A stretch of DNA of 64,000 nucleotides from Eubacteriaceae bacterium (GTDB lineage: Bacteria > Bacillota > Clostridia > Lachnospirales > Lachnospiraceae): contig CAJTDQ010000004.1 in assembly GCA_910574895.1 (NCBI GenBank), forward strand, positions 62,001 to 126,000, written 5' to 3'. Position 1 is the stretch's first letter, and each line of letters begins with the position of its first letter. A model generated the notes under the pieces. The model was not told the origin of the DNA, ran no database searches, and saw only the letters and a program-made list of their open reading frames with translations. Of this stretch, positions 1-64,000 are shown piece by piece. The position numbers and the translations under genes were made by a program.

Positions 1-1800
1 ATATTATTAGGTCTTGGTATGGCAACAATTATTCCTGATAATAAAGAAGCTGCTATAAAAACAGCTGATGTTGGAGGACTTGCTATCTGTGGTTTGATTC
101 TTGATGCAGGAAATTATTCAAAAACATTACTGACAGTGGGAGAAGAGGGATGTAACAAGAACCATAAAAATAACCCATCTGTAATACAGGATGTATTTTA
201 TAGAGTTGGTGGAACAGGCGATCTTGGAAGATGTACCAGCTGTGAAGTAATAAACAGTAATGATGTTATTGTTGACCACACATGGATTTGGAGAGCTGAC
301 CATGGAGATAATACCGGCTGGTATGATAACACAGCGAAGAACGGTATTGTAGTTAATGGTGATGATGTAACCTGCTATGGATTATTTGTTGAGCATTTCC
401 AGGAATATGATATATTATGGCGTGGAGAAAATGGAAAAACATATTTCTTACAGAATGAAAAATGTTATGATCCACAGAGCCAGGACGGATGGATGTCGCA
501 TAACGGTACGAAGAAGGGATATGCAGCATATAAAGTAACGAATAATGTAAAAAATCATTATGCAGTAGGTATGGGTGTATATGATGTGTTTATTTACACC
601 AATGGAGCAAGTATCTATCTTGATAGTGCTATTGAAGTGCCGGATACACCAAATGTACTGATTGAAAATGCATGTATTACGGAAATTGCGGCAGGAGACG
701 GACCGAAAGTAGGTATCAATCATATTATTAATGGAACTACAGCAGGAATTAGAACTGGTGCAGGACAGGGTAGTGCAGATGTAAAAGGCGGATATGCAAT
801 TCAAAGATTATTAAATTATAGTAATAAAGCCTCCCGCTCATTACCGGACTATTATGAAGTACAAAAACAGTATGGAAATATTGGAAGTGAACCGGCCATC
901 ACAGAGGATAAGATTGTGAAAGAGGTAGGAACAACACCTACAAATGACCCGGATGCAGAAAAGAACATTAAGAAAGATCAATTGACAGAAGACAAGGCAT
1001 ATCCAACGACTTCTATTTGGAATATGACAGATGATGATTATAAGGCGAAGCAGGATTATTGTTATGATAAATGGCTAAATGGAAAGAAGGACCCAACAGA
1101 TGAGCCGGATGATCCGAAAGGACCGAATGTAAAGGATGATGATGCGACATATGTATATAAAACATATGGTGTGAAAGTTGGCGGTGTATATACTATTGGT
1201 AAGTATATTTATAAAGTTACAAATGTTACAAGAACATCGGGTAAGGCTACAGTAACTGGTGTTGCACCAAAATATAAAGCAGGTATGAAGACAGCTTCTA
1301 TTCCAGCTGCTGCTAAGTATCATGGTTATGTTTTAAATGCGACAGCGGTTGGTGCAAAAGCATTTAGAAAGCTTAAAAAATTATCAAAAGTAACATTTGG
1401 TAAAAATGTCAAGAAAATTGGTGCAAGTGCATTTGCAAGTTGTCCGAAATTGAAAACAATTAAATTTAAGAATGTTACAGGCATTGGAAGCAAAGCATTT
1501 TATAATTGTAAATCAATTAAGAAAGTGACGATTGGAAATAAGGTTACAACCATTGGAAAAAATGCATTTGCAAAATGTAAGAAGATTACACAGGTTACTT
1601 TTGGTAAAAAGGTGAAAAAGATTAATGCGAAGGCGTTTATCAACAGTAAGAAACTTAAAAAGATCATCTTTAAAGGTAAAAAATTAAATAAGATAGCAAA
1701 GAATGTTTTTGCAAAGAGTGTTAGAAAGAAAGTTAAAATTACTGCAAAGAATAAAAAAGTTAGAAAGAAAGTTTTAAAATCTCTGAAAAGAAAAAAGTAA
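1..1800 (+). CDS. Secreted beta-helix (GH55/pectate-lyase-like) protein with C-terminal LRR_5 repeats, 5' partial
   Basis: The frame is open to the first base, so the N-terminus lies outside the window; at least 599 residues are visible. Residues of about 1-280 look like a right-handed beta-helix of the GH55/pectate lyase superfamily (Asn/Asp-rich strands, a VIVDHTWIWRADHG-type segment). About 280-370 is a charged linker rich in Asp, Pro and Lys. From about 430 to 560 there are BspA-type leucine-rich repeats (KAF..C..L..V.FG..V..IG pattern), and the tail is very Lys-rich. The architecture suggests a surface or secreted carbohydrate-binding or -degrading protein. I see no catalytic residues I can assign. 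A terminator follows. Confidence 0.6.
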   Translation: MLLGLGMATIIPDNKEAAIKTADVGGLAICGLILDAGNYSKTLLTVGEEGCNKNHKNNPSVIQDVFYRVGGTGDLGRCTSCEVINSNDVIVDHTWIWRADHGDNTGWYDNTAKNGIVVNGDDVTCYGLFVEHFQEYDILWRGENGKTYFLQNEKCYDPQSQDGWMSHNGTKKGYAAYKVTNNVKNHYAVGMGVYDVFIYTNGASIYLDSAIEVPDTPNVLIENACITEIAAGDGPKVGINHIINGTTAGIRTGAGQGSADVKGGYAIQRLLNYSNKASRSLPDYYEVQKQYGNIGSEPAITEDKIVKEVGTTPTNDPDAEKNIKKDQLTEDKAYPTTSIWNMTDDDYKAKQDYCYDKWLNGKKDPTDEPDDPKGPNVKDDDATYVYKTYGVKVGGVYTIGKYIYKVTNVTRTSGKATVTGVAPKYKAGMKTASIPAAAKYHGYVLNATAVGAKAFRKLKKLSKVTFGKNVKKIGASAFASCPKLKTIKFKNVTGIGSKAFYNCKSIKKVTIGNKVTTIGKNAFAKCKKITQVTFGKKVKKINAKAFINSKKLKKIIFKGKKLNKIAKNVFAKSVRKKVKITAKNKKVRKKVLKSLKRKK

Positions 1801-1838
1801 AAACTGATTTCTGATATGAGTAAAGTATAAGTGTTAAA

Positions 1839-1886
1839 AATCCTGATAGATATTAACTGTATAGAAATATCTATTGGGATTTTTTG
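1839..1886 (+). terminator. Intrinsic terminator after the beta-helix/LRR gene
   Basis: A 16-base arm at 1839-1854 pairs with 1866-1881 with two mismatched or wobble positions, and a run of T follows. It sits about 40 bases past the stop codon and separates this gene from pth. Confidence 0.75.
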
Positions 1887-1954
1887 ATTAAATCATTCTT
1901 TTGGTAATGAATTTTAAGTACATATGCAAGTATTTGTATCATAATAAAAACAGG

Positions 1955-1983
1955 TTGGAACAATGATAAGAAAATGGTATAAT
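1955..1983 (+). promoter_or_regulatory. Sigma-A-type promoter for pth-mfd
   Basis: TTGGAA at 1955-1960 and a perfect TATAAT at 1978-1983 are separated by 17 bases. The -10 lies 54 bases before the pth start and is the only good match between the upstream terminator and pth. Confidence 0.75.
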
Positions 1984-2037
1984 CTATCTGTCAGCATAGA
2001 AATAAATTATGAGTAAAATCAAAAAAGGAATGTAAAA

Positions 2038-2592
2038 ATGTATGCAGTAATCGGACTGGGAAATCCAGAAAAAAAATATGACAAAACACGACATAATATA
2101 GGATTTGATGTGATAGATGAATTGGCTGCACAGATGGGTATAGAAGTAAAAACGAAAAGACATAAAGCATTGTGCGGTGTAGGACAGATTGGCTCAGAAA
2201 AGGTGGTTCTGGTAAAGCCGCAGACATATATGAATCTTAGTGGAGAATCTGTGAGGGCGGTAATGGATTTTTATAAGTTGGATGCAACGTCAGATATTAT
2301 CGTTGTTGCAGATGATATCAGTCTTCCTACCGGTAAGATTCGAATTCGTACAAAAGGAAGTGCAGGAGGCCATAATGGTCTGAAAAGTATTATCAGCCAT
2401 GCAAAAACGGATGGATTTACCAGGATAAAGGTAGGTGTGGGTGCCAATGAAGGGGATTTGGTAAAACATGTTCTTGGAAAGTTCTCCAAAGGGGAAAGGC
2501 TTTTGGCAGAGGATGCGATAAGAGAAGCGGCGTCAGCAGTTGAAGTTTTGATTATGTATGGTGCGCAGACAGCGATGAATAAGTTTAACTAG
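2038..2592 (+). CDS. pth: Peptidyl-tRNA hydrolase
   Basis: This enzyme cleaves the ester bond of peptidyl-tRNAs released from stalled ribosomes and so recycles tRNA in the cytoplasm. At 184 residues it has normal family length. It shows the N-terminal GLGNPEKKYDKTRHNIGF signature (catalytic His at about 20), the KPQTYMNLSG segment at about 60-69, and the VADDISLPTGKIRIR and GSAGGHNGLKSI motifs. An AAGGAA site precedes the ATG. It is followed at 58 bases by mfd, the classic pth-mfd order of Firmicutes. Confidence 0.97.
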   Translation: MYAVIGLGNPEKKYDKTRHNIGFDVIDELAAQMGIEVKTKRHKALCGVGQIGSEKVVLVKPQTYMNLSGESVRAVMDFYKLDATSDIIVVADDISLPTGKIRIRTKGSAGGHNGLKSIISHAKTDGFTRIKVGVGANEGDLVKHVLGKFSKGERLLAEDAIREAASAVEVLIMYGAQTAMNKFN

Positions 2593-2650
2593 TTGGCGAA
2601 ATTGGATGATATGCGATGATTTGAAATAGATTAATTTCGTGGAGCGTGAT

Positions 2651-5600
2651 ATGGATTTTTTTGATTATCCACTTTTACAATTAAATGAGTATGAGCAGGT
2701 CAGGGACTGCTTGTCGAAAAGCAAATCCTGTCAGGTTACAGGATGCACAGACTCCCAGCTGGCTCATTTTATCAATGGATTAAGCAATGGCTATAAGCAG
2801 AAAGTCATTGTTACTTTTAGTGCAATAAAGGCAAAAGAATTATATGAGGATTTAAAAGGTTTTACAGATGATGTTATTATGTATCCGGCGAAGGATATGA
2901 TTTTCTTTAGTGCAGATGTGCATGGAAGTTATATATTACAGCAGAGATTAGAATTTATTCAGAGGATTTTAGAAGATAAACCTTTTACTGTAATTGTTAC
3001 GGCAGATGCATTTTTAGACAAGATTCAGCCTTTAGAGCAGATAAAAGACAACTATATAGAAATTACAGAAGGCAGTGTCGTAGAGATGGATGCCTTAAAG
3101 ACGAAATTGGCGAGAATGGGTTATGAATCCGTGACACAGATAGACAGTCCGGGGCAGTTTGCAGTCAGAGGCAGCATTCTGGATATTTATACCCTGACGG
3201 ATGATATGCCATACAGGATTGATTTTTGGGATGATGAGATAGATATTATTAAAAGCTTTGATATAGACAGCCAGCGCTCTATTGAAAATATAGAGAGTGT
3301 GAGAATATATCCTGCCAGTGAATATCTTTTGGAAAAGGAATCTATTGTAGAAGGGATTCACAAAATAAAAAGTGAACTGGATCAGTCGATACAGAATTTT
3401 AGAAAAGAATTTCATACCGAAGAGGCGAATAACCTGAAAAATACAGTCGGAGAGTTTTTGACGAATATTGACATCAATCCTCACAGCGTAGCACTTGACA
3501 GTTATGTAAATTATTTTTGTGACGGATTAGTCAGCCTGATGGATTATTTGAAGGAGGCTGTGTTCTTTATTGATGAACCTCAGAGAGTAGAAGAACAGTT
3601 AAGAGCAGTAGAGACTGAGTTCCGGGAAAGCATGAGTCATCGGCTTGAAAAAGGATATGTGTTAGCCGGACAGACGGATATCATCTGGGATAAAAATCAG
3701 ATTTTAGATGAGATGAATCATAAAAATAAAGTATTGTTTACTGCGATTGCACAGAAATTAAAATCTTTTGGTGCAGATGAGTTTGTGGAGGTTTCTGCAA
3801 GAAATATCAGTCCGTATAATAGCAAGTTTGAGATGCTTGTAGAGGATTTGAAAAAATACAAAAAGCAGAAATATGCAGTACTGCTGGTAACATCTTCTTC
3901 AACCAGAGGAAAGAGGCTGGCAGAGGATCTGCGCGATTTTGGCATCAGTGCTTTTTATGAGCAAAACAGAGAGCGTCAGGTAGAACAAGGGGAAGTGATG
4001 ATTGTCAGAGGAAGCCTTAGAAAAGGTTTTACTTACCCAATGATAAAGTTTGTGGCGATTTCTGACACAGACATTTTTGGACAGAGAAAGAAGAAGGTAC
4101 GGAAAAAACATAATCATGCCGGCACGGTGATATCCAGTTTTGCAGATTTGAATGTAGGAGATTATGTAGTACACGAGAATCATGGACTTGGTATATACAA
4201 AGGTATTGAAAAAGTAGAAGTAGATCATGTAGTAAAAGATTATATTAAAATTGAATATGCAGGAGGCAGCAGTCTATACATTTTGGCCACTCAGCTGGAC
4301 ATGATACAGAAATATGCTGACAGTGAGGCAAAGCCGCCGAAATTAAATAAATTGGGCGGACAGGAATGGGCAAAGACGAAAAAAAGAGTTAAGAAGGCCG
4401 TTGCTGATATTGCAAAAGAATTGGTGGAACTTTATGCTGCGAGACAAAACGGTACAGGATATGAGTTTTCTCAAGATACGGAATGGCAGAAAGAGTTTGA
4501 GGAAATGTTTCCGTTTGAGGAGACAGAGGACCAGTTAAATGCTATTAATGAAGTGAAAAAAGACATGGAAAGCTCTAAGATAATGGATAGACTTATCTGT
4601 GGCGATGTAGGATTTGGAAAAACAGAAATTGCTATCAGAGCAGCATTTAAAGCAATTCAGGATAATAAGCAGGTAGCATATCTTGTTCCAACAACTGTTC
4701 TGGCGCAGCAGCATTATAAAACGTTTAAGCAGAGATTTAAAGATTTTCCTGTTAGAGTGGAAATGTTGTCCCGGTTCCGGACAAAAAGTAATATTGAGCA
4801 GAATATCCGGGATTTGAAAAAGGGATATGTGGACATTGTCATTGGGACTCACAGACTTTTGTCAAAGGATGTAAAGTTTAAAGATTTAGGACTGCTGATT
4901 ATTGATGAGGAGCAGAGGTTTGGTGTAAAGCACAAAGAACAGATTAAAGAATTGAAGAATAGTGTGGATGTAATTACTTTGACGGCCACACCGATTCCGA
5001 GAACGCTCCACATGAGCCTGATTGGTATCAGAGATATGTGCATTATGGAGGAACCACCTCAGGATAGAATGCCGATACAGACGTTTGTAATGGAATACAA
5101 CGAAGAGATAGCAAGAGATGCAATCAATCGGGAACTGGCACGGGGAGGACAGGTATATTTTGTACACAACAGAGTCCAGGATATTGGCGATGTCGCATTG
5201 ATAGTACAGAATCTGGTGCCGGAAGCAAATGTTGCTTTTGCTCATGGACAGATGAGTGAAAGACAACTGGAAGAGATCATGTATGATTTTGTTAATGGAG
5301 ATATTGATGTTTTAGTATCAACAACTATTATTGAGACGGGACTGGATATTTCAAATGCCAATACCATTATTATACACAATGCAGAAAAAATGGGATTATC
5401 CCAGCTGTATCAGCTCCGTGGCCGTGTCGGAAGGTCTAACCGTATGGCATATGCATTTTTAATGTACAGCAGAAATAAGATTTTAACAGAAATAGCAGAA
5501 AAAAGGCTGGGAGCAATCAGAGATTTTACAGAGCTTGGTTCCGGTGTGAAAATTGCCATGAGGGACTTGGAAATCAGAGGGACAGGAAATCTTCTTGGTG

Positions 5601-6148
5601 CACAGCAGAGTGGACATATGGAGGATGTAGGATATGATTTGTATTGCAAAATGCTGAATCAGGCGATTGAAGTTCTGAAAGGAAATCAGGTGGATGATGG
5701 CTTTGAGACAAAAGTTGATTTGGTCTGCGATGCATATGTTCCGGCATCTTATATCAAAAATGAATCTATTAAGATGGATGTATATAAACGTATTGCCGGA
5801 ATTGAAACTTTAGAAGAATACGAAGACATGCAGGATGAACTGATTGACCGTTTTGGTGATATTCCAAATCAGGTGGAAAATCTGCTGCAGGTGGTATTGC
5901 TAAAGGCAGCAGCTCACAAGGCATATGTTACGGAAATATCCGGAAATAAAAAGAAAATAAAACTTACCATGTGGAATCAGGCAAAGGTAGATACTGCCCG
6001 CATACCGATATTGGTAAGAGAGTACAAAGGAAGATTGAAGTTTATTCCGGGAGACACACCGGGGTTTGAGTATTCGCCGAAACAGGGAAATGAAAGCGTA
6101 ATCCAACTGGCAGAAAAACTTATTGAATCTTTATCTACATTACAATAG
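2651..6148 (+). CDS. mfd: Transcription-repair coupling factor Mfd
   Basis: Mfd removes RNA polymerase stalled at DNA lesions and recruits UvrA. The 1165-residue protein has, in order, a UvrB-like N-terminal module, a CarD-like RNA-polymerase interaction domain (about 480-570), a superfamily 2 helicase core with Walker A GDVGFGKTE and box II DEEQRFG, the GLDISNANTII and QLRGRVGRS motifs, and a C-terminal TRCF domain. I chose the ATG at 2651 because GGAG lies six bases before it; an in-frame GTG at 2639 has no site. Length and motifs look complete. Confidence 0.97.
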   Translation: MDFFDYPLLQLNEYEQVRDCLSKSKSCQVTGCTDSQLAHFINGLSNGYKQKVIVTFSAIKAKELYEDLKGFTDDVIMYPAKDMIFFSADVHGSYILQQRLEFIQRILEDKPFTVIVTADAFLDKIQPLEQIKDNYIEITEGSVVEMDALKTKLARMGYESVTQIDSPGQFAVRGSILDIYTLTDDMPYRIDFWDDEIDIIKSFDIDSQRSIENIESVRIYPASEYLLEKESIVEGIHKIKSELDQSIQNFRKEFHTEEANNLKNTVGEFLTNIDINPHSVALDSYVNYFCDGLVSLMDYLKEAVFFIDEPQRVEEQLRAVETEFRESMSHRLEKGYVLAGQTDIIWDKNQILDEMNHKNKVLFTAIAQKLKSFGADEFVEVSARNISPYNSKFEMLVEDLKKYKKQKYAVLLVTSSSTRGKRLAEDLRDFGISAFYEQNRERQVEQGEVMIVRGSLRKGFTYPMIKFVAISDTDIFGQRKKKVRKKHNHAGTVISSFADLNVGDYVVHENHGLGIYKGIEKVEVDHVVKDYIKIEYAGGSSLYILATQLDMIQKYADSEAKPPKLNKLGGQEWAKTKKRVKKAVADIAKELVELYAARQNGTGYEFSQDTEWQKEFEEMFPFEETEDQLNAINEVKKDMESSKIMDRLICGDVGFGKTEIAIRAAFKAIQDNKQVAYLVPTTVLAQQHYKTFKQRFKDFPVRVEMLSRFRTKSNIEQNIRDLKKGYVDIVIGTHRLLSKDVKFKDLGLLIIDEEQRFGVKHKEQIKELKNSVDVITLTATPIPRTLHMSLIGIRDMCIMEEPPQDRMPIQTFVMEYNEEIARDAINRELARGGQVYFVHNRVQDIGDVALIVQNLVPEANVAFAHGQMSERQLEEIMYDFVNGDIDVLVSTTIIETGLDISNANTIIIHNAEKMGLSQLYQLRGRVGRSNRMAYAFLMYSRNKILTEIAEKRLGAIRDFTELGSGVKIAMRDLEIRGTGNLLGAQQSGHMEDVGYDLYCKMLNQAIEVLKGNQVDDGFETKVDLVCDAYVPASYIKNESIKMDVYKRIAGIETLEEYEDMQDELIDRFGDIPNQVENLLQVVLLKAAAHKAYVTEISGNKKKIKLTMWNQAKVDTARIPILVREYKGRLKFIPGDTPGFEYSPKQGNESVIQLAEKLIESLSTLQ

Positions 6149-6165
6149 AGGAAGGGAGAAAAAGC

Positions 6166-6801
6166 ATGATTAGAAGATTGGTGTCAGTCGCTTTTTTGCT
6201 GTCAGTTTTGTGCTTTTGCTTTACAGGATGTGGTGGGAATTCCAGAAACGAGGAGCCGACTACGAAAAGTGCAGAAGATACAGTGGCAATTCATGCGGGA
6301 GAAATTGATGTATATTTGGATGAAGCCAGATATTATGCTTATATTGCACAGGGAACCTATGAAACTTATTATCTGACAGAGGGAAAAGAGCTTGATTGGA
6401 ACAAGAAAACGAAAAAAGGTGTAACAATGGAAGCTCTGGTGAAAAGCACAGTATTAGATGAGATTTGCAGAAGGGAATGTATTTATAGTTACTGCAAAGA
6501 GTATAATATTGATTTGTCAGAGGAAGAGCAGGAACAGATAAGAATTGATTTGGACAATTATTATAAAGAAACAAACGGAGAGTTATTGTCTAAAATCGGA
6601 ATCAGTAAAGAACGATTGAAAATTGTTTTTGAAAAGCAGGCAATTGCTAAAAAAATTGAAAATGTTATGGCTTTTGCAAATGAAAATTTACCTGAAGAGA
6701 CGTATAAAAGTTGGAAAACGGAGAATACTGTTACAGCAGAAGTACAATGGGAAAGTATTACTTTTAAACAACCTATATTTTCGCTGGAAGATTTATACTA
6801 G
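6166..6801 (+). CDS. Lipoprotein resembling the SurA/PrsA N-terminal chaperone domain
   Basis: The 211-residue protein has a basic, hydrophobic signal ending in FTGC (Cys22), a lipobox for membrane anchoring. The rest is helical and charged, with a long segment (about 75-160) like the N-terminal chaperone part of SurA/PrsA/trigger-factor-type proteins. There is no parvulin or other PPIase domain, and the protein ends shortly after that segment. AGGAAGGGAG precedes the start, 17 bases after mfd. Placement between mfd and a D,D-carboxypeptidase fits an envelope-folding role, which is inference. Confidence 0.55.
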   Translation: MIRRLVSVAFLLSVLCFCFTGCGGNSRNEEPTTKSAEDTVAIHAGEIDVYLDEARYYAYIAQGTYETYYLTEGKELDWNKKTKKGVTMEALVKSTVLDEICRRECIYSYCKEYNIDLSEEEQEQIRIDLDNYYKETNGELLSKIGISKERLKIVFEKQAIAKKIENVMAFANENLPEETYKSWKTENTVTAEVQWESITFKQPIFSLEDLY

Positions 6802-6828
6802 TTTACAGGTTTGATGGGAGGATGTTCC

Positions 6829-7869
6829 ATGAAGAGCAGAATGCGCCTGCTGCTTAGTGCGGTCATTGCAGTGATTTTAATTATTTTCACGGCAGATTTT
6901 GGACTAAATGCAGGTAAACAATCAAAAATAAAGAGCGAAGAAGTAAGAGAGGCTGCCCAGAGTCAGGTGGTTGTACAGGATTTTATACATGATAATTATG
7001 TTATCAGTGAGAGAAATCCTTGGACAGATTATGACCTGCATCCGGTAGAATATAAAGAAAGTACAAGTACATTTCGTGCTGATGTGAAAGCAAAGGCGGC
7101 AGTGTTGATTGACATAAAGACAAAAAACATCTTATATGGTAAGAATATGAATGAAAAAAGAAGTCCAGCCAGCACCACGAAACTAATGACAGCACTCACT
7201 GTATTGCAGGTTATGAATCTAAATTCCGCTGTAGTAGTGGGTGGTGAGGTAAATATGATAGCAGGTGATTCTAGTAAAGCAGGATTTTCTAAGGGGCAGG
7301 TTGTGACAGTAGAGGAATTGCTGAATGGCATGTTGATTTGTTCAGGTAATGATGCAGCTTATATTTTGGCAAAAGCTGCCGGCAGGGAAATATTTGCGAA
7401 TAATATTGCCAATGAAGGCAAAAAATTTACAGATGCCCAATGTGTGGAGAGATTTATTCTGGAGATGAATAAAAATGTCAGGGATATGAAACTGGAAAAT
7501 ACTCATTTTACATCGCCGGATGGCTATGATGACAGCAGGCAGTACACAACCGCCAGTGATTTATCTAAAATAGCGATACAGGCATATAGCAATAAAACGA
7601 TAGCCGAAATCTGCAAGAGGGGAAGTTATAAGTCGGATACTCTCGGTAAAACATGGAAAAGTACGAATGAGTTATTGAACAAAGACAGCAGTTATTACTA
7701 TCCTTATTGCATGGGATTGAAAACAGGAAGTACAGATAGTGCAGGAAAATGCCTGGTTTCTGTGGGTAAAAAAGATAGTGCAGAATGTATCAGTGTAGTA
7801 TTAGGGGACAGTTCTGATGAACAGCGCTGGAATGATACAAGAGAGTTGTTGCGTTACGGTTTAGAATAA
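6829..7869 (+). CDS. D-alanyl-D-alanine carboxypeptidase (S11 family)
   Basis: This is a low-molecular-weight penicillin-binding protein that trims the terminal D-Ala from peptidoglycan stem peptides outside the membrane. From the ATG at 6829 (GGGAGG seven bases upstream) it has 346 residues and an N-terminal membrane segment (about 7-22). It shows the S11 triad: STTK with Ser115, SGN at about 172-174, and KTG in LKTGSTDSAGK near 300. The C-terminal beta domain of DacA seems absent, since the protein ends soon after the catalytic domain. A longer frame opens at a TTG at 6811 but without a fitting ribosome site. Confidence 0.92.
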   Translation: MKSRMRLLLSAVIAVILIIFTADFGLNAGKQSKIKSEEVREAAQSQVVVQDFIHDNYVISERNPWTDYDLHPVEYKESTSTFRADVKAKAAVLIDIKTKNILYGKNMNEKRSPASTTKLMTALTVLQVMNLNSAVVVGGEVNMIAGDSSKAGFSKGQVVTVEELLNGMLICSGNDAAYILAKAAGREIFANNIANEGKKFTDAQCVERFILEMNKNVRDMKLENTHFTSPDGYDDSRQYTTASDLSKIAIQAYSNKTIAEICKRGSYKSDTLGKTWKSTNELLNKDSSYYYPYCMGLKTGSTDSAGKCLVSVGKKDSAECISVVLGDSSDEQRWNDTRELLRYGLE

Positions 7870-7874
7870 ATTCT

Positions 7875-8170
7875 GGTTTGTAGGGGATTGACTTTCCTGC
7901 TGAATCAAATACAGAGGGAATACATTCACCTCATTACTTGAACATTTATTAAAAAGAAAACATAGAATTAATATCTCAAGTACCGACTTCATCTTCGAAA
8001 AAATCCTGATGATTTTTTCTCAGGTAAGTCTTAAGATTTGATTTTGAAAATCAAATCTTAACTTGATATTAATTCTATGTTTTCTTTTATAAATGTAATT
8101 AAGTAATTCAAGTTCCTGTATTCTCTCCGTATTTGCTTTCAGCAGTGAAATATCTCTACCACTACAAAAC
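7875..8170. repeat. Long imperfect palindrome, copy 1 (three-stem element, core on minus strand)
   Basis: The ends are GGTTTGTAG (7875-7883) and CTACAAAAC (8162-8170). The outer arms (about 7875-7980 and 8062-8170) pair over most of their length, best at the inner 28 bases. Inside are two hairpins. One is 7985-8030, closed by GACTT/AAGTC with a CATC/GGT internal loop and an AAAAAATC/GATTTTTT stem. The other is 8031-8061, fifteen nearly perfect pairs. On the minus strand the order and conserved blocks match copy 2 at 8611-8881. No protein is encoded. It could be a structured RNA gene or a non-autonomous mobile repeat. Confidence 0.75.
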
Positions 8171-8610
8171 TAAATTTATCAAATGGGTAAGTATGGGCTT
8201 TCTTCCCATAGAAAATCCTTGTTTCCGCCGGATACAAAATAAACAAGCGAAATAAGGATTAGTTTGTCGCCACAATTTGTACTAGTCTACAAATTTAATT
8301 TCTCAAAAATTCGATTTGTGGTGGTATTTCGTTGCCAGAGTGATGTGTACCAAAAGTGCATTACCTTCCGCAAGACACATTCAAGAATTACATATATAAA
8401 GTATGAATCTTTGAGATTTCTCATGTATTTTCAACATCCCATCCTGCCTTATATTACTGAATTACATATACTAGCTCTTATTTTTTTGTTGCAGATATGT
8501 AAAATATTTTTGTTTGCTACATATTTTTAAGATTTTTACATATATGTTTTCCGGTTTGGTAAAAGATATATATGTAATATACTTTTATCGGTCATGGTTT
8601 TAATATATAT
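8171..8610. other. Non-coding AT-rich spacer between the two palindromes
   Basis: I find no convincing gene in these 440 bases. Two small hairpins are visible: TATGGG/CCCATA at 8192-8210, and an AATCCTTGTTTCCG-like arm at 8214-8227 pairing with 8248-8260. Short reading frames here lack ribosome sites and coding character. Confidence 0.6.
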
Positions 8611-8881
8611 GGTTTGTAGATGCAGGGCGAGATATCAAAGGAACATACCTGTAAACATTAAATTTTATAAACTGATTTGTATAGAAAAAAGAGTATTGGA
8701 AATTAAGCTAAAATCTGATTCACAAAATCAGATTTTAAGACTTACCTTCGAAGAATGCATCGGGCATTCTTCGAAGATGAAGTCGTTGCTTAATAATCAA
8801 TACTCTTTTTTCTATCTACAAATGTTTATAAAATTTCGTTTACAGGTATGTTCCTTTGGTATTCGTCCGTCCCTACAAACC
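8611..8881. repeat. Long imperfect palindrome, copy 2 (three-stem element, core on plus strand)
   Basis: The ends are GGTTTGTAG (8611-8619) and CTACAAACC (8873-8881). The outer stem is 8611-8708 with 8788-8881. Hairpin P2 is 8709-8737, twelve perfect pairs around CACAA. Hairpin P3 is 8739-8784: GACTT/AAGTC, then an ACC/GATG internal loop, then a perfect 12-base stem 8747-8758 with 8764-8775. The blocks TTAAGACTTACCT and TTCGAAGATGAAGTCG are shared with the minus strand of copy 1, while the stem sequences differ but stay paired. It ends six bases before the stop of the leftward J-domain gene. Confidence 0.75.
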
Positions 8882-8886
8882 GGAAT

Positions 8887-9567
8887 TTAACACGGATGGC
8901 AGCAAAGGTTTAACAGACACAATGTTGCACAAGGATTAGAGCAACAGAACATGCTGTCTGAATCGCCACCAAAAGCGGAACGCTGGCTCGAATACCATGA
9001 ACCTCCATTTTCCAAAGTCTGCAAAAGACGCTGATAGGTCATATTGCCCGGTTCCATACTGACAGCAGTTTGTGCAAAATCCAGTGCTAAAACATTGTTT
9101 CCTACACCGTTGTTTGCAATAGCACTGAGAAAGTACCAGTATGCTGTACGGTTTTCAATATTGTTTAAAACGTTTAAGGCTTCCTGATAATATCCGTTGT
9201 TAATATAGTTAGAAGCGGCAGTGTAATGTGGGTCAGTGCTTTGTGAATTACTATTATATGTGCTGCCACCAAAACCACCGAAGCTTCCAAAATCACCGAA
9301 TCCGCCAAAGCCACCGAAATCACTCTGATCATATGCAGAACCGCCATATCCGCTGTGGTCATAAGTGGAACTGCCATATTTTTTCTCATTCATAATCTGA
9401 TCATATGCCTGCTGAACTAATTTAAACATTTCCTCGGCTTTATCCTTGTTTGGATTGTTTACATTAGCATCCGGATGGTATTTTCTGCTCAAGTCTCTAT
9501 ATGCTTTTTTTATTTCTTCGTCAGTTGCATTTCTTGTAATGCCTAGAACTTTGTATGGGTCATTCAT
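8887..9567 (-). CDS. J-domain (DnaJ-like) protein with Gly-rich linker, TPR-like part and Cys-rich tail
   Basis: The 226-residue protein has an N-terminal J domain (1-65) with the HPD motif at 31-33, which stimulates Hsp70 ATPase. Residues of about 66-110 form a Gly/Phe/Ser/Tyr-rich linker. About 112-185 resembles a pair of tetratricopeptide helices. The end is strikingly cysteine-rich, seven Cys in the last 22 residues (CCSNPCATLCLLNLCCHPC). The zinc-finger and C-terminal domains of true DnaJ are missing. The start overlaps the upstream DUF5685-like gene by eight bases, which implies translational coupling. The client is unknown; the Cys tail could bind metal or be lipidated. Confidence 0.88.
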   Translation of the reverse strand: MNDPYKVLGITRNATDEEIKKAYRDLSRKYHPDANVNNPNKDKAEEMFKLVQQAYDQIMNEKKYGSSTYDHSGYGGSAYDQSDFGGFGGFGDFGSFGGFGGSTYNSNSQSTDPHYTAASNYINNGYYQEALNVLNNIENRTAYWYFLSAIANNGVGNNVLALDFAQTAVSMEPGNMTYQRLLQTLENGGSWYSSQRSAFGGDSDSMFCCSNPCATLCLLNLCCHPC

Positions 9568-10351
9568 AATATTTTGTCCAAACTCCTGCGTATAATATAT
9601 TTCTTAAAATATTGATATTGTTTAAGATGGGAAGATATTCAAATTGCTTAGAACACTCAGCCATCATCATTGTTAACATTTTTTCTATTTTATCATTAAA
9701 ATCCGGTTCGTTACAAATGTTTTTAAAAGGATTATAGTTATTTTTTTTGATATCTTTTTTGATATCCTTATATGCATCAAGAATATAAATAAATTTCCCG
9801 AGGAAAAATCCTAAACGTTCAAGTGTTGGTGCCCATTGATCGTCCCGTGGTGTACATACAATACTCATGATTTTTCCAAAGGCACCTGCCACAATGTCTA
9901 TATTTGTCTCGCCGGATTTTTCATATTCCTGCAGCTGATTTAATAAATTAGAGATTGCAAGGGATTTCTTTTCATATTGTTTACATTTATTTTTTAGTAA
10001 TGAAGAATATGCCAGTTTGAAAATATTATGCTCATCGTTCCAGTCATCTAAAGACTTATAGTAGGCGAGAATAATATTCATATCGGCAACATAGTCTGTA
10101 TATTGGCTGGATACCATAAGATGTTTGCTGAGAGGGTGTGAAATACACCGATGTCTCTCCTCGGTAATATCAGGTTCGTATAAACTGGTTAACAGTAGTG
10201 TTAGAAAAGTCATATCATATGTCAGAGAAATCTGTCCCACAATGCCATGTCGTTTCTTTAAAGTATGGCACAGACCACAATAATAACTTTTGTATATATC
10301 ATATTCTTTGAATTTTAATTCGGGTTTATTGATAAGCACATAACCAAACAT
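9560..10351 (-). CDS. DUF5685-family-like protein
   Basis: The 263-residue protein begins MFGYVLINKPELKFKEYDIY and carries YYCGLCHTLKKRHG at about residues 24-37. I associate this N-terminus with the uncharacterised DUF5685 family, often found beside J-domain genes in Clostridia. The rest is mostly helical, with scattered Cys residues that could bind a metal. There is no signal peptide. It overlaps the downstream J-domain gene, so the two are probably co-expressed and act together. Function is unknown. Confidence 0.7.
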   Translation of the reverse strand: MFGYVLINKPELKFKEYDIYKSYYCGLCHTLKKRHGIVGQISLTYDMTFLTLLLTSLYEPDITEERHRCISHPLSKHLMVSSQYTDYVADMNIILAYYKSLDDWNDEHNIFKLAYSSLLKNKCKQYEKKSLAISNLLNQLQEYEKSGETNIDIVAGAFGKIMSIVCTPRDDQWAPTLERLGFFLGKFIYILDAYKDIKKDIKKNNYNPFKNICNEPDFNDKIEKMLTMMMAECSKQFEYLPILNNINILRNILYAGVWTKYYE

Positions 10352-10375
10352 ACTTTACTCCACATCTGCTAATGA

Positions 10376-10789
10376 TTAACTTTTTCTAATAAATTTCGTG
10401 TTACACTTAGGACATTTAATTTCAATCTTTCCATGCCCTCTTGGAATTCTGATTTTTTGGGAACAGCCAGGGCATTTAAAATACTTATAATATTTTTTTT
10501 GTTCTGCATTCTGAGTATTATTGTATGTGGTGCTGCCGTTTTTTCTTTTAAACCTGCTTATAAATTGGAGATATTTTTCATTTTCTGCAGCTCTTTTATA
10601 AATATTTTTTGAAAACATTCTGTAATAAGTAAAAACAATTAATACAAGAATGAGTAGGCTTAAAATTTGTGTTCGAATAAACATTGATAAAACACATAGT
10701 ATGAAGACTATTAATATTATAAAACGTGAAAACTGGTCTACACCGTATCTTCCATACATAAAATTTGTAAACTTATTTCGCCAATTCAT
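10376..10789 (-). CDS. Small membrane protein with C-terminal zinc ribbon
   Basis: The 137-residue protein has two adjacent hydrophobic segments (about 23-39 and 42-57) and a basic linker. Its C-terminal CPGC...CPKC ribbon (about 109-131) is typical of zinc-binding folds. It is the first gene of the leftward cluster, 24 bases upstream of the DUF5685-like gene. The arrangement suggests a membrane-tethered partner of the J-domain system, but this is inferred from position only. Confidence 0.75.
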   Translation of the reverse strand: MNWRNKFTNFMYGRYGVDQFSRFIILIVFILCVLSMFIRTQILSLLILVLIVFTYYRMFSKNIYKRAAENEKYLQFISRFKRKNGSTTYNNTQNAEQKKYYKYFKCPGCSQKIRIPRGHGKIEIKCPKCNTKFIRKS

Positions 10790-10984
10790 AAAATTTACTC
10801 CTAACTTAAAAATAAAATAATAAAATTAATATTATCTTTATTAATTAATAAATGCAATAACTAAAAAAATATTTAACAGTTAAGTCATAAAATTTTACAA
10901 AACGGACAAAAACAGCAACATAATTCAGTAAAAATCACATGGAAAACATAAAACGACAAAATACTGGAAAAAACATTTTTTTTA

Positions 10985-11013
10985 TTTACTTTTAAATAGT
11001 AATAAGATAAAAT
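10985..11013 (+). promoter_or_regulatory. Probable promoter of the polysaccharide locus
   Basis: TTTACT at 10985-10990 and TAAAAT at 11008-11013 are 17 bases apart in the 279-base AT-rich gap between the divergent zinc-ribbon gene and the phosphoglycosyl transferase. A leader of roughly 50 bases with GAGGGAGAGG precedes the first gene. I see no clear terminator-antiterminator structure in the leader. Confidence 0.5.
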
Positions 11014-11068
11014 TAGTGTGTAACGTATTTATGGGGGAAAGAATAAAAAAAGAGGGAGAGGAAATAGA

Positions 11069-12514
11069 ATGCATTTAAAGAAAAATAGCTGGCTTAAGCA
11101 TTGGGATTTTATACTTGTAGATTTACTATGTATGAACTTTACTTTTTTGTTTGCTTACTGGCTGCGATTAGGATTTGGTAATATGTATGAGCTGTTTGAA
11201 TATCGTAGAATGGTAATATTGGTAATGACACTTCATTTTTGTATTGCTTTTTTTACAAATTGTTATTCCGGCATTCTCAGAAGAGGGTATATTCAAGAGC
11301 TCAAAGTTGTAATGATATATAATGTAGAGATGATAGGTCTTATGTTTACATATTTGTTTGTAATACAGCGAGGCGGCAACTATTCCAGAGTGATTTTGGT
11401 TGGCTTCTTTTTTATGAATATAATAGCGATGTACCTGACACATATTATTCTGAAAAAGATTTATCAGGTTATTGAGTTAGAAAATAGCAATAATAAACCG
11501 AAATTGTTGATTTTAGCTAGTGAAGATAGAATTGAACAAGCGATAAATAAATTACTTAATGGTCCCAATAAGAACTATAATATTATCGGAATTGCCTTAA
11601 AAGAAGAAAATTCAGATAAGGAACAGGTAATGGGGATTCCAGTTGTTGTCAAGGGAACAGACGTTTATGAATATGCATGTAGAAATGTAGTGGATAGTGT
11701 TTTGCTCTGTATAGCGGTAAGCGAAAATGATATTATAGAGCGTGTTACAGATAAATTTCTGCAAATGGGAGTAACGGTTCATGTGGAACTTGATCTTTTC
11801 AGAAATGGTGTTCCAAACGTACAATTTGGACATTTGAATGATGTAGATGTTATGACTACCAGCATTAAGGTAATATCGTCATATCAATTATTTGTAAAAA
11901 GATTGATTGATATATGTGCAGGTCTGGTGGGCTGCCTGATAACAGGAGTTCTATTTATTTTTGTTGCACCGGCCATTAAGATTGCAGATCCGCATGGCCC
12001 GATATTTTTCGGGCAGGAGAGGGCTGGAAAAAACGGAAGAGTTTTTAAAATTTATAAATTCCGGTCAATGTATACAGACGCAGAAGAGCGAAAAAAAGAA
12101 TATATGGCTCAGAATAAAATGGATGGGTTAATGTTTAAATTGGATAATGATCCGAGAATTATCGGAAGTGGTCCGGATGGAAGTAAAAAAGGCTTGGGAT
12201 ATTTCTTAAGAGCAACATCAATTGACGAATTTCCGAATTTCTGGAGTATGTTAAAAGGTGATATGAGCCTGGTAGGAACCAGACCGCCAACGTTGGATGA
12301 ATACGAAAAGTATGATTTGCACCACAAGAGCAGACTTGCAATAAAACCGGGGCTTACAGGAATGTGGCAGGTAAGTGGACGTAGTGAATTTACTGATTTT
12401 GAAGAAATTGTAAAACTTGACAATGAATACATAAAAAAATGGAGCATTAGTTTAGATATCAGGATTATATTTAAGACAATATTAGTGGTTCTGAAAAGAG
12501 GTGGTTCACAGTAA
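11069..12514 (+). CDS. Polyprenyl-phosphate phosphoglycosyl transferase (WbaP/EpsL type)
   Basis: This enzyme moves a hexose-1-phosphate from a nucleotide sugar to undecaprenyl phosphate, the first step of repeat-unit assembly at the inner face of the membrane. The 481-residue protein has about four N-terminal membrane segments (1-125), a nucleotide-fold middle part (about 145-265), one further membrane helix and the catalytic sugar-transferase domain (about 273-480). The catalytic domain shows KRLIDICAG, KIYKFRSMYTDAE, DEFPNFWSMLKGDMSLVG and KPGLTGMWQVSGRS. The last three are hallmarks of the family. As the first gene of the rightward cluster it probably starts polymer synthesis. Confidence 0.92.
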   Translation: MHLKKNSWLKHWDFILVDLLCMNFTFLFAYWLRLGFGNMYELFEYRRMVILVMTLHFCIAFFTNCYSGILRRGYIQELKVVMIYNVEMIGLMFTYLFVIQRGGNYSRVILVGFFFMNIIAMYLTHIILKKIYQVIELENSNNKPKLLILASEDRIEQAINKLLNGPNKNYNIIGIALKEENSDKEQVMGIPVVVKGTDVYEYACRNVVDSVLLCIAVSENDIIERVTDKFLQMGVTVHVELDLFRNGVPNVQFGHLNDVDVMTTSIKVISSYQLFVKRLIDICAGLVGCLITGVLFIFVAPAIKIADPHGPIFFGQERAGKNGRVFKIYKFRSMYTDAEERKKEYMAQNKMDGLMFKLDNDPRIIGSGPDGSKKGLGYFLRATSIDEFPNFWSMLKGDMSLVGTRPPTLDEYEKYDLHHKSRLAIKPGLTGMWQVSGRSEFTDFEEIVKLDNEYIKKWSISLDIRIIFKTILVVLKRGGSQ

Positions 12515-12574
12515 AGTGGTGCAATTTAGATGACAGCACAGTTAAGAAGGATATTTTTAAGGTAAGAGTAAACA

Positions 12575-13771
12575 ATGGAAGAAAGTTTTAAGGATATGTC
12601 AAAGAAACACGTTTTTATCGTGGGATGTAAAGGGATTCCTACCAGATATGGCGGATTTGAGACATTTGTTGACAAATTAACAGAATACAGAAGAAGTGAA
12701 AAAATACAATATCATGTGGCAAGAATTGTAGATGATAATGATTATAATGAAGCTAACAGAGAATATGAATACAATGGAGCCCATTGTTTTGATATCAGGC
12801 AGAGGGTATCCGGACCAGGAAAAGCTATTTTTTATGATATTGATGCTATTAAATTCAGTTTGGAGTTTATAAAGAAATATAATATAAAGGATCCTATTAT
12901 ATATGTTCTTGCATGTAGAATAGGACCTTTTATTGGCAGACTGAAAAGAGAAATTCACAGACTCGGAGGCAGGTTATATGTAAATCCTGATGGTCACGAA
13001 TGGAAAAGAGCCAAGTGGAGACCTTCTATTAGAAGATATTGGAAAGTTTCTGAAAAACTTATGGTCAAGAATGCAGATTTATTGATTTGTGACAGTCAGG
13101 GTATTGAATCATATATTCAACAGGACTATAAAAAGTATGCTCCTAAAACAACATTTATAGCATATGGTGCAGAGACTAGTGCATCTTTATTACAGGATGA
13201 TGAACCAAAAGTAAAGGATTGGTTTGACAAGTTTGATATTAAGACAAAAGATTATTGGTTGATTGTTGGAAGATTTGTGCCGGAAAATAATTTCGAAATA
13301 ATTTTAAGGGAATTTGTTAAATCAAAGATTCAAAAAGATTTAGTTATTATTACAGATTATAATAATTCATTTTATGAGGAATTAAAAGAAAAGACAGGAT
13401 TTGACCGGGATAACAGAATTAAGTTTGTCGGGACTGTTTATGATCAGCAATTGTTAAAGAAGATAAGAGAAAATGCTTATGGTTATATTCATGGACATTC
13501 TGTGGGCGGAACGAATCCAAGTCTATTAGAGGCTTTGGGAAGAACAGACTTAAATCTGCTGTATGATGTTAGTTTTAACAGAGAAGTCGCTGAGTGGGGA
13601 GCAAAATACTGGACACACGAATATGGACTGCTTGCGAGAACTTTAGAATCAGCAGATACTATGACAACAGAAGACATAAAAGAATTGGGGGAGAAGGCGA
13701 AGGAAAGAATTGATAAATATTATAGATGGGAATATATAAGGGACAAATATGAGGAACTGTTTTTGAGATAA
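12575..13771 (+). CDS. DUF1972-type glycosyltransferase (rhamnosyltransferase-like)
   Basis: The 398-residue GT-B enzyme begins with the DUF1972 signature VGCKGIPTRYGGFETFVDKL. Its C-terminal domain carries YGYIHGHSVGGTNPSLLEAL, the donor-binding region. Family members such as Cps2T/WchF add L-rhamnose to the first lipid-linked sugar. The gene directly follows the initiating transferase, and dTDP-rhamnose genes lie downstream, so a second-sugar rhamnosyltransferase is a reasonable guess. An internal ATG at 12596 is a less likely alternative start. Confidence 0.82.
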   Translation: MEESFKDMSKKHVFIVGCKGIPTRYGGFETFVDKLTEYRRSEKIQYHVARIVDDNDYNEANREYEYNGAHCFDIRQRVSGPGKAIFYDIDAIKFSLEFIKKYNIKDPIIYVLACRIGPFIGRLKREIHRLGGRLYVNPDGHEWKRAKWRPSIRRYWKVSEKLMVKNADLLICDSQGIESYIQQDYKKYAPKTTFIAYGAETSASLLQDDEPKVKDWFDKFDIKTKDYWLIVGRFVPENNFEIILREFVKSKIQKDLVIITDYNNSFYEELKEKTGFDRDNRIKFVGTVYDQQLLKKIRENAYGYIHGHSVGGTNPSLLEALGRTDLNLLYDVSFNREVAEWGAKYWTHEYGLLARTLESADTMTTEDIKELGEKAKERIDKYYRWEYIRDKYEELFLR

Positions 13772-13790
13772 GCTGTTAAAGAGGTTATAA

Positions 13791-15239
13791 ATGAAAATAT
13801 TACATTATGCATTGGGTTTTCCACCGTATAGAAGTGGAGGGTTAACAAAATATTGTATAGATTTACTGCTAGCTCAAAAAGAGGCAGGACATGATGTAGC
13901 AATGATGTGGCCAGGAGCATTTAGCTTTTCTGGTCATTTTGTGCGTTTAAAAAAAGGAAAAAAACTGGTAAAGGACAACGGAAACAAATACTTAATAGAT
14001 AGTTTTGAGATAATAAATCCCTTGCCTGTGCCTTTGGATGAGGGGATTGTTGATGTGAAACAATTTACAAAGAAATGTCCTGACAGCAAACCATATGAGA
14101 AATTTTTAAAAATGTACTGCCCGGATGCAATACATATTCATACGTTGATGGGGCTTCACCGTGAATTTGTAGTAATAGCAAAGAAATTGGGGATTAAAAT
14201 TGTATTTACCACGCATGATTATTTTGGGATATGTCCGAAAGTGACATTGTTCCGAAACGAACAAATCTGTGATGGGGATTGCAGAAAATGCGGCAGGTGC
14301 AATGAAAGTGCATTGTCTATGAAAAAAATTCGAATATTGCAGTCAGGATTTTACAGAAATGTGAAGGACATGTCTTTGGTAAAAAAAATGCGGGCTGCTC
14401 ACAGGAATGAATTCTTTAATAATGATTCAGGCAGAAAAATGCAGTCGATTCATATTAATATGAAGAATGAAGAAGAGGACTTAAGTGAGTTTAGTGAAGC
14501 TCAAAATATAAATCAACTATTAGGGAAGGAGCTTTTAGAAGAGCAGACGAAAAGATATGAAAGATTAAGAAATTATTATCTGAATATTTTGAAAATGGTC
14601 GATTATATTCATTTTAACAGTACTGTAACAGAAAGTGTTTATAGAAAGTTTTTACCGGACAGTGTTCAGGGAAGTGTAATTAATATTACACATCGAAACA
14701 TTAAAGATTATAGGCGGATTAAGAGCTTTAACAATGAAAAATTAAGAATCACTTATCTTGCTCCGGCTAAAAATTTTAAGGGATATAGCATAATGAAGCA
14801 GGCGTTAGATGAACTGTGGATAGAGGGAAAAAGAAGTTTTCATTTGACAATGTATAATGAGGCAGATTTATCTGTGCCATATATTACTGTGAATCCACAT
14901 TTTGAATACAAAGAGCTGGGGATGATTTTTGAGGAGACGGATGTACTTATTATGCCTAGTGTGTGGAATGAAACATTTGGATTTACAGTGTTAGAGGCAT
15001 TAAGTTATGGTGTACCGGTTATTGTGAGTAAAAATGTGGGGGCAAAAGACTTGTTAGAGGACGGAAGGTTTGGAATGATTGTAGAGCCGACGGTAGAAGG
15101 GGTGAAGCAAGGAATTTTGCGGATAATGGAAAACAAGGATTTACTTATAGGGTACAATAAGCGGATTGCAGAGGAAATGGATTTAAGTAAGACAATTATG
15201 TCTGCAAAGCAGATAGAAAAGTTGTATTTGGAGAAGTAA
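13791..15239 (+). CDS. GT4-family glycosyltransferase with Cys-rich insertion
   Basis: The 482-residue GT-B protein has an N-terminal GT4-like half (LGFPPYRSGGLTKY), a TTHDYFGICPKV segment, and a cysteine cluster CDGDCRKCGRC near residues 161-171. The cluster is of a type seen in several GT4 enzymes. Between about 175 and 265 it has a charged helical insertion. The C-terminal donor domain holds MPSVWNETFGFTVLEALSYG, with the conserved E-x7-E. GAGG precedes the ATG. The sugar transferred cannot be told from sequence. Confidence 0.82.
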   Translation: MKILHYALGFPPYRSGGLTKYCIDLLLAQKEAGHDVAMMWPGAFSFSGHFVRLKKGKKLVKDNGNKYLIDSFEIINPLPVPLDEGIVDVKQFTKKCPDSKPYEKFLKMYCPDAIHIHTLMGLHREFVVIAKKLGIKIVFTTHDYFGICPKVTLFRNEQICDGDCRKCGRCNESALSMKKIRILQSGFYRNVKDMSLVKKMRAAHRNEFFNNDSGRKMQSIHINMKNEEEDLSEFSEAQNINQLLGKELLEEQTKRYERLRNYYLNILKMVDYIHFNSTVTESVYRKFLPDSVQGSVINITHRNIKDYRRIKSFNNEKLRITYLAPAKNFKGYSIMKQALDELWIEGKRSFHLTMYNEADLSVPYITVNPHFEYKELGMIFEETDVLIMPSVWNETFGFTVLEALSYGVPVIVSKNVGAKDLLEDGRFGMIVEPTVEGVKQGILRIMENKDLLIGYNKRIAEEMDLSKTIMSAKQIEKLYLEK

Positions 15240-15240
15240 A

Positions 15241-16014
15241 ATGGAGATACCAAAAGTAATACATTATTGTTGGTTCGGCAGAGGAGAAATGCCGGATAAA
15301 GAAAAAATGTGCATAAAAACATGGAAAAAATATTTTCCGAAATATGAACTGCGTTTATGGAATGAAGATAATTTTGATTATAAACAGTGTTCTTTTGCAA
15401 AGCAGGCGTATGAAAATAAGAAATATGCTTTTGTAAGTGATTATGCGAGGGCAAAATTGTTGTATGAATATGGTGGAGTTTACTTGGATACAGATGTACA
15501 GGTATTAAAGCCATTCCCAGTTTCGGTTGCAGAAAATGGATTTATGGGCTTTGAGAGAAGAGCTTTCCTGGGGACTGCAGTTATTGCGAGCAGACCTAAT
15601 AATAATAATATAAAAAAACTATTGGAATATTATGAAAATCATGATTTTGTTCAAAAAGACGGGAGTTTTGATAATATAGCAAATGTATCTATTCTTACTG
15701 ATATTATGAAAGAAAAAGGGCTGATATTGGGTGGGGACAGACAGCAGGTAGATGGCTTTGATATTTTTAATAGAGAGGTTTTTTATCCTAAGAAACTTAG
15801 TGACACAGAGTTCAGAGTGACAGAAGAAACCTGTGCTATTCATATGTGTTCCAATAGTTGGCTGAGTGAAAGGGAAAGAAAGCGCGGCAATAATAAGATA
15901 TGGATTGAAGTAATACGACCGACTCTTAGGATGCTTCGGAGTTTAGGAATTAAGATAATAGGAAAAGAACGAATAAGAAAAATTGAAATCAAGTTACGAA
16001 ATAAGTTGAGGTAG
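15241..16014 (+). CDS. GT32-type capsular polysaccharide glycosyltransferase
   Basis: The 257-residue protein starts IPKVIHYCWFG, the usual opening of GT32 / Och1-like enzymes. It carries SDYARAKLLYEYGGVYLDTDVQVLKP near residues 67-92, where the DTD is the metal-binding DxD. It starts one base after the previous stop, with GGAG inside that gene, so translation is probably coupled. Such enzymes act in the cytoplasm on lipid-linked repeat units. Donor unknown. Confidence 0.88.
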   Translation: MEIPKVIHYCWFGRGEMPDKEKMCIKTWKKYFPKYELRLWNEDNFDYKQCSFAKQAYENKKYAFVSDYARAKLLYEYGGVYLDTDVQVLKPFPVSVAENGFMGFERRAFLGTAVIASRPNNNNIKKLLEYYENHDFVQKDGSFDNIANVSILTDIMKEKGLILGGDRQQVDGFDIFNREVFYPKKLSDTEFRVTEETCAIHMCSNSWLSERERKRGNNKIWIEVIRPTLRMLRSLGIKIIGKERIRKIEIKLRNKLR

Positions 16015-16019
16015 TATAT

Positions 16020-17393
16020 ATGTGGAATGAAACATGTGGTAAAATTTTCTTAGAGTGTGTAGAACAATTTAAATCAAGCGGCATTAGATATTTTGTTTTG
16101 AGAAATTATCAGATGCTTCCTGAACAAAATATTGGCAAAGATGTTGATATTATAGTCGAGCCTAAAAAACTGCAGCAGGCGAAAAATATTTTGAAAAAAA
16201 TATATAAATGTAACGGTGCAAAATATTATGATGAGGCAGTTTTTGACAGACTACATTGTATGCATGGAATGGGGACAAACACACATGTAGGAATTCATAT
16301 TGACTTAATAGGAGGTTATTTGGTCAGGGGGTATGAAATCTATGATTTTGAAGAGTTGTATGCTCATACAAAGTGGTATCGTGGATTTTGTGTGTTAGAT
16401 GAATTTTTTGAAGGTATAATGCTTTTGATATATAAACAATTTGGATATCAGAAGCCTAAACTGAAAGAAACATACAGAGAATGTATATATAATACATTTC
16501 AAAATCAACCTAAAGAATTTGAAAAAGAATTAGCAAAAGTAACATCAGAGCAGTTTGCAAAAGAGTTAATTGAATACATTAAACAAAATAACTTTGATAC
16601 ATTGATTTCTAAAGCAGATTTACTTACGAAATATTTGAAAAGATATGTAAACAAGAAGAGATTTTGGAGAACAAGAGTCCGAAAGATTCGTTTTATTTGG
16701 CAAAAGTTAGACAGGATTATATTTAGGTATAAAAAGTATGTGAGGGCTTTTGCTGTTCTGGCTCCGGATGGGACTGGAAAAACAACGTTCTTGGATGCAT
16801 TAATTAAAGAATTAAACTATTACTATGTAAATGATGAAACGGATGAAAGATGCCATGTTTATCATTTTCGCCCAACAATACTTCCTAATTTAGGAGCTGT
16901 AGGAGAAAAAGCAGGAATTATGGAACAGGATACGAATTGGAGTGATCCACATAGAAATAAACCGGCCAATCCAATAAGTTCCTTAGTAAGAATCGCTTAT
17001 TATACACTAGATTATATTCTCGGCTGGCAGAAGTGTGTAAGGAATGATGTTCATTATGACAGGTTTTCTGTTTTTGACAGATATAGTTATGATTTTATCG
17101 TCGATCCACTCCGGACAAAATTAGGGCTGCCTACATGGGTTAGAAAATTTTTTGTAAGACTGACCCCTCAGCCCAAAGTTGTTTTTGTATTAGATGCAGA
17201 TCCGGAGACTATTTATTCCAGAAAACAAGAACTTACAAAGGAAGAAATTGCGAGACAACTAGAGGTATATCGGAAACTGGCAGACAGTAGTAAAAGATTT
17301 CGAGTGATTAGTGCAGAACAGACACCGGAAGAAATGGCAAGAGAAGCGATAAAAATTTTGTTAGAACAATATTCGGAAAATTTGGAGAAATAA
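16020..17393 (+). CDS. Nucleotidyltransferase-like / thymidylate-kinase-like P-loop fusion protein
   Basis: The 457-residue protein seems to join two parts. Residues of about 1-200 resemble a nucleotidyltransferase-fold domain (SSGIRYFVLRNY, KDVDIIVEPKK, then an HIDLIGGY segment). About 243-450 is a P-loop kinase: Walker A APDGTGKTTF, a DRYSYDF segment and a VFVLDADPETIYSRK segment resembling thymidylate kinases. It lies between GT32 and GT4 genes with tight spacing. The substrate is unknown; a role in modifying or activating a polymer precursor is inference. A housekeeping tmk role is unlikely given the extra domain and context. Confidence 0.65.
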   Translation: MWNETCGKIFLECVEQFKSSGIRYFVLRNYQMLPEQNIGKDVDIIVEPKKLQQAKNILKKIYKCNGAKYYDEAVFDRLHCMHGMGTNTHVGIHIDLIGGYLVRGYEIYDFEELYAHTKWYRGFCVLDEFFEGIMLLIYKQFGYQKPKLKETYRECIYNTFQNQPKEFEKELAKVTSEQFAKELIEYIKQNNFDTLISKADLLTKYLKRYVNKKRFWRTRVRKIRFIWQKLDRIIFRYKKYVRAFAVLAPDGTGKTTFLDALIKELNYYYVNDETDERCHVYHFRPTILPNLGAVGEKAGIMEQDTNWSDPHRNKPANPISSLVRIAYYTLDYILGWQKCVRNDVHYDRFSVFDRYSYDFIVDPLRTKLGLPTWVRKFFVRLTPQPKVVFVLDADPETIYSRKQELTKEEIARQLEVYRKLADSSKRFRVISAEQTPEEMAREAIKILLEQYSENLEK

Positions 17394-18620
17394 ATGGATA
17401 AAATAAAAGTATTTGTATCGGCATATGCATGTGAGCCGGGACTGGGATCAGAGATCGGTGTAGGATGGCATTGGGTGCTAGAGATGTCAAAAAACTTTGA
17501 ACTATGGGTGTTGACCAGAAAAAGTAACCAACAAAACATTGAACAATGGATGAATACACATAAGGAACAATATAATATTAATTTTATATATTTTGATTTA
17601 CCGAAACCATTGCGTTTTTGGAAGAGGGGAATGCATGGAGTTAGAACATATTATACTATTTGGCAGACACTTACAAATCGCATTGTAAAGAAAACTATGC
17701 TGGAAAACAATATTGAAATTTATCACTTACTTACATATGGAAATTCTTTGTGGAAAGCAAGCAGATATGGAATGAAACAGTTTTTTATATGGGGCCCTAC
17801 AGGTGGCGTGGATACTATTCCGGCAGAATATTCGAAGCATTATAATATGAAATCCAGACTGATAGAGTTTGTGAGACGTATGATAGTAAGGTCTTTGCCA
17901 CTAAATTATGGCTTTAATAAAAGATGTAGAAATGCAAATCTTATTTTGTGCAAGTCTCATAATATGTATGATGCGGTTCCTGCGAAATATAGGGATAAAG
18001 CGATTCTGTTTACAGATGTTGCCGTAGAGATGAACAAAGTTGATAAAACGCATATAAAAGAAAACAACAATATAACAAAATATATTGTTGTTGGGAAACT
18101 GGATGCATGGAGAGCATTTGATGTGCTTGTAGAAGCGTTTGCCAAAGCGCATCAAATTAATAGTGAAATACAGTTAGAGATTATAGGTGAGGGGGCAGAC
18201 TGGGATAGACTTAATTCTCTTATTGAAGATAAAAAGATGAGAAATAATATTTATTTGACAGGTAAAGTCTCTATGGAAGAATATTTCAGACGGATGGAAG
18301 AGGCAGATGTAATTGTGAATTCCAGTTTAAAAGAAGGAGCGGTAACAGTCGCATTTGATTCTATGGCTTTGGCAAAACCGTTAATATGTGTAGATACGGG
18401 AGGATATACGAGATATTTTAATAATGAAAATGCGATTGTTTTACAGAGGGGGAAGAGAGAACAGTTAGTGGATGATATGTCTGATGCAATCATCAAATTA
18501 GCAGATAAGAATGTAAGAGTGAGATTGGGAGAACAATCCCATAAAGATGGAAATAAATATACTTGGGAGCATAAAGGAAAAGCGATATATGAAGAAATAA
18601 TTAAAGCATATTGCAGATAG
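17394..18620 (+). CDS. GT4-family glycosyltransferase
   Basis: The 408-residue GT-B protein opens with VFVSAYACEPGLGSEIGVGWHWV, a GT4 acceptor-domain start. Its donor domain (about 215-400) contains VVGKLDAWRAFDVLVEAF, and NSSLKEGAVTVAFDSMALAKPLI in place of the usual ExxG region. It starts on the base after the previous stop with GGAGA upstream, so it is co-translated. Sugar specificity unknown. Confidence 0.82.
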   Translation: MDKIKVFVSAYACEPGLGSEIGVGWHWVLEMSKNFELWVLTRKSNQQNIEQWMNTHKEQYNINFIYFDLPKPLRFWKRGMHGVRTYYTIWQTLTNRIVKKTMLENNIEIYHLLTYGNSLWKASRYGMKQFFIWGPTGGVDTIPAEYSKHYNMKSRLIEFVRRMIVRSLPLNYGFNKRCRNANLILCKSHNMYDAVPAKYRDKAILFTDVAVEMNKVDKTHIKENNNITKYIVVGKLDAWRAFDVLVEAFAKAHQINSEIQLEIIGEGADWDRLNSLIEDKKMRNNIYLTGKVSMEEYFRRMEEADVIVNSSLKEGAVTVAFDSMALAKPLICVDTGGYTRYFNNENAIVLQRGKREQLVDDMSDAIIKLADKNVRVRLGEQSHKDGNKYTWEHKGKAIYEEIIKAYCR

Positions 18621-18632
18621 AAAGAGTGAACA

Positions 18633-19478
18633 ATGAGTAAAGTAATGGCAGTTATCTTAAATTATAATACCCTGGAGGACAGCATTAAATGTTCAGAATT
18701 ATTAAGAAAACAGGATTATAAAGACTTAGAAATTGTAATTGTAGATAATGGTTCGACAGATGGAAAAAATAATTATTTAATAAAATATGGTGAAGAAAAT
18801 GGCGTGCATATTATTCTAAATAAAAAAAACGGAGGGTTCTCTGCTGGTAATAATATCGGGTTGAGAAAAGCAGAAGAAAGACAATGCAAATATGCTTTGA
18901 TTATTAATCCGGATGTTGAAATTCATGATGTAAATTATATATCAAAGGCAGTTGATAAAATGGAAGAAGATAGTTCCATTGCCGTACTTGGAACAGATGT
19001 GGTTAATGCCAGGGGGCAGCATCAAAATCCTATGAGAGAAATTTCTTTTTTGGAAGAAAGTTTTTTATTAATTGAACTTATTAAAAATAAGTTGTCAAAA
19101 AATATTCCATATGTAGTAAAAAGAAAAAGAAGTGGATATTGTGAAAAAGTATCAGGGTGCTGTTTTTTTGTAGATATGGGTTTTATAAAAGAAATCGGTT
19201 TTTTGGATGAGAATGTATTTTTATATTGTGAAGAACCTATTCTAGCTAAAGCAGTTCAAAAATCCAAGCGTAATATTTATTACCTTAAAGAGAAACAGGC
19301 ATTTCATAATCATATAGAATCGAAAAAAGGAAATTCAAAAAAGAGATTAGACATGTTTTTAGAAAGCCGGCTGTATTATTTGGACAAGTATAGTGGATAT
19401 TGCGGAATGAAATTAAAAATGGTAAAGAAATCAAGAAAAAAACAGAATGCTTTTTTTAATAAGAAGCATAGAGGATAG
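18633..19478 (+). CDS. GT2-family glycosyltransferase (rhamnosyltransferase-like)
   Basis: The 281-residue GT-A enzyme shows AVILNYNTLEDSIKC at the N-terminus, IVIVDNGSTDG at about 35-45, GGFSAGNNIGLRKA at about 70-83 and the NPDVEI donor motif near 97. This pattern matches the rhamnosyltransferase-like branch of GT2. The end is short and basic. The ribosome site is weak. Confidence 0.83.
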   Translation: MSKVMAVILNYNTLEDSIKCSELLRKQDYKDLEIVIVDNGSTDGKNNYLIKYGEENGVHIILNKKNGGFSAGNNIGLRKAEERQCKYALIINPDVEIHDVNYISKAVDKMEEDSSIAVLGTDVVNARGQHQNPMREISFLEESFLLIELIKNKLSKNIPYVVKRKRSGYCEKVSGCCFFVDMGFIKEIGFLDENVFLYCEEPILAKAVQKSKRNIYYLKEKQAFHNHIESKKGNSKKRLDMFLESRLYYLDKYSGYCGMKLKMVKKSRKKQNAFFNKKHRG

Positions 19479-19480
19479 TT

Positions 19481-20755
19481 ATGGTAGATGTTTATAGTTT
19501 TAAAGTAAAAATTAGCTTAACGGGTATAAAGACAATATATTGGCCTATTGTATTACTAATGATGGCGAGATATTTTGGCTTGTCTGAAAAAATAATATTT
19601 TTTATTGTTACGGCTGCGGTTATTTACATAATGGGAATCAGCAAAAAAATTGTTGTTCCAAACGTTAATGGTTTATGGATTTATAGCATTATGATTATTT
19701 TTTCAGGGTGCATGGGATTTATACTGAATGGAACAAGGAATTTAGCAAGAGACATATTTTATGTTCTTCCTACAATTGTTTTTATAATTTTAGGATATTA
19801 TCTTGAGAGATTTAATGATAAGCAAAGATTTTCAATGATTAATACTATGATTGTTTATGGTGGTCTTATTTCATTTATGTCGTTTCTAAAAGCATTGTCT
19901 TCTGTTGAAGCGTTGACCGGTTTTGATGCAATGAGATCCTGTTTTGGAAAAAATAATATTTATGAAGTTTGTGTTGTTTTTGCGGTTTTCTTCTTTAAAA
20001 AAATTATCAGCAAAGAGGTTTGTGTTTCTAAATGGCTTGACAGAGTGTTGGGATTCTTTATGGCTGTCCAAATTACATTATGTTTGGGAAGAATAGCTAT
20101 AATACAAACTGGTGCTTCTATTATTATGCTATTTATATTTTCGATGATAAAAGATAAGCAGCGCAAGGATAATTTAAAGAAGATGGTTACGTTTTTACTC
20201 GTAGTCTGTATAGGTGTATTTATCTTAAGTAAAGTTATGCCCCAGTCTACGTGGGATCAGTTAATGGATAAGTTTAATTCTTCAGCAGAGGAGATTAATA
20301 GCAGTCAAACATTTGATTCGACAGAAGATGCAATGGAGAACTGGCGTGGATATGAGATAGAACAGGCAAAAAAACAGTGGGAAAATAATAATGTATTGTT
20401 TGAAATAATTGGAGAGGGACTCGGAAAAGGTGTGGAGATTGCATATGTGCCATATACATGGTCAAATGTTGTTGTTTCCGGTGAGATTCCGTTATTACAT
20501 AATGGGTATTATACATTATTGCCAAAAGCCGGAATAGTTGGTGTATGTGCGTTAATCTGGCTTTTCTTATCTAATATTTTGATGATTGTAAAAAAAGATA
20601 AAAAATATACAGACATGGTCATAATACTTGCAGCTATAACGATAGGTTTGATGATAAACACATATGTAGTAAGAGGACCGATATCTCAGATTCCACCAAT
20701 TTCGTGGGCGCTGCTTTTAGGTACAATTAATTATAAAGTAAGGAGAACAGGATGA
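19481..20755 (+). CDS. Wzy-like O-antigen/capsule polymerase
   Basis: The 424-residue protein is almost wholly hydrophobic with about ten membrane segments. A large hydrophilic loop at about 255-345 lies before the last segments, as in Wzy/O-antigen ligase proteins. Wzy links lipid-carried repeat units on the outer face of the membrane. There are no family-wide catalytic motifs, so the call rests on topology and on its place among GT, pyruvyl transferase and flippase genes. It overlaps the next gene by four bases. Confidence 0.7.
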   Translation: MVDVYSFKVKISLTGIKTIYWPIVLLMMARYFGLSEKIIFFIVTAAVIYIMGISKKIVVPNVNGLWIYSIMIIFSGCMGFILNGTRNLARDIFYVLPTIVFIILGYYLERFNDKQRFSMINTMIVYGGLISFMSFLKALSSVEALTGFDAMRSCFGKNNIYEVCVVFAVFFFKKIISKEVCVSKWLDRVLGFFMAVQITLCLGRIAIIQTGASIIMLFIFSMIKDKQRKDNLKKMVTFLLVVCIGVFILSKVMPQSTWDQLMDKFNSSAEEINSSQTFDSTEDAMENWRGYEIEQAKKQWENNNVLFEIIGEGLGKGVEIAYVPYTWSNVVVSGEIPLLHNGYYTLLPKAGIVGVCALIWLFLSNILMIVKKDKKYTDMVIILAAITIGLMINTYVVRGPISQIPPISWALLLGTINYKVRRTG

Positions 20756-21903
20756 AAACGATTGGATTATTTGGATTGACATTTCAAAGTGGAAACAAAG
20801 GGTGTTCAGCTCTTGCATATTCGTTTTTAGAAATATTAAATAAGTGTGTGAAGGAAGAGATGCAGATTATAGTATTCTCGTACTTACAAAATGAGAAAAT
20901 TGTTGGATATGAAGAAAAACTAAATATTGAGATTCGCCCATTTTCGTTAAATGGTATAAAAAATATTAAAAATTTAAATGCTCAGATAAAGAATTGTGAT
21001 ATTGTATTTGATTTTACTGAGGGAGATAGTTTTTCGGATATATATGGAATAAAAAGAGCAGTAAAAGTCTCATTGACAAAAGAGATGACTATAAGAAATA
21101 ATGTACCTTTAGTATTAGGACCTCAAACCTATGGACCATATTATAATTTATTTATAAAAAAATGGGCAAAAAGAATAGTAAAAAAATCTTATTATGCGTG
21201 TGCGAGAGATATGACTTCCTCAGAGCGGATGGAGAAGATTACAAAAAAGAAAATGGATTATTATACAGATATTGCTTTTGTATTACCTGCTGATGATAAA
21301 AATCATCAGATGAGTAATAGAAAAAAAATAGGAATTAATGTCTCAGGTCTGCTAATGAATGGTGGTTATACAGGAGATAATCAGTTTGGATTAAAGGTAG
21401 ATTACAGACAGTACATAGAAGGATTAATAGAACGAATTCTTGAGGAGGAAGATTGTGAGATTCATTTAATTCCGCATGTTATTTCCGCGGTATATGATAG
21501 TGTGGAAAATGATTTTAAGGCATGTAATATTTTAAAGGAAAAATATCCTCAGGTTATAGTAGCTCCTCCTTTCGATACACCAATGGAAGCCAAAAGATAC
21601 ATGTCTGAGATGGATGTGTTTTCAGGTGCTAGAATGCATGCTACAATTGGTGCATTTTCAATGAAAGTTCCTACGATTCCGTTTTCATATAGCACCAAAT
21701 TTGAGGGTTTATTTAATAGCTTAGAATATGATTATGTAATACATGGAAAAACGATGTCTACAAAAGAAGCTGTTGATAAAACAATAGAATTTATTGAAAA
21801 TAAAAATGAGTTAATTGCGAAACAGCAAATATCTATTGAACTCATAGACAAGAAACTTAATGCATTGTATAAAAAAATAACAAAAATATTAGAGACAATT
21901 TAA
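20752..21903 (+). CDS. Polysaccharide pyruvyl transferase family protein (copy 1)
   Basis: Family members transfer pyruvate from phosphoenolpyruvate to form ketals on polymer sugars. The 383-residue protein shows the N-terminal FQSGNKGCSALAYSFLEIL signature. Its C-terminal donor region is SGARMHATIGAFSMKVPTIPFSYSTKF, typical of pfam04230. An ATGA overlap couples it to the polymerase. A second member lies at 48097-49251. Confidence 0.88.
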   Translation: MKTIGLFGLTFQSGNKGCSALAYSFLEILNKCVKEEMQIIVFSYLQNEKIVGYEEKLNIEIRPFSLNGIKNIKNLNAQIKNCDIVFDFTEGDSFSDIYGIKRAVKVSLTKEMTIRNNVPLVLGPQTYGPYYNLFIKKWAKRIVKKSYYACARDMTSSERMEKITKKKMDYYTDIAFVLPADDKNHQMSNRKKIGINVSGLLMNGGYTGDNQFGLKVDYRQYIEGLIERILEEEDCEIHLIPHVISAVYDSVENDFKACNILKEKYPQVIVAPPFDTPMEAKRYMSEMDVFSGARMHATIGAFSMKVPTIPFSYSTKFEGLFNSLEYDYVIHGKTMSTKEAVDKTIEFIENKNELIAKQQISIELIDKKLNALYKKITKILETI

Positions 21904-21953
21904 AATATGTTTCATGTATAGGTAATTCTAATTAGAACATTAGGAGACAGTTT

Positions 21954-23516
21954 ATGAAGATAAATAGAACGAAAAATGCATCAAAAAATATATTTTTTGG
22001 CGGTATTTTGAAATTATATCAAATTGTAATACCATTTATTTTACGTACAGCAATGATAAGATATTTAGGTATGGAATATATAGGACTCAACAGTTTGTTT
22101 ATTTCTATATTGTCAGTGCTTAATTTAGCCGAACTTGGGGTTGGAAGTGCTATGGTGTTTAGTATGTACAAACCTATTGCAGAAGATGACGAGGTTACTA
22201 TTTGTGCATTAATGCGGTTATATAAAATATATTATCGTATCATTGGATTGGTCATTTTATTAATAGGATTGTTTTTAACACCTGCAATACCAAAGTTGAT
22301 AACAGGAACTGTGCCACTGGGGATTAATGTATATATCTTATATTGGCTAAATTTAGGCGCAACAGTATTGTCATATTGGTTGTTTGGATATAAAACATGT
22401 TTATTAACAGCACATCAGAGAACCTATGTGTCCAGCAGAACCTTGCTTTGTACGAATAGCGTGCAATATATTTTACAGTTTCTGGCATTGGCGTTGTTCA
22501 GGAATTATTATTACTATTTGTTTATTGCTTTGTTTTTACAAGCGGTAAGCAATGTTGTAAGTGCGGTTATTGTAGATAAAATGTTTCCAAACTATCATCC
22601 AAAGGGTAAACTTGATAAGGATGTTGTGAAACAGATTAATCAGAGAGTAAGAGATTTGTTTACAAATAAAATTGGAAATGTACTTTTAAATTCTGCGGAT
22701 TCTATTGTGATATCGGCTTTTTTAGGATTGTCAAGTTTGGCGGTATATAATAATTATTATTATGTTATAAATTGTGTAATGGGGTTTATTACAATATTTT
22801 ATAATTCCATTACTGCGGGTATTGGTAATAGCATTCTAACAGAAACAAAGGAAAAAAATTATGCAGATTTTAAAACATTCCAGTTTATTGTATTTTGGAT
22901 AGTGGCATTTTGTGGAAGTTGTTTATTGTGCTTGTATCAACCGTTTATGAAATTGTGGATTGGTGATTCTAAATATGTTTTGCCATTTACAATGGTGATT
23001 TTATTTTGTGTTTATTTTTTAAGTTTGCAGATGATAAGAGCATTAGAAACATACAAAGATGCGGGAGGAATATGGCACGAGGACAGGTTCCGGCCTTTAA
23101 TTGCAGCCATCGTTAATCTGGTAATTAATTTGATTTTGGTTCGTCATATAGGCCTGTATGGAATCATAATCTCTACAATATTGGCATCACTATTTGTAAA
23201 TGTTCCTTGGTTGATTCATAATGTATTTACTAATATATTTAGGCGGGGATGCTTGGAACAGATTTTTAAAATGTTGGAATATATTTTAATAGATTCAGTT
23301 ATTGTTACAGTCACATTTATTTTATGCGGTTTTATTAAAGGAGAGGGATATTTAGCGTTTGTCATAAAGATGTTTATTTGTGTTATTGCATCAAATGCGA
23401 TGATAATTTTGATACATTTTAAAAGACTCGAATTTAAGGAAGCAATACAAATAATGTGGCGGATGGTTCCGGATAGACTGAGAAAAGGAAAAGGAAAAGG
23501 AAACAGAGAGATGTAG
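21954..23516 (+). CDS. Wzx-type oligosaccharide flippase (copy 1)
   Basis: The 520-residue MATE-like membrane protein has about 12-14 segments and the typical N-terminal run NIFFGGILKLYQIVIPFILRT followed by GMEYIGLNSLF. It would flip the lipid-linked repeat unit across the membrane. The C-terminus is a basic tail encoded by three AAAAGG repeats (about 23483-23500), which overlap sequence read in another frame into the next gene. GGAG stands before the ATG. Confidence 0.9.
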   Translation: MKINRTKNASKNIFFGGILKLYQIVIPFILRTAMIRYLGMEYIGLNSLFISILSVLNLAELGVGSAMVFSMYKPIAEDDEVTICALMRLYKIYYRIIGLVILLIGLFLTPAIPKLITGTVPLGINVYILYWLNLGATVLSYWLFGYKTCLLTAHQRTYVSSRTLLCTNSVQYILQFLALALFRNYYYYLFIALFLQAVSNVVSAVIVDKMFPNYHPKGKLDKDVVKQINQRVRDLFTNKIGNVLLNSADSIVISAFLGLSSLAVYNNYYYVINCVMGFITIFYNSITAGIGNSILTETKEKNYADFKTFQFIVFWIVAFCGSCLLCLYQPFMKLWIGDSKYVLPFTMVILFCVYFLSLQMIRALETYKDAGGIWHEDRFRPLIAAIVNLVINLILVRHIGLYGIIISTILASLFVNVPWLIHNVFTNIFRRGCLEQIFKMLEYILIDSVIVTVTFILCGFIKGEGYLAFVIKMFICVIASNAMIILIHFKRLEFKEAIQIMWRMVPDRLRKGKGKGNREM

Positions 23517-23527
23517 TAATAGATATA

Positions 23528-24628
23528 ATGAAGGGACTTGCAATTTTAATAATTGTTCTTTGGCATGCAGACAGTCCCTTTGGTCAGTACTTAAAGCCAT
23601 TTCATGTAGGTGTTTTTTTTATGATAAGCGGGTATTTGGTAAATGATTATTTTACCCAGAATATAAAAGGGATTGGACAGTTGTCTGTCAAACGTTTAAA
23701 AAGCTTGATTATTCCTTTTATATTTTTTAATGCTGTTTGTCTTTTTTTGAATAATATGTTTATAAAATTACATATTTATATAAGCCCTGTAGAGTTGAAT
23801 GGATTGTCTAAGGCAGACCATACAGTAAAAAATATGTATAGTCTTAAATCTATTTTTTCACGATCTTTGAATGTAGTATTTAATGGAGGCGCCGGCGGAC
23901 TGGCAGGAGCTACATGGTTTTTAAAAGCATTGTTTTTTATTGTGATGATTAGTGCAGCTTTACATTTTATCGTATCTAAAATTGCTGATAAAAATAAGAG
24001 GAATATAATAATTATTGTTATGGCATTTATTTTTTTATTGGCAGGATTTTATTTGTCACAGAAAAATTGCATGCTTATGATAGGAATAGTATGTACGAAC
24101 CTGATATTATATGAAATAGGTTATATGATTTGTGTATATAAAAAAAATAATGAAATTTTGGCAGGAAATATTTGGACCAGAATTATTATTGTGTTAATTT
24201 GTATTGCAGTAGTATTTGTAAGCAGGCATTATGGCAATATTTCTTATGCAAATAATGAGTACCATAATCCGCTTATCTTAATTCTATCAGCGTGTGCCGG
24301 ATGGGTGTTAATATTAAACCTAGCCATGATAATAAGGAAAAATGCATCTATTACAAAAGTTATGTCGTATGTTGGGAGGAATACACTACCAATATTATGT
24401 ATGCATTTTTTTGCATTTAAGTTTGTTACTCTTTTTCAGATTTGGTTTTACAAGGATTCTGTTTTAGAATTATCATCATTTCCTGTGTTTCGAAGTGGAG
24501 GAATATGGTGGATCGTTTATGCTGCAGTAGGAATTGTTATTCCGTTAGGAATAAATGTACTTTACCAAAAATGTAAATATTGTTTTGTGAATTTAGTCAA
24601 GGAGAAAGGAATAAATAGTGATGAGTAA
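23528..24628 (+). CDS. Acyltransferase-3 family membrane protein (start uncertain)
   Basis: The 366-residue protein (from the only in-frame ATG) is an integral membrane O-acyltransferase of the OafA/NodX type, with about ten segments and the N-terminal KGLAILIIVLWHADSP motif holding the conserved His. Such enzymes O-acetylate polymer sugars. The conserved ID..KG stretch begins upstream of the ATG: the in-frame codons before it read DVVIDI, but no ATG, GTG or TTG occurs back to a stop at 23474. The true start may be non-standard or a frameshift product. Confidence 0.8.
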   Translation: MKGLAILIIVLWHADSPFGQYLKPFHVGVFFMISGYLVNDYFTQNIKGIGQLSVKRLKSLIIPFIFFNAVCLFLNNMFIKLHIYISPVELNGLSKADHTVKNMYSLKSIFSRSLNVVFNGGAGGLAGATWFLKALFFIVMISAALHFIVSKIADKNKRNIIIIVMAFIFLLAGFYLSQKNCMLMIGIVCTNLILYEIGYMICVYKKNNEILAGNIWTRIIIVLICIAVVFVSRHYGNISYANNEYHNPLILILSACAGWVLILNLAMIIRKNASITKVMSYVGRNTLPILCMHFFAFKFVTLFQIWFYKDSVLELSSFPVFRSGGIWWIVYAAVGIVIPLGINVLYQKCKYCFVNLVKEKGINSDE

Positions 24629-25589
24629 GGTTAAAAAATATCTTCAGGAAATATGGCATCAGTATAAGACAATAAAGATTTTGAAAGAACAGGTAAAAAC
24701 GTATATGCGTTGTTCTGAAAAAATTGTTGACCCGCAGATAAAAGTGGAGAGAGCGGATTATGTTTTGGCAGTAGCGGTGCATAGTATTGAAAAAGGATTA
24801 GGATATAAGGATATTAAAGAAGGTTTTGGCGAGGCAAAAGCGAGACGAATATGCAAACTAATGGAGAATTATTTGCTGAATGGTTTTCCAGAGGAGCGTT
24901 TCGGATTTAAAGAGGCTTATGCCTTGATGGCTCGTTATATTGAGTATAAAAAAAGTGTGAACGAAAATATTGAGGATATTGAAACATGGTTTGAGAAAAT
25001 TAAAAGCATGTGTACTGTTGATATGAGTTTAAATAAATATCAGGCAGGTGGAGTTATATATTCTAAAGAAGAAATTAGATGTGATAATCCAGACGAAATA
25101 ATTGCATTTAAAAAGAAATGCCATAGTATTAGAAATTATTTAGATATAGAGGTAAAAGAAGAGGATATTAAAAGTGCACTTAAATTGGCAAATTTATATC
25201 CATCAGCATGTAACAGACAGCCTGTTTCATGTTATTATACATTGGACAAGGATGAAATTAAAACAGTAGATAGTATTATTCCGGGAAATGTGCCTATAAG
25301 AGGAACAACGCCAAACTATTTAGTAGTAACTGCTAAAATGTCCCACTTTAGTGTAGATGAATATAACCAATGGTATATTAATGGCGGTATTTATTTAGGA
25401 TATTTAAGAGAAGCCTTATGTATTCACAATATTGGTAATTGTATTTACCAATGGAAGTTTAATGAAGATGAATCAAAAGTCAGGGGAATCTATAATATTC
25501 CGGAGAATGAAGTTATTATTGCATTTGTAGGGATAGGATATTATGATGAGAAAAGCTATTGTATAGCAGCACAGAGAAAAGGAAATTAA
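24621..25589 (+). CDS. Nitroreductase-family protein with N-terminal extension
   Basis: The 322-residue protein has a helical N-terminal part (about 1-165, with VHSIEKGLGY). The rest resembles flavin-dependent nitroreductases: SIRNYLDIEVKEEDIKSAL, PSACNRQPV and a C-terminal IAFVGIGYYDE. GGAGAAAGGA sits before ATG 24621; the start overlaps the acyltransferase by eight bases. FMN-dependent redox chemistry is the family role. What it does in a polysaccharide locus is unknown; a change to a polymer or lipid substituent is possible. Confidence 0.75.
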   Translation: MSKVKKYLQEIWHQYKTIKILKEQVKTYMRCSEKIVDPQIKVERADYVLAVAVHSIEKGLGYKDIKEGFGEAKARRICKLMENYLLNGFPEERFGFKEAYALMARYIEYKKSVNENIEDIETWFEKIKSMCTVDMSLNKYQAGGVIYSKEEIRCDNPDEIIAFKKKCHSIRNYLDIEVKEEDIKSALKLANLYPSACNRQPVSCYYTLDKDEIKTVDSIIPGNVPIRGTTPNYLVVTAKMSHFSVDEYNQWYINGGIYLGYLREALCIHNIGNCIYQWKFNEDESKVRGIYNIPENEVIIAFVGIGYYDEKSYCIAAQRKGN

Positions 25590-25597
25590 AGATATTT

Positions 25598-26581
25598 ATG
25601 AAAAAATATTATCTTATATCTCCAGGAAGTTTGACAAGTAAACAAATGCTGAGAGATTTAGAGACATATAAAAAAGACAATTTTTCTTATAAGAAAGAAC
25701 CAATTATATGCAAAAATAAATTTGTCAGAAAAGCGTTACAGTTATATTTTAGAATAAATATAAAGGTTAATCTGCCTTTAAAATGTATCTGGCATAGGTT
25801 TTTTACTTTATCTCATATTGATTTGAGCAAGGACGAAAATTATATAATATTGGGAAATGGCATATTTAACTATTATGACAGTGCATGGCTAAATAAGTTA
25901 AAGAAAAAGTATAATGTTCACTATATATTATATTATATTGATCCGATATCCGGGCTCATGTCAAAATACATGAAAGATAATATTGAACAATTAGATAAAG
26001 ATTATACATTTACATTCGATTATGAAGATTCAAGAAGAATCGATGCAATACATACTATGTGTCTGTATAGCAAGAGAGATGTTCCCATAGTGGAAAAAGT
26101 AAAGAAAAACAGTGTTTATTTTGTAGGAATGAATAAGAAAAACAGGGTAGAAATCATTCATGAAATATGGGATAAGTTACAAAGTGGTGGAATTAAATGT
26201 GATTTTAATATTGTAGGTGTTGATAAAGACATCCAGATAAAGGAAGATATACATTATAATAATATGCAGACATATGATGAAATATTGGAACATATTCAAT
26301 CATATGAGTGTATTTTAGAGGTACTTCAGCCGGGACAATCTGGAGTGACATTAAGATATTATGAGGCTGTACTTTATAACAAAAAACTTATAACTAACAA
26401 TCAGCTTGTTAAGAAATTACCTTTTTATGATAGTAAGTATATTCAAGTATTTGATAACATTGAAGATATAGACATAAACTGGATAAAAAAGAAAGAAAAG
26501 ATTGACTATAAATATCAGAATGAGTTTTCTCCAATAAATTTTATGAAGAAAATCGAAGAACTTACAGATGATGGAAGATAA
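25598..26581 (+). CDS. Unrecognised protein, paralogue of the product of 47088-48095
   Basis: I do not recognise this 327-residue family. The C-terminal third is shared with the product of 47088-48095: both carry G-T-L-R-x-Y-E-A-x-x-Y-N-K-x-L-x-T-N-N and later D-x-x-W-I-K-K-K-E-K-x-x-Y. An 'EA....K.L.TNN' arrangement in a Rossmann-like C-terminal half is reminiscent of GT-B glycosyltransferases, but no signature is clear. No membrane segments. The ATG at 25598 matches the natural N-terminus KKYYLIS; a longer frame from 25559 would overlap the previous gene. Confidence 0.6.
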   Translation: MKKYYLISPGSLTSKQMLRDLETYKKDNFSYKKEPIICKNKFVRKALQLYFRINIKVNLPLKCIWHRFFTLSHIDLSKDENYIILGNGIFNYYDSAWLNKLKKKYNVHYILYYIDPISGLMSKYMKDNIEQLDKDYTFTFDYEDSRRIDAIHTMCLYSKRDVPIVEKVKKNSVYFVGMNKKNRVEIIHEIWDKLQSGGIKCDFNIVGVDKDIQIKEDIHYNNMQTYDEILEHIQSYECILEVLQPGQSGVTLRYYEAVLYNKKLITNNQLVKKLPFYDSKYIQVFDNIEDIDINWIKKKEKIDYKYQNEFSPINFMKKIEELTDDGR

Positions 26582-26596
26582 GAGAGTGACCATACG

Positions 26597-27136
26597 ATGG
26601 AAATATGTTATGTAAATCAAATAGGGGATAAATTATTAATCAATATATTTCAAATGTTTACAACAGTTATTCAGGCTTTGCCGGCAGGAGTACTGGTGGC
26701 AGTTATTGCATTTCTTATTATAAAGGTTTTCGAAAAAATTAAAGGAATTCGTATAAAAAGAATCAAACAAAGAGATGTGATAATATTAGCAGCATATTTA
26801 ATGATCTTATTTGATATAACAATTTTCAGCAGAAAAATTGGAAGTGTTAATGTTATTGATTTGATACCATTTAATACACCGGGAGGAATTAGATATATAA
26901 TATTATATGCTTTAGCCAATGGTGTAATGTTTATTCCTTTTGGGATTTTAGCACCAAAGACTGTGGGGGCTTTACAAAGCACAAAGAGATGTCTGGCTTT
27001 AGGTTTCTTGGTAAGCTTATTGATTGAACTTATTCAACTGTTTCTAAAGTGCGGGGTGGTACAAACAGAAGATGTTATGATGAATATGATTGGGATAGAA
27101 ACAGGATATTGGATATACACGAAATGGATAAAATAA
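26597..27136 (+). CDS. VanZ-like membrane protein
   Basis: The 179-residue protein has about five membrane segments and the VanZ-like pattern ILFDITIFSR, then NVIDLIPFNTPGG, NGVMFIPFGILAPK and LLIELIQLF...TEDVMMNMIG. VanZ-like proteins are common in Firmicute surface-polymer loci, and their reaction is unknown. There are no vancomycin-resistance genes nearby, so antibiotic resistance should not be inferred. Confidence 0.85.
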   Translation: MEICYVNQIGDKLLINIFQMFTTVIQALPAGVLVAVIAFLIIKVFEKIKGIRIKRIKQRDVIILAAYLMILFDITIFSRKIGSVNVIDLIPFNTPGGIRYIILYALANGVMFIPFGILAPKTVGALQSTKRCLALGFLVSLLIELIQLFLKCGVVQTEDVMMNMIGIETGYWIYTKWIK

Positions 27137-27196
27137 ACGATTAAAAAAGACATAAAGGTATAGTAATTGATATGAAAGTACAAGACAAGGTGGAGT

Positions 27197-28327
27197 ATGT
27201 TTGAGAGAGATTTATTAGATAAATTGTTTGTATATGATCAAAATGGTAAAGATTATATCTGTTTTACTCACAGTGATAAAGTATGGATAATTCCGGAAGA
27301 CAATTATGAACCTGCACTAGAGATGTATCAACCATCTACAATAAAAGGAAAGGCATTAAAGTCCTGTATAAGATTTTGTTGCAGAAGCAAAGTTGGTTTA
27401 GGAAAGGTTGGTGTTTATAGAAGAAAATTATCTTTTCACTCCCAGATACGTTTATATTTGAAAAGTATTGTAAATGAGGAAGATATATATATAGCAGCAT
27501 ATATGGGCGATACAACTACAAAACAAAATAATAAAGTGACACTTCAAATATATAACAATCAGAAAATCTTATGTTATGGGAAAATAACAAAGGAACCGGA
27601 AGTTATGGAAAATTTCTCAAGGGAAATTGATGGATTAAAATTTTTGGAGGAAAAAGGTATTAATAATATTCCGAAGGTCTTGGGGGAAAGGGAATTTGGA
27701 GATTTAAAAATTTTTGTACAATCAACAAACAAACCTTTAGGGCAGCCGGTTCGATTGGAATTTGGCAGAAAGCAGATTGAATTTATTCATAATATTGTGA
27801 AAAAAACGCAGTTCCATGTAAGATATGAATTATCTGAATTTTATATATTAGTTCAATATTTAAAAGATAATGCAATGAAATTAGGAAAGACTGCAGAAAA
27901 AATAATTTTTTCTGCAGTAAAATGGATTGAAACATATGCAGAAGAGAAAGGTCTGCCCGTCGCATTTTGTCATGGAGATTATACTCCGTGGAATGTTTAT
28001 TATCAGAATGGGGAGCTAAACAGTTTCGATTTTGAGTATTGTTTAAGAATGATGCCTGCTTATATTGATGTTTTTCATTATTTAACACAATTATCAATCT
28101 TGGGGAAAAGTAATGATTCCAGTGAAACGATAAAATTATATGAAAGCTATCAGGGAATATTGGAAGAATATATGTCAGATACAGATGTTATATATGGTTG
28201 TTATCTATTATATATTATAGGATTTTATTATCACAGAACTGATGGTGACTGTAAACGGATTGGGAAACAATTGGAGATTTGGTTAGAGTTACTGGAGTAT
28301 TTGTTAAAAGAAAATGAAAGGATATGA
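27197..28327 (+). CDS. APH/choline-kinase-like phosphotransferase
   Basis: In the 376-residue protein the C-terminal half has the kinase-like catalytic loop AFCHGDYTPWNVYY (near 255-268) and NSFDFEYC as the DFG-like metal-binding segment. This is the APH/choline kinase superfamily. The first ~110 residues are an extension without recognised motifs. AAGGTGGAG precedes the ATG. It overlaps glf by four bases. A substrate in polymer decoration (for example a choline- or glycerol-like group) is more plausible than an aminoglycoside in this setting; that is inference. Confidence 0.75.
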   Translation: MFERDLLDKLFVYDQNGKDYICFTHSDKVWIIPEDNYEPALEMYQPSTIKGKALKSCIRFCCRSKVGLGKVGVYRRKLSFHSQIRLYLKSIVNEEDIYIAAYMGDTTTKQNNKVTLQIYNNQKILCYGKITKEPEVMENFSREIDGLKFLEEKGINNIPKVLGEREFGDLKIFVQSTNKPLGQPVRLEFGRKQIEFIHNIVKKTQFHVRYELSEFYILVQYLKDNAMKLGKTAEKIIFSAVKWIETYAEEKGLPVAFCHGDYTPWNVYYQNGELNSFDFEYCLRMMPAYIDVFHYLTQLSILGKSNDSSETIKLYESYQGILEEYMSDTDVIYGCYLLYIIGFYYHRTDGDCKRIGKQLEIWLELLEYLLKENERI

Positions 28328-29448
28328 GTATGTATGATTTTTTAATAGTAGGAGCAGGTCTTTTTGGAAGTATTTTTGCTCATGAGGCAAATAAGGCAGG
28401 GAAGAGAGTTTTAGTTATTGACAAGAGGTCTCATATCGCAGGAAATATTTATACAGAGAATATGGATGGAATTCAGGTGCATAAATACGGAGCACATATA
28501 TTCCACACGAACAATAAAGAAGTATGGGATTATGTCAACCAATTTGCTGGGTTTAACAGATATACTAATTCACCAGTGGCGGTGTATAAGGATGAACTAT
28601 ATAATCTTCCTTTCAATATGAATACGTTCAGCCGTATGTGGGGAGTGAAAACTCCGGAGGAGGCAAAGAATAAGATTGATGAGCAGGTAAAAGAAGCAGG
28701 AATAAAAGAACCACAGAATTTGGAAGAACAGGCAATTTCTATGGTTGGTAAGGATATATATGAAAAACTGATAGAAGGATATACGGGGAAACAGTGGGGA
28801 AGACCGTGTAGGGAGCTGCCAAGTTTTATTATTAAAAGACTACCGGTAAGATTTACCTATGATAACAACTACTTTAATGATAGATACCAAGGGATACCAA
28901 CAGGTGGATATACACAGATTATTGAAAGAATGCTGGAGGGTGTGGAAGTAAAACTGAATACCGACTTTTTTGAACAAAAAGAGGAATTAATGAAACAGGC
29001 AGAAAAAGTTGTATTTACGGGAATGATTGATGAATATTTTGATTATTGTTATGGTGAATTGGAGTACCGTTCTTTGAGATTTGAAACTGAGAAGCTGGAT
29101 GTTGATAATTATCAGGGGAATGCAGTGGTTAATTACACCGAGTATGATGTACCATACACAAGGATTATTGAGCATAAACATTTTGAATTTTTATGTCAGG
29201 GAGAAAAGAATGGTTCTATACAAGGAACTGTTATTACAAGGGAGTATCCGTCTGATTGGCAGAAGGGGGATGAACCTTATTATCCAATGAATGACAACAG
29301 AAACAATAAACTTTATGCAAAGTATAAAAAACTGGCAGAACAGGAAGCGGATGTAATTTTCGGAGGAAGGCTGGGAATGTATAAGTACTATGATATGCAT
29401 AATGTAGTCGAAGAGGCATTAAATACTGTTGATAAATGCTTAAATTAA
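28324..29448 (+). CDS. glf: UDP-galactopyranose mutase
   Basis: This FAD enzyme converts UDP-galactopyranose to UDP-galactofuranose, so the polymer probably contains galactofuranose. The 374-residue protein starts YDFLIVGAGLFGSIFAHEA (GxGxxG for FAD), then has HKYGAHIFHTNN, a GKQWG segment and RFTYDNNYFNDRYQGIP, all typical of Glf. The ATGA overlaps the previous gene. A second ATG at 28330 has a better-spaced AAAGG and would shorten the protein by two residues. Confidence 0.97.
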   Translation: MSMYDFLIVGAGLFGSIFAHEANKAGKRVLVIDKRSHIAGNIYTENMDGIQVHKYGAHIFHTNNKEVWDYVNQFAGFNRYTNSPVAVYKDELYNLPFNMNTFSRMWGVKTPEEAKNKIDEQVKEAGIKEPQNLEEQAISMVGKDIYEKLIEGYTGKQWGRPCRELPSFIIKRLPVRFTYDNNYFNDRYQGIPTGGYTQIIERMLEGVEVKLNTDFFEQKEELMKQAEKVVFTGMIDEYFDYCYGELEYRSLRFETEKLDVDNYQGNAVVNYTEYDVPYTRIIEHKHFEFLCQGEKNGSIQGTVITREYPSDWQKGDEPYYPMNDNRNNKLYAKYKKLAEQEADVIFGGRLGMYKYYDMHNVVEEALNTVDKCLN

Positions 29449-29538
29449 TTGCAAAATATGGCGGTAAATGATAAAATATAGACATTTATAATATATTATT
29501 AAAGTTATTAAATTATAGAAAAGGAGAAATGATTTATT

Positions 29539-30567
29539 ATGAATATTGTTGTGACAGGCGGAGCCGGTTTTATCGGGAGTAATTTTGTTTATTTAGAATT
29601 GGAAAAACATCCAGAGGACAAAATTATCTGTCTGGATAAGTTAACATATGCAGGGAATCTTGCAACATTAGAAGATGCAATGAAAAATCCTAATTTTAGA
29701 TTTGTAAAGGGAGATATTGCAGATAAGGAATTTGTGGAGAATTTGTTTGAAGAGGAGAAGCCGGATATTGTAGTAAACTTTGCTGCAGAATCTCATGTGG
29801 ATCGTTCTATAGAGGACCCGGGCATATTTCTGAAAACAAATATAATGGGAACTCAGGTATTAATGGATGCATGTAGAAAGTATGGAATTAAGAGATACCA
29901 TCAGGTATCAACGGATGAAGTCTATGGTGATCTGCCTTTAGACAGACCTGATTTATTCTTTACGGAAGATACACCAATTCATACATCATCACCATATTCA
30001 TCATCAAAGGCGGGAGCAGATTTGTTAGTAATGGCATATTACAGAACATATGGTCTGCCGGTTACAATTACAAGATGCAGTAATAATTACGGTCCGTATC
30101 ATTTCCCGGAGAAACTGATACCATTGATTATTGCCAGAGCTTTAGCAGATGAAAGTCTTCCGGTATATGGAAAGGGAGAGAATGTAAGAGACTGGTTATA
30201 TGTAAAAGACCATTGTATTGCTATAGATCTAGTAATGCGTGAGGGAAAGGTAGGCGAGGTTTACAATGTAGGAGGACATAACGAGAAATCGAATCTGGAA
30301 GTGGTAAAGACAGTCCTACAGCAGTTAGGAAAACCGGAAAGCCTGATCACTTTTGTGACAGACAGACCGGGTCATGACATGAGATATGCCATTGATCCTA
30401 CAAAGATTCATAATGATTTAGGATGGCTTCCGGAAACGAAGTTTGAGGACGGCATTAAGATGACAATTGACTGGTATTTAAACCATAAAGACTGGTGGGA
30501 GAATATTATAAGCGGCGAGTATCAGAATTATTTTGAAAAAATGTATGTAGATAAAGACAGAGCTTAG
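29539..30567 (+). CDS. rfbB: dTDP-glucose 4,6-dehydratase
   Basis: This is the second step of dTDP-L-rhamnose synthesis, making dTDP-4-keto-6-deoxyglucose. The 342-residue SDR protein has TGGAGFIGSNFV for NAD, AAESHVDRSI, the STDEVYGDL segment and the YSSSKAG catalytic Tyr/Lys. AAAGGAG lies upstream. It is followed by rfbD and rfbC; the thymidylyltransferase rfbA is not in the window. Confidence 0.97.
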   Translation: MNIVVTGGAGFIGSNFVYLELEKHPEDKIICLDKLTYAGNLATLEDAMKNPNFRFVKGDIADKEFVENLFEEEKPDIVVNFAAESHVDRSIEDPGIFLKTNIMGTQVLMDACRKYGIKRYHQVSTDEVYGDLPLDRPDLFFTEDTPIHTSSPYSSSKAGADLLVMAYYRTYGLPVTITRCSNNYGPYHFPEKLIPLIIARALADESLPVYGKGENVRDWLYVKDHCIAIDLVMREGKVGEVYNVGGHNEKSNLEVVKTVLQQLGKPESLITFVTDRPGHDMRYAIDPTKIHNDLGWLPETKFEDGIKMTIDWYLNHKDWWENIISGEYQNYFEKMYVDKDRA

Positions 30568-30584
30568 AAAAATAATAGACAACT

Positions 30585-30619
30585 AAAGGGGAGACAAAGA
30601 TTATTTCGTTCTCCCTTTT
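30585..30619 (+). terminator. Hairpin with T-rich 3' side between rfbB and rfbD
   Basis: AAAGGGGAGA at 30585-30594 pairs with the TCTCCCTTTT segment at 30610-30619 around a 15-base loop. Because the arm itself ends in T, it may act as a partial terminator or mRNA-stability structure inside the operon. rfbD needs transcripts to pass it unless it has its own promoter, and I see no strong one. Confidence 0.5.
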
Positions 30620-30639
30620 ATAAAATAGTAGGAGTAATA

Positions 30640-31512
30640 ATGAAGATTTTAGTAACAGGTGTAAAAGGACAATTAGGTTTTGATGTAGTTAAAGAATTAG
30701 AAAAACGAGGATATGAAGCCATCGGTGTAGATATTGAAGAAATGGATATTACAGATGAGGAGTCTGTAAACAGATTATTCAGCAAGGAGTCTCCAGAAGT
30801 AGTCGTTCATTGTGCGGCATGGACTGCAGTGGATGCTGCAGAGGATGAGGAGAATATTTCGAAAGTTTTTGCGGTAAACAAAACGGGAACAGAATATATT
30901 GCAACAGCATGCGAAAAAATAAATGCAAAACTGTTATTTTTAAGTACCGATTATGTATTTGACGGACAGGGTCAAGAACCTTGGAAAACAGAAGATGAAA
31001 GGAATCCATTAAATGTTTATGGTCAGTCAAAGGCTGAGGCGGAGATTGCTATTCAGAAAATAATGGAGAAATATTTTATCGTAAGAATCTCATGGGTTTT
31101 TGGAAAGAATGGAAAAAATTTCGTAAAGACAATGTTAAATTTAGGAAAAACACATGATAAAATAACAGTTGTAAATGATCAGGTTGGGAGTCCGACATAT
31201 ACTTATGATTTGGCACGATTGCTTGTTGATATGGCAGAAAGCGATAAATATGGTATTTATCATGCAGCAAATGAGGGAGAATTTATCAGCTGGTATGATT
31301 TTACAGTAGAAATTATGAAACAGGCTGGTAAGATAGATGATAAATATAACCATGTAGAAATAATTCCCGTAGGAAGTGAACAGTATCCGTCCAAGGCAAA
31401 GCGACCATCTAACAGTAGAATGGAAAAGGGCAAATTGAAAGAAAAAGGATTTGAACCATTGCCAACATGGCAGGATGCGGTTGCAAGATATATTCGAGAA
31501 ATAATGGAATAG
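30640..31512 (+). CDS. rfbD: dTDP-4-dehydrorhamnose reductase
   Basis: The last step of dTDP-L-rhamnose synthesis, an NAD(P)H-dependent reduction. The 290-residue SDR protein shows TGVKGQLGFDVVKEL, HCAAWTAVDAAE, STDYVFDGQG and YGQSKAEAE (catalytic Tyr and Lys), then RISWVFG. GGAG precedes the ATG after the 30585-30619 hairpin. Confidence 0.96.
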   Translation: MKILVTGVKGQLGFDVVKELEKRGYEAIGVDIEEMDITDEESVNRLFSKESPEVVVHCAAWTAVDAAEDEENISKVFAVNKTGTEYIATACEKINAKLLFLSTDYVFDGQGQEPWKTEDERNPLNVYGQSKAEAEIAIQKIMEKYFIVRISWVFGKNGKNFVKTMLNLGKTHDKITVVNDQVGSPTYTYDLARLLVDMAESDKYGIYHAANEGEFISWYDFTVEIMKQAGKIDDKYNHVEIIPVGSEQYPSKAKRPSNSRMEKGKLKEKGFEPLPTWQDAVARYIREIME

Positions 31513-31546
31513 TAATTGATAAACATATGAAGGAGAGATAAAGATT

Positions 31547-32149
31547 ATGGGACAGATTAAAGTAACAAAAACGAATATAAAGGATTTGGTTGTTATAGAG
31601 CCAACAGTTCATGGGGATGACAGAGGATATTTTATGGAAACCTATAATCAGAATGATATGAAAGAAGCAGGGATTGATGTAGAATTCGTTCAAGATAATC
31701 AATCTATGAGTACAAAAGGAGTACTGAGAGGACTACATTACCAGAAAGAATTTCCACAGGCAAAGCTTGTCAGAGTAATAAAAGGGGAAGTTTTCGATGT
31801 GGCAGTAGATTTGAGAAGAGATTCTGAAACATATGGGGAGTGGTTTGGAATTCGTTTGTCAGAGGAAAATAAAAAGCAGTTTTATGTTCCGGCAGGTTTT
31901 GCTCACGGATTTTTAGTATTGTCCGATGAAGCTGAGTTTTGCTATAAGGTAACGGATTTTTATCATCCGGGAGATGAAGGTGGTATTGCATGGAATGATC
32001 CTGATTTAGGAATTGAGTGGCCTGGTGTTGCAGGTGAATATCAGGGGAATGCATCACCGGATGGATATGCAATGGAAGATGGAACACTTCTTAAATTGAG
32101 TGATAAGGATAAATTGATGAAGGGATTAAAAGACACATTTAAATTTTAG
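31547..32149 (+). CDS. rfbC: dTDP-4-dehydrorhamnose 3,5-epimerase
   Basis: This enzyme epimerises C3 and C5 of dTDP-4-keto-6-deoxyglucose. The 200-residue cupin has HGDDRGYFMETYN near the start, the GVLRGLHYQKEFPQAKLVRV motif with the catalytic His at about 65, and YVPAGFAHGF. GAAGGAGAG lies before the ATG. With rfbB and rfbD it supports rhamnose in the polymer. Confidence 0.97.
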   Translation: MGQIKVTKTNIKDLVVIEPTVHGDDRGYFMETYNQNDMKEAGIDVEFVQDNQSMSTKGVLRGLHYQKEFPQAKLVRVIKGEVFDVAVDLRRDSETYGEWFGIRLSEENKKQFYVPAGFAHGFLVLSDEAEFCYKVTDFYHPGDEGGIAWNDPDLGIEWPGVAGEYQGNASPDGYAMEDGTLLKLSDKDKLMKGLKDTFKF

Positions 32150-32179
32150 TATAATAAACAGGATTGATGGGGTATACAA

Positions 32180-33289
32180 ATGAAAGAAAAGAGAAAGATT
32201 TTACATGTTGTGGAAGCTATGGGTGGTGGTGTTTTTACATATTTAGTAGAACTGGCAAATGGAATGTGTGAAGACTTTGATGTAACCATTGCGCTTGGAA
32301 TTAGGAGTGAAACACCAGAGAATTATGAGAGTTATTTTGACGAACGTGTATCTTTGGTGCAAGTAGAAAACTTTACAAGAGGTTTAAATCCGGTCAAAGA
32401 TTTAAGAGCCTGTATTGAATTGAAAAAAATTGTAAAGGATGTGAAGCCGGATATTATTCATTTGCATTCATCGAAGGCGGGAGCTATCGGACGTATGGTC
32501 TTTAGTGGCAGAAAATATACAATGTTCTTTACGCCTCATGGTTACAGCTTTTTGATGCAGGATATTTCCGGATTAAAAAGAAAGGTTTATAAAGTTATTG
32601 AGAAAATATGTGGAAAACGAAATTGCATCACTGTGGCATGTGGAGAAAGTGAATGGGAGCAGGGCAGTAAGATTGCTAAAAAATCTACTTTTATAAGTAA
32701 TGGAATTAATATTAATAAGATTCAAAAATTAATTGATTCTGCAGAAGAAGTTGAGAGGGAAGAAAATCACAAGTTTACAGTTTATACAGTTGGAAGAGCT
32801 GATTTTCAAAAAAATCCAACCTTGTTTAATGAGATTGCAAAAAGACTTCCTCATATTCAGTTTGTCTGGATAGGAGATGGTGAGAGAAGGGATAAGTTGA
32901 CCAGCTCGAACATTAAAGTAACCGGATGGTTAGAAAACGGTCAGGCACTAAGCAATGCAAAAAGTTATGATGTGTTTATTCTTGCATCGAGATATGAAGG
33001 ACTTCCTATATCATTACTTGAAGCGATGTATATGAAAAAACTATGTGTTGTAAGTAATGTAGTAGGAAACCGTGATGTTATTCGCAACAATCATTCAGGA
33101 TACGTCTGCAATAATTTAGAAGAGTTTGTAGAGGTAATAGGAAGACTGGAGCGAGAGGGAATAGAGCAGAGAATTGTGGACCATGCTTATAATGCTATAA
33201 TTAATCATTTTAATAGTGGCTGGCTGGTAGAGAAGTATGAGGAACTTTACATTGAGCAGTTAAATAGCCGTTTAAAGGATAGAAAGTAA
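32180..33289 (+). CDS. GT4-family glycosyltransferase
   Basis: The 369-residue GT-B enzyme begins KILHVVEAMGGGVFTYLVEL, with DIIHLHSSKAGAIGRM at about 92-107. Its donor domain has YTVGRADFQKNPTLFNEIA and ASRYEGLPISLLEAM, the E-x7-E region. This N-terminus resembles EpsD/CapJ-like GT4 enzymes. It directly follows rfbC (30-base gap) and may use dTDP-rhamnose, but that is inference. Confidence 0.87.
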   Translation: MKEKRKILHVVEAMGGGVFTYLVELANGMCEDFDVTIALGIRSETPENYESYFDERVSLVQVENFTRGLNPVKDLRACIELKKIVKDVKPDIIHLHSSKAGAIGRMVFSGRKYTMFFTPHGYSFLMQDISGLKRKVYKVIEKICGKRNCITVACGESEWEQGSKIAKKSTFISNGININKIQKLIDSAEEVEREENHKFTVYTVGRADFQKNPTLFNEIAKRLPHIQFVWIGDGERRDKLTSSNIKVTGWLENGQALSNAKSYDVFILASRYEGLPISLLEAMYMKKLCVVSNVVGNRDVIRNNHSGYVCNNLEEFVEVIGRLEREGIEQRIVDHAYNAIINHFNSGWLVEKYEELYIEQLNSRLKDRK

Positions 33290-33328
33290 CATGTGAATAA
33301 GATTCGCTGGGAGATAAAGGTATTTAAA

Positions 33329-33781
33329 ATGAAGATGATTAAGATTTGGTGCCATATAAAGGCAATGATAAAAAAGATAGTATATAAAATTGTATTTGGC
33401 AGAAAACTTCAGATTGGCAAGGGAACTACGTGGAGACATGATTTTCATATTGCTATTGAAGGCAAAGGCAAAATTGAGATAGGTAAGAACTGCTTTTTTA
33501 ATAATGGCTGTTCTCTGAATGCATTAGAACGTGTATGCATTGGGGAAGGTACGATATTTGGCTCTAATAGTCATGTATATGATCATAATCACAGATTCAG
33601 GGATGAAAGTGAGTCGATTAAAGAACAGGGATATAGTGTGGCCGAGACTGTTATTGGCAAACACTGTTGGATAGGGACAAATGTGGTGATATGCAAAGGT
33701 GTGCATATTGGGGATAACTGTACTATTGGTGCCGGAGTAGTAGTAAGAGAAAATGTGGCAGACGGAAGTATTGTCAGTTAA
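33329..33781 (+). CDS. Hexapeptide-repeat (left-handed beta-helix) acetyltransferase
   Basis: About 150 residues of a LbH acyltransferase: repeating [I/V]G-x-N/D-C turns (IEIGKNCFFNNGCSLNALERVCIGEGTIFG...), a DHNH segment, then IGKHCWIGTNVVICKGVHIGDNCTIGAGVVV. It would transfer an acetyl group from acetyl-CoA to a sugar. AAAGG eight bases before the ATG at 33329 favours this start over a GTG at 33293. The usual C-terminal GNPAKVIK segment is missing, as the protein stops at GSIVS, so it may be slightly truncated. Confidence 0.85.
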   Translation: MKMIKIWCHIKAMIKKIVYKIVFGRKLQIGKGTTWRHDFHIAIEGKGKIEIGKNCFFNNGCSLNALERVCIGEGTIFGSNSHVYDHNHRFRDESESIKEQGYSVAETVIGKHCWIGTNVVICKGVHIGDNCTIGAGVVVRENVADGSIVS

Positions 33782-33810
33782 AAAGTACAGAATTATTTTT
33801 TAGACAAAAC

Positions 33811-33839
33811 TTGATTAATATATAAAAATCATATAGAAT
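33811..33839 (+). promoter_or_regulatory. Possible internal promoter before the second half of the locus
   Basis: TTGATT at 33811-33816 and TAGAAT at 33834-33839 have a 17-base spacer. They lie in the 151-base gap before the GT4 gene at 33933, one of the few sizeable gaps in the locus. Confidence 0.45.
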
Positions 33840-33932
33840 ACTATCGATAAAATTATGGCGGCATTGAACGAATAATGTCGGCAGGAAAAGAACGAACAGG
33901 TTAGGGATTTAAATTTAGGCAGGGTGGATAAT

Positions 33933-35054
33933 ATGGAACCAATACACGTACTTGTACTGGATACGGTAATGGACCGTGGCGGTGCTGAAGCTATGATAAT
34001 GAACTATATGCGAAAGATTGACCGTGAGGTTATAAAGTTTGATTTTCTCACAAATAGGGATTATAGAGCAGCATATGAAGATGAGATAGAGCGTCTTGGC
34101 GGAAAAGTTTATCATATGTGCCCTATGTATCCGGGAAAATTCAGACAATATAAAAAAGAAGTAAGGGAATTCTTAACAGAACATCCGGAATACAAAATTA
34201 TACACAGTAATTTGGAGGAAAGAAGTTATCTGCCATTAAAAGTGGCAAAAAAAATGGGAGTACCTGTGAGAATTTCACATTCTCATAACAGACCGTTGGG
34301 GATTAATCCCAAACTAATAGTCAGATATTATTTTCGGTTCATGCTAAAATATTACAACACGCATAAGTTTGCTTGTGGCGTGGAGGCAGGTGACTGGCTG
34401 TATGGCAGAAAAAATCGTAATGAAGTGATTGTGATGAAGAATGCGGTAGATGGCTTGCAATATAGATATGACAGACAGACTCAGGATTCCATGCGGGAAG
34501 AACTGGGAATTCAGGGAAAAAAAGTAATCGGTCATGTCGGAAGATTTTTTCCTCAGAAAAACCATGGTTTTTTAATAGATATTTTTAAGGCTGTACATGA
34601 TAAAGACAGTAATACAGTGCTGTTACTGGTAGGCGGTGGAGAAGCTGATGATGCTCTAAAAAATCAGATACGTGATAAAGTGGAGAGTCTTGGCCTTACG
34701 GATTGTGTGCAGTTTCTTGGTGTACGTGAAGATGTGGACAAGGTTGTTCAGACATTTGATGTGTTTCTTCTACCATCCTTGTTTGAAGGACTTCCTGTAA
34801 CGATGGTGGAGGCACAGGCGGCAGGTTTGCCATGTGTTATTTCAGATAAGGTTCCGATTCAGTGTGACATTACCGGAAATGTAGATGTTGTGGCATTGGA
34901 GGACAGTGTAGACAAATGGGCTGATGTCACACTAGACAGAGCATACCATTTTGAAAAATATGATACATATCAGCAGATAGTAGAAGCAGGATTTGATATT
35001 AAAGCACAGGCAGAATGGCTGGAAGCGTTTTATAAAGAGGTATTAGAAACGTAA
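33933..35054 (+). CDS. GT4-family glycosyltransferase (EpsF-like)
   Basis: The 373-residue GT-B enzyme starts HVLVLDTVMDRGGAEAMIMNY, a very common EpsF/EpsD-type opening. It has IIHSNLEERSYLPLKVAKKMGVPVRISHSHN in the acceptor domain and PSLFEGLPVTMVEAQAAG in the donor domain. The ATG at 33933 has AGGGTGG upstream; an in-frame GTG at 33924 overlaps that site. Confidence 0.88.
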   Translation: MEPIHVLVLDTVMDRGGAEAMIMNYMRKIDREVIKFDFLTNRDYRAAYEDEIERLGGKVYHMCPMYPGKFRQYKKEVREFLTEHPEYKIIHSNLEERSYLPLKVAKKMGVPVRISHSHNRPLGINPKLIVRYYFRFMLKYYNTHKFACGVEAGDWLYGRKNRNEVIVMKNAVDGLQYRYDRQTQDSMREELGIQGKKVIGHVGRFFPQKNHGFLIDIFKAVHDKDSNTVLLLVGGGEADDALKNQIRDKVESLGLTDCVQFLGVREDVDKVVQTFDVFLLPSLFEGLPVTMVEAQAAGLPCVISDKVPIQCDITGNVDVVALEDSVDKWADVTLDRAYHFEKYDTYQQIVEAGFDIKAQAEWLEAFYKEVLET

Positions 35055-35121
35055 AATAAATGTAGGTTATACGAACAGGATAATAGAAAAGATTTGAAGG
35101 GGTTATATTAGTTTAATAGAG

Positions 35122-36126
35122 ATGAATAAGAGGGATTTTTCAATAGAATTTATAAGAGTAGCAGCGATGTTTATGATAATTATTGATCATATATTGTGTA
35201 GAATAACATTTCCTGGTGTGGCTTTAATTATTCAGGTGTGTAATTCAGGAGTATTTCTGTTTTTATTTATTTCAGGATTTTTATTTGGAAAAAAAGAAAT
35301 AAAAAATTGGTGTGAGTGGTTTAAGAAAAGATGTTTAAGAATTTTAATACCATTATGGATTTTTGCGGCCATAGATATTCTGATTGAATATTTGTTATGG
35401 CATCAGTTTTATCCGGAGCATATTCTTTTATATGCATTTAATCTGCAAGGGATTAAGGTTGCAACAATCGGCTCTATTAATCTATGGTTTGTTACGCTTA
35501 TCATGATTTGCTATTTGATTACCCCGTTGATTCAATGGGTAAAAATGAGAAGTGGAATGTTCTTAAAGGCTGTTGTAACATTATTGATTGTACTACAAAT
35601 GATTTTAGCGTATGTTACAGATATCGGACTATTTGGGAATCATACTTTAAGTTGGTGTATTATAGCAGTACTTGTATATGGAACAGGGTATATCGTTGGA
35701 GATAAAATATTGGCTTATAGTAAGAGCTATAAAAGTATGATTATCAGTTTAATGATCTTGTTAATTGGAGTATTGGCTACAGTTTTCGGAAAAAAACTGT
35801 TAAATGAAACAGTTTTTTATGAGAGAATTTTGTCTGTTTATGGAATGATATGTATTGACCAATTTCTTATTTTACTTTTTTATAAATTAGGAAGTTACAT
35901 TCATAACATAAAATTAAAAAATATAATTCAACATTTTGACAGAATATCTTATGAGTTCTATATTGTTCACGGTATTGTTATCAGTGCAGTGACAGAAACA
36001 ATATTAAGGAATAATGGGACGATAATATATATGTTTACCAGTGTCTTGTTTTCATATGTCGTTGCAATAATATTGCATATATTTTGTAAGGTACCTTTGA
36101 AAACAATGTATAAACAAAAAAGATAA
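35122..36126 (+). CDS. Acyltransferase-3 family membrane protein
   Basis: The 334-residue protein has about ten membrane segments. It opens FSIEFIRVAAMFMIIIDHILC, in which the R-x10-H pattern marks acyltransferase-3 enzymes, and later has NLWFVTLIMICYLITPLI. Likely role: O-acetylation of the polymer or its lipid-linked unit. The ribosome site is poor. Confidence 0.86.
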   Translation: MNKRDFSIEFIRVAAMFMIIIDHILCRITFPGVALIIQVCNSGVFLFLFISGFLFGKKEIKNWCEWFKKRCLRILIPLWIFAAIDILIEYLLWHQFYPEHILLYAFNLQGIKVATIGSINLWFVTLIMICYLITPLIQWVKMRSGMFLKAVVTLLIVLQMILAYVTDIGLFGNHTLSWCIIAVLVYGTGYIVGDKILAYSKSYKSMIISLMILLIGVLATVFGKKLLNETVFYERILSVYGMICIDQFLILLFYKLGSYIHNIKLKNIIQHFDRISYEFYIVHGIVISAVTETILRNNGTIIYMFTSVLFSYVVAIILHIFCKVPLKTMYKQKR

Positions 36127-36142
36127 GTAAGAGGATTTGAAA

Positions 36143-37243
36143 TTGGATTTGCAGCAAAGAAAAATCAGACAACAAAATAGAGATTTGGCGATAAAGCTTA
36201 TTATACCAGTAGCAATACTGGCAAAAATTATATATATATACTTCTTGCCACCCAGATACTTTTTTGATAGCTGGAGAATGGTAGCCATGTTGACAGATAA
36301 TGGAAGCATGGGAGCATGGACAGGATATCAGGATGCTGTGGAGTTTCATGCAAAGATTAATGTTTTAAATCTTACCGATGTAAATCAGTTTTCTATCTTT
36401 TATGGAATGATTATGACGCCATTGATTATATTTATGGTATCTAAAGTGCAGGAAATGGAAATGAAAGAAGTTCTTTTTACACTGATGGCTACAGGCGTTC
36501 TTAATATTTATGTTTTTACTATAAATAAAGAGATGATTCAGATTATGTATTTTTTTGCAATCTATATAGTTGTTAGTCTGCCTATAAAAAACACACTGGT
36601 AAAAATTATAGGATGTGCGTTGGTTTATTATTGGGAAAGCCTTAATTTTCGAAGTTATTATATACTTATGGCAGCAATGAGTATTTTTCTATATTTTATC
36701 TTTGTAGGGCTGAAGAAAAGAAGAAAAATAGGAAAAATGCTTATTGCGTTTACAGTGGTCTTGTGTTTTGCAGGCGTTTTTATATTTTTTTATATAAGTC
36801 AGTTTGTTTCTTATGAGGATTATAGAGATGCATTAAATATCAGGGATAATTCCACAAGCACAATCAGAGAAGCCGGGGGAGCTAACTCGGCTATATATAA
36901 TCCTATTGAAGTAAATGATAATTTTGGGATATTTATGTTCGATTATATTATTAATGCTGTAAGAATGATGATACCTGTAGAGCTTTTGGTTAAGAGTCCT
37001 GGTTATGCACCTTTTTTTGTTTATCAGATATTTATTTTAATATATTTATTTAGGACAATTAGGAATTTGAAACAGATTAATAATAAAATGGTAGTAGTTT
37101 TATCGTGTTTTGGGGCATATTTCTTTGGTTCTGTTGTTTTTGAACCTGATTTCGGTTCCTGGGTTAGACATGAGGCTACAACATTTCCAATAATGCAGTT
37201 GATGGCACTTCAAAGTTATAATTATGATGAAAATAATATATAG
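36143..37243 (+). CDS. Multi-pass membrane protein, possible second Wzy polymerase
   Basis: About 366 residues with roughly eight to nine membrane segments and a hydrophilic loop (about 230-275) between later segments, a Wzy/EpsG-like layout. There are no ATG starts near the N-terminus. The frame has TTG at 36137 and at 36143, and GAGG is better spaced for 36143. No motif proves polymerase function; the context (a second set of flippase and GT genes follows) supports it. Confidence 0.5.
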   Translation: MDLQQRKIRQQNRDLAIKLIIPVAILAKIIYIYFLPPRYFFDSWRMVAMLTDNGSMGAWTGYQDAVEFHAKINVLNLTDVNQFSIFYGMIMTPLIIFMVSKVQEMEMKEVLFTLMATGVLNIYVFTINKEMIQIMYFFAIYIVVSLPIKNTLVKIIGCALVYYWESLNFRSYYILMAAMSIFLYFIFVGLKKRRKIGKMLIAFTVVLCFAGVFIFFYISQFVSYEDYRDALNIRDNSTSTIREAGGANSAIYNPIEVNDNFGIFMFDYIINAVRMMIPVELLVKSPGYAPFFVYQIFILIYLFRTIRNLKQINNKMVVVLSCFGAYFFGSVVFEPDFGSWVRHEATTFPIMQLMALQSYNYDENNI

Positions 37244-37258
37244 AAATGGGTAAGTAAT

Positions 37259-38422
37259 ATGAAGCAACGTATGTATAATACTTTTTTTAAGATATTAAAA
37301 CATGAATCTTTAGCAAAGATAGTTACTAACATAGGATATGAATTGCTAATAATGTACTATTGCATTGCGAGAAAATTTTACAGAGGGAAAAGTCATTTGT
37401 CTGAAAAAAATGCTTGGAAGATACTTAACGATTGCAGTGAAAGGCCGGATATGGATTCCGATAAATTAAATAAAAAATTAGTAAAAGACTTATCGATAAT
37501 TGTTCCGGCTTATAATGCGGAAAAAACAATTGTACAGTGTATTCAATCGGTAATAGAACAAAAAACCAAGTATGATTATGAGTTGATAATTGTCAATGAT
37601 GGCTCCACAGATAAAACACGCTCAATTGTAGAAAATATTTGTGATGAACATCTTGTTTTGATTCATCAGGAGAATAGAGGGTTTTCAGGAGCGCGAAATA
37701 GTGGAATAGATGTCAGCGTAGGTGAATACATCATGTTTTTAGATTCAGATGATTATCTGGTGGGAAACTGTATTGAAACGATGCTTGATAAGATAATTGA
37801 GGAAAAAGCAGATATTGTGCAGGCAGGCCATTATTCATTTGTAGATGGAAATATATTAAGTCGTAATGAAGTTAAACTAAAGAGTAGAATCTATAGTGAT
37901 ACTAGGGATATAGTGTGTAACCCAGGATACCCTTGGGCTAAAATATATAAAAGAACAATGTTTAGTGAACTGAGATTTCCATTAAATGTATGGTTTGAAG
38001 ATACAATCGTGTGCATGATTTTGTATAGAATGTGCAAGAAAATGGTTGTTATGGAAGATATTGTTTATGCATATAGGATTAATCCGGAAGGAATCACTTT
38101 AAAGGCACGTCATAGTAGAAAATGTGTAGATCATTACTGGGTTATGGAATATGTATTGGAACAGGCAAAAAAGAATGGATTGCAAAATGATGATATTCAA
38201 TATAATCTGGTTAAAGGTCATATGTCTACATTATTATATAGAAGAATATCGTTAATGAAGAAGGACGTTATTGAAGCTGCATTTATACTTGCGTGTGAAT
38301 TGTTAGACGAAATTAGACCAACAGGTTATAAGGAACAGGGAAGATTTATTAACAAAGATATTGAAAAGGCATTTAAGACTAGAAATTATAAACTTTGGAA
38401 ATTAGCAAGTTTTATAGTATAG
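37259..38422 (+). CDS. GT2-family glycosyltransferase
   Basis: The 387-residue GT-A enzyme has an unusual ~75-residue N-terminal extension before the catalytic core. The core shows LSIIVPAYNAEKTIVQCIQS, IIVNDGSTDKT, NRGFSGARNSGID and the metal-binding MFLDSDDY. It lies 15 bases after the possible polymerase gene. Sugar unknown. Confidence 0.88.
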   Translation: MKQRMYNTFFKILKHESLAKIVTNIGYELLIMYYCIARKFYRGKSHLSEKNAWKILNDCSERPDMDSDKLNKKLVKDLSIIVPAYNAEKTIVQCIQSVIEQKTKYDYELIIVNDGSTDKTRSIVENICDEHLVLIHQENRGFSGARNSGIDVSVGEYIMFLDSDDYLVGNCIETMLDKIIEEKADIVQAGHYSFVDGNILSRNEVKLKSRIYSDTRDIVCNPGYPWAKIYKRTMFSELRFPLNVWFEDTIVCMILYRMCKKMVVMEDIVYAYRINPEGITLKARHSRKCVDHYWVMEYVLEQAKKNGLQNDDIQYNLVKGHMSTLLYRRISLMKKDVIEAAFILACELLDEIRPTGYKEQGRFINKDIEKAFKTRNYKLWKLASFIV

Positions 38423-38430
38423 GAGTACTT

Positions 38431-39522
38431 ATGAAAAATATTTGTTTTTTTTCGGGAGACATCACTAGAAGTGGTGGAACAGAAAGAGTGGGTTCTGTTG
38501 TTGCAAATGAATTGGCAAAAAATGAAGAATTTAATATATGTTTTCTTAGTTTATGGGAGAAACAGGAAAATTCATTTTTTGATATTGCTCAAAATATTAA
38601 AAGATATAAATTATTTCAAAATGAAGTTAGTGGAAAAAAAATACTAAGTTATATAAAAAAGATTAGGAGATTTGTAAAGGATAAGAGAATAGATATTCTG
38701 GTAGATATCGATGGAATATTAGAGCTTTATTCTATTCCTGCGTTGTGGGGAACAAAAGTAAAATTAATTTCATGGGAGCAATTTAATTATTATCAGAATC
38801 CTGACGGGAATTATAGGAAAATAACCAGAAAGTTGGCTGCAAAACGGGCAGATGCTATTGTAGTGCTTACAGATGAGGATAAGGGATATTATGAAAAGGA
38901 GTTAAAAATACGAGGAAAACTCCGAAGAATTTATAACCCAATGGAACAGGACGAAGCAAAGAAAGAATATAAATATGAGAGCAAAACAATTATAAGCGCT
39001 GGCAGATTAACGTATCAAAAAGGTTTTGATATATTGCTGGATGTAGCGCAAAAAATCTTTCAGAAACATAGTGACTGGCAATGGATAATTTGTGGTGAAG
39101 GGGAAGACAGAAAGGTCTTAGAGAGTAAAATAAAAGAATATCATTTAGAAGAAAATGTTATTTTAAAAGGTAATGTTAAAAATATAAATGAGTATTATAG
39201 CCAATCTGCAATGTTTGTTCTAACCTCCAGATTTGAAGGTTTTGGTCTGGTGCTTACTGAGGCAAAAAGGATGGGATTACCATGTGTCAGTTTTCGATGC
39301 CCGGCAGGACCAGCAGAAATTATTGAGGATGGAGTTAATGGGTATCTGGTTGACTGTTTTGATATAGAAACAATGGCAGATAGAATTAATGTACTTATAG
39401 AACAGAATGAGAAAAGAATAAGTTTTTCTAACAATGCACTGGTGGAAACAGATAAATTTAGTATTGATAATGTGGCTAAACAGTGGGAAAAGTTGATTGA
39501 AGAACTTTTAACAGAGAGATAA
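38431..39522 (+). CDS. GT4-family glycosyltransferase
   Basis: The 363-residue GT-B enzyme opens NICFFSGDITRSGGTERVGSVVANEL, the GGTER start of GT4 family members such as AmsD. Its donor domain has SAGRLTYQKGFDILLDVAQ and TSRFEGFGLVLTEAKRMGLP. The ATG at 38431 has GGAG upstream; an earlier frame start would overlap the GT2 gene by 28 bases. Confidence 0.88.
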   Translation: MKNICFFSGDITRSGGTERVGSVVANELAKNEEFNICFLSLWEKQENSFFDIAQNIKRYKLFQNEVSGKKILSYIKKIRRFVKDKRIDILVDIDGILELYSIPALWGTKVKLISWEQFNYYQNPDGNYRKITRKLAAKRADAIVVLTDEDKGYYEKELKIRGKLRRIYNPMEQDEAKKEYKYESKTIISAGRLTYQKGFDILLDVAQKIFQKHSDWQWIICGEGEDRKVLESKIKEYHLEENVILKGNVKNINEYYSQSAMFVLTSRFEGFGLVLTEAKRMGLPCVSFRCPAGPAEIIEDGVNGYLVDCFDIETMADRINVLIEQNEKRISFSNNALVETDKFSIDNVAKQWEKLIEELLTER

Positions 39523-39561
39523 ATGATAGAGTCTATTTAGATAAATGTATTAGAGGTGGAA

Positions 39562-40566
39562 ATGGAAAAAGTATCAATTGTGTTGCCAATTTATAATGTA
39601 GAAAAATATTTAGAAGCCTGTGTCCAGTCGGTGCAGGATCAAACATATAAAAATATAGAAATTATTCTTGTAGATGATGGAGCAAAAGACAATAGTGGAA
39701 AAATATGTGACCGGTTTGCATTAGAGGATAACAGAATAGTAGTTGTACATAAAGAAAATGGCGGACTATCATCAGCGAGAAATGCAGGATATAAAATAGC
39801 TACAGGAAAGTATTTAATGTATATAGACAGTGATGATGTGATTAAAGCAGATGTGGTGGAAAAATGTGTAGAAACCATACAAAGAGACCAATCAGATATT
39901 GTTATATATGGCTATGAAAAAATAGATGAAAAAGGGAAGATTTTAGAAGTATGTACATGGGGAAATAAACTTTTTAACCATGATATGATGATAGATTATC
40001 TTTATACTGCAATTACAGAAATGTCTTTTGGATATGCATGGAATAAGCTTTATAGGAAATCGGTGATAGATCAATCTGAAATATTGGCAGATAGTAAGAT
40101 TATAGACAGAGAAGACCTTGTTTATAATCTGGAGTTGCTTAAAGATGTAGATAAGGTATCTTATATAGATTATGTAGGATATCAATATTTGCAAAGAAGT
40201 ACAAGTTTGTTACACAATGGGAATCTGGCGAGATTAAAAGGCATAGACTATTTTGTTACAATAATGAAAAACATTAATGTGGGAAATGAAGAGGTTAACA
40301 AAAAGCTCTTTAATATGAATGTTTTACATTATTTATCGGACTGCATTATTAAAAATATAATATGGAATGAGAATTTAAAAGGAAAAGAAAAGAGGACACT
40401 CATGAAAAAAATATTGAAGGAATGTCCTTTTACAGAGAGATTGTATAAAGATGTAGATAATCCGACACATCTTCAGAGATTATATAAAAGTGTAGAAACC
40501 GGAAATCCCTGGTATTTTTATATGTATGTCAGAATTGGAGATATGAAAAGAAGAGTATTGAGATAG
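39562..40566 (+). CDS. GT2-family glycosyltransferase
   Basis: The 334-residue GT-A enzyme shows VSIVLPIYNVEKYLEACVQS, IEIILVDDGAKDNSGKICD, ENGGLSSARNAGYKIA and MYIDSDDV. The ATG at 39562 follows AGAGGTGG. It is of the same type as the genes at 45073 and 63069. Confidence 0.9.
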   Translation: MEKVSIVLPIYNVEKYLEACVQSVQDQTYKNIEIILVDDGAKDNSGKICDRFALEDNRIVVVHKENGGLSSARNAGYKIATGKYLMYIDSDDVIKADVVEKCVETIQRDQSDIVIYGYEKIDEKGKILEVCTWGNKLFNHDMMIDYLYTAITEMSFGYAWNKLYRKSVIDQSEILADSKIIDREDLVYNLELLKDVDKVSYIDYVGYQYLQRSTSLLHNGNLARLKGIDYFVTIMKNINVGNEEVNKKLFNMNVLHYLSDCIIKNIIWNENLKGKEKRTLMKKILKECPFTERLYKDVDNPTHLQRLYKSVETGNPWYFYMYVRIGDMKRRVLR

Positions 40567-40646
40567 AAAAGGGCAAATAAAATGCAGAAACTGTGTGCAT
40601 AATATATTATCCTGTTATGAGGTTATTATATAGTTGGGAGGTAAAT

Positions 40647-41852
40647 ATGAAACGAATGGCGGTAATTTCGGCGGGTTTTGTTCCGGTTCCGGCAGTTGAT
40701 GGTGGTGCAGGTGAGGTGCTGACAACAGAAATTATAGAAGGAAACGAAAAGAGTGGCGATTACTTTATGGATATATATACAATAGAGTCGCCCAAACTTG
40801 ATAAAATTAAATATAATAATGCAGAAATTATCCAAATACACATTCATCCGATTAGATGGTTTTGGTGTAAAGCAAGAAATGCATTTTTGAAATTGTTGAA
40901 ACGCAACTATCGATTTATTCCGTATAATCAAGCATTAATACATAAATATTTTCGGGATAATTATGATGTGATTCTGATAGAAAATAATATGCAGGTATTC
41001 GAAGACATATATAATCATGCTAAAAATGGGACAAACCATATGATTTATCATATGCATAATGATATTGATGGAACAACAAAACCGGAGTACTTATGTAAGT
41101 TTATTGCAGATAAGGCAGAGGTGATTTTACCAGTAAGTGAATATTTAAAAGAGCATTTTATGCAAGTGGCACCAAACGATAAAATGAAAGTCTTTTATAA
41201 CTGTGTAGATCTCGAAAAGTTTAATAAAGAAAATGTATCAAATACAGAAGTGTTGAAACGAAAATATAATATTAGCGAAAGTGATTTTGTTTATATGTAT
41301 ACAGGACGTGTTTGTCCGGAAAAAGGAATCCTGGAGTTAGTAAAAGCATTTAAAAAATTAAGCAGGGAAAATCCCAACTGTAAGTTAATGGTTGTAGGCA
41401 GCAGATGGTATAACCAGATAGCAAAAGATGAATATTTCGAGAAACTTTTAAAAGAAGCTGAAGGATTAGAAGAAAAGATAATTTTTACAGGATATATTTT
41501 TCCGGAAGATATGCCGTCAATATATACAGTGGCAGATGTTTTGGTGATACCGTCTATGTGGGAAGAACCTTTTGGTGTTGTGGCGTTGGAAGGAATGGCT
41601 ATGAGAGTTCCAATTATTACAACAAATTCCGGAGGACTTATCGAGATACTGGATGCGGAGACCTCTATTATCGTTGATAAGAATACAGAGGTTGAAGAAC
41701 AGTTATATTCTGCAATGATTAAAATGAGGGAAGATGATGATATAAGAGAAAATCTTGCCCAAAAAGCATATACGAAATTGACAGAAACTTTTGCATTTGA
41801 CAGAAAAAATTATTATGATGAATTTGAGAAGAGGATAGCAAAATGCAAATAG
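40647..41852 (+). CDS. GT4-family glycosyltransferase
   Basis: The 401-residue GT-B enzyme has an N-terminal AVISAGFVPVPAVDGGAGEVL (Gly-rich acceptor loop), YTGRVCPEKGILELVKAFKKL, and the donor region PSMWEEPFGVVALEGMAM. GGGAGG six bases before the ATG at 40647 fixes the start. It overlaps the following acyltransferase by ten bases. Confidence 0.9.
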   Translation: MKRMAVISAGFVPVPAVDGGAGEVLTTEIIEGNEKSGDYFMDIYTIESPKLDKIKYNNAEIIQIHIHPIRWFWCKARNAFLKLLKRNYRFIPYNQALIHKYFRDNYDVILIENNMQVFEDIYNHAKNGTNHMIYHMHNDIDGTTKPEYLCKFIADKAEVILPVSEYLKEHFMQVAPNDKMKVFYNCVDLEKFNKENVSNTEVLKRKYNISESDFVYMYTGRVCPEKGILELVKAFKKLSRENPNCKLMVVGSRWYNQIAKDEYFEKLLKEAEGLEEKIIFTGYIFPEDMPSIYTVADVLVIPSMWEEPFGVVALEGMAMRVPIITTNSGGLIEILDAETSIIVDKNTEVEEQLYSAMIKMREDDDIRENLAQKAYTKLTETFAFDRKNYYDEFEKRIAKCK

Positions 41853-42883
41853 AGACACATGTTCAAAAGAGAATAGAGTGGATAGATATAGCAAAGGCCG
41901 TTGCCATTATCCTTGTGGGGGTAGGACATTATTCCTGCCCGGGAAATTTGTTAATTTGGATATACACTTTTCATATGCCTTTATTTTTAATCTTATCCGG
42001 ATGTACTTTAAATGTTGAGAAATATACATTTGGAAAATTTGTTTTAAGAAAGGCAAAAGCATTTTTGATACCTTGGGTATTGGCAGTATGTATTAATATT
42101 GCATTTCAAGAGTGTTGTTTAGTTATAGGTATATCTGCGAATCAAAATAAAATATCTTCAATTCCACTCCGACTGATTTTCAATATACGGGCAGGAGAAT
42201 GGGATCCGGTATATTGGTTTTTGCCATGCCTTTTTATTACAGAAGTAGTGTTATATTGGCTCCTTAAAGTTCTTAAGTCGCAAAAAGGTTTGATAGGATT
42301 TGTAATTTTGTTGGGTGTATGTGCATATCTGTACCAAAAATTTGTTAATATAGTACTTCCGTGGGAAGTTGATTTATTGCCGGTTTCCTGTGCTTTTGTA
42401 TTAATAGGGTATTTAATACAAAAATATTACCTGAAAGTATTTGAGAGAGTGAAACGTATTAATCAGTTACTTATTTGTCTGATTTGTGTTATAAGTGGAA
42501 GTTTGCTGGGATTTCTTAATGTTCATATTATTGGAGAACCTATTGATATTGCAGGAGGCAGGTATGGAATTGTTCCGTTAATGTTTAGTGCGGCAGTGCT
42601 ATTATCAATTGGAGTTATTATCTTATGTACATTTGTTCATTGTAAATTGATAAGTTTTATTGGACAGAATAGTCTTATATTTTACTTGGCACAGCCAATA
42701 TCATATAAAATTGCAGACATATTATTGGTATTGGCATTTAAGGCGATACCGTTTTATACATATACATATACTGAAAACATAATGGATTTAATTATTTTGC
42801 ATGTAATTAATAATATCCTAATTTTAATATATGTTTATTTATATAAAAAAATAAAGCACAGATTTAATGCTGTAAAATGTTAA
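41843..42883 (+). CDS. Acyltransferase-3 family membrane protein, tandem copy 1
   Basis: The 346-residue protein has about ten membrane segments. It starts RIEWIDIAKAVAIILVGVGHYS (the R...H acyltransferase-3 signature), then FHMPLFLILSG and DPVYWFLPCLFITEVVLYWLL. It is strongly similar along its whole length to the next gene, so the pair comes from a tandem duplication. The likely reaction is O-acetylation of polymer sugars. Confidence 0.88.
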   Translation: MQIETHVQKRIEWIDIAKAVAIILVGVGHYSCPGNLLIWIYTFHMPLFLILSGCTLNVEKYTFGKFVLRKAKAFLIPWVLAVCINIAFQECCLVIGISANQNKISSIPLRLIFNIRAGEWDPVYWFLPCLFITEVVLYWLLKVLKSQKGLIGFVILLGVCAYLYQKFVNIVLPWEVDLLPVSCAFVLIGYLIQKYYLKVFERVKRINQLLICLICVISGSLLGFLNVHIIGEPIDIAGGRYGIVPLMFSAAVLLSIGVIILCTFVHCKLISFIGQNSLIFYLAQPISYKIADILLVLAFKAIPFYTYTYTENIMDLIILHVINNILILIYVYLYKKIKHRFNAVKC

Positions 42884-42900
42884 AAGTAAGGAGGATATGG

Positions 42901-43917
42901 ATGAATAAGAGAATAGAATGGATAGATATAGCAAAAGCAGTGGCTATTGTACTTGTAGGAATAGGACATTATTCTTGTCCAAAGATTCTGATGGCTTTTA
43001 TTTATTCATTTCATATGCCACTATTTTTTATTTTGTCTGGAATAACTTTCAATACCAGTAAATACACGTTTCAACAATTTTTTATAAGAAAATTAAAGAC
43101 GTTAGTTTTTCCATGGTGTCTTGCAGTAGTACTGTATACTGTTTTTCAGAATACCTGTTTGGTTTTAGGAATGTCAGGAATTCAGATTCCGTGGATAAAT
43201 ATCATACCAAGAATTTTTTGGCATTATCGTGTGGGGGCTTATGATCCTGTCTATTGGTTTATACCATGCCTGTTTGTTACAGAATTATTGCTTTATTGGA
43301 TATTAAAATTGTGCAAAAACAGAACACACATATTTGTTTTAATGCTAGTTTGGCTTGGAGCAGCTACAGCATATTATTATGGGGTAGGCAAAGTTCTCGT
43401 ATGGGAAATAGATTTAATTCCATTAACTGCTTTTTACATTTGCATTGGAATACTCGTTAAGGAATGGATTATTAATTTTATAGAAAATTCTGCTAATCTA
43501 AAATTAATCTTAATAGGAATAAGTTCTATGGCAATAGCATTTATTTTGAGCTGTTGGAATTTAAACATTACAGGAAATATATTTGGTATTTCTGATATAC
43601 GATATGGAAATATGGGACTTGCAGTTGTGGCATCTTTTGCAGGTTCGTTAGGAGTGATTGTACTTTGTAAGTATATTTCATGTGGTTTGTTAAAATATAT
43701 AGGAAGAAACAGTTTAATGTTTTACCTTTTACAACCTTTTACTTATAAAATTGCTGACGTAATGCTGTGTATATGTTTACCATTTTATAGATATGCAGGC
43801 AATGTACTTGATTTAGTTTTACTTCACTTATTGGCAAATATTTTAATACTACTTTATGTTTTTTGCTATAATAAAGTAAAAGAAAAGACATTACATAAAA
43901 TAACAAAGCGTGTATAG
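42901..43917 (+). CDS. Acyltransferase-3 family membrane protein, tandem copy 2
   Basis: About 338 residues from the ATG at 42901, which follows AAGGAGG. It has the same R-I-E-W-I-D-I-A-K-A-V-A-I opening, GIGHYS, FHMPLFFILSG and DPVYWFIPCLFVTELLLYWIL as copy 1, with divergence elsewhere. Retention of both copies suggests different acceptor sites or acyl groups, which is inference. Confidence 0.88.
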   Translation: MNKRIEWIDIAKAVAIVLVGIGHYSCPKILMAFIYSFHMPLFFILSGITFNTSKYTFQQFFIRKLKTLVFPWCLAVVLYTVFQNTCLVLGMSGIQIPWINIIPRIFWHYRVGAYDPVYWFIPCLFVTELLLYWILKLCKNRTHIFVLMLVWLGAATAYYYGVGKVLVWEIDLIPLTAFYICIGILVKEWIINFIENSANLKLILIGISSMAIAFILSCWNLNITGNIFGISDIRYGNMGLAVVASFAGSLGVIVLCKYISCGLLKYIGRNSLMFYLLQPFTYKIADVMLCICLPFYRYAGNVLDLVLLHLLANILILLYVFCYNKVKEKTLHKITKRV

Positions 43918-43926
43918 AGGAAAGTT

Positions 43927-45051
43927 ATGAAAAAGATTTTATTTTATATTGATACTCTGGGAAAGGGAGGACTGGATAAGGTCGTTTTAGATGTGGTAAA
44001 TCATATGGATTTTTCGAAATATGATGTTACAGTTATGAGGAGATTTCCCGGAGGATATTATAGTCAGTTTTTAGATAAACGCATACATAAAAAAGCAAAT
44101 ATGCCATTTAAGGAAACATGTTCTAAATTTTATGATCATCTTGTGAGAGTTGTGTGTGACAGGCTTCCTAGAAAAATGGTTTATAGAATGTTTGTACATA
44201 AGAAGTATGATATTGAGATTGCCTGTGGCGATGCTTTTGCAGCAACATTGATTGGTGGCTCAACGAATCCGGATTCTATAAAGATACTTTGGGAGCATAT
44301 GGATGTCACAAAAGACATTTCTACAGCTACTTATTATAATAAAGAACAGGTAGAAGAATTTTTTGGACCATTCCACCAGATTGTTGGTGTTTCCAAAGAT
44401 TGCAGGGATAAATTTATTGAAAAATATGGATTTGCAGAAAGAGTCTCTTATATATATAATCCCATTGATATAGAGGATATAGATAAAAAATCTGTAGAAT
44501 TTATTCCTGATGAGTATCAAAAGAATGAGTTTAATATTCTGGCAATTGGAAGATTTATGCCTCAAAAAGCATTTGCAAGATTGATTACAGTGTGTGCAGG
44601 ATTAAGGGATGAGGGATTAAAATTTAAGTTGAATATTATTGGAGAAGGACCGGAAGAAGATATTATTAAAGAAAAAATTAGCGAGTTAGATATGAAGGAT
44701 AATGTTCAATTATTAGGTTTTAAAGAAAATCCATATCCATATATTAAAGAAGCAGACTTGTTTGTGTGTGCTTCCATACATGAATCCTACTGTCTTGTAG
44801 TAGCAGAAAGTCTTGTGGTTGGAACACCGGTTGTGAGTACAATGTGTACAGGTCCGATAGAACTTTTGGATAATGGAAGATATGGTCTGTTGGTAGAAAA
44901 CAGTGAAAACGGACTTTGCGCTGGTATTAGAGAAATGGTTAATACCCCTGAAAAATTATCAGAGTATAAAAACAAGACAAAAGATAGAAGAGAATTTTTC
45001 AGTATAGAAGAAAGTATGAAAGCTTGGGAAGAAATTTTTGAGAGATGTTAA
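43927..45051 (+). CDS. GT4-family glycosyltransferase
   Basis: The 374-residue GT-B enzyme begins KILFYIDTLGKGGLDKVVLDVVNHM, with IGRFMPQKAFARLITVCAGL in the donor domain and CASIHESYCLVVAESLVVGTPVV as the E-x7-E region. GAGG precedes the ATG nine bases after the acyltransferase. Confidence 0.89.
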   Translation: MKKILFYIDTLGKGGLDKVVLDVVNHMDFSKYDVTVMRRFPGGYYSQFLDKRIHKKANMPFKETCSKFYDHLVRVVCDRLPRKMVYRMFVHKKYDIEIACGDAFAATLIGGSTNPDSIKILWEHMDVTKDISTATYYNKEQVEEFFGPFHQIVGVSKDCRDKFIEKYGFAERVSYIYNPIDIEDIDKKSVEFIPDEYQKNEFNILAIGRFMPQKAFARLITVCAGLRDEGLKFKLNIIGEGPEEDIIKEKISELDMKDNVQLLGFKENPYPYIKEADLFVCASIHESYCLVVAESLVVGTPVVSTMCTGPIELLDNGRYGLLVENSENGLCAGIREMVNTPEKLSEYKNKTKDRREFFSIEESMKAWEEIFERC

Positions 45052-45072
45052 TAAAAGAAAGGTATAGAGAAT

Positions 45073-46038
45073 ATGAATGAGTTAATAACGATTGTAGTAC
45101 CAGTCTATAATGTTGAAAATTATCTTGATAAATGTGTTGATTCTATTGTGAATCAAACGTATACGAATCTTGAAATCATTTTGGTAGATGATGGCTCGAC
45201 AGACAGTTCAGGAAAAAAATGTGATGAATGGGCAGAAAAGGATTGTCGAATTAAAGTAATTCATAAAGAAAATGGAGGCTTATCGGATGCCCGAAATAAA
45301 GGAATTGATGTGGCTACAGGAAAATGGATTGGATTTATAGATAGTGATGATTATATAGATATTACTATGTTTGAAAAGTTGTATAACGCATGTATAGAGA
45401 ATGACTGTAAGGTATCCAGCTGTGGATTTTTGAGGGAATTTGATGATAAAAGCCTTAATGAACATTGGACAACAAAAGAAGACATGTTATTAGACCGAGA
45501 TGGAATGATGGAATATTTATATGCCGCCGCAGTTGGCTGGGGTGCATGGAATAAATTATATGATATCTCTTTATTTGATGATGTTAGGTATCCATATGGA
45601 AAAACACGAGAAGATGAGTATACTACATATAAAATATTTTGTAAGGTTGATAAACTTTATTATCTTTCCGAATGTCTGTATTTCTATTACCAAAGAGATA
45701 ACAGCATAACAGGAGTTTCTTTTAGTATAAAAAATTTGGATTCTTTGGAAGCATTACAGCAGGCAATGGAGTTTCATAAAAAGAATGGGAATAAGAAGTA
45801 TTATAACAGAGCGTTAGAAGAGTATATTAGAGACACTTGTGAATTCGCTTTAAAGAATAATTGTGAGGGTGCAGAGAAGCGAAAAATAGATAAAATACTA
45901 AAAAAAGATGCAAAAGATGTTTTGAAAAACAATCATTTGGATTTTATAAAAAAATTGAAGTTATTGATGGTTTCTTATTGTATAGGGTTATATAGATTTA
46001 TTGGGGTTACAAGTCGAAAAATAAGAGGTTTTCAATAA
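45073..46038 (+). CDS. GT2-family glycosyltransferase
   Basis: The 321-residue GT-A enzyme shows ITIVVPVYNVENYLDKCVDS, LEIILVDDGSTDSSGKKCDEW, ENGGLSDARNKGID and GFIDSDDYID (DxD). It is a typical EpsJ/EpsH-like capsule GT2. AAAGG stands before the ATG. Confidence 0.91.
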   Translation: MNELITIVVPVYNVENYLDKCVDSIVNQTYTNLEIILVDDGSTDSSGKKCDEWAEKDCRIKVIHKENGGLSDARNKGIDVATGKWIGFIDSDDYIDITMFEKLYNACIENDCKVSSCGFLREFDDKSLNEHWTTKEDMLLDRDGMMEYLYAAAVGWGAWNKLYDISLFDDVRYPYGKTREDEYTTYKIFCKVDKLYYLSECLYFYYQRDNSITGVSFSIKNLDSLEALQQAMEFHKKNGNKKYYNRALEEYIRDTCEFALKNNCEGAEKRKIDKILKKDAKDVLKNNHLDFIKKLKLLMVSYCIGLYRFIGVTSRKIRGFQ

Positions 46039-46048
46039 GGAGGACTGA

Positions 46049-47077
46049 ATGGAAAAACGAAAGAATTATAATGGAATAGATGTTGTTAAATTATTGATGG
46101 CATTGTGTGTAGTTGCCATACATTTAACACCATTCGCAATGTTTGGTGAAAATGTTAGTTTTTTATTTGATAAAGTTTTAACTAGAGCAGCAGTTCCGTT
46201 TTTTTTCTGCTCTTCTGGCTTTTTTTTGAAAATGAAATTAGATAGGGTGACAAGTAATTTAGAATATAAAACACAAATTTTGAAGTTTGCAAAAAGAATA
46301 TTGTTCATGTATTTCTTATGGACAATTATCTATCTGCCTTGTATTATTTTCTGGTTTAAGGCAGAAAGTCAGACGCTGTTATCTTTTTTTCAAAAATGCA
46401 TTTTTGATGGCTCATATTTACATTTATGGTATTTGCCATCGGTAATGATTGCAGGTGTATTAGCAGCATTGCTTGTGAGAAAAATAGGAACAATAAAAAG
46501 TTTGATTATAGCAATTGGTGTATACATATTAGGTTTGTTAGACACGAGTTATTATGGAGTAATAAAAAACTTTGAGTTTCAGAATTTCATCAGAGAATAT
46601 GATAAAATTTTTATTACTACTCGTAATGGTATTTTCTTTGGGTTGGTATTTATATTATTGGGATTTCTTGCATATGAGACAAAACAAAAATTAAGTAAGT
46701 CCCTGTTATTGTTAATTGTTTCTATAATAGGTCTTTTTATGGAAATGTATTTATTGAGGAGTTTTGGTGTTGCCAGAACATATGAGGGAGTTCTTTTTAG
46801 TGTTCCAGTTACATATTTCCTATTACAGGTTGCAAAGGAGATACTTTTACAGGATAAAGAAATATATAAAAGTATACGAATAGTGGGAGTACTGGTATAT
46901 CTTTCACATTGCTGGGTCGACTTTACTTATTCAGTATTATGTTATAATATATTGCACAGAACATTTTGTAGTATGGTACGATTTATATACACATTAATCA
47001 TTACAGTATTAATATCAATTTTAATCGTAAAATTACAAAAACATAAAAGGTTTACATGGCTTAGAAAGTTGTATTGA
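46049..47077 (+). CDS. Acyltransferase-3 family membrane protein
   Basis: The 342-residue protein has about ten membrane segments, opening NGIDVVKLLMALCVVAIHLTPF (conserved His) and AAVPFFFCSSGFFLK, then HLWYLPSVMIAGVLAALL. AAGGAGG lies before the ATG. It is the fifth member of this family in the locus. Confidence 0.86.
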   Translation: MEKRKNYNGIDVVKLLMALCVVAIHLTPFAMFGENVSFLFDKVLTRAAVPFFFCSSGFFLKMKLDRVTSNLEYKTQILKFAKRILFMYFLWTIIYLPCIIFWFKAESQTLLSFFQKCIFDGSYLHLWYLPSVMIAGVLAALLVRKIGTIKSLIIAIGVYILGLLDTSYYGVIKNFEFQNFIREYDKIFITTRNGIFFGLVFILLGFLAYETKQKLSKSLLLLIVSIIGLFMEMYLLRSFGVARTYEGVLFSVPVTYFLLQVAKEILLQDKEIYKSIRIVGVLVYLSHCWVDFTYSVLCYNILHRTFCSMVRFIYTLIITVLISILIVKLQKHKRFTWLRKLY

Positions 47078-47087
47078 GGAAAGTAAA

Positions 47088-48095
47088 ATGAAAAGGTTTA
47101 TTATTGTTGGAGAAAAATCTTCTTATAGCGAAATGTATAAAATTATGTGTAGTGATGTTATCGGAGTAGAGAACATTTACTTTATAAACAATCCCTATTC
47201 TAGTTATACATTTATTAGTAGAGGTTTTAGGAAGGTTCTAAGAGAAATTGGATTAAAAGGATATAGTGAACAATTATATACAGTATATAAAAAAGTAAAA
47301 TTATTATTTAAAAAGAACAAAAAGGATGAAATAAATGTAATATTTTTTAATGCAGGATTAAGAGATGAATATAGTGAACAATTTTTAGAAAATTTAAAGA
47401 AGAGGTTTCATGCAAAAATAGGAATTATATTTGTTGACAGCTTTGGAACCTTTTCCGCGATGAGAGCACAAGAGTTATTACTAAATACGGATTTGGTGGA
47501 TTATGCTTATACAATTGAAGAAGAGGATCTCAACAAAAGCGATAAATTAACAAAATGTTTTACACCATATGCAAAGATTGACGGATATGAGAATATGGTT
47601 GAAAAAAATGATATTTATTTTGGTGGGACAATTAAAACAAGGGGAGAAATCATAAAGAGCTGTGTTGAAAAACTTATAGACAATAAAATTAAAATCAAAA
47701 TAGAGTTATTTGCATCAAAGGAGGAAATTGGTAAATACCAGTTCTTTGGTGACTATTCTGGAGTGACAATAGAAGATTACAGTGCGATAAAAGATTATTC
47801 ACAGATGGTGGTGGAGAGTTTAGAATCTGATGTATTACTTGATATAACAGATGGAGGGCAGACGGCGTTGACTCTTCGTCCATATGAGGCAATAGTCTAT
47901 AATAAAAGATTGTTAACAAATAATCAGAGTATCTTAGATTTTGAATTCTATGATCCACGCTATATGCGCTATTTTACTGAAATTACAGATGAAGACATAC
48001 AGTGGATTAAAAAGAAAGAAAAGGTTGAATATAATTATAAGCAGCAGTTTTCTGTATTAAATATAATAAATAATATTACAGAGGAAGGAAAATAA
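47088..48095 (+). CDS. Unrecognised protein, paralogue of the product of 25598-26581
   Basis: I do not recognise this 335-residue family. The N-terminal half is a mixed alpha/beta stretch (IIVGEKSSYSEMYKI, VIFFNAGLRDE). The C-terminal third carries T-L-R-P-Y-E-A-I-V-Y-N-K-R-L-L-T-N-N and QWIKKKEKVEYNYKQQF, clearly shared with the earlier paralogue. Soluble, no signal peptide. It precedes a pyruvyl transferase by one base. Glycosyltransferase-like folding is possible but unproven. Confidence 0.6.
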   Translation: MKRFIIVGEKSSYSEMYKIMCSDVIGVENIYFINNPYSSYTFISRGFRKVLREIGLKGYSEQLYTVYKKVKLLFKKNKKDEINVIFFNAGLRDEYSEQFLENLKKRFHAKIGIIFVDSFGTFSAMRAQELLLNTDLVDYAYTIEEEDLNKSDKLTKCFTPYAKIDGYENMVEKNDIYFGGTIKTRGEIIKSCVEKLIDNKIKIKIELFASKEEIGKYQFFGDYSGVTIEDYSAIKDYSQMVVESLESDVLLDITDGGQTALTLRPYEAIVYNKRLLTNNQSILDFEFYDPRYMRYFTEITDEDIQWIKKKEKVEYNYKQQFSVLNIINNITEEGK

Positions 48096-48096
48096 A

Positions 48097-49251
48097 GTGA
48101 AGAAAGTACTAATCGCAACATGGTATTTGGGAAATAATTATGGAACAGTATTACAGGCGTATTCTTTAAAGAAATTTTTAGAGAAAGAAGAATTTCAGGT
48201 CTTTATGCAGTATCCACACGGAAAAGAAACACATTCTTATCATGATTACGTTGCAACTTTTATGAATAAGCTGATATTTAGATTAAATACAAAGAAAAGC
48301 TTAAGAAAAAAATCTGATAATAGTCATAAAGAAGAAATTGAACAGCAAAGGGAAAAATTTGAAGAGTTCTTTACTGATGTTTATAAAGGAAAGCATTTCA
48401 GTATAACAACAGGTGAAAAAACAAAAAAAGCGAAAGAACAAATAGATGTCTTTATTAGTGGAGGAGACCAGATATGGAATCCATATTTCTTAAATAGACA
48501 TATGCTGTTTGACTACGTGGATAATGATAAAAAGGTCATCTCTTTTGGAACAAGTATTGGTGTGAAAAAAATACCTTTGTATTATAAGAAGTTTTATAGA
48601 GTTATGTTGAGTAAATATCACTTTATAGGAGTTAGAGAGGAAAGTTCCAGAATTGAATTAGAAAAAATTACCCAAAAGAAGGTTTCAAAGGTTGTTGATC
48701 CTACATTATTAGTTGGTATAGAAGAATGGAATGAAGATATCAAAAAATATTCTAGAATAAATTTAGATGATTTGGAACATGACTATATACTTTGCTACTT
48801 TGTTGGTGATAGAGATTATTGGGATTACGTTAAGGCAATGCAATTGGAGACGGGATATAAGGTATATATATTGCCAATAACACAAAGCATGCAGGAATAT
48901 AGAAAGGATTATGAATATATTATTGATACATCTCCTCTAGATTTTTTACATCTCATAAAAAATGCAAAAATAGTTTGTACAGATTCGTATCATGCTACAG
49001 TATTCGCTACGAGATTCATGAAAGAAATATATGTGTTGAAACGGTTTAGCAATAAATCTAAAAAATCACAAAATGGAAGATTGTATGAATATTTAAAAAC
49101 TATCGGAAGACTAGATATTATTGTGAATGATGAAAATGTTTTTCATAGAAACATAAACGATAAAATAAACAATGCAGAAGAGTATCTCGAAAGCATAACA
49201 AATCAATCAAAAGAGTTATTATTAAAGGAATTAAAAGAAGATTATGAATAA
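48097..49251 (+). CDS. Polysaccharide pyruvyl transferase family protein (copy 2)
   Basis: The 384-residue protein begins from GTG with KVLIATWYLGNNYGTVLQAYSL, then DVFISGGDQIWNP and the C-terminal VCTDSYHATVFATRFMKE. This is the branch of pfam04230 often placed beside Fe-S proteins of the F420-hydrogenase beta type, and one is two genes downstream here. GAGGAAGG precedes the GTG. Confidence 0.87.
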   Translation: MKKVLIATWYLGNNYGTVLQAYSLKKFLEKEEFQVFMQYPHGKETHSYHDYVATFMNKLIFRLNTKKSLRKKSDNSHKEEIEQQREKFEEFFTDVYKGKHFSITTGEKTKKAKEQIDVFISGGDQIWNPYFLNRHMLFDYVDNDKKVISFGTSIGVKKIPLYYKKFYRVMLSKYHFIGVREESSRIELEKITQKKVSKVVDPTLLVGIEEWNEDIKKYSRINLDDLEHDYILCYFVGDRDYWDYVKAMQLETGYKVYILPITQSMQEYRKDYEYIIDTSPLDFLHLIKNAKIVCTDSYHATVFATRFMKEIYVLKRFSNKSKKSQNGRLYEYLKTIGRLDIIVNDENVFHRNINDKINNAEEYLESITNQSKELLLKELKEDYE

Positions 49252-50764
49252 GAAACAATTATCAATTAATATGATATCGCAGATTGCCGCATATGTACTA
49301 AGCTTGGGAGTATCGTTTTTTGTTACTTCTTATGTTGTGCGGTATATTGGAACAGAAGTGTATGGTTTTGTGGGACTAGCGAATAATTTTATGAGTTATC
49401 TGTCTGTAATTACAGTGGCCCTTAGTGGTATGATTAACAGATATATTACAGTTGAATTATATGGAGGGAATAAGGATAATGCGAATAAGTATTATACTTC
49501 CGCGATTATTTCAAATATTATACTCTCGATTATATTGGCAATACCCATTATATTGTGTATAGCTTATTTGGAAAAGATAGTAAATGTTCCAAGTGGTTAT
49601 GTCACAGATATAAAGTTATTGTGGATTTTCTTGTTTGCATTGTTTTTAATACAATTACCAACAAATGTGTTTAGTGTATCAACCTTTGCAAGAAATCGTT
49701 TAGAATTAACGAATTTAAGGAATATGGAAAGTGGAATAATAAAAGTGATTTTATTGTTTTTAGTATTCTCTGTACTTTCACCACATGTATATTATATCGG
49801 TGCAATTACTTTTATTTGTGGTATATATTGTATCTTATTGAATTATTATTATAAAAGAAAATTAACCCCAGAATTACAATTAAATATAAAGATGTTTGAT
49901 ATTAAACTAGTAGGTTCTTTGATAAAAAACAGTATTTGGAATTCTGTACAACAGTTAAACATAATTCTATTTACGGGATTAGACCTATTATTGACAAATA
50001 TTTTTATTGGTGCAAAAGAAATGAGTCTCTTTTCTATTGCAAAAACCTTGCCGACGAGTGTGATGAGTTTTGTGGGAACAATTTCAGGTACATTTACACC
50101 ACAATTAACAATTACGTACGCAGAAAATGATACAGAAAAGTTTATTAAGGAAACGAAAATGGCAATGAAAATCTGTGGATTTTTATGTGCAGTTCCAATT
50201 ATTGGACTGATGGCGTTTGGAACTAGCCTTTTTAAACTGTGGGTACCTACTTTATCTGCAGCAGAAATAAGAAATGTTCAATTGTTATCTATTTTAACTG
50301 TTATGCCATATTTTATAGATGTTTTTGTACATCCGTTATTTTCAATTAATGTTATTACTGTAAAACTTAAAGTACCTGTTTTATTTAATGTGATTTCAGG
50401 AGTGCTGAATGTTGTTATTGTTTACATTCTATTAAGAACAACAAGTATGGGTGTGTTTGCTATTGCGTCCATAAGCGGAATACTTATGATTTTGAAAACA
50501 TTATTATTTACTCCATTTTATTCAAGTCATGTTCTAGGAGTTAAATACACGACTTTTTATGGACCGCTTATTAAAGGAATTTTTGCAAATATAATAACAT
50601 TAATTTTGTTCTATTTTATAAATAATATGATTACTACTAATACATGGACAAGGTTTATAATTACTTGTTTAGTAAGTGGAGTCTTAGGCTATATAGTTAA
50701 CTTTATGGTTTATTTAAATAAAGAAGAAAGAAGAAAAATCTGTTCAATGATAAAGAGAAAATAA
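49244..50764 (+). CDS. Wzx-type oligosaccharide flippase (copy 2)
   Basis: The 506-residue membrane protein has about 12-14 segments, a typical start SINMISQIAAYVLSLGVSFFVTSYVVRYIG and EVYGFVGLANNF. It overlaps the pyruvyl transferase by eight bases. It is not a close copy of the flippase at 21954, which suggests a separate origin and perhaps another substrate. Confidence 0.9.
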   Translation: MNKKQLSINMISQIAAYVLSLGVSFFVTSYVVRYIGTEVYGFVGLANNFMSYLSVITVALSGMINRYITVELYGGNKDNANKYYTSAIISNIILSIILAIPIILCIAYLEKIVNVPSGYVTDIKLLWIFLFALFLIQLPTNVFSVSTFARNRLELTNLRNMESGIIKVILLFLVFSVLSPHVYYIGAITFICGIYCILLNYYYKRKLTPELQLNIKMFDIKLVGSLIKNSIWNSVQQLNIILFTGLDLLLTNIFIGAKEMSLFSIAKTLPTSVMSFVGTISGTFTPQLTITYAENDTEKFIKETKMAMKICGFLCAVPIIGLMAFGTSLFKLWVPTLSAAEIRNVQLLSILTVMPYFIDVFVHPLFSINVITVKLKVPVLFNVISGVLNVVIVYILLRTTSMGVFAIASISGILMILKTLLFTPFYSSHVLGVKYTTFYGPLIKGIFANIITLILFYFINNMITTNTWTRFIITCLVSGVLGYIVNFMVYLNKEERRKICSMIKRK

Positions 50765-50765
50765 T

Positions 50766-51896
50766 ATGAAAATATGTGATTTAGAAAAATGTACAAGTTG
50801 TGGAGTATGTTCGACATTATGTCCTAAAAATGCTATTAAATTAGTTTACAATAAATCTGGTGAATTTTTACCACATATAGATTATGATAAATGTATTGGA
50901 TGCAATTTATGTAAAAGAGTATGTCAGGTTAATGAAAAAGTACAATTGAAGGACATACAAAAATGTTTTGCAGCATGGAGAAAAAATAATAAAAAAAGAG
51001 AAAGAAGTGCATCAGGAGGAATTGGCACTGCGTTTGCAGAGAAAATAATAGAGAATGATGGTATTGTATATTCCGCCATGTTGGACGACAACGAAGAAGT
51101 AAGTATTTGCCGCATTACCAATAGCACTGATTTAAATAAGATTCAAGGGTCAAAGTATGTCTATTCTTATGTGAAAAATACATATTTGGAGGTGAAGCAA
51201 GATTTAGAAAGTGGTAAGCAGATATTATATATAGGTCTGCCGTGTCAAATTGCAGGACTTTATAACTCGCTTAAAGGAGGGGAATATCCTAATTTAATTA
51301 CTGTGGATATAATTTGTCATGGAAGTGTATCACAATTATTATGGAAAGAGCATGTAGAATACTTACAAAAAAAAGCTTCTTTTTCATATGATAATTTTAG
51401 TTTTAGAAGTAATAAATGGGATGAAAATTATCATCTATGTTTTCATGAAAATGGAAAAACAGTTCTAAATTTAAGCAGCTGGGAAGATGAATATTTTACA
51501 GGGTTTTTAAATGGTTCCATACTAAGGGACAGCTGTTATCATTGTGAGTATAAGCAAAAGAAACGAGTCGGAGATATTTCTATTGGTGATTTTATTGGGT
51601 TGAATAAAACAGAGCTGCAGACAGCAGATAATGGAAACACTTCGGTGATACTTGTTAATAGTCAAAAGGGCGAAAGTTTTGTTTTATCAAATAGGGAAGA
51701 AATTGAGCTTGTTGAAAGAGAAATTAATGAGGCCGTTGATAATGGACCTAGTTTAAATGGAAATATTAATAAGTATAGAAATAAAAGATTATTTAAAATT
51801 TTTAATAGCATTATTGGATTTCACAGAGCAAATATCATAGTGAATTTGTGGTTGAAAATATTAAATAAATTACGAAAAATTTTTCGTAGAGTTTAA
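50766..51896 (+). CDS. F420-hydrogenase/dehydrogenase beta-subunit-like Fe-S protein
   Basis: The 376-residue protein has two ferredoxin-type clusters at the N-terminus (CTSCGVCSTLCPKNAI at about 9-24 and CIGCNLCKRVC at about 42-52), then the FrhB-like core with RSASGGIGTAF, GLPCQIAGLY and CHGSVSQLLW. Cysteines in CYHCEYKQKKR near 258 are also typical. Family members in polysaccharide loci sit with pyruvyl transferases; their reaction is not established to my knowledge. Confidence 0.85.
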   Translation: MKICDLEKCTSCGVCSTLCPKNAIKLVYNKSGEFLPHIDYDKCIGCNLCKRVCQVNEKVQLKDIQKCFAAWRKNNKKRERSASGGIGTAFAEKIIENDGIVYSAMLDDNEEVSICRITNSTDLNKIQGSKYVYSYVKNTYLEVKQDLESGKQILYIGLPCQIAGLYNSLKGGEYPNLITVDIICHGSVSQLLWKEHVEYLQKKASFSYDNFSFRSNKWDENYHLCFHENGKTVLNLSSWEDEYFTGFLNGSILRDSCYHCEYKQKKRVGDISIGDFIGLNKTELQTADNGNTSVILVNSQKGESFVLSNREEIELVEREINEAVDNGPSLNGNINKYRNKRLFKIFNSIIGFHRANIIVNLWLKILNKLRKIFRRV

Positions 51897-51914
51897 AATA
51901 AAAAAGGAGGATAT

Positions 51915-52532
51915 ATGCGTGCCAAAAGGTTAAATAATGTAGAATGCCTGAGAGTGTTGATTATGTTTATGATTGTGATTCATCATTGCGTAGTTAGCGG
52001 TTTGCATTTAAACAGCAATTTGAATAGTGGAATTGACTGTAACAATATGATGAATTATTTATTAGTTTTTATAAATTCCATTGTTGTTGTGGCCGTGAAT
52101 GTATTCTTTTTGATTTCAGGATATTTTACGATTAATTTTAAATTAAATAAGTTTTTGATGCTTTTGGGAGAGGTAATATTTTACTCATTTTTTATATACA
52201 TAATATTCGCCATTGAGGGTGGAGAGATATTGAATGTAAAAAATATAATGAAGTATTCAATACTTGCTGTTAATGAATATTGGTTTATGACAGTGTATCT
52301 TGTACTAATGTTAGTTGCACCTTACTTAAATATTGTAATAGATTTACTTAAAGCAGATAAAAGAAAATATTCAATTTTTATAATAACTTTGTTTGCCATT
52401 ACTTGTATTTACGGATTTGCTTTTGATAAAGATGTCATTAATGTAAATGGAGGGTATTCATTAATATATGCGATATTTTTATATTTTACAGGAAACTTTA
52501 TTAAGACATATGATATGAATGAAACCAGATAA
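51915..52532 (+). pseudogene. Acyltransferase-3 gene, N-terminal part, split by the Tn4451-like element
   Basis: About 202 residues of native sequence (NNVECLRVLIMFMIVIHHCV with the R...H motif, about six membrane segments) run to 52522; the last codons, ETR and stop, come from the transposon. AAGGAGG precedes the ATG. Joining base 52522 to 62604 continues the frame as DMN-D-CKKMHILYM and gives a 348-residue protein, the family's usual length. The gene is thus broken by one insertion but would be restored by precise excision. Confidence 0.9.
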
Positions 52533-52597
52533 GGAGAAAACTCAAAATTTTGTTTAAGACAGTAGACATAACAACGTGGAGTGAATATCTTATCTGG
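52525..52597. repeat. Inverted repeats in the left transposon end
   Basis: CCAGATAAG at 52525-52533 recurs inverted as CTTATCTGG at 52589-52597, and a similar motif lies in the right end and in the relic end near 53137-53146. These are plausible TnpX binding sites. Confidence 0.5.
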
Positions 52598-52609
52598 AGA
52601 AAATAGAAA

Positions 52610-52984
52610 ATGGCAAATATATTATTTGAGAAACTGGGCGGCAAATATGAGCGGCAAGGAGATTACTTAATACCATGCTTGACTGTACTCGCCGAAGAAG
52701 AACAGCCGATAGGCACATGGGGACAGCGGCATCTGGACTATCTGAAGCAGTATCGCAAGGTTACATACACCAATCTTCTCACAAACGGCAAGCTGAATAC
52801 ATACCTTGCCGACATCGATAGGCAGGCACAGGAACGCTTTGAAAGGCTCATAGAGGGCATGAAACAAGCGCAGGGCATAACGGAACGCCTAAAGGAAGAA
52901 AATGCCTTAGAATGGGTACAACACTTAAATAACATAAGGGCATGTGCGAGACAGATTGTGAACGAGGAAATTGTTTTTGCATAA
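52610..52984 (+). CDS. tnpV: Transposon-encoded TnpV-like protein
   Basis: The 124-residue soluble protein has the TnpV pattern: LFEKLGGKYERQGDYLIPCL, IGTWGQRHLDYLKQYR, TNLLTNGKL...ADIDRQAQER and a C-terminal MNNIRA-like segment (LNNIRACARQIVNEEI). TnpV is carried by Tn4451/Tn4453-type elements and has no established function. It is just inside the left end, followed by a terminator. Confidence 0.8.
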   Translation: MANILFEKLGGKYERQGDYLIPCLTVLAEEEQPIGTWGQRHLDYLKQYRKVTYTNLLTNGKLNTYLADIDRQAQERFERLIEGMKQAQGITERLKEENALEWVQHLNNIRACARQIVNEEIVFA

Positions 52985-52992
52985 GTACAGAA

Positions 52993-53023
52993 AGGCGGCA
53001 GAAAATTGCCGCCTAAAAATTTT
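52993..53023 (+). terminator. Terminator after tnpV
   Basis: AGGCGGCA (52993-53000) pairs perfectly with TGCCGCCT (53007-53014) around six bases, followed by an A/T run. It lies nine bases past the tnpV stop. Confidence 0.8.
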
Positions 53024-53034
53024 CCGAAAAAGTC

Positions 53035-53065
53035 TTGCTTGTTACGTTGCGTAATGATTTATAAT
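53035..53065 (+). promoter_or_regulatory. MerR-type promoter with 19-base spacer and dyad operator
   Basis: TTGCTT (53035-53040) and a perfect TATAAT (53060-53065) are 19 bases apart, the elongated spacing typical of MerR-controlled promoters. The spacer holds a perfect dyad TTACG-TTG-CGTAA at 53042-53054. It drives only the 15-codon remnant at 53088. Confidence 0.65.
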
Positions 53066-53087
53066 ATGTTTCAGGAGGTAAAGGACT

Positions 53088-53135
53088 ATGGCAAAATACA
53101 GGGCAATCCCAAATGGATATATGACAGTTGATTGA
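53088..53135 (+). pseudogene. 5' remnant of a MerR-family regulator gene
   Basis: A strong AGGAGG (53073-53078) and ATG start the peptide MAKYRAIPNGYMTVD before a stop. The first 14 residues match, from memory, the N-terminus of Firmicute MerR-family regulators that continue into the HTH (GYMTVGE...). The sequence after about 53129 belongs to the inverted transposon relic, so the gene was cut off here. The upstream promoter has MerR-type spacing, which supports the call. Confidence 0.5.
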
Positions 53136-53202
53136 TACCAGATAAGGATAAAAATAGATATGTATGGGCAGGAGCATAGACTTTCTCCTGCCACGCCTAT
53201 AT
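53130..53202 (-). repeat. Relic transposon end, inverted copy of the right terminus
   Basis: Read on the minus strand, this matches the live right end (about 62519-62601): the same CTCCTGCC palindrome, AGATATGTAT-type block and ATCTGGT end, with a few changes and a gap of several bases near the tip. It lies directly beyond the stop of the inverted tnpX relic, as at the live right end. Confidence 0.75.
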
Positions 53203-53787
53203 TTAGGCGGTTTGACGTTTGGTACGTTTTCCGTATTCACGTTCTATTTCCCGCATTTCTTCATCCGTTGGAATATCAACAATCCCGACATAGGAATAGT
53301 AGATGTCAATATCCTGTGTCCGTTTCCCGTCTTTTTTCTCGCATTCATGGACTACGATTTTATCCACAAAGGTATTTAAGATTTCGGGCGTTAGCTCGTC
53401 AATACGAGTATATTTTTTGGTGACGGCAATTAGCTTGGAAACATTGGTTGCTTCTGTGTCGGCTTCGCTGACTTCGGATTTCAAGGTTTCGATTTTGTGT
53501 TTTAGCTGTTCCTGCTCAGCTTCATAACCATCTGACAGCTTGTAAAAGCGTTCGTCATTCAGCTTTCCGTTGACATTATCTTCATAGATTTTGCGGAACA
53601 GGCGGTCAAGTTCTTCCATGCGCTTTTCGTCTTTTTCAATCTGTTTCTGCTTTGCGTATAACTCGTATCGGCGTTCCGCAAGGGTAGTGTCAATCTGCTG
53701 TCGGATAAATACCCTTTCAAACTGCTGTAAATAGGACAGGAAATGCTGAAGCTGTTTTAATACCAACTGGTATAGGACATCTTCTCT
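53203..53787 (-). pseudogene. Inverted 3' relic of a second tnpX-like serine recombinase
   Basis: About 194 residues, from REDVLYQLVLKQLQ to the stop, match the C-terminus of the intact TnpX (60860-62518) at most positions, with scattered substitutions (for example KRTQD for KRTQQ). The catalytic N-terminal domain is absent. Homology stops at about 53787, where CHAP-domain sequence on the other strand begins. The differences show it is not a fresh duplication of the live gene but came from a related element. Confidence 0.9.
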
Positions 53788-54108
53788 GACTGCTTCGCAT
53801 CGTGGTGTGCCGACCAGTGCGGCTATCTGGAAAGCGGCATCATCCCGAAATTCTCCCTCTGCTCGGACGGTGTAAACTGGTTCAAGGGCAAAAGGCAATG
53901 GCAGGATAAGAACTATGAGCCGCAGGCAGGCGACCTTATTTTCTTTGATTGGGGGAGCGACGGCTCAATCGACCATGTGGGAATCGTGGAGAGATGCGAG
54001 AATGGAACGGTCTACACCGTGGAGGGTAACTCTGGGGATGCCTGCAAACAGCAGAGCTATCCAGTCGGGAGTGGCTCAATATACGGCTACGGAGTGCCAA
54101 ACTATTAG
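53788..54108 (+). pseudogene. C-terminal fragment of a CHAP-domain cell-wall hydrolase
   Basis: The plus-strand frame reads DCFASWCADQCGYLESGIIP, then about 85 more residues with a GDLIFFDWG segment, SIDHVGIVE and GYGVPNY before TAG. This is the Cys/His catalytic CHAP region of the peptidoglycan amidases carried by conjugative elements, Cys at WCADQ and His at IDHVGI. The N-terminal half is missing and no start or ribosome site exists, so it is a fragment joined to the tnpX relic. Confidence 0.8.
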
Positions 54109-54262
54109 CAGGGCAGGGCAAAAGGAAACCAGAGGGACTTAATCCTTTGTCTGTTCCTTTGCCTTACATAAGGCAATTACTTTAAAAAAGGTTAGATAAA
54201 AAACACCAGAATAGGTTTTTGATTTTTTGAAATATCATAGTTGCTCATAATATAACAAAATG

Positions 54263-54329
54263 ACTATTTGAATAGTTGACACCACATGACTATTGTGATA
54301 GTATACTCAAAAAGAACTATTGCAATAGT
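54263..54329 (+). promoter_or_regulatory. Promoter and three dyad operators of the BlaI-like module
   Basis: Three copies of a 14-base dyad ACTATT-nn-AATAGT occur at 54263-54276, 54289-54302 (one mismatch) and 54316-54329, evenly spaced by 26-27 bases. TTGACA (54276-54281) and TAGTAT (54299-54304) with a 17-base spacer form the promoter, which the first two dyads overlap. BlaI/MecI repressors bind such dyads, so autorepression is likely. Confidence 0.8.
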
Positions 54330-54347
54330 CATTTTAGGAGGTGCAGA

Positions 54348-54707
54348 ATGAGGATGAAGTTATTTGATTCAGAATTAAAAGTGATGGAAGTATTATGGAA
54401 AGAGGGAAACATTACAGCAGGACAGATTTCAAAAATACTGAAAGAGGAAATTGGCTGGAATAGGAATACAACTTACACGGTGATAAAAAAATGTATAGAG
54501 AAAGGCGCAATCGAAAGAATTGAACCTAAATTTATCTGCAAGGCAATGATTTCCAAAGAAGACGTACAGGCATATGAAACAGCGGAATTGATTGAAAGGG
54601 TATTTGACGGTTCTAAGAAAAAATTTTTTGCCGCTTTGTTGTCTGAAAAAACCTTGACACATGATGAACTGCAGCAATTAAAGAATTTGATAAACCAGAT
54701 GAAATGA
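54348..54707 (+). CDS. BlaI/MecI/CopY-family repressor
   Basis: The 119-residue protein has an N-terminal winged helix: LFDSELKVMEVLWKEGNITAGQISKIL, WNRNTTYTVIKKCIEKGAIER. Its C-terminal helical dimerisation part (KKFFAALLSEKTLTHDELQQL) is typical of BlaI/MecI. In this family the repressor is cut or displaced when the partner M56 membrane protease is activated. The ATG at 54348 follows TTAGGAGG; an earlier frame start at 54276 lies inside the operators. It is followed ten bases later by the BlaR1-like gene. Confidence 0.93.
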   Translation: MRMKLFDSELKVMEVLWKEGNITAGQISKILKEEIGWNRNTTYTVIKKCIEKGAIERIEPKFICKAMISKEDVQAYETAELIERVFDGSKKKFFAALLSEKTLTHDELQQLKNLINQMK

Positions 54708-54717
54708 GGTGAAAAGT

Positions 54718-56325
54718 ATGTTGCTTAAAATGAGCATCTCAAGCAGTATATTGATTATCTTGATTGTTATTTTGCGCTTTGTTGCTTTAAACAGGCTGCC
54801 GAAAAAATTTTTTGTGCTGTTGTGGAATATTGCAATACTAAGATTGCTGATACCCTTTGACTTACCGATGCATTATGGACTTGCTTCACCTATGACAAAA
54901 TTAGCGGATAGTGGCATCAGTCACTATAATACTGCCAACAGTCCGCTTATAACAGAAACATTAAAAGAACCAATTACTGATACAACAGTAGCATTATCTT
55001 TAAACAACGTCGCATGGATGACGATTGTTTGGGCAGCAGGTATGGCAGTCATGCTTGTGATTTTCGGGGTATTATATTGGAGAGAATATCAAAAAATACG
55101 GACAGCATTACCTATTTCAAAAGAAAGCGATGATTATTTCAGGTCAGTGACAACGATTCCTAAACGTGTAAAGTTATTGGTATCGGACAGAATCTCAACA
55201 CCTTTAACGTATGGAGTTTTGTCACCTAAAATTATATTCCCGAAAATTTTTAAACTTTCGGACAACACGAAAATAAAATATGTCCTTACGCATGAAATGA
55301 TACATATAAAACGGTTGGATAATCTTTGGAAAATAATTATCCTTATAGTGGTGAGCATACACTGGTTCAATCCTTTCGTTTGGATAATGTATCGGCTTCT
55401 CAACCGTGATATTGAATTATCATGTGATGAAAAAGTGGTTGCTCTTTTGGGAGAAACAGCAAAAAAGGAATATGTTACGACGCTTGTAGATTTGGCGGAA
55501 AAGCAGTATCATTGGTCGTTTATCTCAAATGGATTTGGAAAGAACGCCATACAAGAAAGGATTGTGGCAATCATGACGTTTAAAAAAGCAACTTGTTTAA
55601 GCATAGGCTGCACAGTGGTTTTATTAGCAGGCGCGATTACAGTATTTGCACAAAATGATTTTAAAGTGGCAGGTACTGATGCTGGTACAATGTCTAAAGC
55701 CCACATTACGGAAGACAAAAAAAATTATTTGGAAAAAACTGAAATCGAAGATGGTGAGTATTTACATCATGGAATTACAGTTATCAATGGAGCTTATTAT
55801 TACCAAGGCGTGCGCATCCGCATATTCATGGATTTAAGGGAAAACAAATCTTTTGAAACTTTCAGTTTTGATAAGGAAGGAACCGTTGATATACGGTTAA
55901 TACGGTCAAAAAATAATTCTATTAAAAAAATTGAGTATCTCACAAAAGAAGAAGCAGATGAAATCCTTAGTGATTTTGAAGATAGCGAGTTGGATGGGCA
56001 GACGGAAGAACAGCATACGGGTGTGATAACCAGATTAGCAAAAGAAGAACTTCCGAATAAGGTTATAGATGCCATAAATTCTTGTGATGATGAAAAATGG
56101 TATGTGATTAATGACAAGGAATATCAATATGTTTATTTTAATGGTTTGACTGCCAATTATGCTTTCCAACCAGAGATTTATGCTGACAGCCATAGCGGGA
56201 CTTTACAAATATATGATATGGGTACTTCAACTAAAAATTATGTATTGCTTGAAATTGAACGGAATATTTCACTGAAAATTTTATACAACCATTCGCAAGT
56301 TTCATATACAGAAATAGCTTTATGA
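54718..56325 (+). CDS. BlaR1-like M56 membrane metalloprotease with atypical extracellular sensor domain
   Basis: In the 535-residue protein, membrane segments at about 8-24, 32-50, 100-120 and 205-220 enclose the M56 protease. The zinc motif is HEMIH at 192-196 with a downstream ELSCDEK Glu. A last membrane helix (about 288-308) leads to an outer domain of about 220 residues. That domain has no SxxK/SxN/KTG penicillin-binding set and instead matches the next gene's product (YYYQGVRIRIFMDLRENKSF, GTVDIRLIRSK). It is thus a repressor-inactivating sensor for an unknown signal. The ATG at 54718 follows TGAGGTG. Confidence 0.88.
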   Translation: MLLKMSISSSILIILIVILRFVALNRLPKKFFVLLWNIAILRLLIPFDLPMHYGLASPMTKLADSGISHYNTANSPLITETLKEPITDTTVALSLNNVAWMTIVWAAGMAVMLVIFGVLYWREYQKIRTALPISKESDDYFRSVTTIPKRVKLLVSDRISTPLTYGVLSPKIIFPKIFKLSDNTKIKYVLTHEMIHIKRLDNLWKIIILIVVSIHWFNPFVWIMYRLLNRDIELSCDEKVVALLGETAKKEYVTTLVDLAEKQYHWSFISNGFGKNAIQERIVAIMTFKKATCLSIGCTVVLLAGAITVFAQNDFKVAGTDAGTMSKAHITEDKKNYLEKTEIEDGEYLHHGITVINGAYYYQGVRIRIFMDLRENKSFETFSFDKEGTVDIRLIRSKNNSIKKIEYLTKEEADEILSDFEDSELDGQTEEQHTGVITRLAKEELPNKVIDAINSCDDEKWYVINDKEYQYVYFNGLTANYAFQPEIYADSHSGTLQIYDMGTSTKNYVLLEIERNISLKILYNHSQVSYTEIAL

Positions 56326-56385
56326 TGGAAACATGGTATTGAAACTGGTATGCCATAAAGAGCGGATAAAGGAGGATAATTTCAA

Positions 56386-57075
56386 ATGAAAAGAAAAACA
56401 ATTTTTTCAATAGTTACAATATTTATTTTTATATTCATGGTTTCTATGCCAATAGCTGCATCTGCAAAGGGTACGCCATCTAGTAAGCATGTTTCTGAAT
56501 ATGCCCAATTAGGTATTATAAAGAAAGATGATGCGTTCTTTTATAAAAATAAGCGTATCCGTATTTTTTTTGATGAAAGGGCTGACCGTTCTTTTGAATA
56601 CAGCTTCGTGGATATTGATGGAACAATTGATATACGTCTGTTGAGAAATAAAGCTGGAGATATTAGCAGGCTGAAACGGATACCAAAAAAGAAAGCGAAT
56701 AAAATATTGAAAGATATGCTTGGTTTTGTTCCAAAACACCCCACTGAAAATACGAAACCTCACAAGAAAAAAGAGTATACTGATATTGAGCGTTGCCAGC
56801 TTAAAGATGTCCCTGTCGGAATTAAGAAAGTTATTAAAAAAAGATGCACTAAGAATAAATGGTACATTATCAAATCTTCAAATAGAGATTATGTATATTT
56901 TAAAAAAGTGCCAAAAGACTTTGCATTCCAAATTATCGGCAAAAATTTAAATATACATGATATAGGGAAAAAGAAAAAAAATGGTTCTGTACTGCTCTCT
57001 ATCGGCAGGAATTTTAATTTTACTCTCACTTATAATTCCAAGCCAGTAAAAACCATTATTATAAAAGCTAAATAG
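56386..57075 (+). CDS. Secreted protein homologous to the BlaR1-like sensor domain
   Basis: The 229-residue protein has a signal peptide (basic start, hydrophobic 6-25, likely cut after ASA). The mature part aligns with the outer domain of the preceding protease: FFYKNKRIRIFFDERADRSF, GTIDIRLLRNK, KKANKIL, KWYII....YVYF and LNIHDIG. It is very Lys-rich. AAGGAGG precedes the ATG 60 bases after the protease gene, and a strong terminator follows. It may be a soluble ligand-binding partner, decoy or effector of the sensor. I do not recognise the family. Confidence 0.8.
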   Translation: MKRKTIFSIVTIFIFIFMVSMPIAASAKGTPSSKHVSEYAQLGIIKKDDAFFYKNKRIRIFFDERADRSFEYSFVDIDGTIDIRLLRNKAGDISRLKRIPKKKANKILKDMLGFVPKHPTENTKPHKKKEYTDIERCQLKDVPVGIKKVIKKRCTKNKWYIIKSSNRDYVYFKKVPKDFAFQIIGKNLNIHDIGKKKKNGSVLLSIGRNFNFTLTYNSKPVKTIIIKAK

Positions 57076-57133
57076 AAAGAAACGACTCAAGCAAATGTGT
57101 CTGCGTGGATATTTGGCGATTATCACGAGAGTT

Positions 57134-57165
57134 AATACCCCGCTGTTCACAGCGGGGTATTGGTT
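57134..57165 (+). terminator. Strong terminator ending the cargo module
   Basis: AATACCCCGCTG (57134-57145) pairs perfectly over twelve bases with 57150-57161 around TTCA, followed by GGTTT. Confidence 0.9.
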
Positions 57166-57668
57166 TATTAAAGAAATTCATTTATTTTAGTGCTTGCCAA
57201 AATTTATAGATATATTATCTATTTATGTAATGATATTTTTTACATATTTTGTTCTTTCTATAATCATAGGTAGGACAAGCCCACCAAATAAAAAAAACGA
57301 TGTTCGGGTGGGCTATTTCGTCATACCCTGACCACCCTCCGACTTCGCTTTTTGAAGTTTGGAGGGATTTTTATTGCCTGCAAATAGCAAATTCTATTTA
57401 CATATATCATATCGGGGATGGGCGGACAGCCTGTTAAAAAACTCCTCGTCAGTACATGGGGGCTTTGTACCCTGCAAGTAGAAGTCATATTTCTACATAT
57501 TGGAACTAAAATCTCTCTAAACCGTAAAGGTCACGGAACCTTTGCGGTTTTTCTTTTGTCGTTTTTTATCGGAATGTGCCGAAGGGCTGTTTCCGCTGTT
57601 GGCTGCCGTTCGCCGCCTATCCAATCTGGATTATTACATTTCAAAAATTCAGATTGGAGGAAAAAAGA
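57166..57668. other. Non-coding stretch with hairpins between cargo and sigma-like gene
   Basis: No gene is convincing. AGCCCACC/GGTGGGCT form a hairpin around 57278-57314, and CCCTCC/GGAGGG another near 57344-57367. A third at 57519-57550 has thirteen pairs with one wobble, followed by TTCTTTT, and looks like a terminator or attenuator upstream of the sigma-like gene. Confidence 0.6.
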
Positions 57669-58094
57669 ATGGCATACAACAACGGACGGGAGAACAGGAA
57701 ATGGCTTATCTGGAAAGAAGCCGAGGAAAAAATATTGAGGGAACACGGAGTTGATGAAACCACCATTGAACAAATCCGCACAGACGACAGGGCAGACTTC
57801 AATTCCAACAGGCGGTTTTACCATTGGACAAGCGACTTCGGTGAATACCTTGAGGGGATGGCAGACAGGGAACAGAATACCGAGCTAAAGACGGTTGCTG
57901 ATTTACTGGACGAGATTGAGGACGAAACTCTGTATCGGGCATTGCTTACGGTGGACAGGCGTACCCTGCAAATCATCCTGCTGAAAATGCAGGGCTATTC
58001 CACAAAGGAAATCGCCCCGCTTGTGGGATTGACAACGGGTGCTATCTATGCAAGGCTAGACCATCTGCGGAAAAAGCTGCGGAAGATTTTATAA
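57669..58094 (+). CDS. Sigma-70 region 4-like regulatory protein
   Basis: The 141-residue protein ends in a helix-turn-helix of sigma region 4 type: RRTLQIILLKMQGYSTKEIAPLVGLTTGAIYARLDHLRKKLRKIL. The first 85 residues are charged and helical and include a WTSDFGEYLEGM segment. Proteins of this kind are frequent in clostridial mobile elements and probably control transfer genes. TTGGAGG stands before the ATG at 57669. Confidence 0.85.
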   Translation: MAYNNGRENRKWLIWKEAEEKILREHGVDETTIEQIRTDDRADFNSNRRFYHWTSDFGEYLEGMADREQNTELKTVADLLDEIEDETLYRALLTVDRRTLQIILLKMQGYSTKEIAPLVGLTTGAIYARLDHLRKKLRKIL

Positions 58095-58729
58095 CCAGCT
58101 AATAAAGGCAGCTTTCTGGCGGGCTATTGGGTGGGGGATAAAATTTCCCCACCCAATTTAAAATTATATGAATAAAATTCCCGTCCACAGGGAATACTAA
58201 AAAGTTTGCCCAAAGTATTGACATGGGTACAGCCGCTATGGTATTCTGAAATACCCATGAGGGAATTGGAAGATTGAAAATGAAATAGCACATAGATGGA
58301 AGAATGAAATGTCAGCCAATGGATAAGGCTGACTGCCGCCGAACGTAAGTCGTCCTTTTCGGCTGGCGTATGGCAGCAAGGTTTTGAATCCCAAAGCCGT
58401 TACATAGCATTGCGAATCTGAGCAGGAGAAAACACTCCTGTCATTCGTGGTGCGGTGTGGCGGCTTTTTCATTTATCCAAAAGTCAAGAAAAATCGAATC
58501 CAGAACGGAGGTGGAAAGGACATAGGATTTTCTTTTCGGCGGGTAAGGCAGGTATGGAAGAATACTGCTGCACAGGAAAAATGCTCTGCGGCGTTGTCCA
58601 CAGAGATAGCGAGCATCGGATTGTGTCAGCCACAATCCCGCCCACACAAAACAAGTGGGCGTAACTTACTCAGGGGACATCCCCTGTTTACCCCGAAGAA
58701 AGAAAAATAAGACTGGAGGATTGAGGAAA
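58095..58729. other. Non-coding region with terminator and candidate oriT
   Basis: TTGGGTGGGG (58127-58136) pairs with 58147-58156 as a terminator of the sigma-like gene. Further on, 58639-58686 holds a candidate oriT. A possible 36-residue frame at 58554-58664 (MEEYCCTGKM...) has AAGGCAGG upstream but overlaps the candidate oriT; I cannot tell whether it is expressed. Confidence 0.55.
58639..58686 (+). other. Candidate origin of transfer (oriT)
   Basis: A perfect seven-base inverted repeat CGCCCAC/GTGGGCG (58639-58645, 58655-58661) is followed by TAACTTACT and a second one, CAGGGG/CCCCTG (58671-58686), 44 bases before mobC. Position just upstream of mobC-relaxase and the repeat-then-nic layout fit an oriT. 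The nick site is not identified. Confidence 0.45.
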
Positions 58730-59086
58730 ATGAGCAGAGAAAAATCAGAAAAGGTTGTGCGGAGTGTCCCGATTACTGTCCGATTGAACGAGGAAGAACA
58801 TGAAAAATTAAAGCAGTGCGCCGCCGCTTGCGGTCTGTCCACCGCCGAATTTATGCGCCAGTTATGCAAGGGAAACGCCCCTCAGCCACAGCCTAAAACC
58901 GAGTTTTGGGAACTGCTAAACAAGCTCTATGAGGTGCATGACGCTTTCAAAAAGTGTGTTCCCTACTATCTAACCGCCGCCGAAATCTGTAAGGAGATTG
59001 AGGATTTTATCTTAGAACTGCAACAGAAAATAACTCTCCCACTACGATTTAATGTAGAAGAACTGATGGAACAGGGGGCGGTCTGA
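58730..59086 (+). CDS. mobC: MobC-like relaxosome accessory protein
   Basis: The 118-residue protein has an N-terminal ribbon-helix-helix (SVPITVRLNEEEHEKLKQCA, GLSTAEFMRQL) that binds DNA at oriT, and a helical C-terminus. It precedes the relaxase by one base. TGGAGG before the ATG at 58730 fixes the start; the open frame upstream runs through the candidate oriT. Confidence 0.85.
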   Translation: MSREKSEKVVRSVPITVRLNEEEHEKLKQCAAACGLSTAEFMRQLCKGNAPQPQPKTEFWELLNKLYEVHDAFKKCVPYYLTAAEICKEIEDFILELQQKITLPLRFNVEELMEQGAV

Positions 59087-59087
59087 T

Positions 59088-60452
59088 ATGGCAACAACGA
59101 GCTTATGGCATATCAAAGGGCGGCTGAAAGACCTCATTGATTATGTGGAAAATCCAGAAAAGACCATGCCGAATGAAGATATGCAGGACTTCTTTGACGT
59201 GTTCTCCTATGTGAAGAATCCGTTAAAAACAAACGAGGGCGAGTATGTTTCCGCAATCAACGCTCTGAAAGAAACCGCCTTGCAACAGATGATTTTGACA
59301 AAGAAGCAGTACCAAAAGACAGGCGGATATATTGCATGGCACGGATACCAGAGCTTCAAACCAGACGAGGTAACGCCCGAACAGTGCCACGAAATCGGAT
59401 TAAAATTAGCAGGGGAAATGTGGGGCGATAAATACCAGATAATTGTTGCCACTCATCTTGACAAAGGGCATCTGCACAATCATTTTTGTTTCAACTCTGT
59501 TTCTTTCATAGACGGACAGAAATATAATTACTCAAAATCAGAACAGAAAAGGTTGAGGGAAGCGTCCGACCGCTTATGCCGAGAGTACGGTTTATCGGTG
59601 ATTGAAAACCCCAAGAAAGCACCATCCAGACCGCTTTATCTGGACGAAAAGAACGGAAAACCCACACGGTACAATGTCTATCGGGAGGATTTAAGGGAGG
59701 CAATCAATGGGAGCAGGGATTTACAGCACATGATGAAATACCTTGCCGATAAGGGATATGAGGTTGATTTTTCGGGCAGCCATTGGAAAATGAAGCTGCC
59801 GAAATACAAACATTTCACGAGATTAGACACGCTTGACGAGCGGCTAACCCCCAATTTCATACAGTCATGTTTAGGCGGGGCTTCCCGATATGGGAACTAC
59901 AAAGCAAAGATTTCCTACTCTCCCCATATGCCAGAGCAGTATAAAAATGCATGGAAACCACATCAAAAAACCACGGGGATTTTAGCGTTGTATTACTACT
60001 GGTGCTATCAGTTGGGGATATTCCCCAAAGGCACGGACTACAAGCCGACAAGCCCGCTGATGAAAGAGGAATTGCGGAAGTTAGATGAAATCACCACACA
60101 GGTACGGTATATGTCCAAGCATAACATTTCCACCCTCTCCGACTTACACGCCGACAGGGAGAAAAACCAGACCGAAATGAATAAACTGATTGACTACCGC
60201 CAGCACGTGCGGAACAAGGTACGCCGTGCCACACCAGCCGAAAAAGAAAAAATTCGGGAAGAAAAACGGTGCGTGACGGAGCGGATAACGGAGCTTAGGA
60301 AGCGGCTGAAATATGCAGACAGGATTGAAAAACGCTCCGCACACATTGATGACTGCTTAAACCAAATCTACGACACGATTGAAAATCAGCGGTCAAACCG
60401 ACAGAAACAGCCAGTTAAAACAGCACGCAGGAGGGAGGAACCATTGCGATGA
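59088..60452 (+). CDS. Relaxase / mobilization nuclease
   Basis: The 454-residue protein shows the relaxase metal motif THLDKGHLHNHFCFNSV (about 122-138), with the His triad of the MOBP-type fold, and a candidate catalytic Tyr among GGYIAWHGYQSF upstream. The C-terminal half is basic and helical (about 330-454). It nicks oriT and leads DNA into the recipient. No coupling protein or mating-pore genes are in the element, so it depends on a helper for transfer. ATGA overlap with tnpW. Confidence 0.9.
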   Translation: MATTSLWHIKGRLKDLIDYVENPEKTMPNEDMQDFFDVFSYVKNPLKTNEGEYVSAINALKETALQQMILTKKQYQKTGGYIAWHGYQSFKPDEVTPEQCHEIGLKLAGEMWGDKYQIIVATHLDKGHLHNHFCFNSVSFIDGQKYNYSKSEQKRLREASDRLCREYGLSVIENPKKAPSRPLYLDEKNGKPTRYNVYREDLREAINGSRDLQHMMKYLADKGYEVDFSGSHWKMKLPKYKHFTRLDTLDERLTPNFIQSCLGGASRYGNYKAKISYSPHMPEQYKNAWKPHQKTTGILALYYYWCYQLGIFPKGTDYKPTSPLMKEELRKLDEITTQVRYMSKHNISTLSDLHADREKNQTEMNKLIDYRQHVRNKVRRATPAEKEKIREEKRCVTERITELRKRLKYADRIEKRSAHIDDCLNQIYDTIENQRSNRQKQPVKTARRREEPLR

Positions 60453-60751
60453 GCAGACTGTCCGAGGAAGAAATACAGGCGATTATGGAGGAATACAAGG
60501 ACGTCCCTATGGTAAATCCAGACAAAATATATCCCCCTCTGCCGCCTGTCCAGAACGTCACGCCCCTTGTCCGCATCCCAGAGCCGATGAGCCTTACCGA
60601 GAAAATCGGCGGCACGGAATACACCGTCAACGCCCATTTCCGAAAAGACGGGCGGGACTTGCTTGTAATGCTTACGGATATTTTTCGGCGCAGCGCACAG
60701 GGATATGGATTTTATGATAATGAGAATTGGGGTGATGACGACGGGGAATAA
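60449..60751 (+). CDS. tnpW: Transposon-encoded TnpW-like protein
   Basis: The 100-residue protein has a C-terminal KIGGTEYTVNAHFRKDGRDLLVMLTDIFRR segment, the pattern of TnpW-family proteins of Tn4451-like elements. The N-terminal half is Pro-rich. GGAGGGAGG precedes the ATG, which overlaps the relaxase stop. Function unknown. Confidence 0.75.
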   Translation: MSRLSEEEIQAIMEEYKDVPMVNPDKIYPPLPPVQNVTPLVRIPEPMSLTEKIGGTEYTVNAHFRKDGRDLLVMLTDIFRRSAQGYGFYDNENWGDDDGE

Positions 60752-60782
60752 CAGGCAGCGGAAGAATTATCACTTTAAAGCG

Positions 60783-60811
60783 TTGAAGTTTAAGGGCAGA
60801 TGTGGTATACT
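60783..60811 (+). promoter_or_regulatory. Promoter of tnpX
   Basis: TTGAAG (60783-60788) and TATACT (60806-60811) have a 17-base spacer, 48 bases before the tnpX ATG, in the gap after tnpW. Confidence 0.65.
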
Positions 60812-60859
60812 GTACCTACACTTCACAATACCGTGTCTGCTGTCGGAAAGGAGAGCTTT

Positions 60860-62518
60860 ATGAAAAGACAGCAGGAAGAATTCACGGCATTATATTGTAG
60901 ATTAAGCCAAGATGATGGGCGGGAAGGTGAAAGCAACAGCATTGTAAACCAGAAAGAATATCTGATGAAATACGCAAAAGAACACGGTTTCCCTAACCCG
61001 AAATTCTACGTGGACGACGGCTATACGGGTACGAATTTTGACCGCCCAAGCTTTAAGGAAATGTCGTCGGACATTGAAAAAGGGTTTGTAAAGACCGTCA
61101 TTGTCAAAGACTTATCACGCTTCGGCAGGAACTATATCGAGGTCGGCTCATACTCCGAAATCATCTACCCCGAAGCGGGCGTGAGGTTCATCGCCATCAT
61201 GGACAACGTGGACACGGGCAGCCTTGAGAGCAACGAATTTGCCGCCTTTACCAACCTTTTTAACGAATGGTATCCCAAAAGCACGAGCAAAAAGGTAAAG
61301 GAAGTCAAGAAAGCGAAAGGGCTTGCAGGCGAGCATTTGGGCGCACCGCCTTATGGGTATTTGCGGAATCCAGACGATAAAACACGTTGGCTTGTGGACG
61401 AGGAAGCGGCGGCAGTTGTCCGCAGGATATTCTCACTCTGTATACAGGGAAAAGGCGTGTCAGCCATTGCCACAGCCCTCTGGGAAGACAAGGTGCTTAC
61501 CCCGTCAGCCTACAAGGTGTCAAAGGGAATCGGCGTTGCAAAAAAATCGGAACATCCCTATAACTGGGAAACGTCTATGATTGCATCCATTCTGGAAAAT
61601 GTGGCATATATCGGCGTGACGGAAAGCTTTAAATCCACCCGTTTAGGCTTCAAGAGCAAAAAACGCATCCCAACCGCAAAGGACAGGCGGACGTATATCG
61701 AGGACGCCCATACGCCCATCATTGACAGGGATATGTGGGAAAAAGTGCAGATGATACGGGCGAACAAACGCAGACCGACCAAAAGCGGAACGACAAGTAT
61801 CTTTTCGGGGCTGCTCTATTGTGCCGACTGCGGGGCGAAACTCAGCTTAGCCACAGCAAACGGATATGAGCATTTCCGTTGTTCCATGTATAAAAGGACG
61901 AGCAGGGCAAAGGAATGTACACAGCACTATATCCGAGAGGACGCATTAAAACAATTAGTTCTGAAACAGCTCCAGCAGTTCCTCTCCTATTTACAGCAGT
62001 TTGAGCGTGTGTTTATCCGACAGCAGATTGACGCCACCCTTGCAGAACGCAGATACGAGTTATCCGCAAAGCAGAAACAGATAGAAAAGGACGAAAAGCG
62101 GATAAAGGAGCTTGACCGCCTGTTCCGCAAAATCTATGAGGATAATGTCAACGGAAAGCTGAATGACGAACGCTTTTACAAGCTGTCGGACGGATATGAA
62201 GCCGAGCAGGAACAGCTAAAGCAGGAAATCGAAACCTTGACAGCCGAGGTCAGCGAAGCCGACACGGAAGCGACCAATGTCACCAAGCTGATAGCCGTCA
62301 CCAAGAAATACACCCGCATCGACGAGCTGACGCCCGAAGTCCTAAACGCATTTGTGGATAAAATCGTAGTCCATGAGCGTGAGAAAAAAGACGGGAAACG
62401 GACACAGCAAATCGACATCTACTATTCCTATGTCGGGATTGTGGACATCCCCACGGATGCGGAAATGCGGGAAATGGAACGAGAATATACGCAGCGTACC
62501 AAACGTCAAACCGCCTAA
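60860..62518 (+). CDS. tnpX: Large serine recombinase TnpX
   Basis: The 552-residue protein excises and inserts the element. It has an N-terminal resolvase domain with TALYCRLSQDD (catalytic Ser16), VKDLSRFGRNY and a following recombinase domain (GAPPYGYLRNP, ENVAYIG). The zinc ribbon is CADCGAKL...FRCSMYKR, followed by a long coiled coil (about 385-480) and a DELTPEVLNAFVDKIVVHE tail. Large serine recombinases of this type act at GA dinucleotides. GGAAAGGAG precedes the ATG at 60860. It appears intact. Confidence 0.95.
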   Translation: MKRQQEEFTALYCRLSQDDGREGESNSIVNQKEYLMKYAKEHGFPNPKFYVDDGYTGTNFDRPSFKEMSSDIEKGFVKTVIVKDLSRFGRNYIEVGSYSEIIYPEAGVRFIAIMDNVDTGSLESNEFAAFTNLFNEWYPKSTSKKVKEVKKAKGLAGEHLGAPPYGYLRNPDDKTRWLVDEEAAAVVRRIFSLCIQGKGVSAIATALWEDKVLTPSAYKVSKGIGVAKKSEHPYNWETSMIASILENVAYIGVTESFKSTRLGFKSKKRIPTAKDRRTYIEDAHTPIIDRDMWEKVQMIRANKRRPTKSGTTSIFSGLLYCADCGAKLSLATANGYEHFRCSMYKRTSRAKECTQHYIREDALKQLVLKQLQQFLSYLQQFERVFIRQQIDATLAERRYELSAKQKQIEKDEKRIKELDRLFRKIYEDNVNGKLNDERFYKLSDGYEAEQEQLKQEIETLTAEVSEADTEATNVTKLIAVTKKYTRIDELTPEVLNAFVDKIVVHEREKKDGKRTQQIDIYYSYVGIVDIPTDAEMREMEREYTQRTKRQTA

Positions 62519-62603
62519 ATACAGGCGTGGCAGGAGAAAATCTATGCTCCTGCCGATACATATCTATTTTTTATCCCTATCTGGTTTAACCCATAATCAA
62601 CGA

Positions 62604-63042
62604 CTGTAAAAAAATGCACATCTTGTATATGCTGGCAGGGGGAGTAAATTTCTTGCTTGCGTTATTCTTAGTTTATTTAGGAAAAGGGAATATGGCATGG
62701 AAGTTATTTTCATATAATAATCCAATAGTTTATATTCAGGCAATAGCGTTATTTATTTCTTTTTTAACAATAAAGTGCAATGGAAGGATTGGAATATTTA
62801 TAGGACGTTTTGGCCAATATACTTTAGGAATATATTTAATTCATTCTCATAGTCTTTTAATTCCTTACAGATTTAGGGAGTTAGAGATTATTATGAAAGA
62901 TATGGGAGTGATATTCTGGCCTTTTCTAATCTTACTTTATTGTATCATTCTATATATTGTATGTAATTGTGTGGAAATTCTTCGAAAGAAAATTGCGAAG
63001 TGTTTCGTAAAAATACGTACCATAAATGTAAAAAGAGTTTAA
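62604..63042 (+). pseudogene. Acyltransferase-3 gene, C-terminal part, split by the element
   Basis: Native sequence resumes after GA at 62602-62603: the frame reads CKKMHILYMLAGGVNFLLAL, then about three further membrane segments (FGQYTLGIYLIHSHSLL) and the stop. An ATG at 62614 opens the frame without a ribosome site, so the fragment is probably not translated alone. It completes the N-terminal part at 51915-52522. Confidence 0.9.
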
Positions 63043-63068
63043 TGGAGTTAAAGCTTGGGAAGAAAGAT

Positions 63069-64000
63069 ATGCGAGAAGAATTAATAAGTGTTATAGTTCC
63101 TGCGTTTAATGCGGAGAATTATATTGAAAGATGTTTACAGAGTATACAAAGACAAACATACCGTCATTTGGAGATTATTGTGGTGAATGATGGTTCCATA
63201 GACAAAACAGATGATTTAGTCGAAGAAATGCAGAACAAGGATTCCAGAATTATCTTAATTAATAAAAAAAATGAAGGAGTCTCTAGTGCTAGAAATGATG
63301 GAATTAAAATTGCCCGTGGCAAATACCTATTTTTTGTAGATAGTGATGATTATATTGATGTTGAAACAATTTCAAAAATGTATGAAAGAAAAGTTAATGG
63401 TAAGTGTGAATTGGTAGTTTGTGGGTTTGAATCTATTTTTCAGAATCGGGAAAAGAATGTTTTTTCTCCGTATCAACACAATGTTGTGTTAAGTATCGAT
63501 GAGTATCTTCTTAAAATGTCAGAGTATTTGTACAGTGTTTATTATGGGGCATTATGGAACAAATTATATGATGCAGACATTATTACAAGCAATAATATTT
63601 TATTTGAACAACAGGTCTCGTATGCAGAAGATTTCCTATTTAATATTAAGTATCTGGAATATGTAAATACAATTGGTGTAATACCGGAATGTTTATATAA
63701 ATATTATCAGGACGCTGAAAATTCTTTGACAAAAAACAGAGACGAATGGATATTATGGGAACTGGCGGAAGACCGGTTAAAAAAATGTATCAATTTATAT
63801 AAAAAATATAATGTATATGATAAATGTAAAGAAAATTTATGTACAGCGCTATCTAATGAATTGATAGGACCTACATATTATATTGTTAACAACCATGAAA
63901 TTGGGGTTAAAGAGTCAGTTAATAACATTAAAAAAATATATAGTGATGAGATAATAAAAGAATCGGTATATATGACAAATAAACCTACAATGGTTCATCG
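63069..64000 (+). CDS. GT2-family glycosyltransferase, 3' partial
   Basis: The frame starts at the ATG at 63069 and is still open at the window end (310 codons). It shows ISVIVPAFNAENYIERCLQS, LEIIVVNDGSIDKTDDL, NEGVSSARNDGIKIA and FFVDSDDYIDVE (DxD), a GT2 capsule enzyme. The host locus therefore continues past the transposon without other interruption. Confidence 0.9.
   Translation, partial: MREELISVIVPAFNAENYIERCLQSIQRQTYRHLEIIVVNDGSIDKTDDLVEEMQNKDSRIILINKKNEGVSSARNDGIKIARGKYLFFVDSDDYIDVETISKMYERKVNGKCELVVCGFESIFQNREKNVFSPYQHNVVLSIDEYLLKMSEYLYSVYYGALWNKLYDADIITSNNILFEQQVSYAEDFLFNIKYLEYVNTIGVIPECLYKYYQDAENSLTKNRDEWILWELAEDRLKKCINLYKKYNVYDKCKENLCTALSNELIGPTYYIVNNHEIGVKESVNNIKKIYSDEIIKESVYMTNKPTMVH

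Follow-up and report, generated by a model that had tools for sequence, protein, structure and literature searches.

A transposon-borne BlaI–M56 operon encodes a secreted protein homologous to the outer region of its own sensor

The window, by which we mean the whole 64,000-nucleotide stretch of Eubacteriaceae bacterium DNA analysed here, carries at 54263-57166 one operon, in which three BlaI-type operators are followed by genes for a BlaI repressor, for an M56 protease with the motif HEMIH, and for a secreted protein. Outside this switch and the secreted gene, the operon holds no further structural gene. We propose, giving it just under an even chance, that the operon is a mobile inducible protection cassette, which would follow the BlaR1/BlaZ logic with another ligand and whose sensor and secreted effector would have a ligand-binding module in common. 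Its parts are the following.

54263..54276, strand unassigned: operator 1, ACTATTTGAATAGT, exact pattern match
54276..54304, plus strand: promoter-like TTGACA-17-TAGTAT, 10/12 consensus positions
54289..54302, strand unassigned: operator 2, ACTATTGTGATAGT, exact match, inside the promoter
54316..54329, strand unassigned: operator 3, ACTATTGCAATAGT, exact match
54348..54707, plus strand: BlaI-family repressor, 119 aa (Pfam Penicillinase_R, 1.3e-23)
54718..56325, plus strand: M56 protease-sensor P0001, 535 aa (Pfam Peptidase_M56, 3.2e-47, residues 2-285; HEMIH at 192)
55759..55962, plus strand: domain A of the M56 protein (profile match, residues 351-418 in a 538-aa reading)
56029..56316, plus strand: domain B of the M56 protein (profile match, residues 441-536)
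56386..57075, plus strand: secreted paralogue P0002, 229 aa (homology; signal sequence judged by eye)
56500..56703, plus strand: domain A of the secreted protein (profile match, residues 39-106)
56788..57069, plus strand: domain B of the secreted protein (profile match, residues 135-228)
57129..57166, plus strand: terminator-like hairpin (-23.5 kcal/mol, z -6.2)

The earlier note, made from the sequence alone, had called the repressor and the protease classical, and the Pfam matches and the HEMIH motif bear this out. Against NCBIfam, the repressor scored 68 bits with CopY_TcrY and 62 bits with BlaI_of_BCL, both under the cut-offs, and P0001 scored 121 bits with blaR1_generic (cut-off 400) over residues 6-336. 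Residues 2-286 of P0001 align with residues 4-299 of the solved BlaR1 (8exp), to which the BlaR1 match is confined, and all Pfam and NCBIfam matches lie in the M56 part, with none in the outer domain at E<=1. The view that the sensor lacks a penicillin-binding triad stands in part: no penicillin-binding domain is recognisable by Pfam, NCBIfam or BlaR1 matching, but the 220-residue outer part does contain the loose penicillin-binding-like motifs SFDK, SKN and HTG, so that motif absence alone is a weak argument, even though a motif scan found no K-T/S-G there. Structure comparisons of the A/B region, a check proposed beforehand, returned no confident match to any fold, a beta-lactam-sensor fold included. 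A beta-lactam sensor was rejected on the lack of a Pfam/NCBIfam penicillin-binding match in the outer part and on the end of similarity to solved BlaR1 at residue 286.

Exact ACTAYYNNRRTAGT sites occur at 54263, 54289 and 54316 (three, against 0.08 expected). These predicted dyad operators overlap the promoter, a feature of the BlaI/BlaR1 type that is present here at the level of sequence. Support for the promoter comes from this overlap and not from the promoter scan, whose total was at shuffle level (14 matches versus 15.1). The same layout, read by eye, lies upstream of blaI in two other loci, L013 and L014. The hairpin was identified from folding energy and z score and was absent from the pattern-scan output. 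The earlier note had given the unit its own promoter and terminator, and candidates for both are present. No ACTAYYNNRRTAGT site precedes the third, secreted gene in the operon scan.

Examining the secreted protein revealed a strongly basic mature part (pI 10.2, net charge +30 as K+R-D-E); no lipobox was found by pattern search, and no beta-lactamase or PBP match in Pfam or NCBIfam. As the earlier note had claimed, it is homologous to the outer region of P0001 encoded before it (phmmer 1.3e-24; 35% identity over 176 residues). Homology extends across the common region, which had been described as one domain of about 170 residues but resolves into two, the ~68-aa domain A and the ~95-aa domain B, the latter aligned from only five distinct sources. 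Neither has a Pfam, NCBIfam or PDB-sequence match or a confident fold match; the AF2 model of domain A of the M56 protein has a pLDDT of 88.1 and a pTM of 0.76. The dN/dS values of the three operon genes are 0.06, 0.17 and 0.24, the last being that of the secreted gene against L013 (dS 0.69), which indicates purifying selection. The secreted forms of the window, L007, L013 and G379 group in one clade (99/99). The secreted A+B protein is single-copy and operon-encoded, which makes the function of the domains directly testable.

The operon lies within a larger element with these features.

52515..62594, plus strand: whole mobile element, 10,080 bp (99.2-100% identical in L003-L012)
52610..52984, plus strand: TnpV-like gene, bounding the cargo slot on the left (DNA match to TnpV-annotated records; no NCBIfam match at 1e-4)
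53203..53898, minus strand: inverted remnant of another serine recombinase (622-bp inverted repeat)
57576..58094, plus strand: sigma-70-like gene, bounding the cargo slot on the right (DNA match to sigma-70-family records; NCBIfam sigma70-ECF 1.2e-8, below cut-off)
59088..60452, plus strand: relaxase (NCBIfam relax_SAG1250 5.3e-21, below cut-off)
60800..62518, plus strand: large serine recombinase (NCBIfam CcrB 4.1e-34 and XisF 3.7e-29, both below cut-off)

With a recombinase, a relaxase, sharp ends and several insertion sites, the element is a mobilisable serine-recombinase transposon, its NCBIfam matches falling below the curated cut-offs. It occurs at ten other sites (L003-L012) with different flanks each time, and the reading frames of all three operon genes are open in the window's copy as well as in 10/10 others. 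The inverted repeat pairs 53137-53757 with 61964-62585 (622 bp, 88% identity). The rest of the element shows mobility genes and remnants, which agrees with the earlier description of the unit as the only apparent cargo. On plasmids, the slot between TnpV and sigma-70 carries either tet(O) or the pair tet(O/32/O)+tet(40), as read from 2 of 17 matched plasmid records. Six of seven examined sister elements carry a transporter set there (MATE; response regulator-kinase-ABC-FtsX; TetR+MFS, twice; TetR+ABC, twice), and the seventh, L249, has no recognisable resistance cargo.

The unit's DNA had no plasmid match, P0002 had none in plasmids or phages and nothing in PHROGs, A2 had no relative in viral contigs, and the L151 lipoprotein had no plasmid match; 41 plasmid records matched P0001, none spanning 80% of it. 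A phage or plasmid origin was rejected on the missing plasmid matches of unit DNA, P0002 and lipoprotein and on the missing viral A2 relative. Membership in a defence system was likewise rejected, as PADLOC was blank for P0001 and P0002 and matched the repressor only at 1e-3 or worse.

Domain A is present in 83 distinct fetched proteins, 58 of them M56 fusions, a tabulation the earlier note had called for. The other 25, standalone or otherwise not fused, comprise 13 immediately downstream of genes for a histidine kinase and a response regulator, six beside an M56 gene (window included), two in radical-SAM peptide clusters and four others. Homologous pairs elsewhere, named beforehand as a test, were found: M56 and standalone A genes are paired in L013, L068, L107 and L205/L151. 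The outer parts of the A-bearing M56 proteins have a pI of 5 or below in 56/58 cases (median 4.4).

The two peptide clusters (L225 and L224) are homologous, beginning with BlaI and M56 and ending with the standalone A protein, by sequence an acidic lipoprotein (pI 4.5). An exact BlaI-type operator starts 78 nt upstream of the lipoprotein gene in one cluster and 91 nt in the other, and exact operators number three in L225 (0.00 expected) and two in L224 (0.01 expected). To judge from operator position, BlaI thus apparently can control the gene of an A protein directly. More generally, operators lie upstream of 47/108 distinct fetched blaI domains versus 0/108 control stretches behind blaI. Standalone A genes outside the two clusters had an operator within 300 nt upstream in no case. 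In G668, the radical-SAM gene is interrupted and A was not detected by profile in the M56 protein. A broad operator pattern gave three further exact matches in the genome (14 for the reversed-pattern control), including one that lies 34 nt upstream of an ORF, so that BlaI may have additional targets.

In the cassette as we picture it, BlaI bound at the three observed operators would shut the single promoter. The M56 protein would sense an extracellular ligand through its acidic A+B domains, and its cytoplasmic protease would then remove BlaI, by analogy with BlaR1/BlaI, turning the operon on. As the sole product outside the switch, the secreted basic A+B protein would act outside the cell as the effector, binding either the sensor's ligand or the site on the surface that this ligand attacks. 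The ligand, the least certain step, would most likely be an envelope-acting antimicrobial, perhaps a cationic peptide, which the acidic outer parts of the sensors would suit. "Same ligand" is not obvious, since the secreted protein is basic and opposite in charge to nearly all sensors. For the cassette we count the lack of other structural genes in the operon and of an operator before its third gene, the L225/L224 operators, the operators upstream of other blaI domains, the cargo slot, the ten other element sites, purifying selection, the secreted clade and the acidic sensors; against it, the 13 kinase-adjacent A proteins, which look accessory-like, the operator-less standalone A genes, the further operator matches in the genome, L249, G668 and G379, where a secreted A+B protein lies 440 nt behind blaI without a BlaI-type operator.

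The main rival, which we hold possible though somewhat improbable, is that the secreted protein serves the sensor as an accessory or in feedback, binding the M56 outer part or presenting the ligand and thereby tuning signalling in an operon that would control only itself and some chromosomal genes. The 13 A proteins behind kinases that themselves carry no A by profile speak for this role. Similarly, no A was detected by profile in the neighbouring M56 proteins of L068 and L107, where A would come in trans, and the window's charges are opposite (sensor -16, secreted protein +30). However, opposite charge is not general: the A+B sensor of G192 is basic (pI 9.5), with no secreted partner seen beside it. 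Moreover, both peptide clusters end in an A lipoprotein gene preceded by a BlaI-type operator of its own, as a target gene would be, and the unit occupies a resistance-type slot. The operator and the slot together tilt our reading towards the secreted protein as regulated output.

As the operon also encodes a soluble relative of its sensor domain, the secreted protein might be a decoy that only soaks up signal, so that the switch answers high doses. The earlier note had suggested decoy titration and sensor-domain dimerisation among other roles; both stay hypothetical here. This is improbable, as a strict sensor-decoy match is not conserved: in L013 the sensor has lost B and has A only while the secreted protein keeps A+B, and in G379 the M56 neighbour has neither domain by profile. 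Very unlikely, in our judgement, is an antibacterial or cell-wall-binding product that the M56 protein senses directly or by its effects. P0002 is indeed small, secreted and basic, and A proteins end peptide-production clusters, but those clusters already encode a precursor-like peptide with five cysteines, and their A protein is acidic. That the secreted gene is a hitch-hiking duplicate with no present function, as the loss of B from the L013 sensor might hint, is least probable of all given the open genes in all copies and their dN/dS values.

Beyond the window, we tentatively suggest, as a rather unlikely generalisation, that domain A, alone or together with B, represents a new type of extracytoplasmic module recognising envelope-active peptides, reused in M56 fusions, in kinase-adjacent lipoproteins and in soluble or lipid-anchored immunity proteins, including those of the radical-SAM clusters, whose sensor and immunity protein would both bear it; the window's element would then be a travelling "detect and neutralise" cassette without a producer. 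The two clusters with an operator before the A protein suggest a concrete first inducer to try.

The window's unit resembles BlaI-BlaR1-BlaZ and MecI-MecR1 in its BlaI-family repressor, its M56 HExxH membrane protease and its promoter operators. BlaR1 and beta-lactamase both bind beta-lactams, and by analogy the window's sensor and output may likewise handle one ligand. Unlike BlaR1/MecR1, the outer part of the sensor is A+B, with no penicillin-binding domain found, and unlike BlaZ or PBP2a, the third gene product is neither beta-lactamase nor PBP by Pfam/NCBIfam. Immunity lipoproteins of the LanI kind belong to peptide-antibiotic clusters, much as A lipoproteins close two radical-SAM clusters under BlaI-type operators; the window's protein differs in being basic, lacking a lipobox and having no biosynthesis genes nearby. 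CpxP (with CpxA) and SaeP (with SaeS) are accessory proteins of two-component systems, and the kinase-adjacent A proteins are placed in a like manner, whereas the secreted protein of the window is partnered with a protease and a repressor, and its sensor itself bears the domain. The element has the TnpV and sigma-70 borders of tet(O)-type elements but carries the BlaI-M56-A/B unit instead. Among open-licence PMC papers, we found none on an M56/BlaI sensor with an A/B domain or on a sensor-secreted pairing. BlaR1-type M56 sensors have so far been studied for beta-lactams; with 58 M56 proteins bearing a different outer domain, part of the M56 protease family probably senses other ligands.

Window positions 54263-57166 (+ strand) form a single operon encoding a repressor, a sensor and a secreted protein:

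5' end of the 54263-57166 unit, + strand: operators and promoter
54348-54707, + strand: blaI
54718-56325, + strand: M56 protease-sensor gene (P0001)
56386-57075, + strand: secreted protein gene (P0002)
3' close of the 54263-57166 operon, + strand: strong hairpin

Sequence comparison revealed two domains common to P0001 and P0002, A (~68 residues) and B (~95 residues), neither of which has a model in Pfam or NCBIfam. Against PDB sequences, the tie of P0001 to BlaR1 was confined to the protease part. The earlier note had proposed a sensor and its secreted paralogue within a BlaI/M56 unit that has its own promoter and terminator; the A+B homology within one operon and the elements at its two ends bear out both claims. 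No third copy of the A+B region was found in the window's own genome.

Matches to P0002 were recovered by whole-genome search in 19 of 397 family genomes, matches to an A+B alignment in 14 of 392 order genomes and 3 of 398 phylum genomes, and matches to an A profile in 39 of 397 family genomes (E<=1e-4), the window's genome being included each time. Leaving out identical proteins and ten copies of the element, we obtained 83 A-bearing proteins. A is fused to M56 in 58 of them, a share inflated because 17 of these came first from an M56-seeded scan, and blaI lies <=100 nt upstream in 55 of the 58. Standalone A proteins have a histidine kinase <=200 nt upstream (13 of 83), adjoin an M56 gene (6), lie 3' of ABC exporters in peptide clusters (2) or have none of these neighbours (3, one a 66-residue fragment); one is cut by a contig end. 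Besides the window, L013, L068, L107, L109 and L191 have standalone A adjoining M56. The L191 case may be a split gene, since its start resembles the final membrane-spanning stretch of M56 proteins. B is scarcer than A, occurring in the window, L013, G379 (L107), G192 (L108) and G906 (L145). In each of the 13 kinase cases (L110, L152, L189, L192-L195, L198-L201, L203 and L204) a response regulator gene is followed by one for a histidine kinase and then by one for a (lipo)protein that carries A once or twice; L189 has an ABC/FtsX pair upstream of the set, and L152 an FtsX-like permease. Elsewhere, a long acidic repeat of the DDWDDED type links the protease to domain A in one M56 protein (L086 / L113, 4485-6713), and in L107 tandem copies of a ~45-bp unit (7440-7900), several with an AGGAGG-like core, separate blaI from the gene for the secreted A+B protein.

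The palindrome ACTAYYNNRRTAGT was found within 200 nt upstream of 47 of 108 distinct blaI domains, whereas 108 control stretches 3' of blaI contained it in no case. With <=1 mismatch allowed, the stricter pattern TGACTATTNNAATAGT picked out the operon's three operators in the window's genome plus a single site within an ABC gene; at two mismatches it gave 46 further matches, two of which are those operators read from the opposite strand, and a reversed control gave more overall. The broad pattern matched the operators at all three positions and three places besides, with 14 for its reversed control. By these scans, the operon is the only locus with clustered sites in its genome. An additional BlaI target may exist elsewhere in that genome; one of the three further broad-pattern places, an exact match (L251, C3:246589-246602), lies 34 nt upstream of a 216-aa ORF without assigned function.

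Two homologous clusters, in G347 (L205/L151/L225) and G668 (L224), share the order blaI, M56, PqqD-like, radical SAM, short Cys-rich peptide, two ABC exporters and a lipoprotein with two A. The precursor-like peptides (L225 5519-5671, 50 aa; L224 11439-11597, 52 aa; five cysteines each) adjoin the radical-SAM/SPASM gene and are 72% identical; five other compared proteins are 44-57% identical. The A profile detected A in the G347 M56 protein (6.8e-12) and not in that of G668, where the radical-SAM gene is interrupted. By eye, relaxase-like genes border both clusters. Exact operators precede blaI in both and recur 78 or 91 nt 5' of the A lipoprotein, so the standalone A protein is probably a direct BlaI target there. 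No operator was found <=300 nt upstream of other standalone A genes; the secreted gene stands third in both the window and L013 operons.

The transposon carrying the unit ends at 52515 and 62594, as set by comparison with ten other copies (L003-L012, from the best 80 of 443 relatives), which are 99.2-100% identical to it, have different flanks in every copy and come from records titled Lachnospiraceae, Eubacteriaceae, Clostridia and Erysipelotrichales. The element apparently splits an acyltransferase-like gene of a glycan cluster (51915-52532 and 62614-63042), and contains a 622-bp inverted repeat, 88% identical (53137-53757 / 61964-62585), from a second, decayed recombinase gene. The unit's borders (TnpV left, sigma-70-like gene right) match plasmid records with tetracycline resistance in the same gap: among 17 matching records, tet genes are named in five of the 15 listed, and both whose full gene order was viewed read TnpV, tet, sigma-70. 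The right backbone was matched in 58 of 397 genomes of the family sample; among the seven with the longest matches, six carry transporter sets in this gap and L249 nothing recognisable.

Cargo of sister elements, with basis of assignment
L243: MATE (Pfam)
L244: response regulator-kinase-ABC-FtsX (Pfam)
L245: TetR+MFS (by eye, likeness to L247)
L246: TetR+ABC (Pfam)
L247: TetR+MFS (Pfam)
L248, from the same genome as the window (C6:138500-153000) and a second sister element there: TetR and ABC transporter genes filling the same slot (by eye, likeness to L246)

L013 (Bacterium D16-36) holds a homologue that is not part of the element; the alignment is confined to the unit (54257-57074, ~80% identity), which marks the unit as an acquired module. 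The L013 M56 protein stops after A, lacking B, and the L013 secreted protein retains A+B. Between window and L013, dN/dS is 0.06 for blaI, 0.17 for M56 up to A and 0.24 for the secreted gene (dS 0.69-0.81), and the genes are under purifying selection. A small tree built from eight A+B sequences groups the four secreted ones in a single clade (99/99), separate from the M56-fused sequences, one of which is a long branch; the secreted form is thus an old lineage rather than a new duplicate of the gene beside it. By eye, the 137-residue A protein of L109 (3642-4055) looks like a recent partial, internal-deletion copy of the adjacent M56 gene, a possible route to detached sensor domains.

We propose that BlaI would repress the operon, that A/B would bind a ligand and that the M56 protease would lift repression by proteolysis. 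That the secreted A+B protein is the output of this inducible circuit we put at close to an even chance. The main rival, an accessory or feedback role of the standalone A or secreted A+B protein, which we consider somewhat improbable, fits at least as well for the thirteen standalone A proteins directly 3' of kinases and for L068 and L107, whose M56 neighbours have no detectable A. As for the ligand of the proposed circuit, outer parts are acidic in 56 of 58 fused A proteins, including P0001 (pI 4.8, net -16), and the 13 kinase-linked A proteins have pI 4.1-5.2, a hint of a cationic ligand, at whose kind the peptide clusters hint in turn. The very basic charge of mature P0002 (pI 10.2, net +30) does not follow from this idea; one possibility is that it keeps the protein attached to the anionic wall.

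The earlier observation was right, and more general than a reading of the sequence alone could reveal: this is a new BlaI/M56 variant whose undescribed outer module serves several signalling systems. According to PMC7593790, the outer domain of BlaR1 detects beta-lactams, its protease inactivates BlaI, and beta-lactamase is the output; PMC3305447 describes BlaI as also responsive to a cell-wall dipeptide. The BlaR1 outer domain is penicillin-binding, whereas the window's sensor carries A/B instead, and by analogy the same plan would have the secreted A+B protein as its output.
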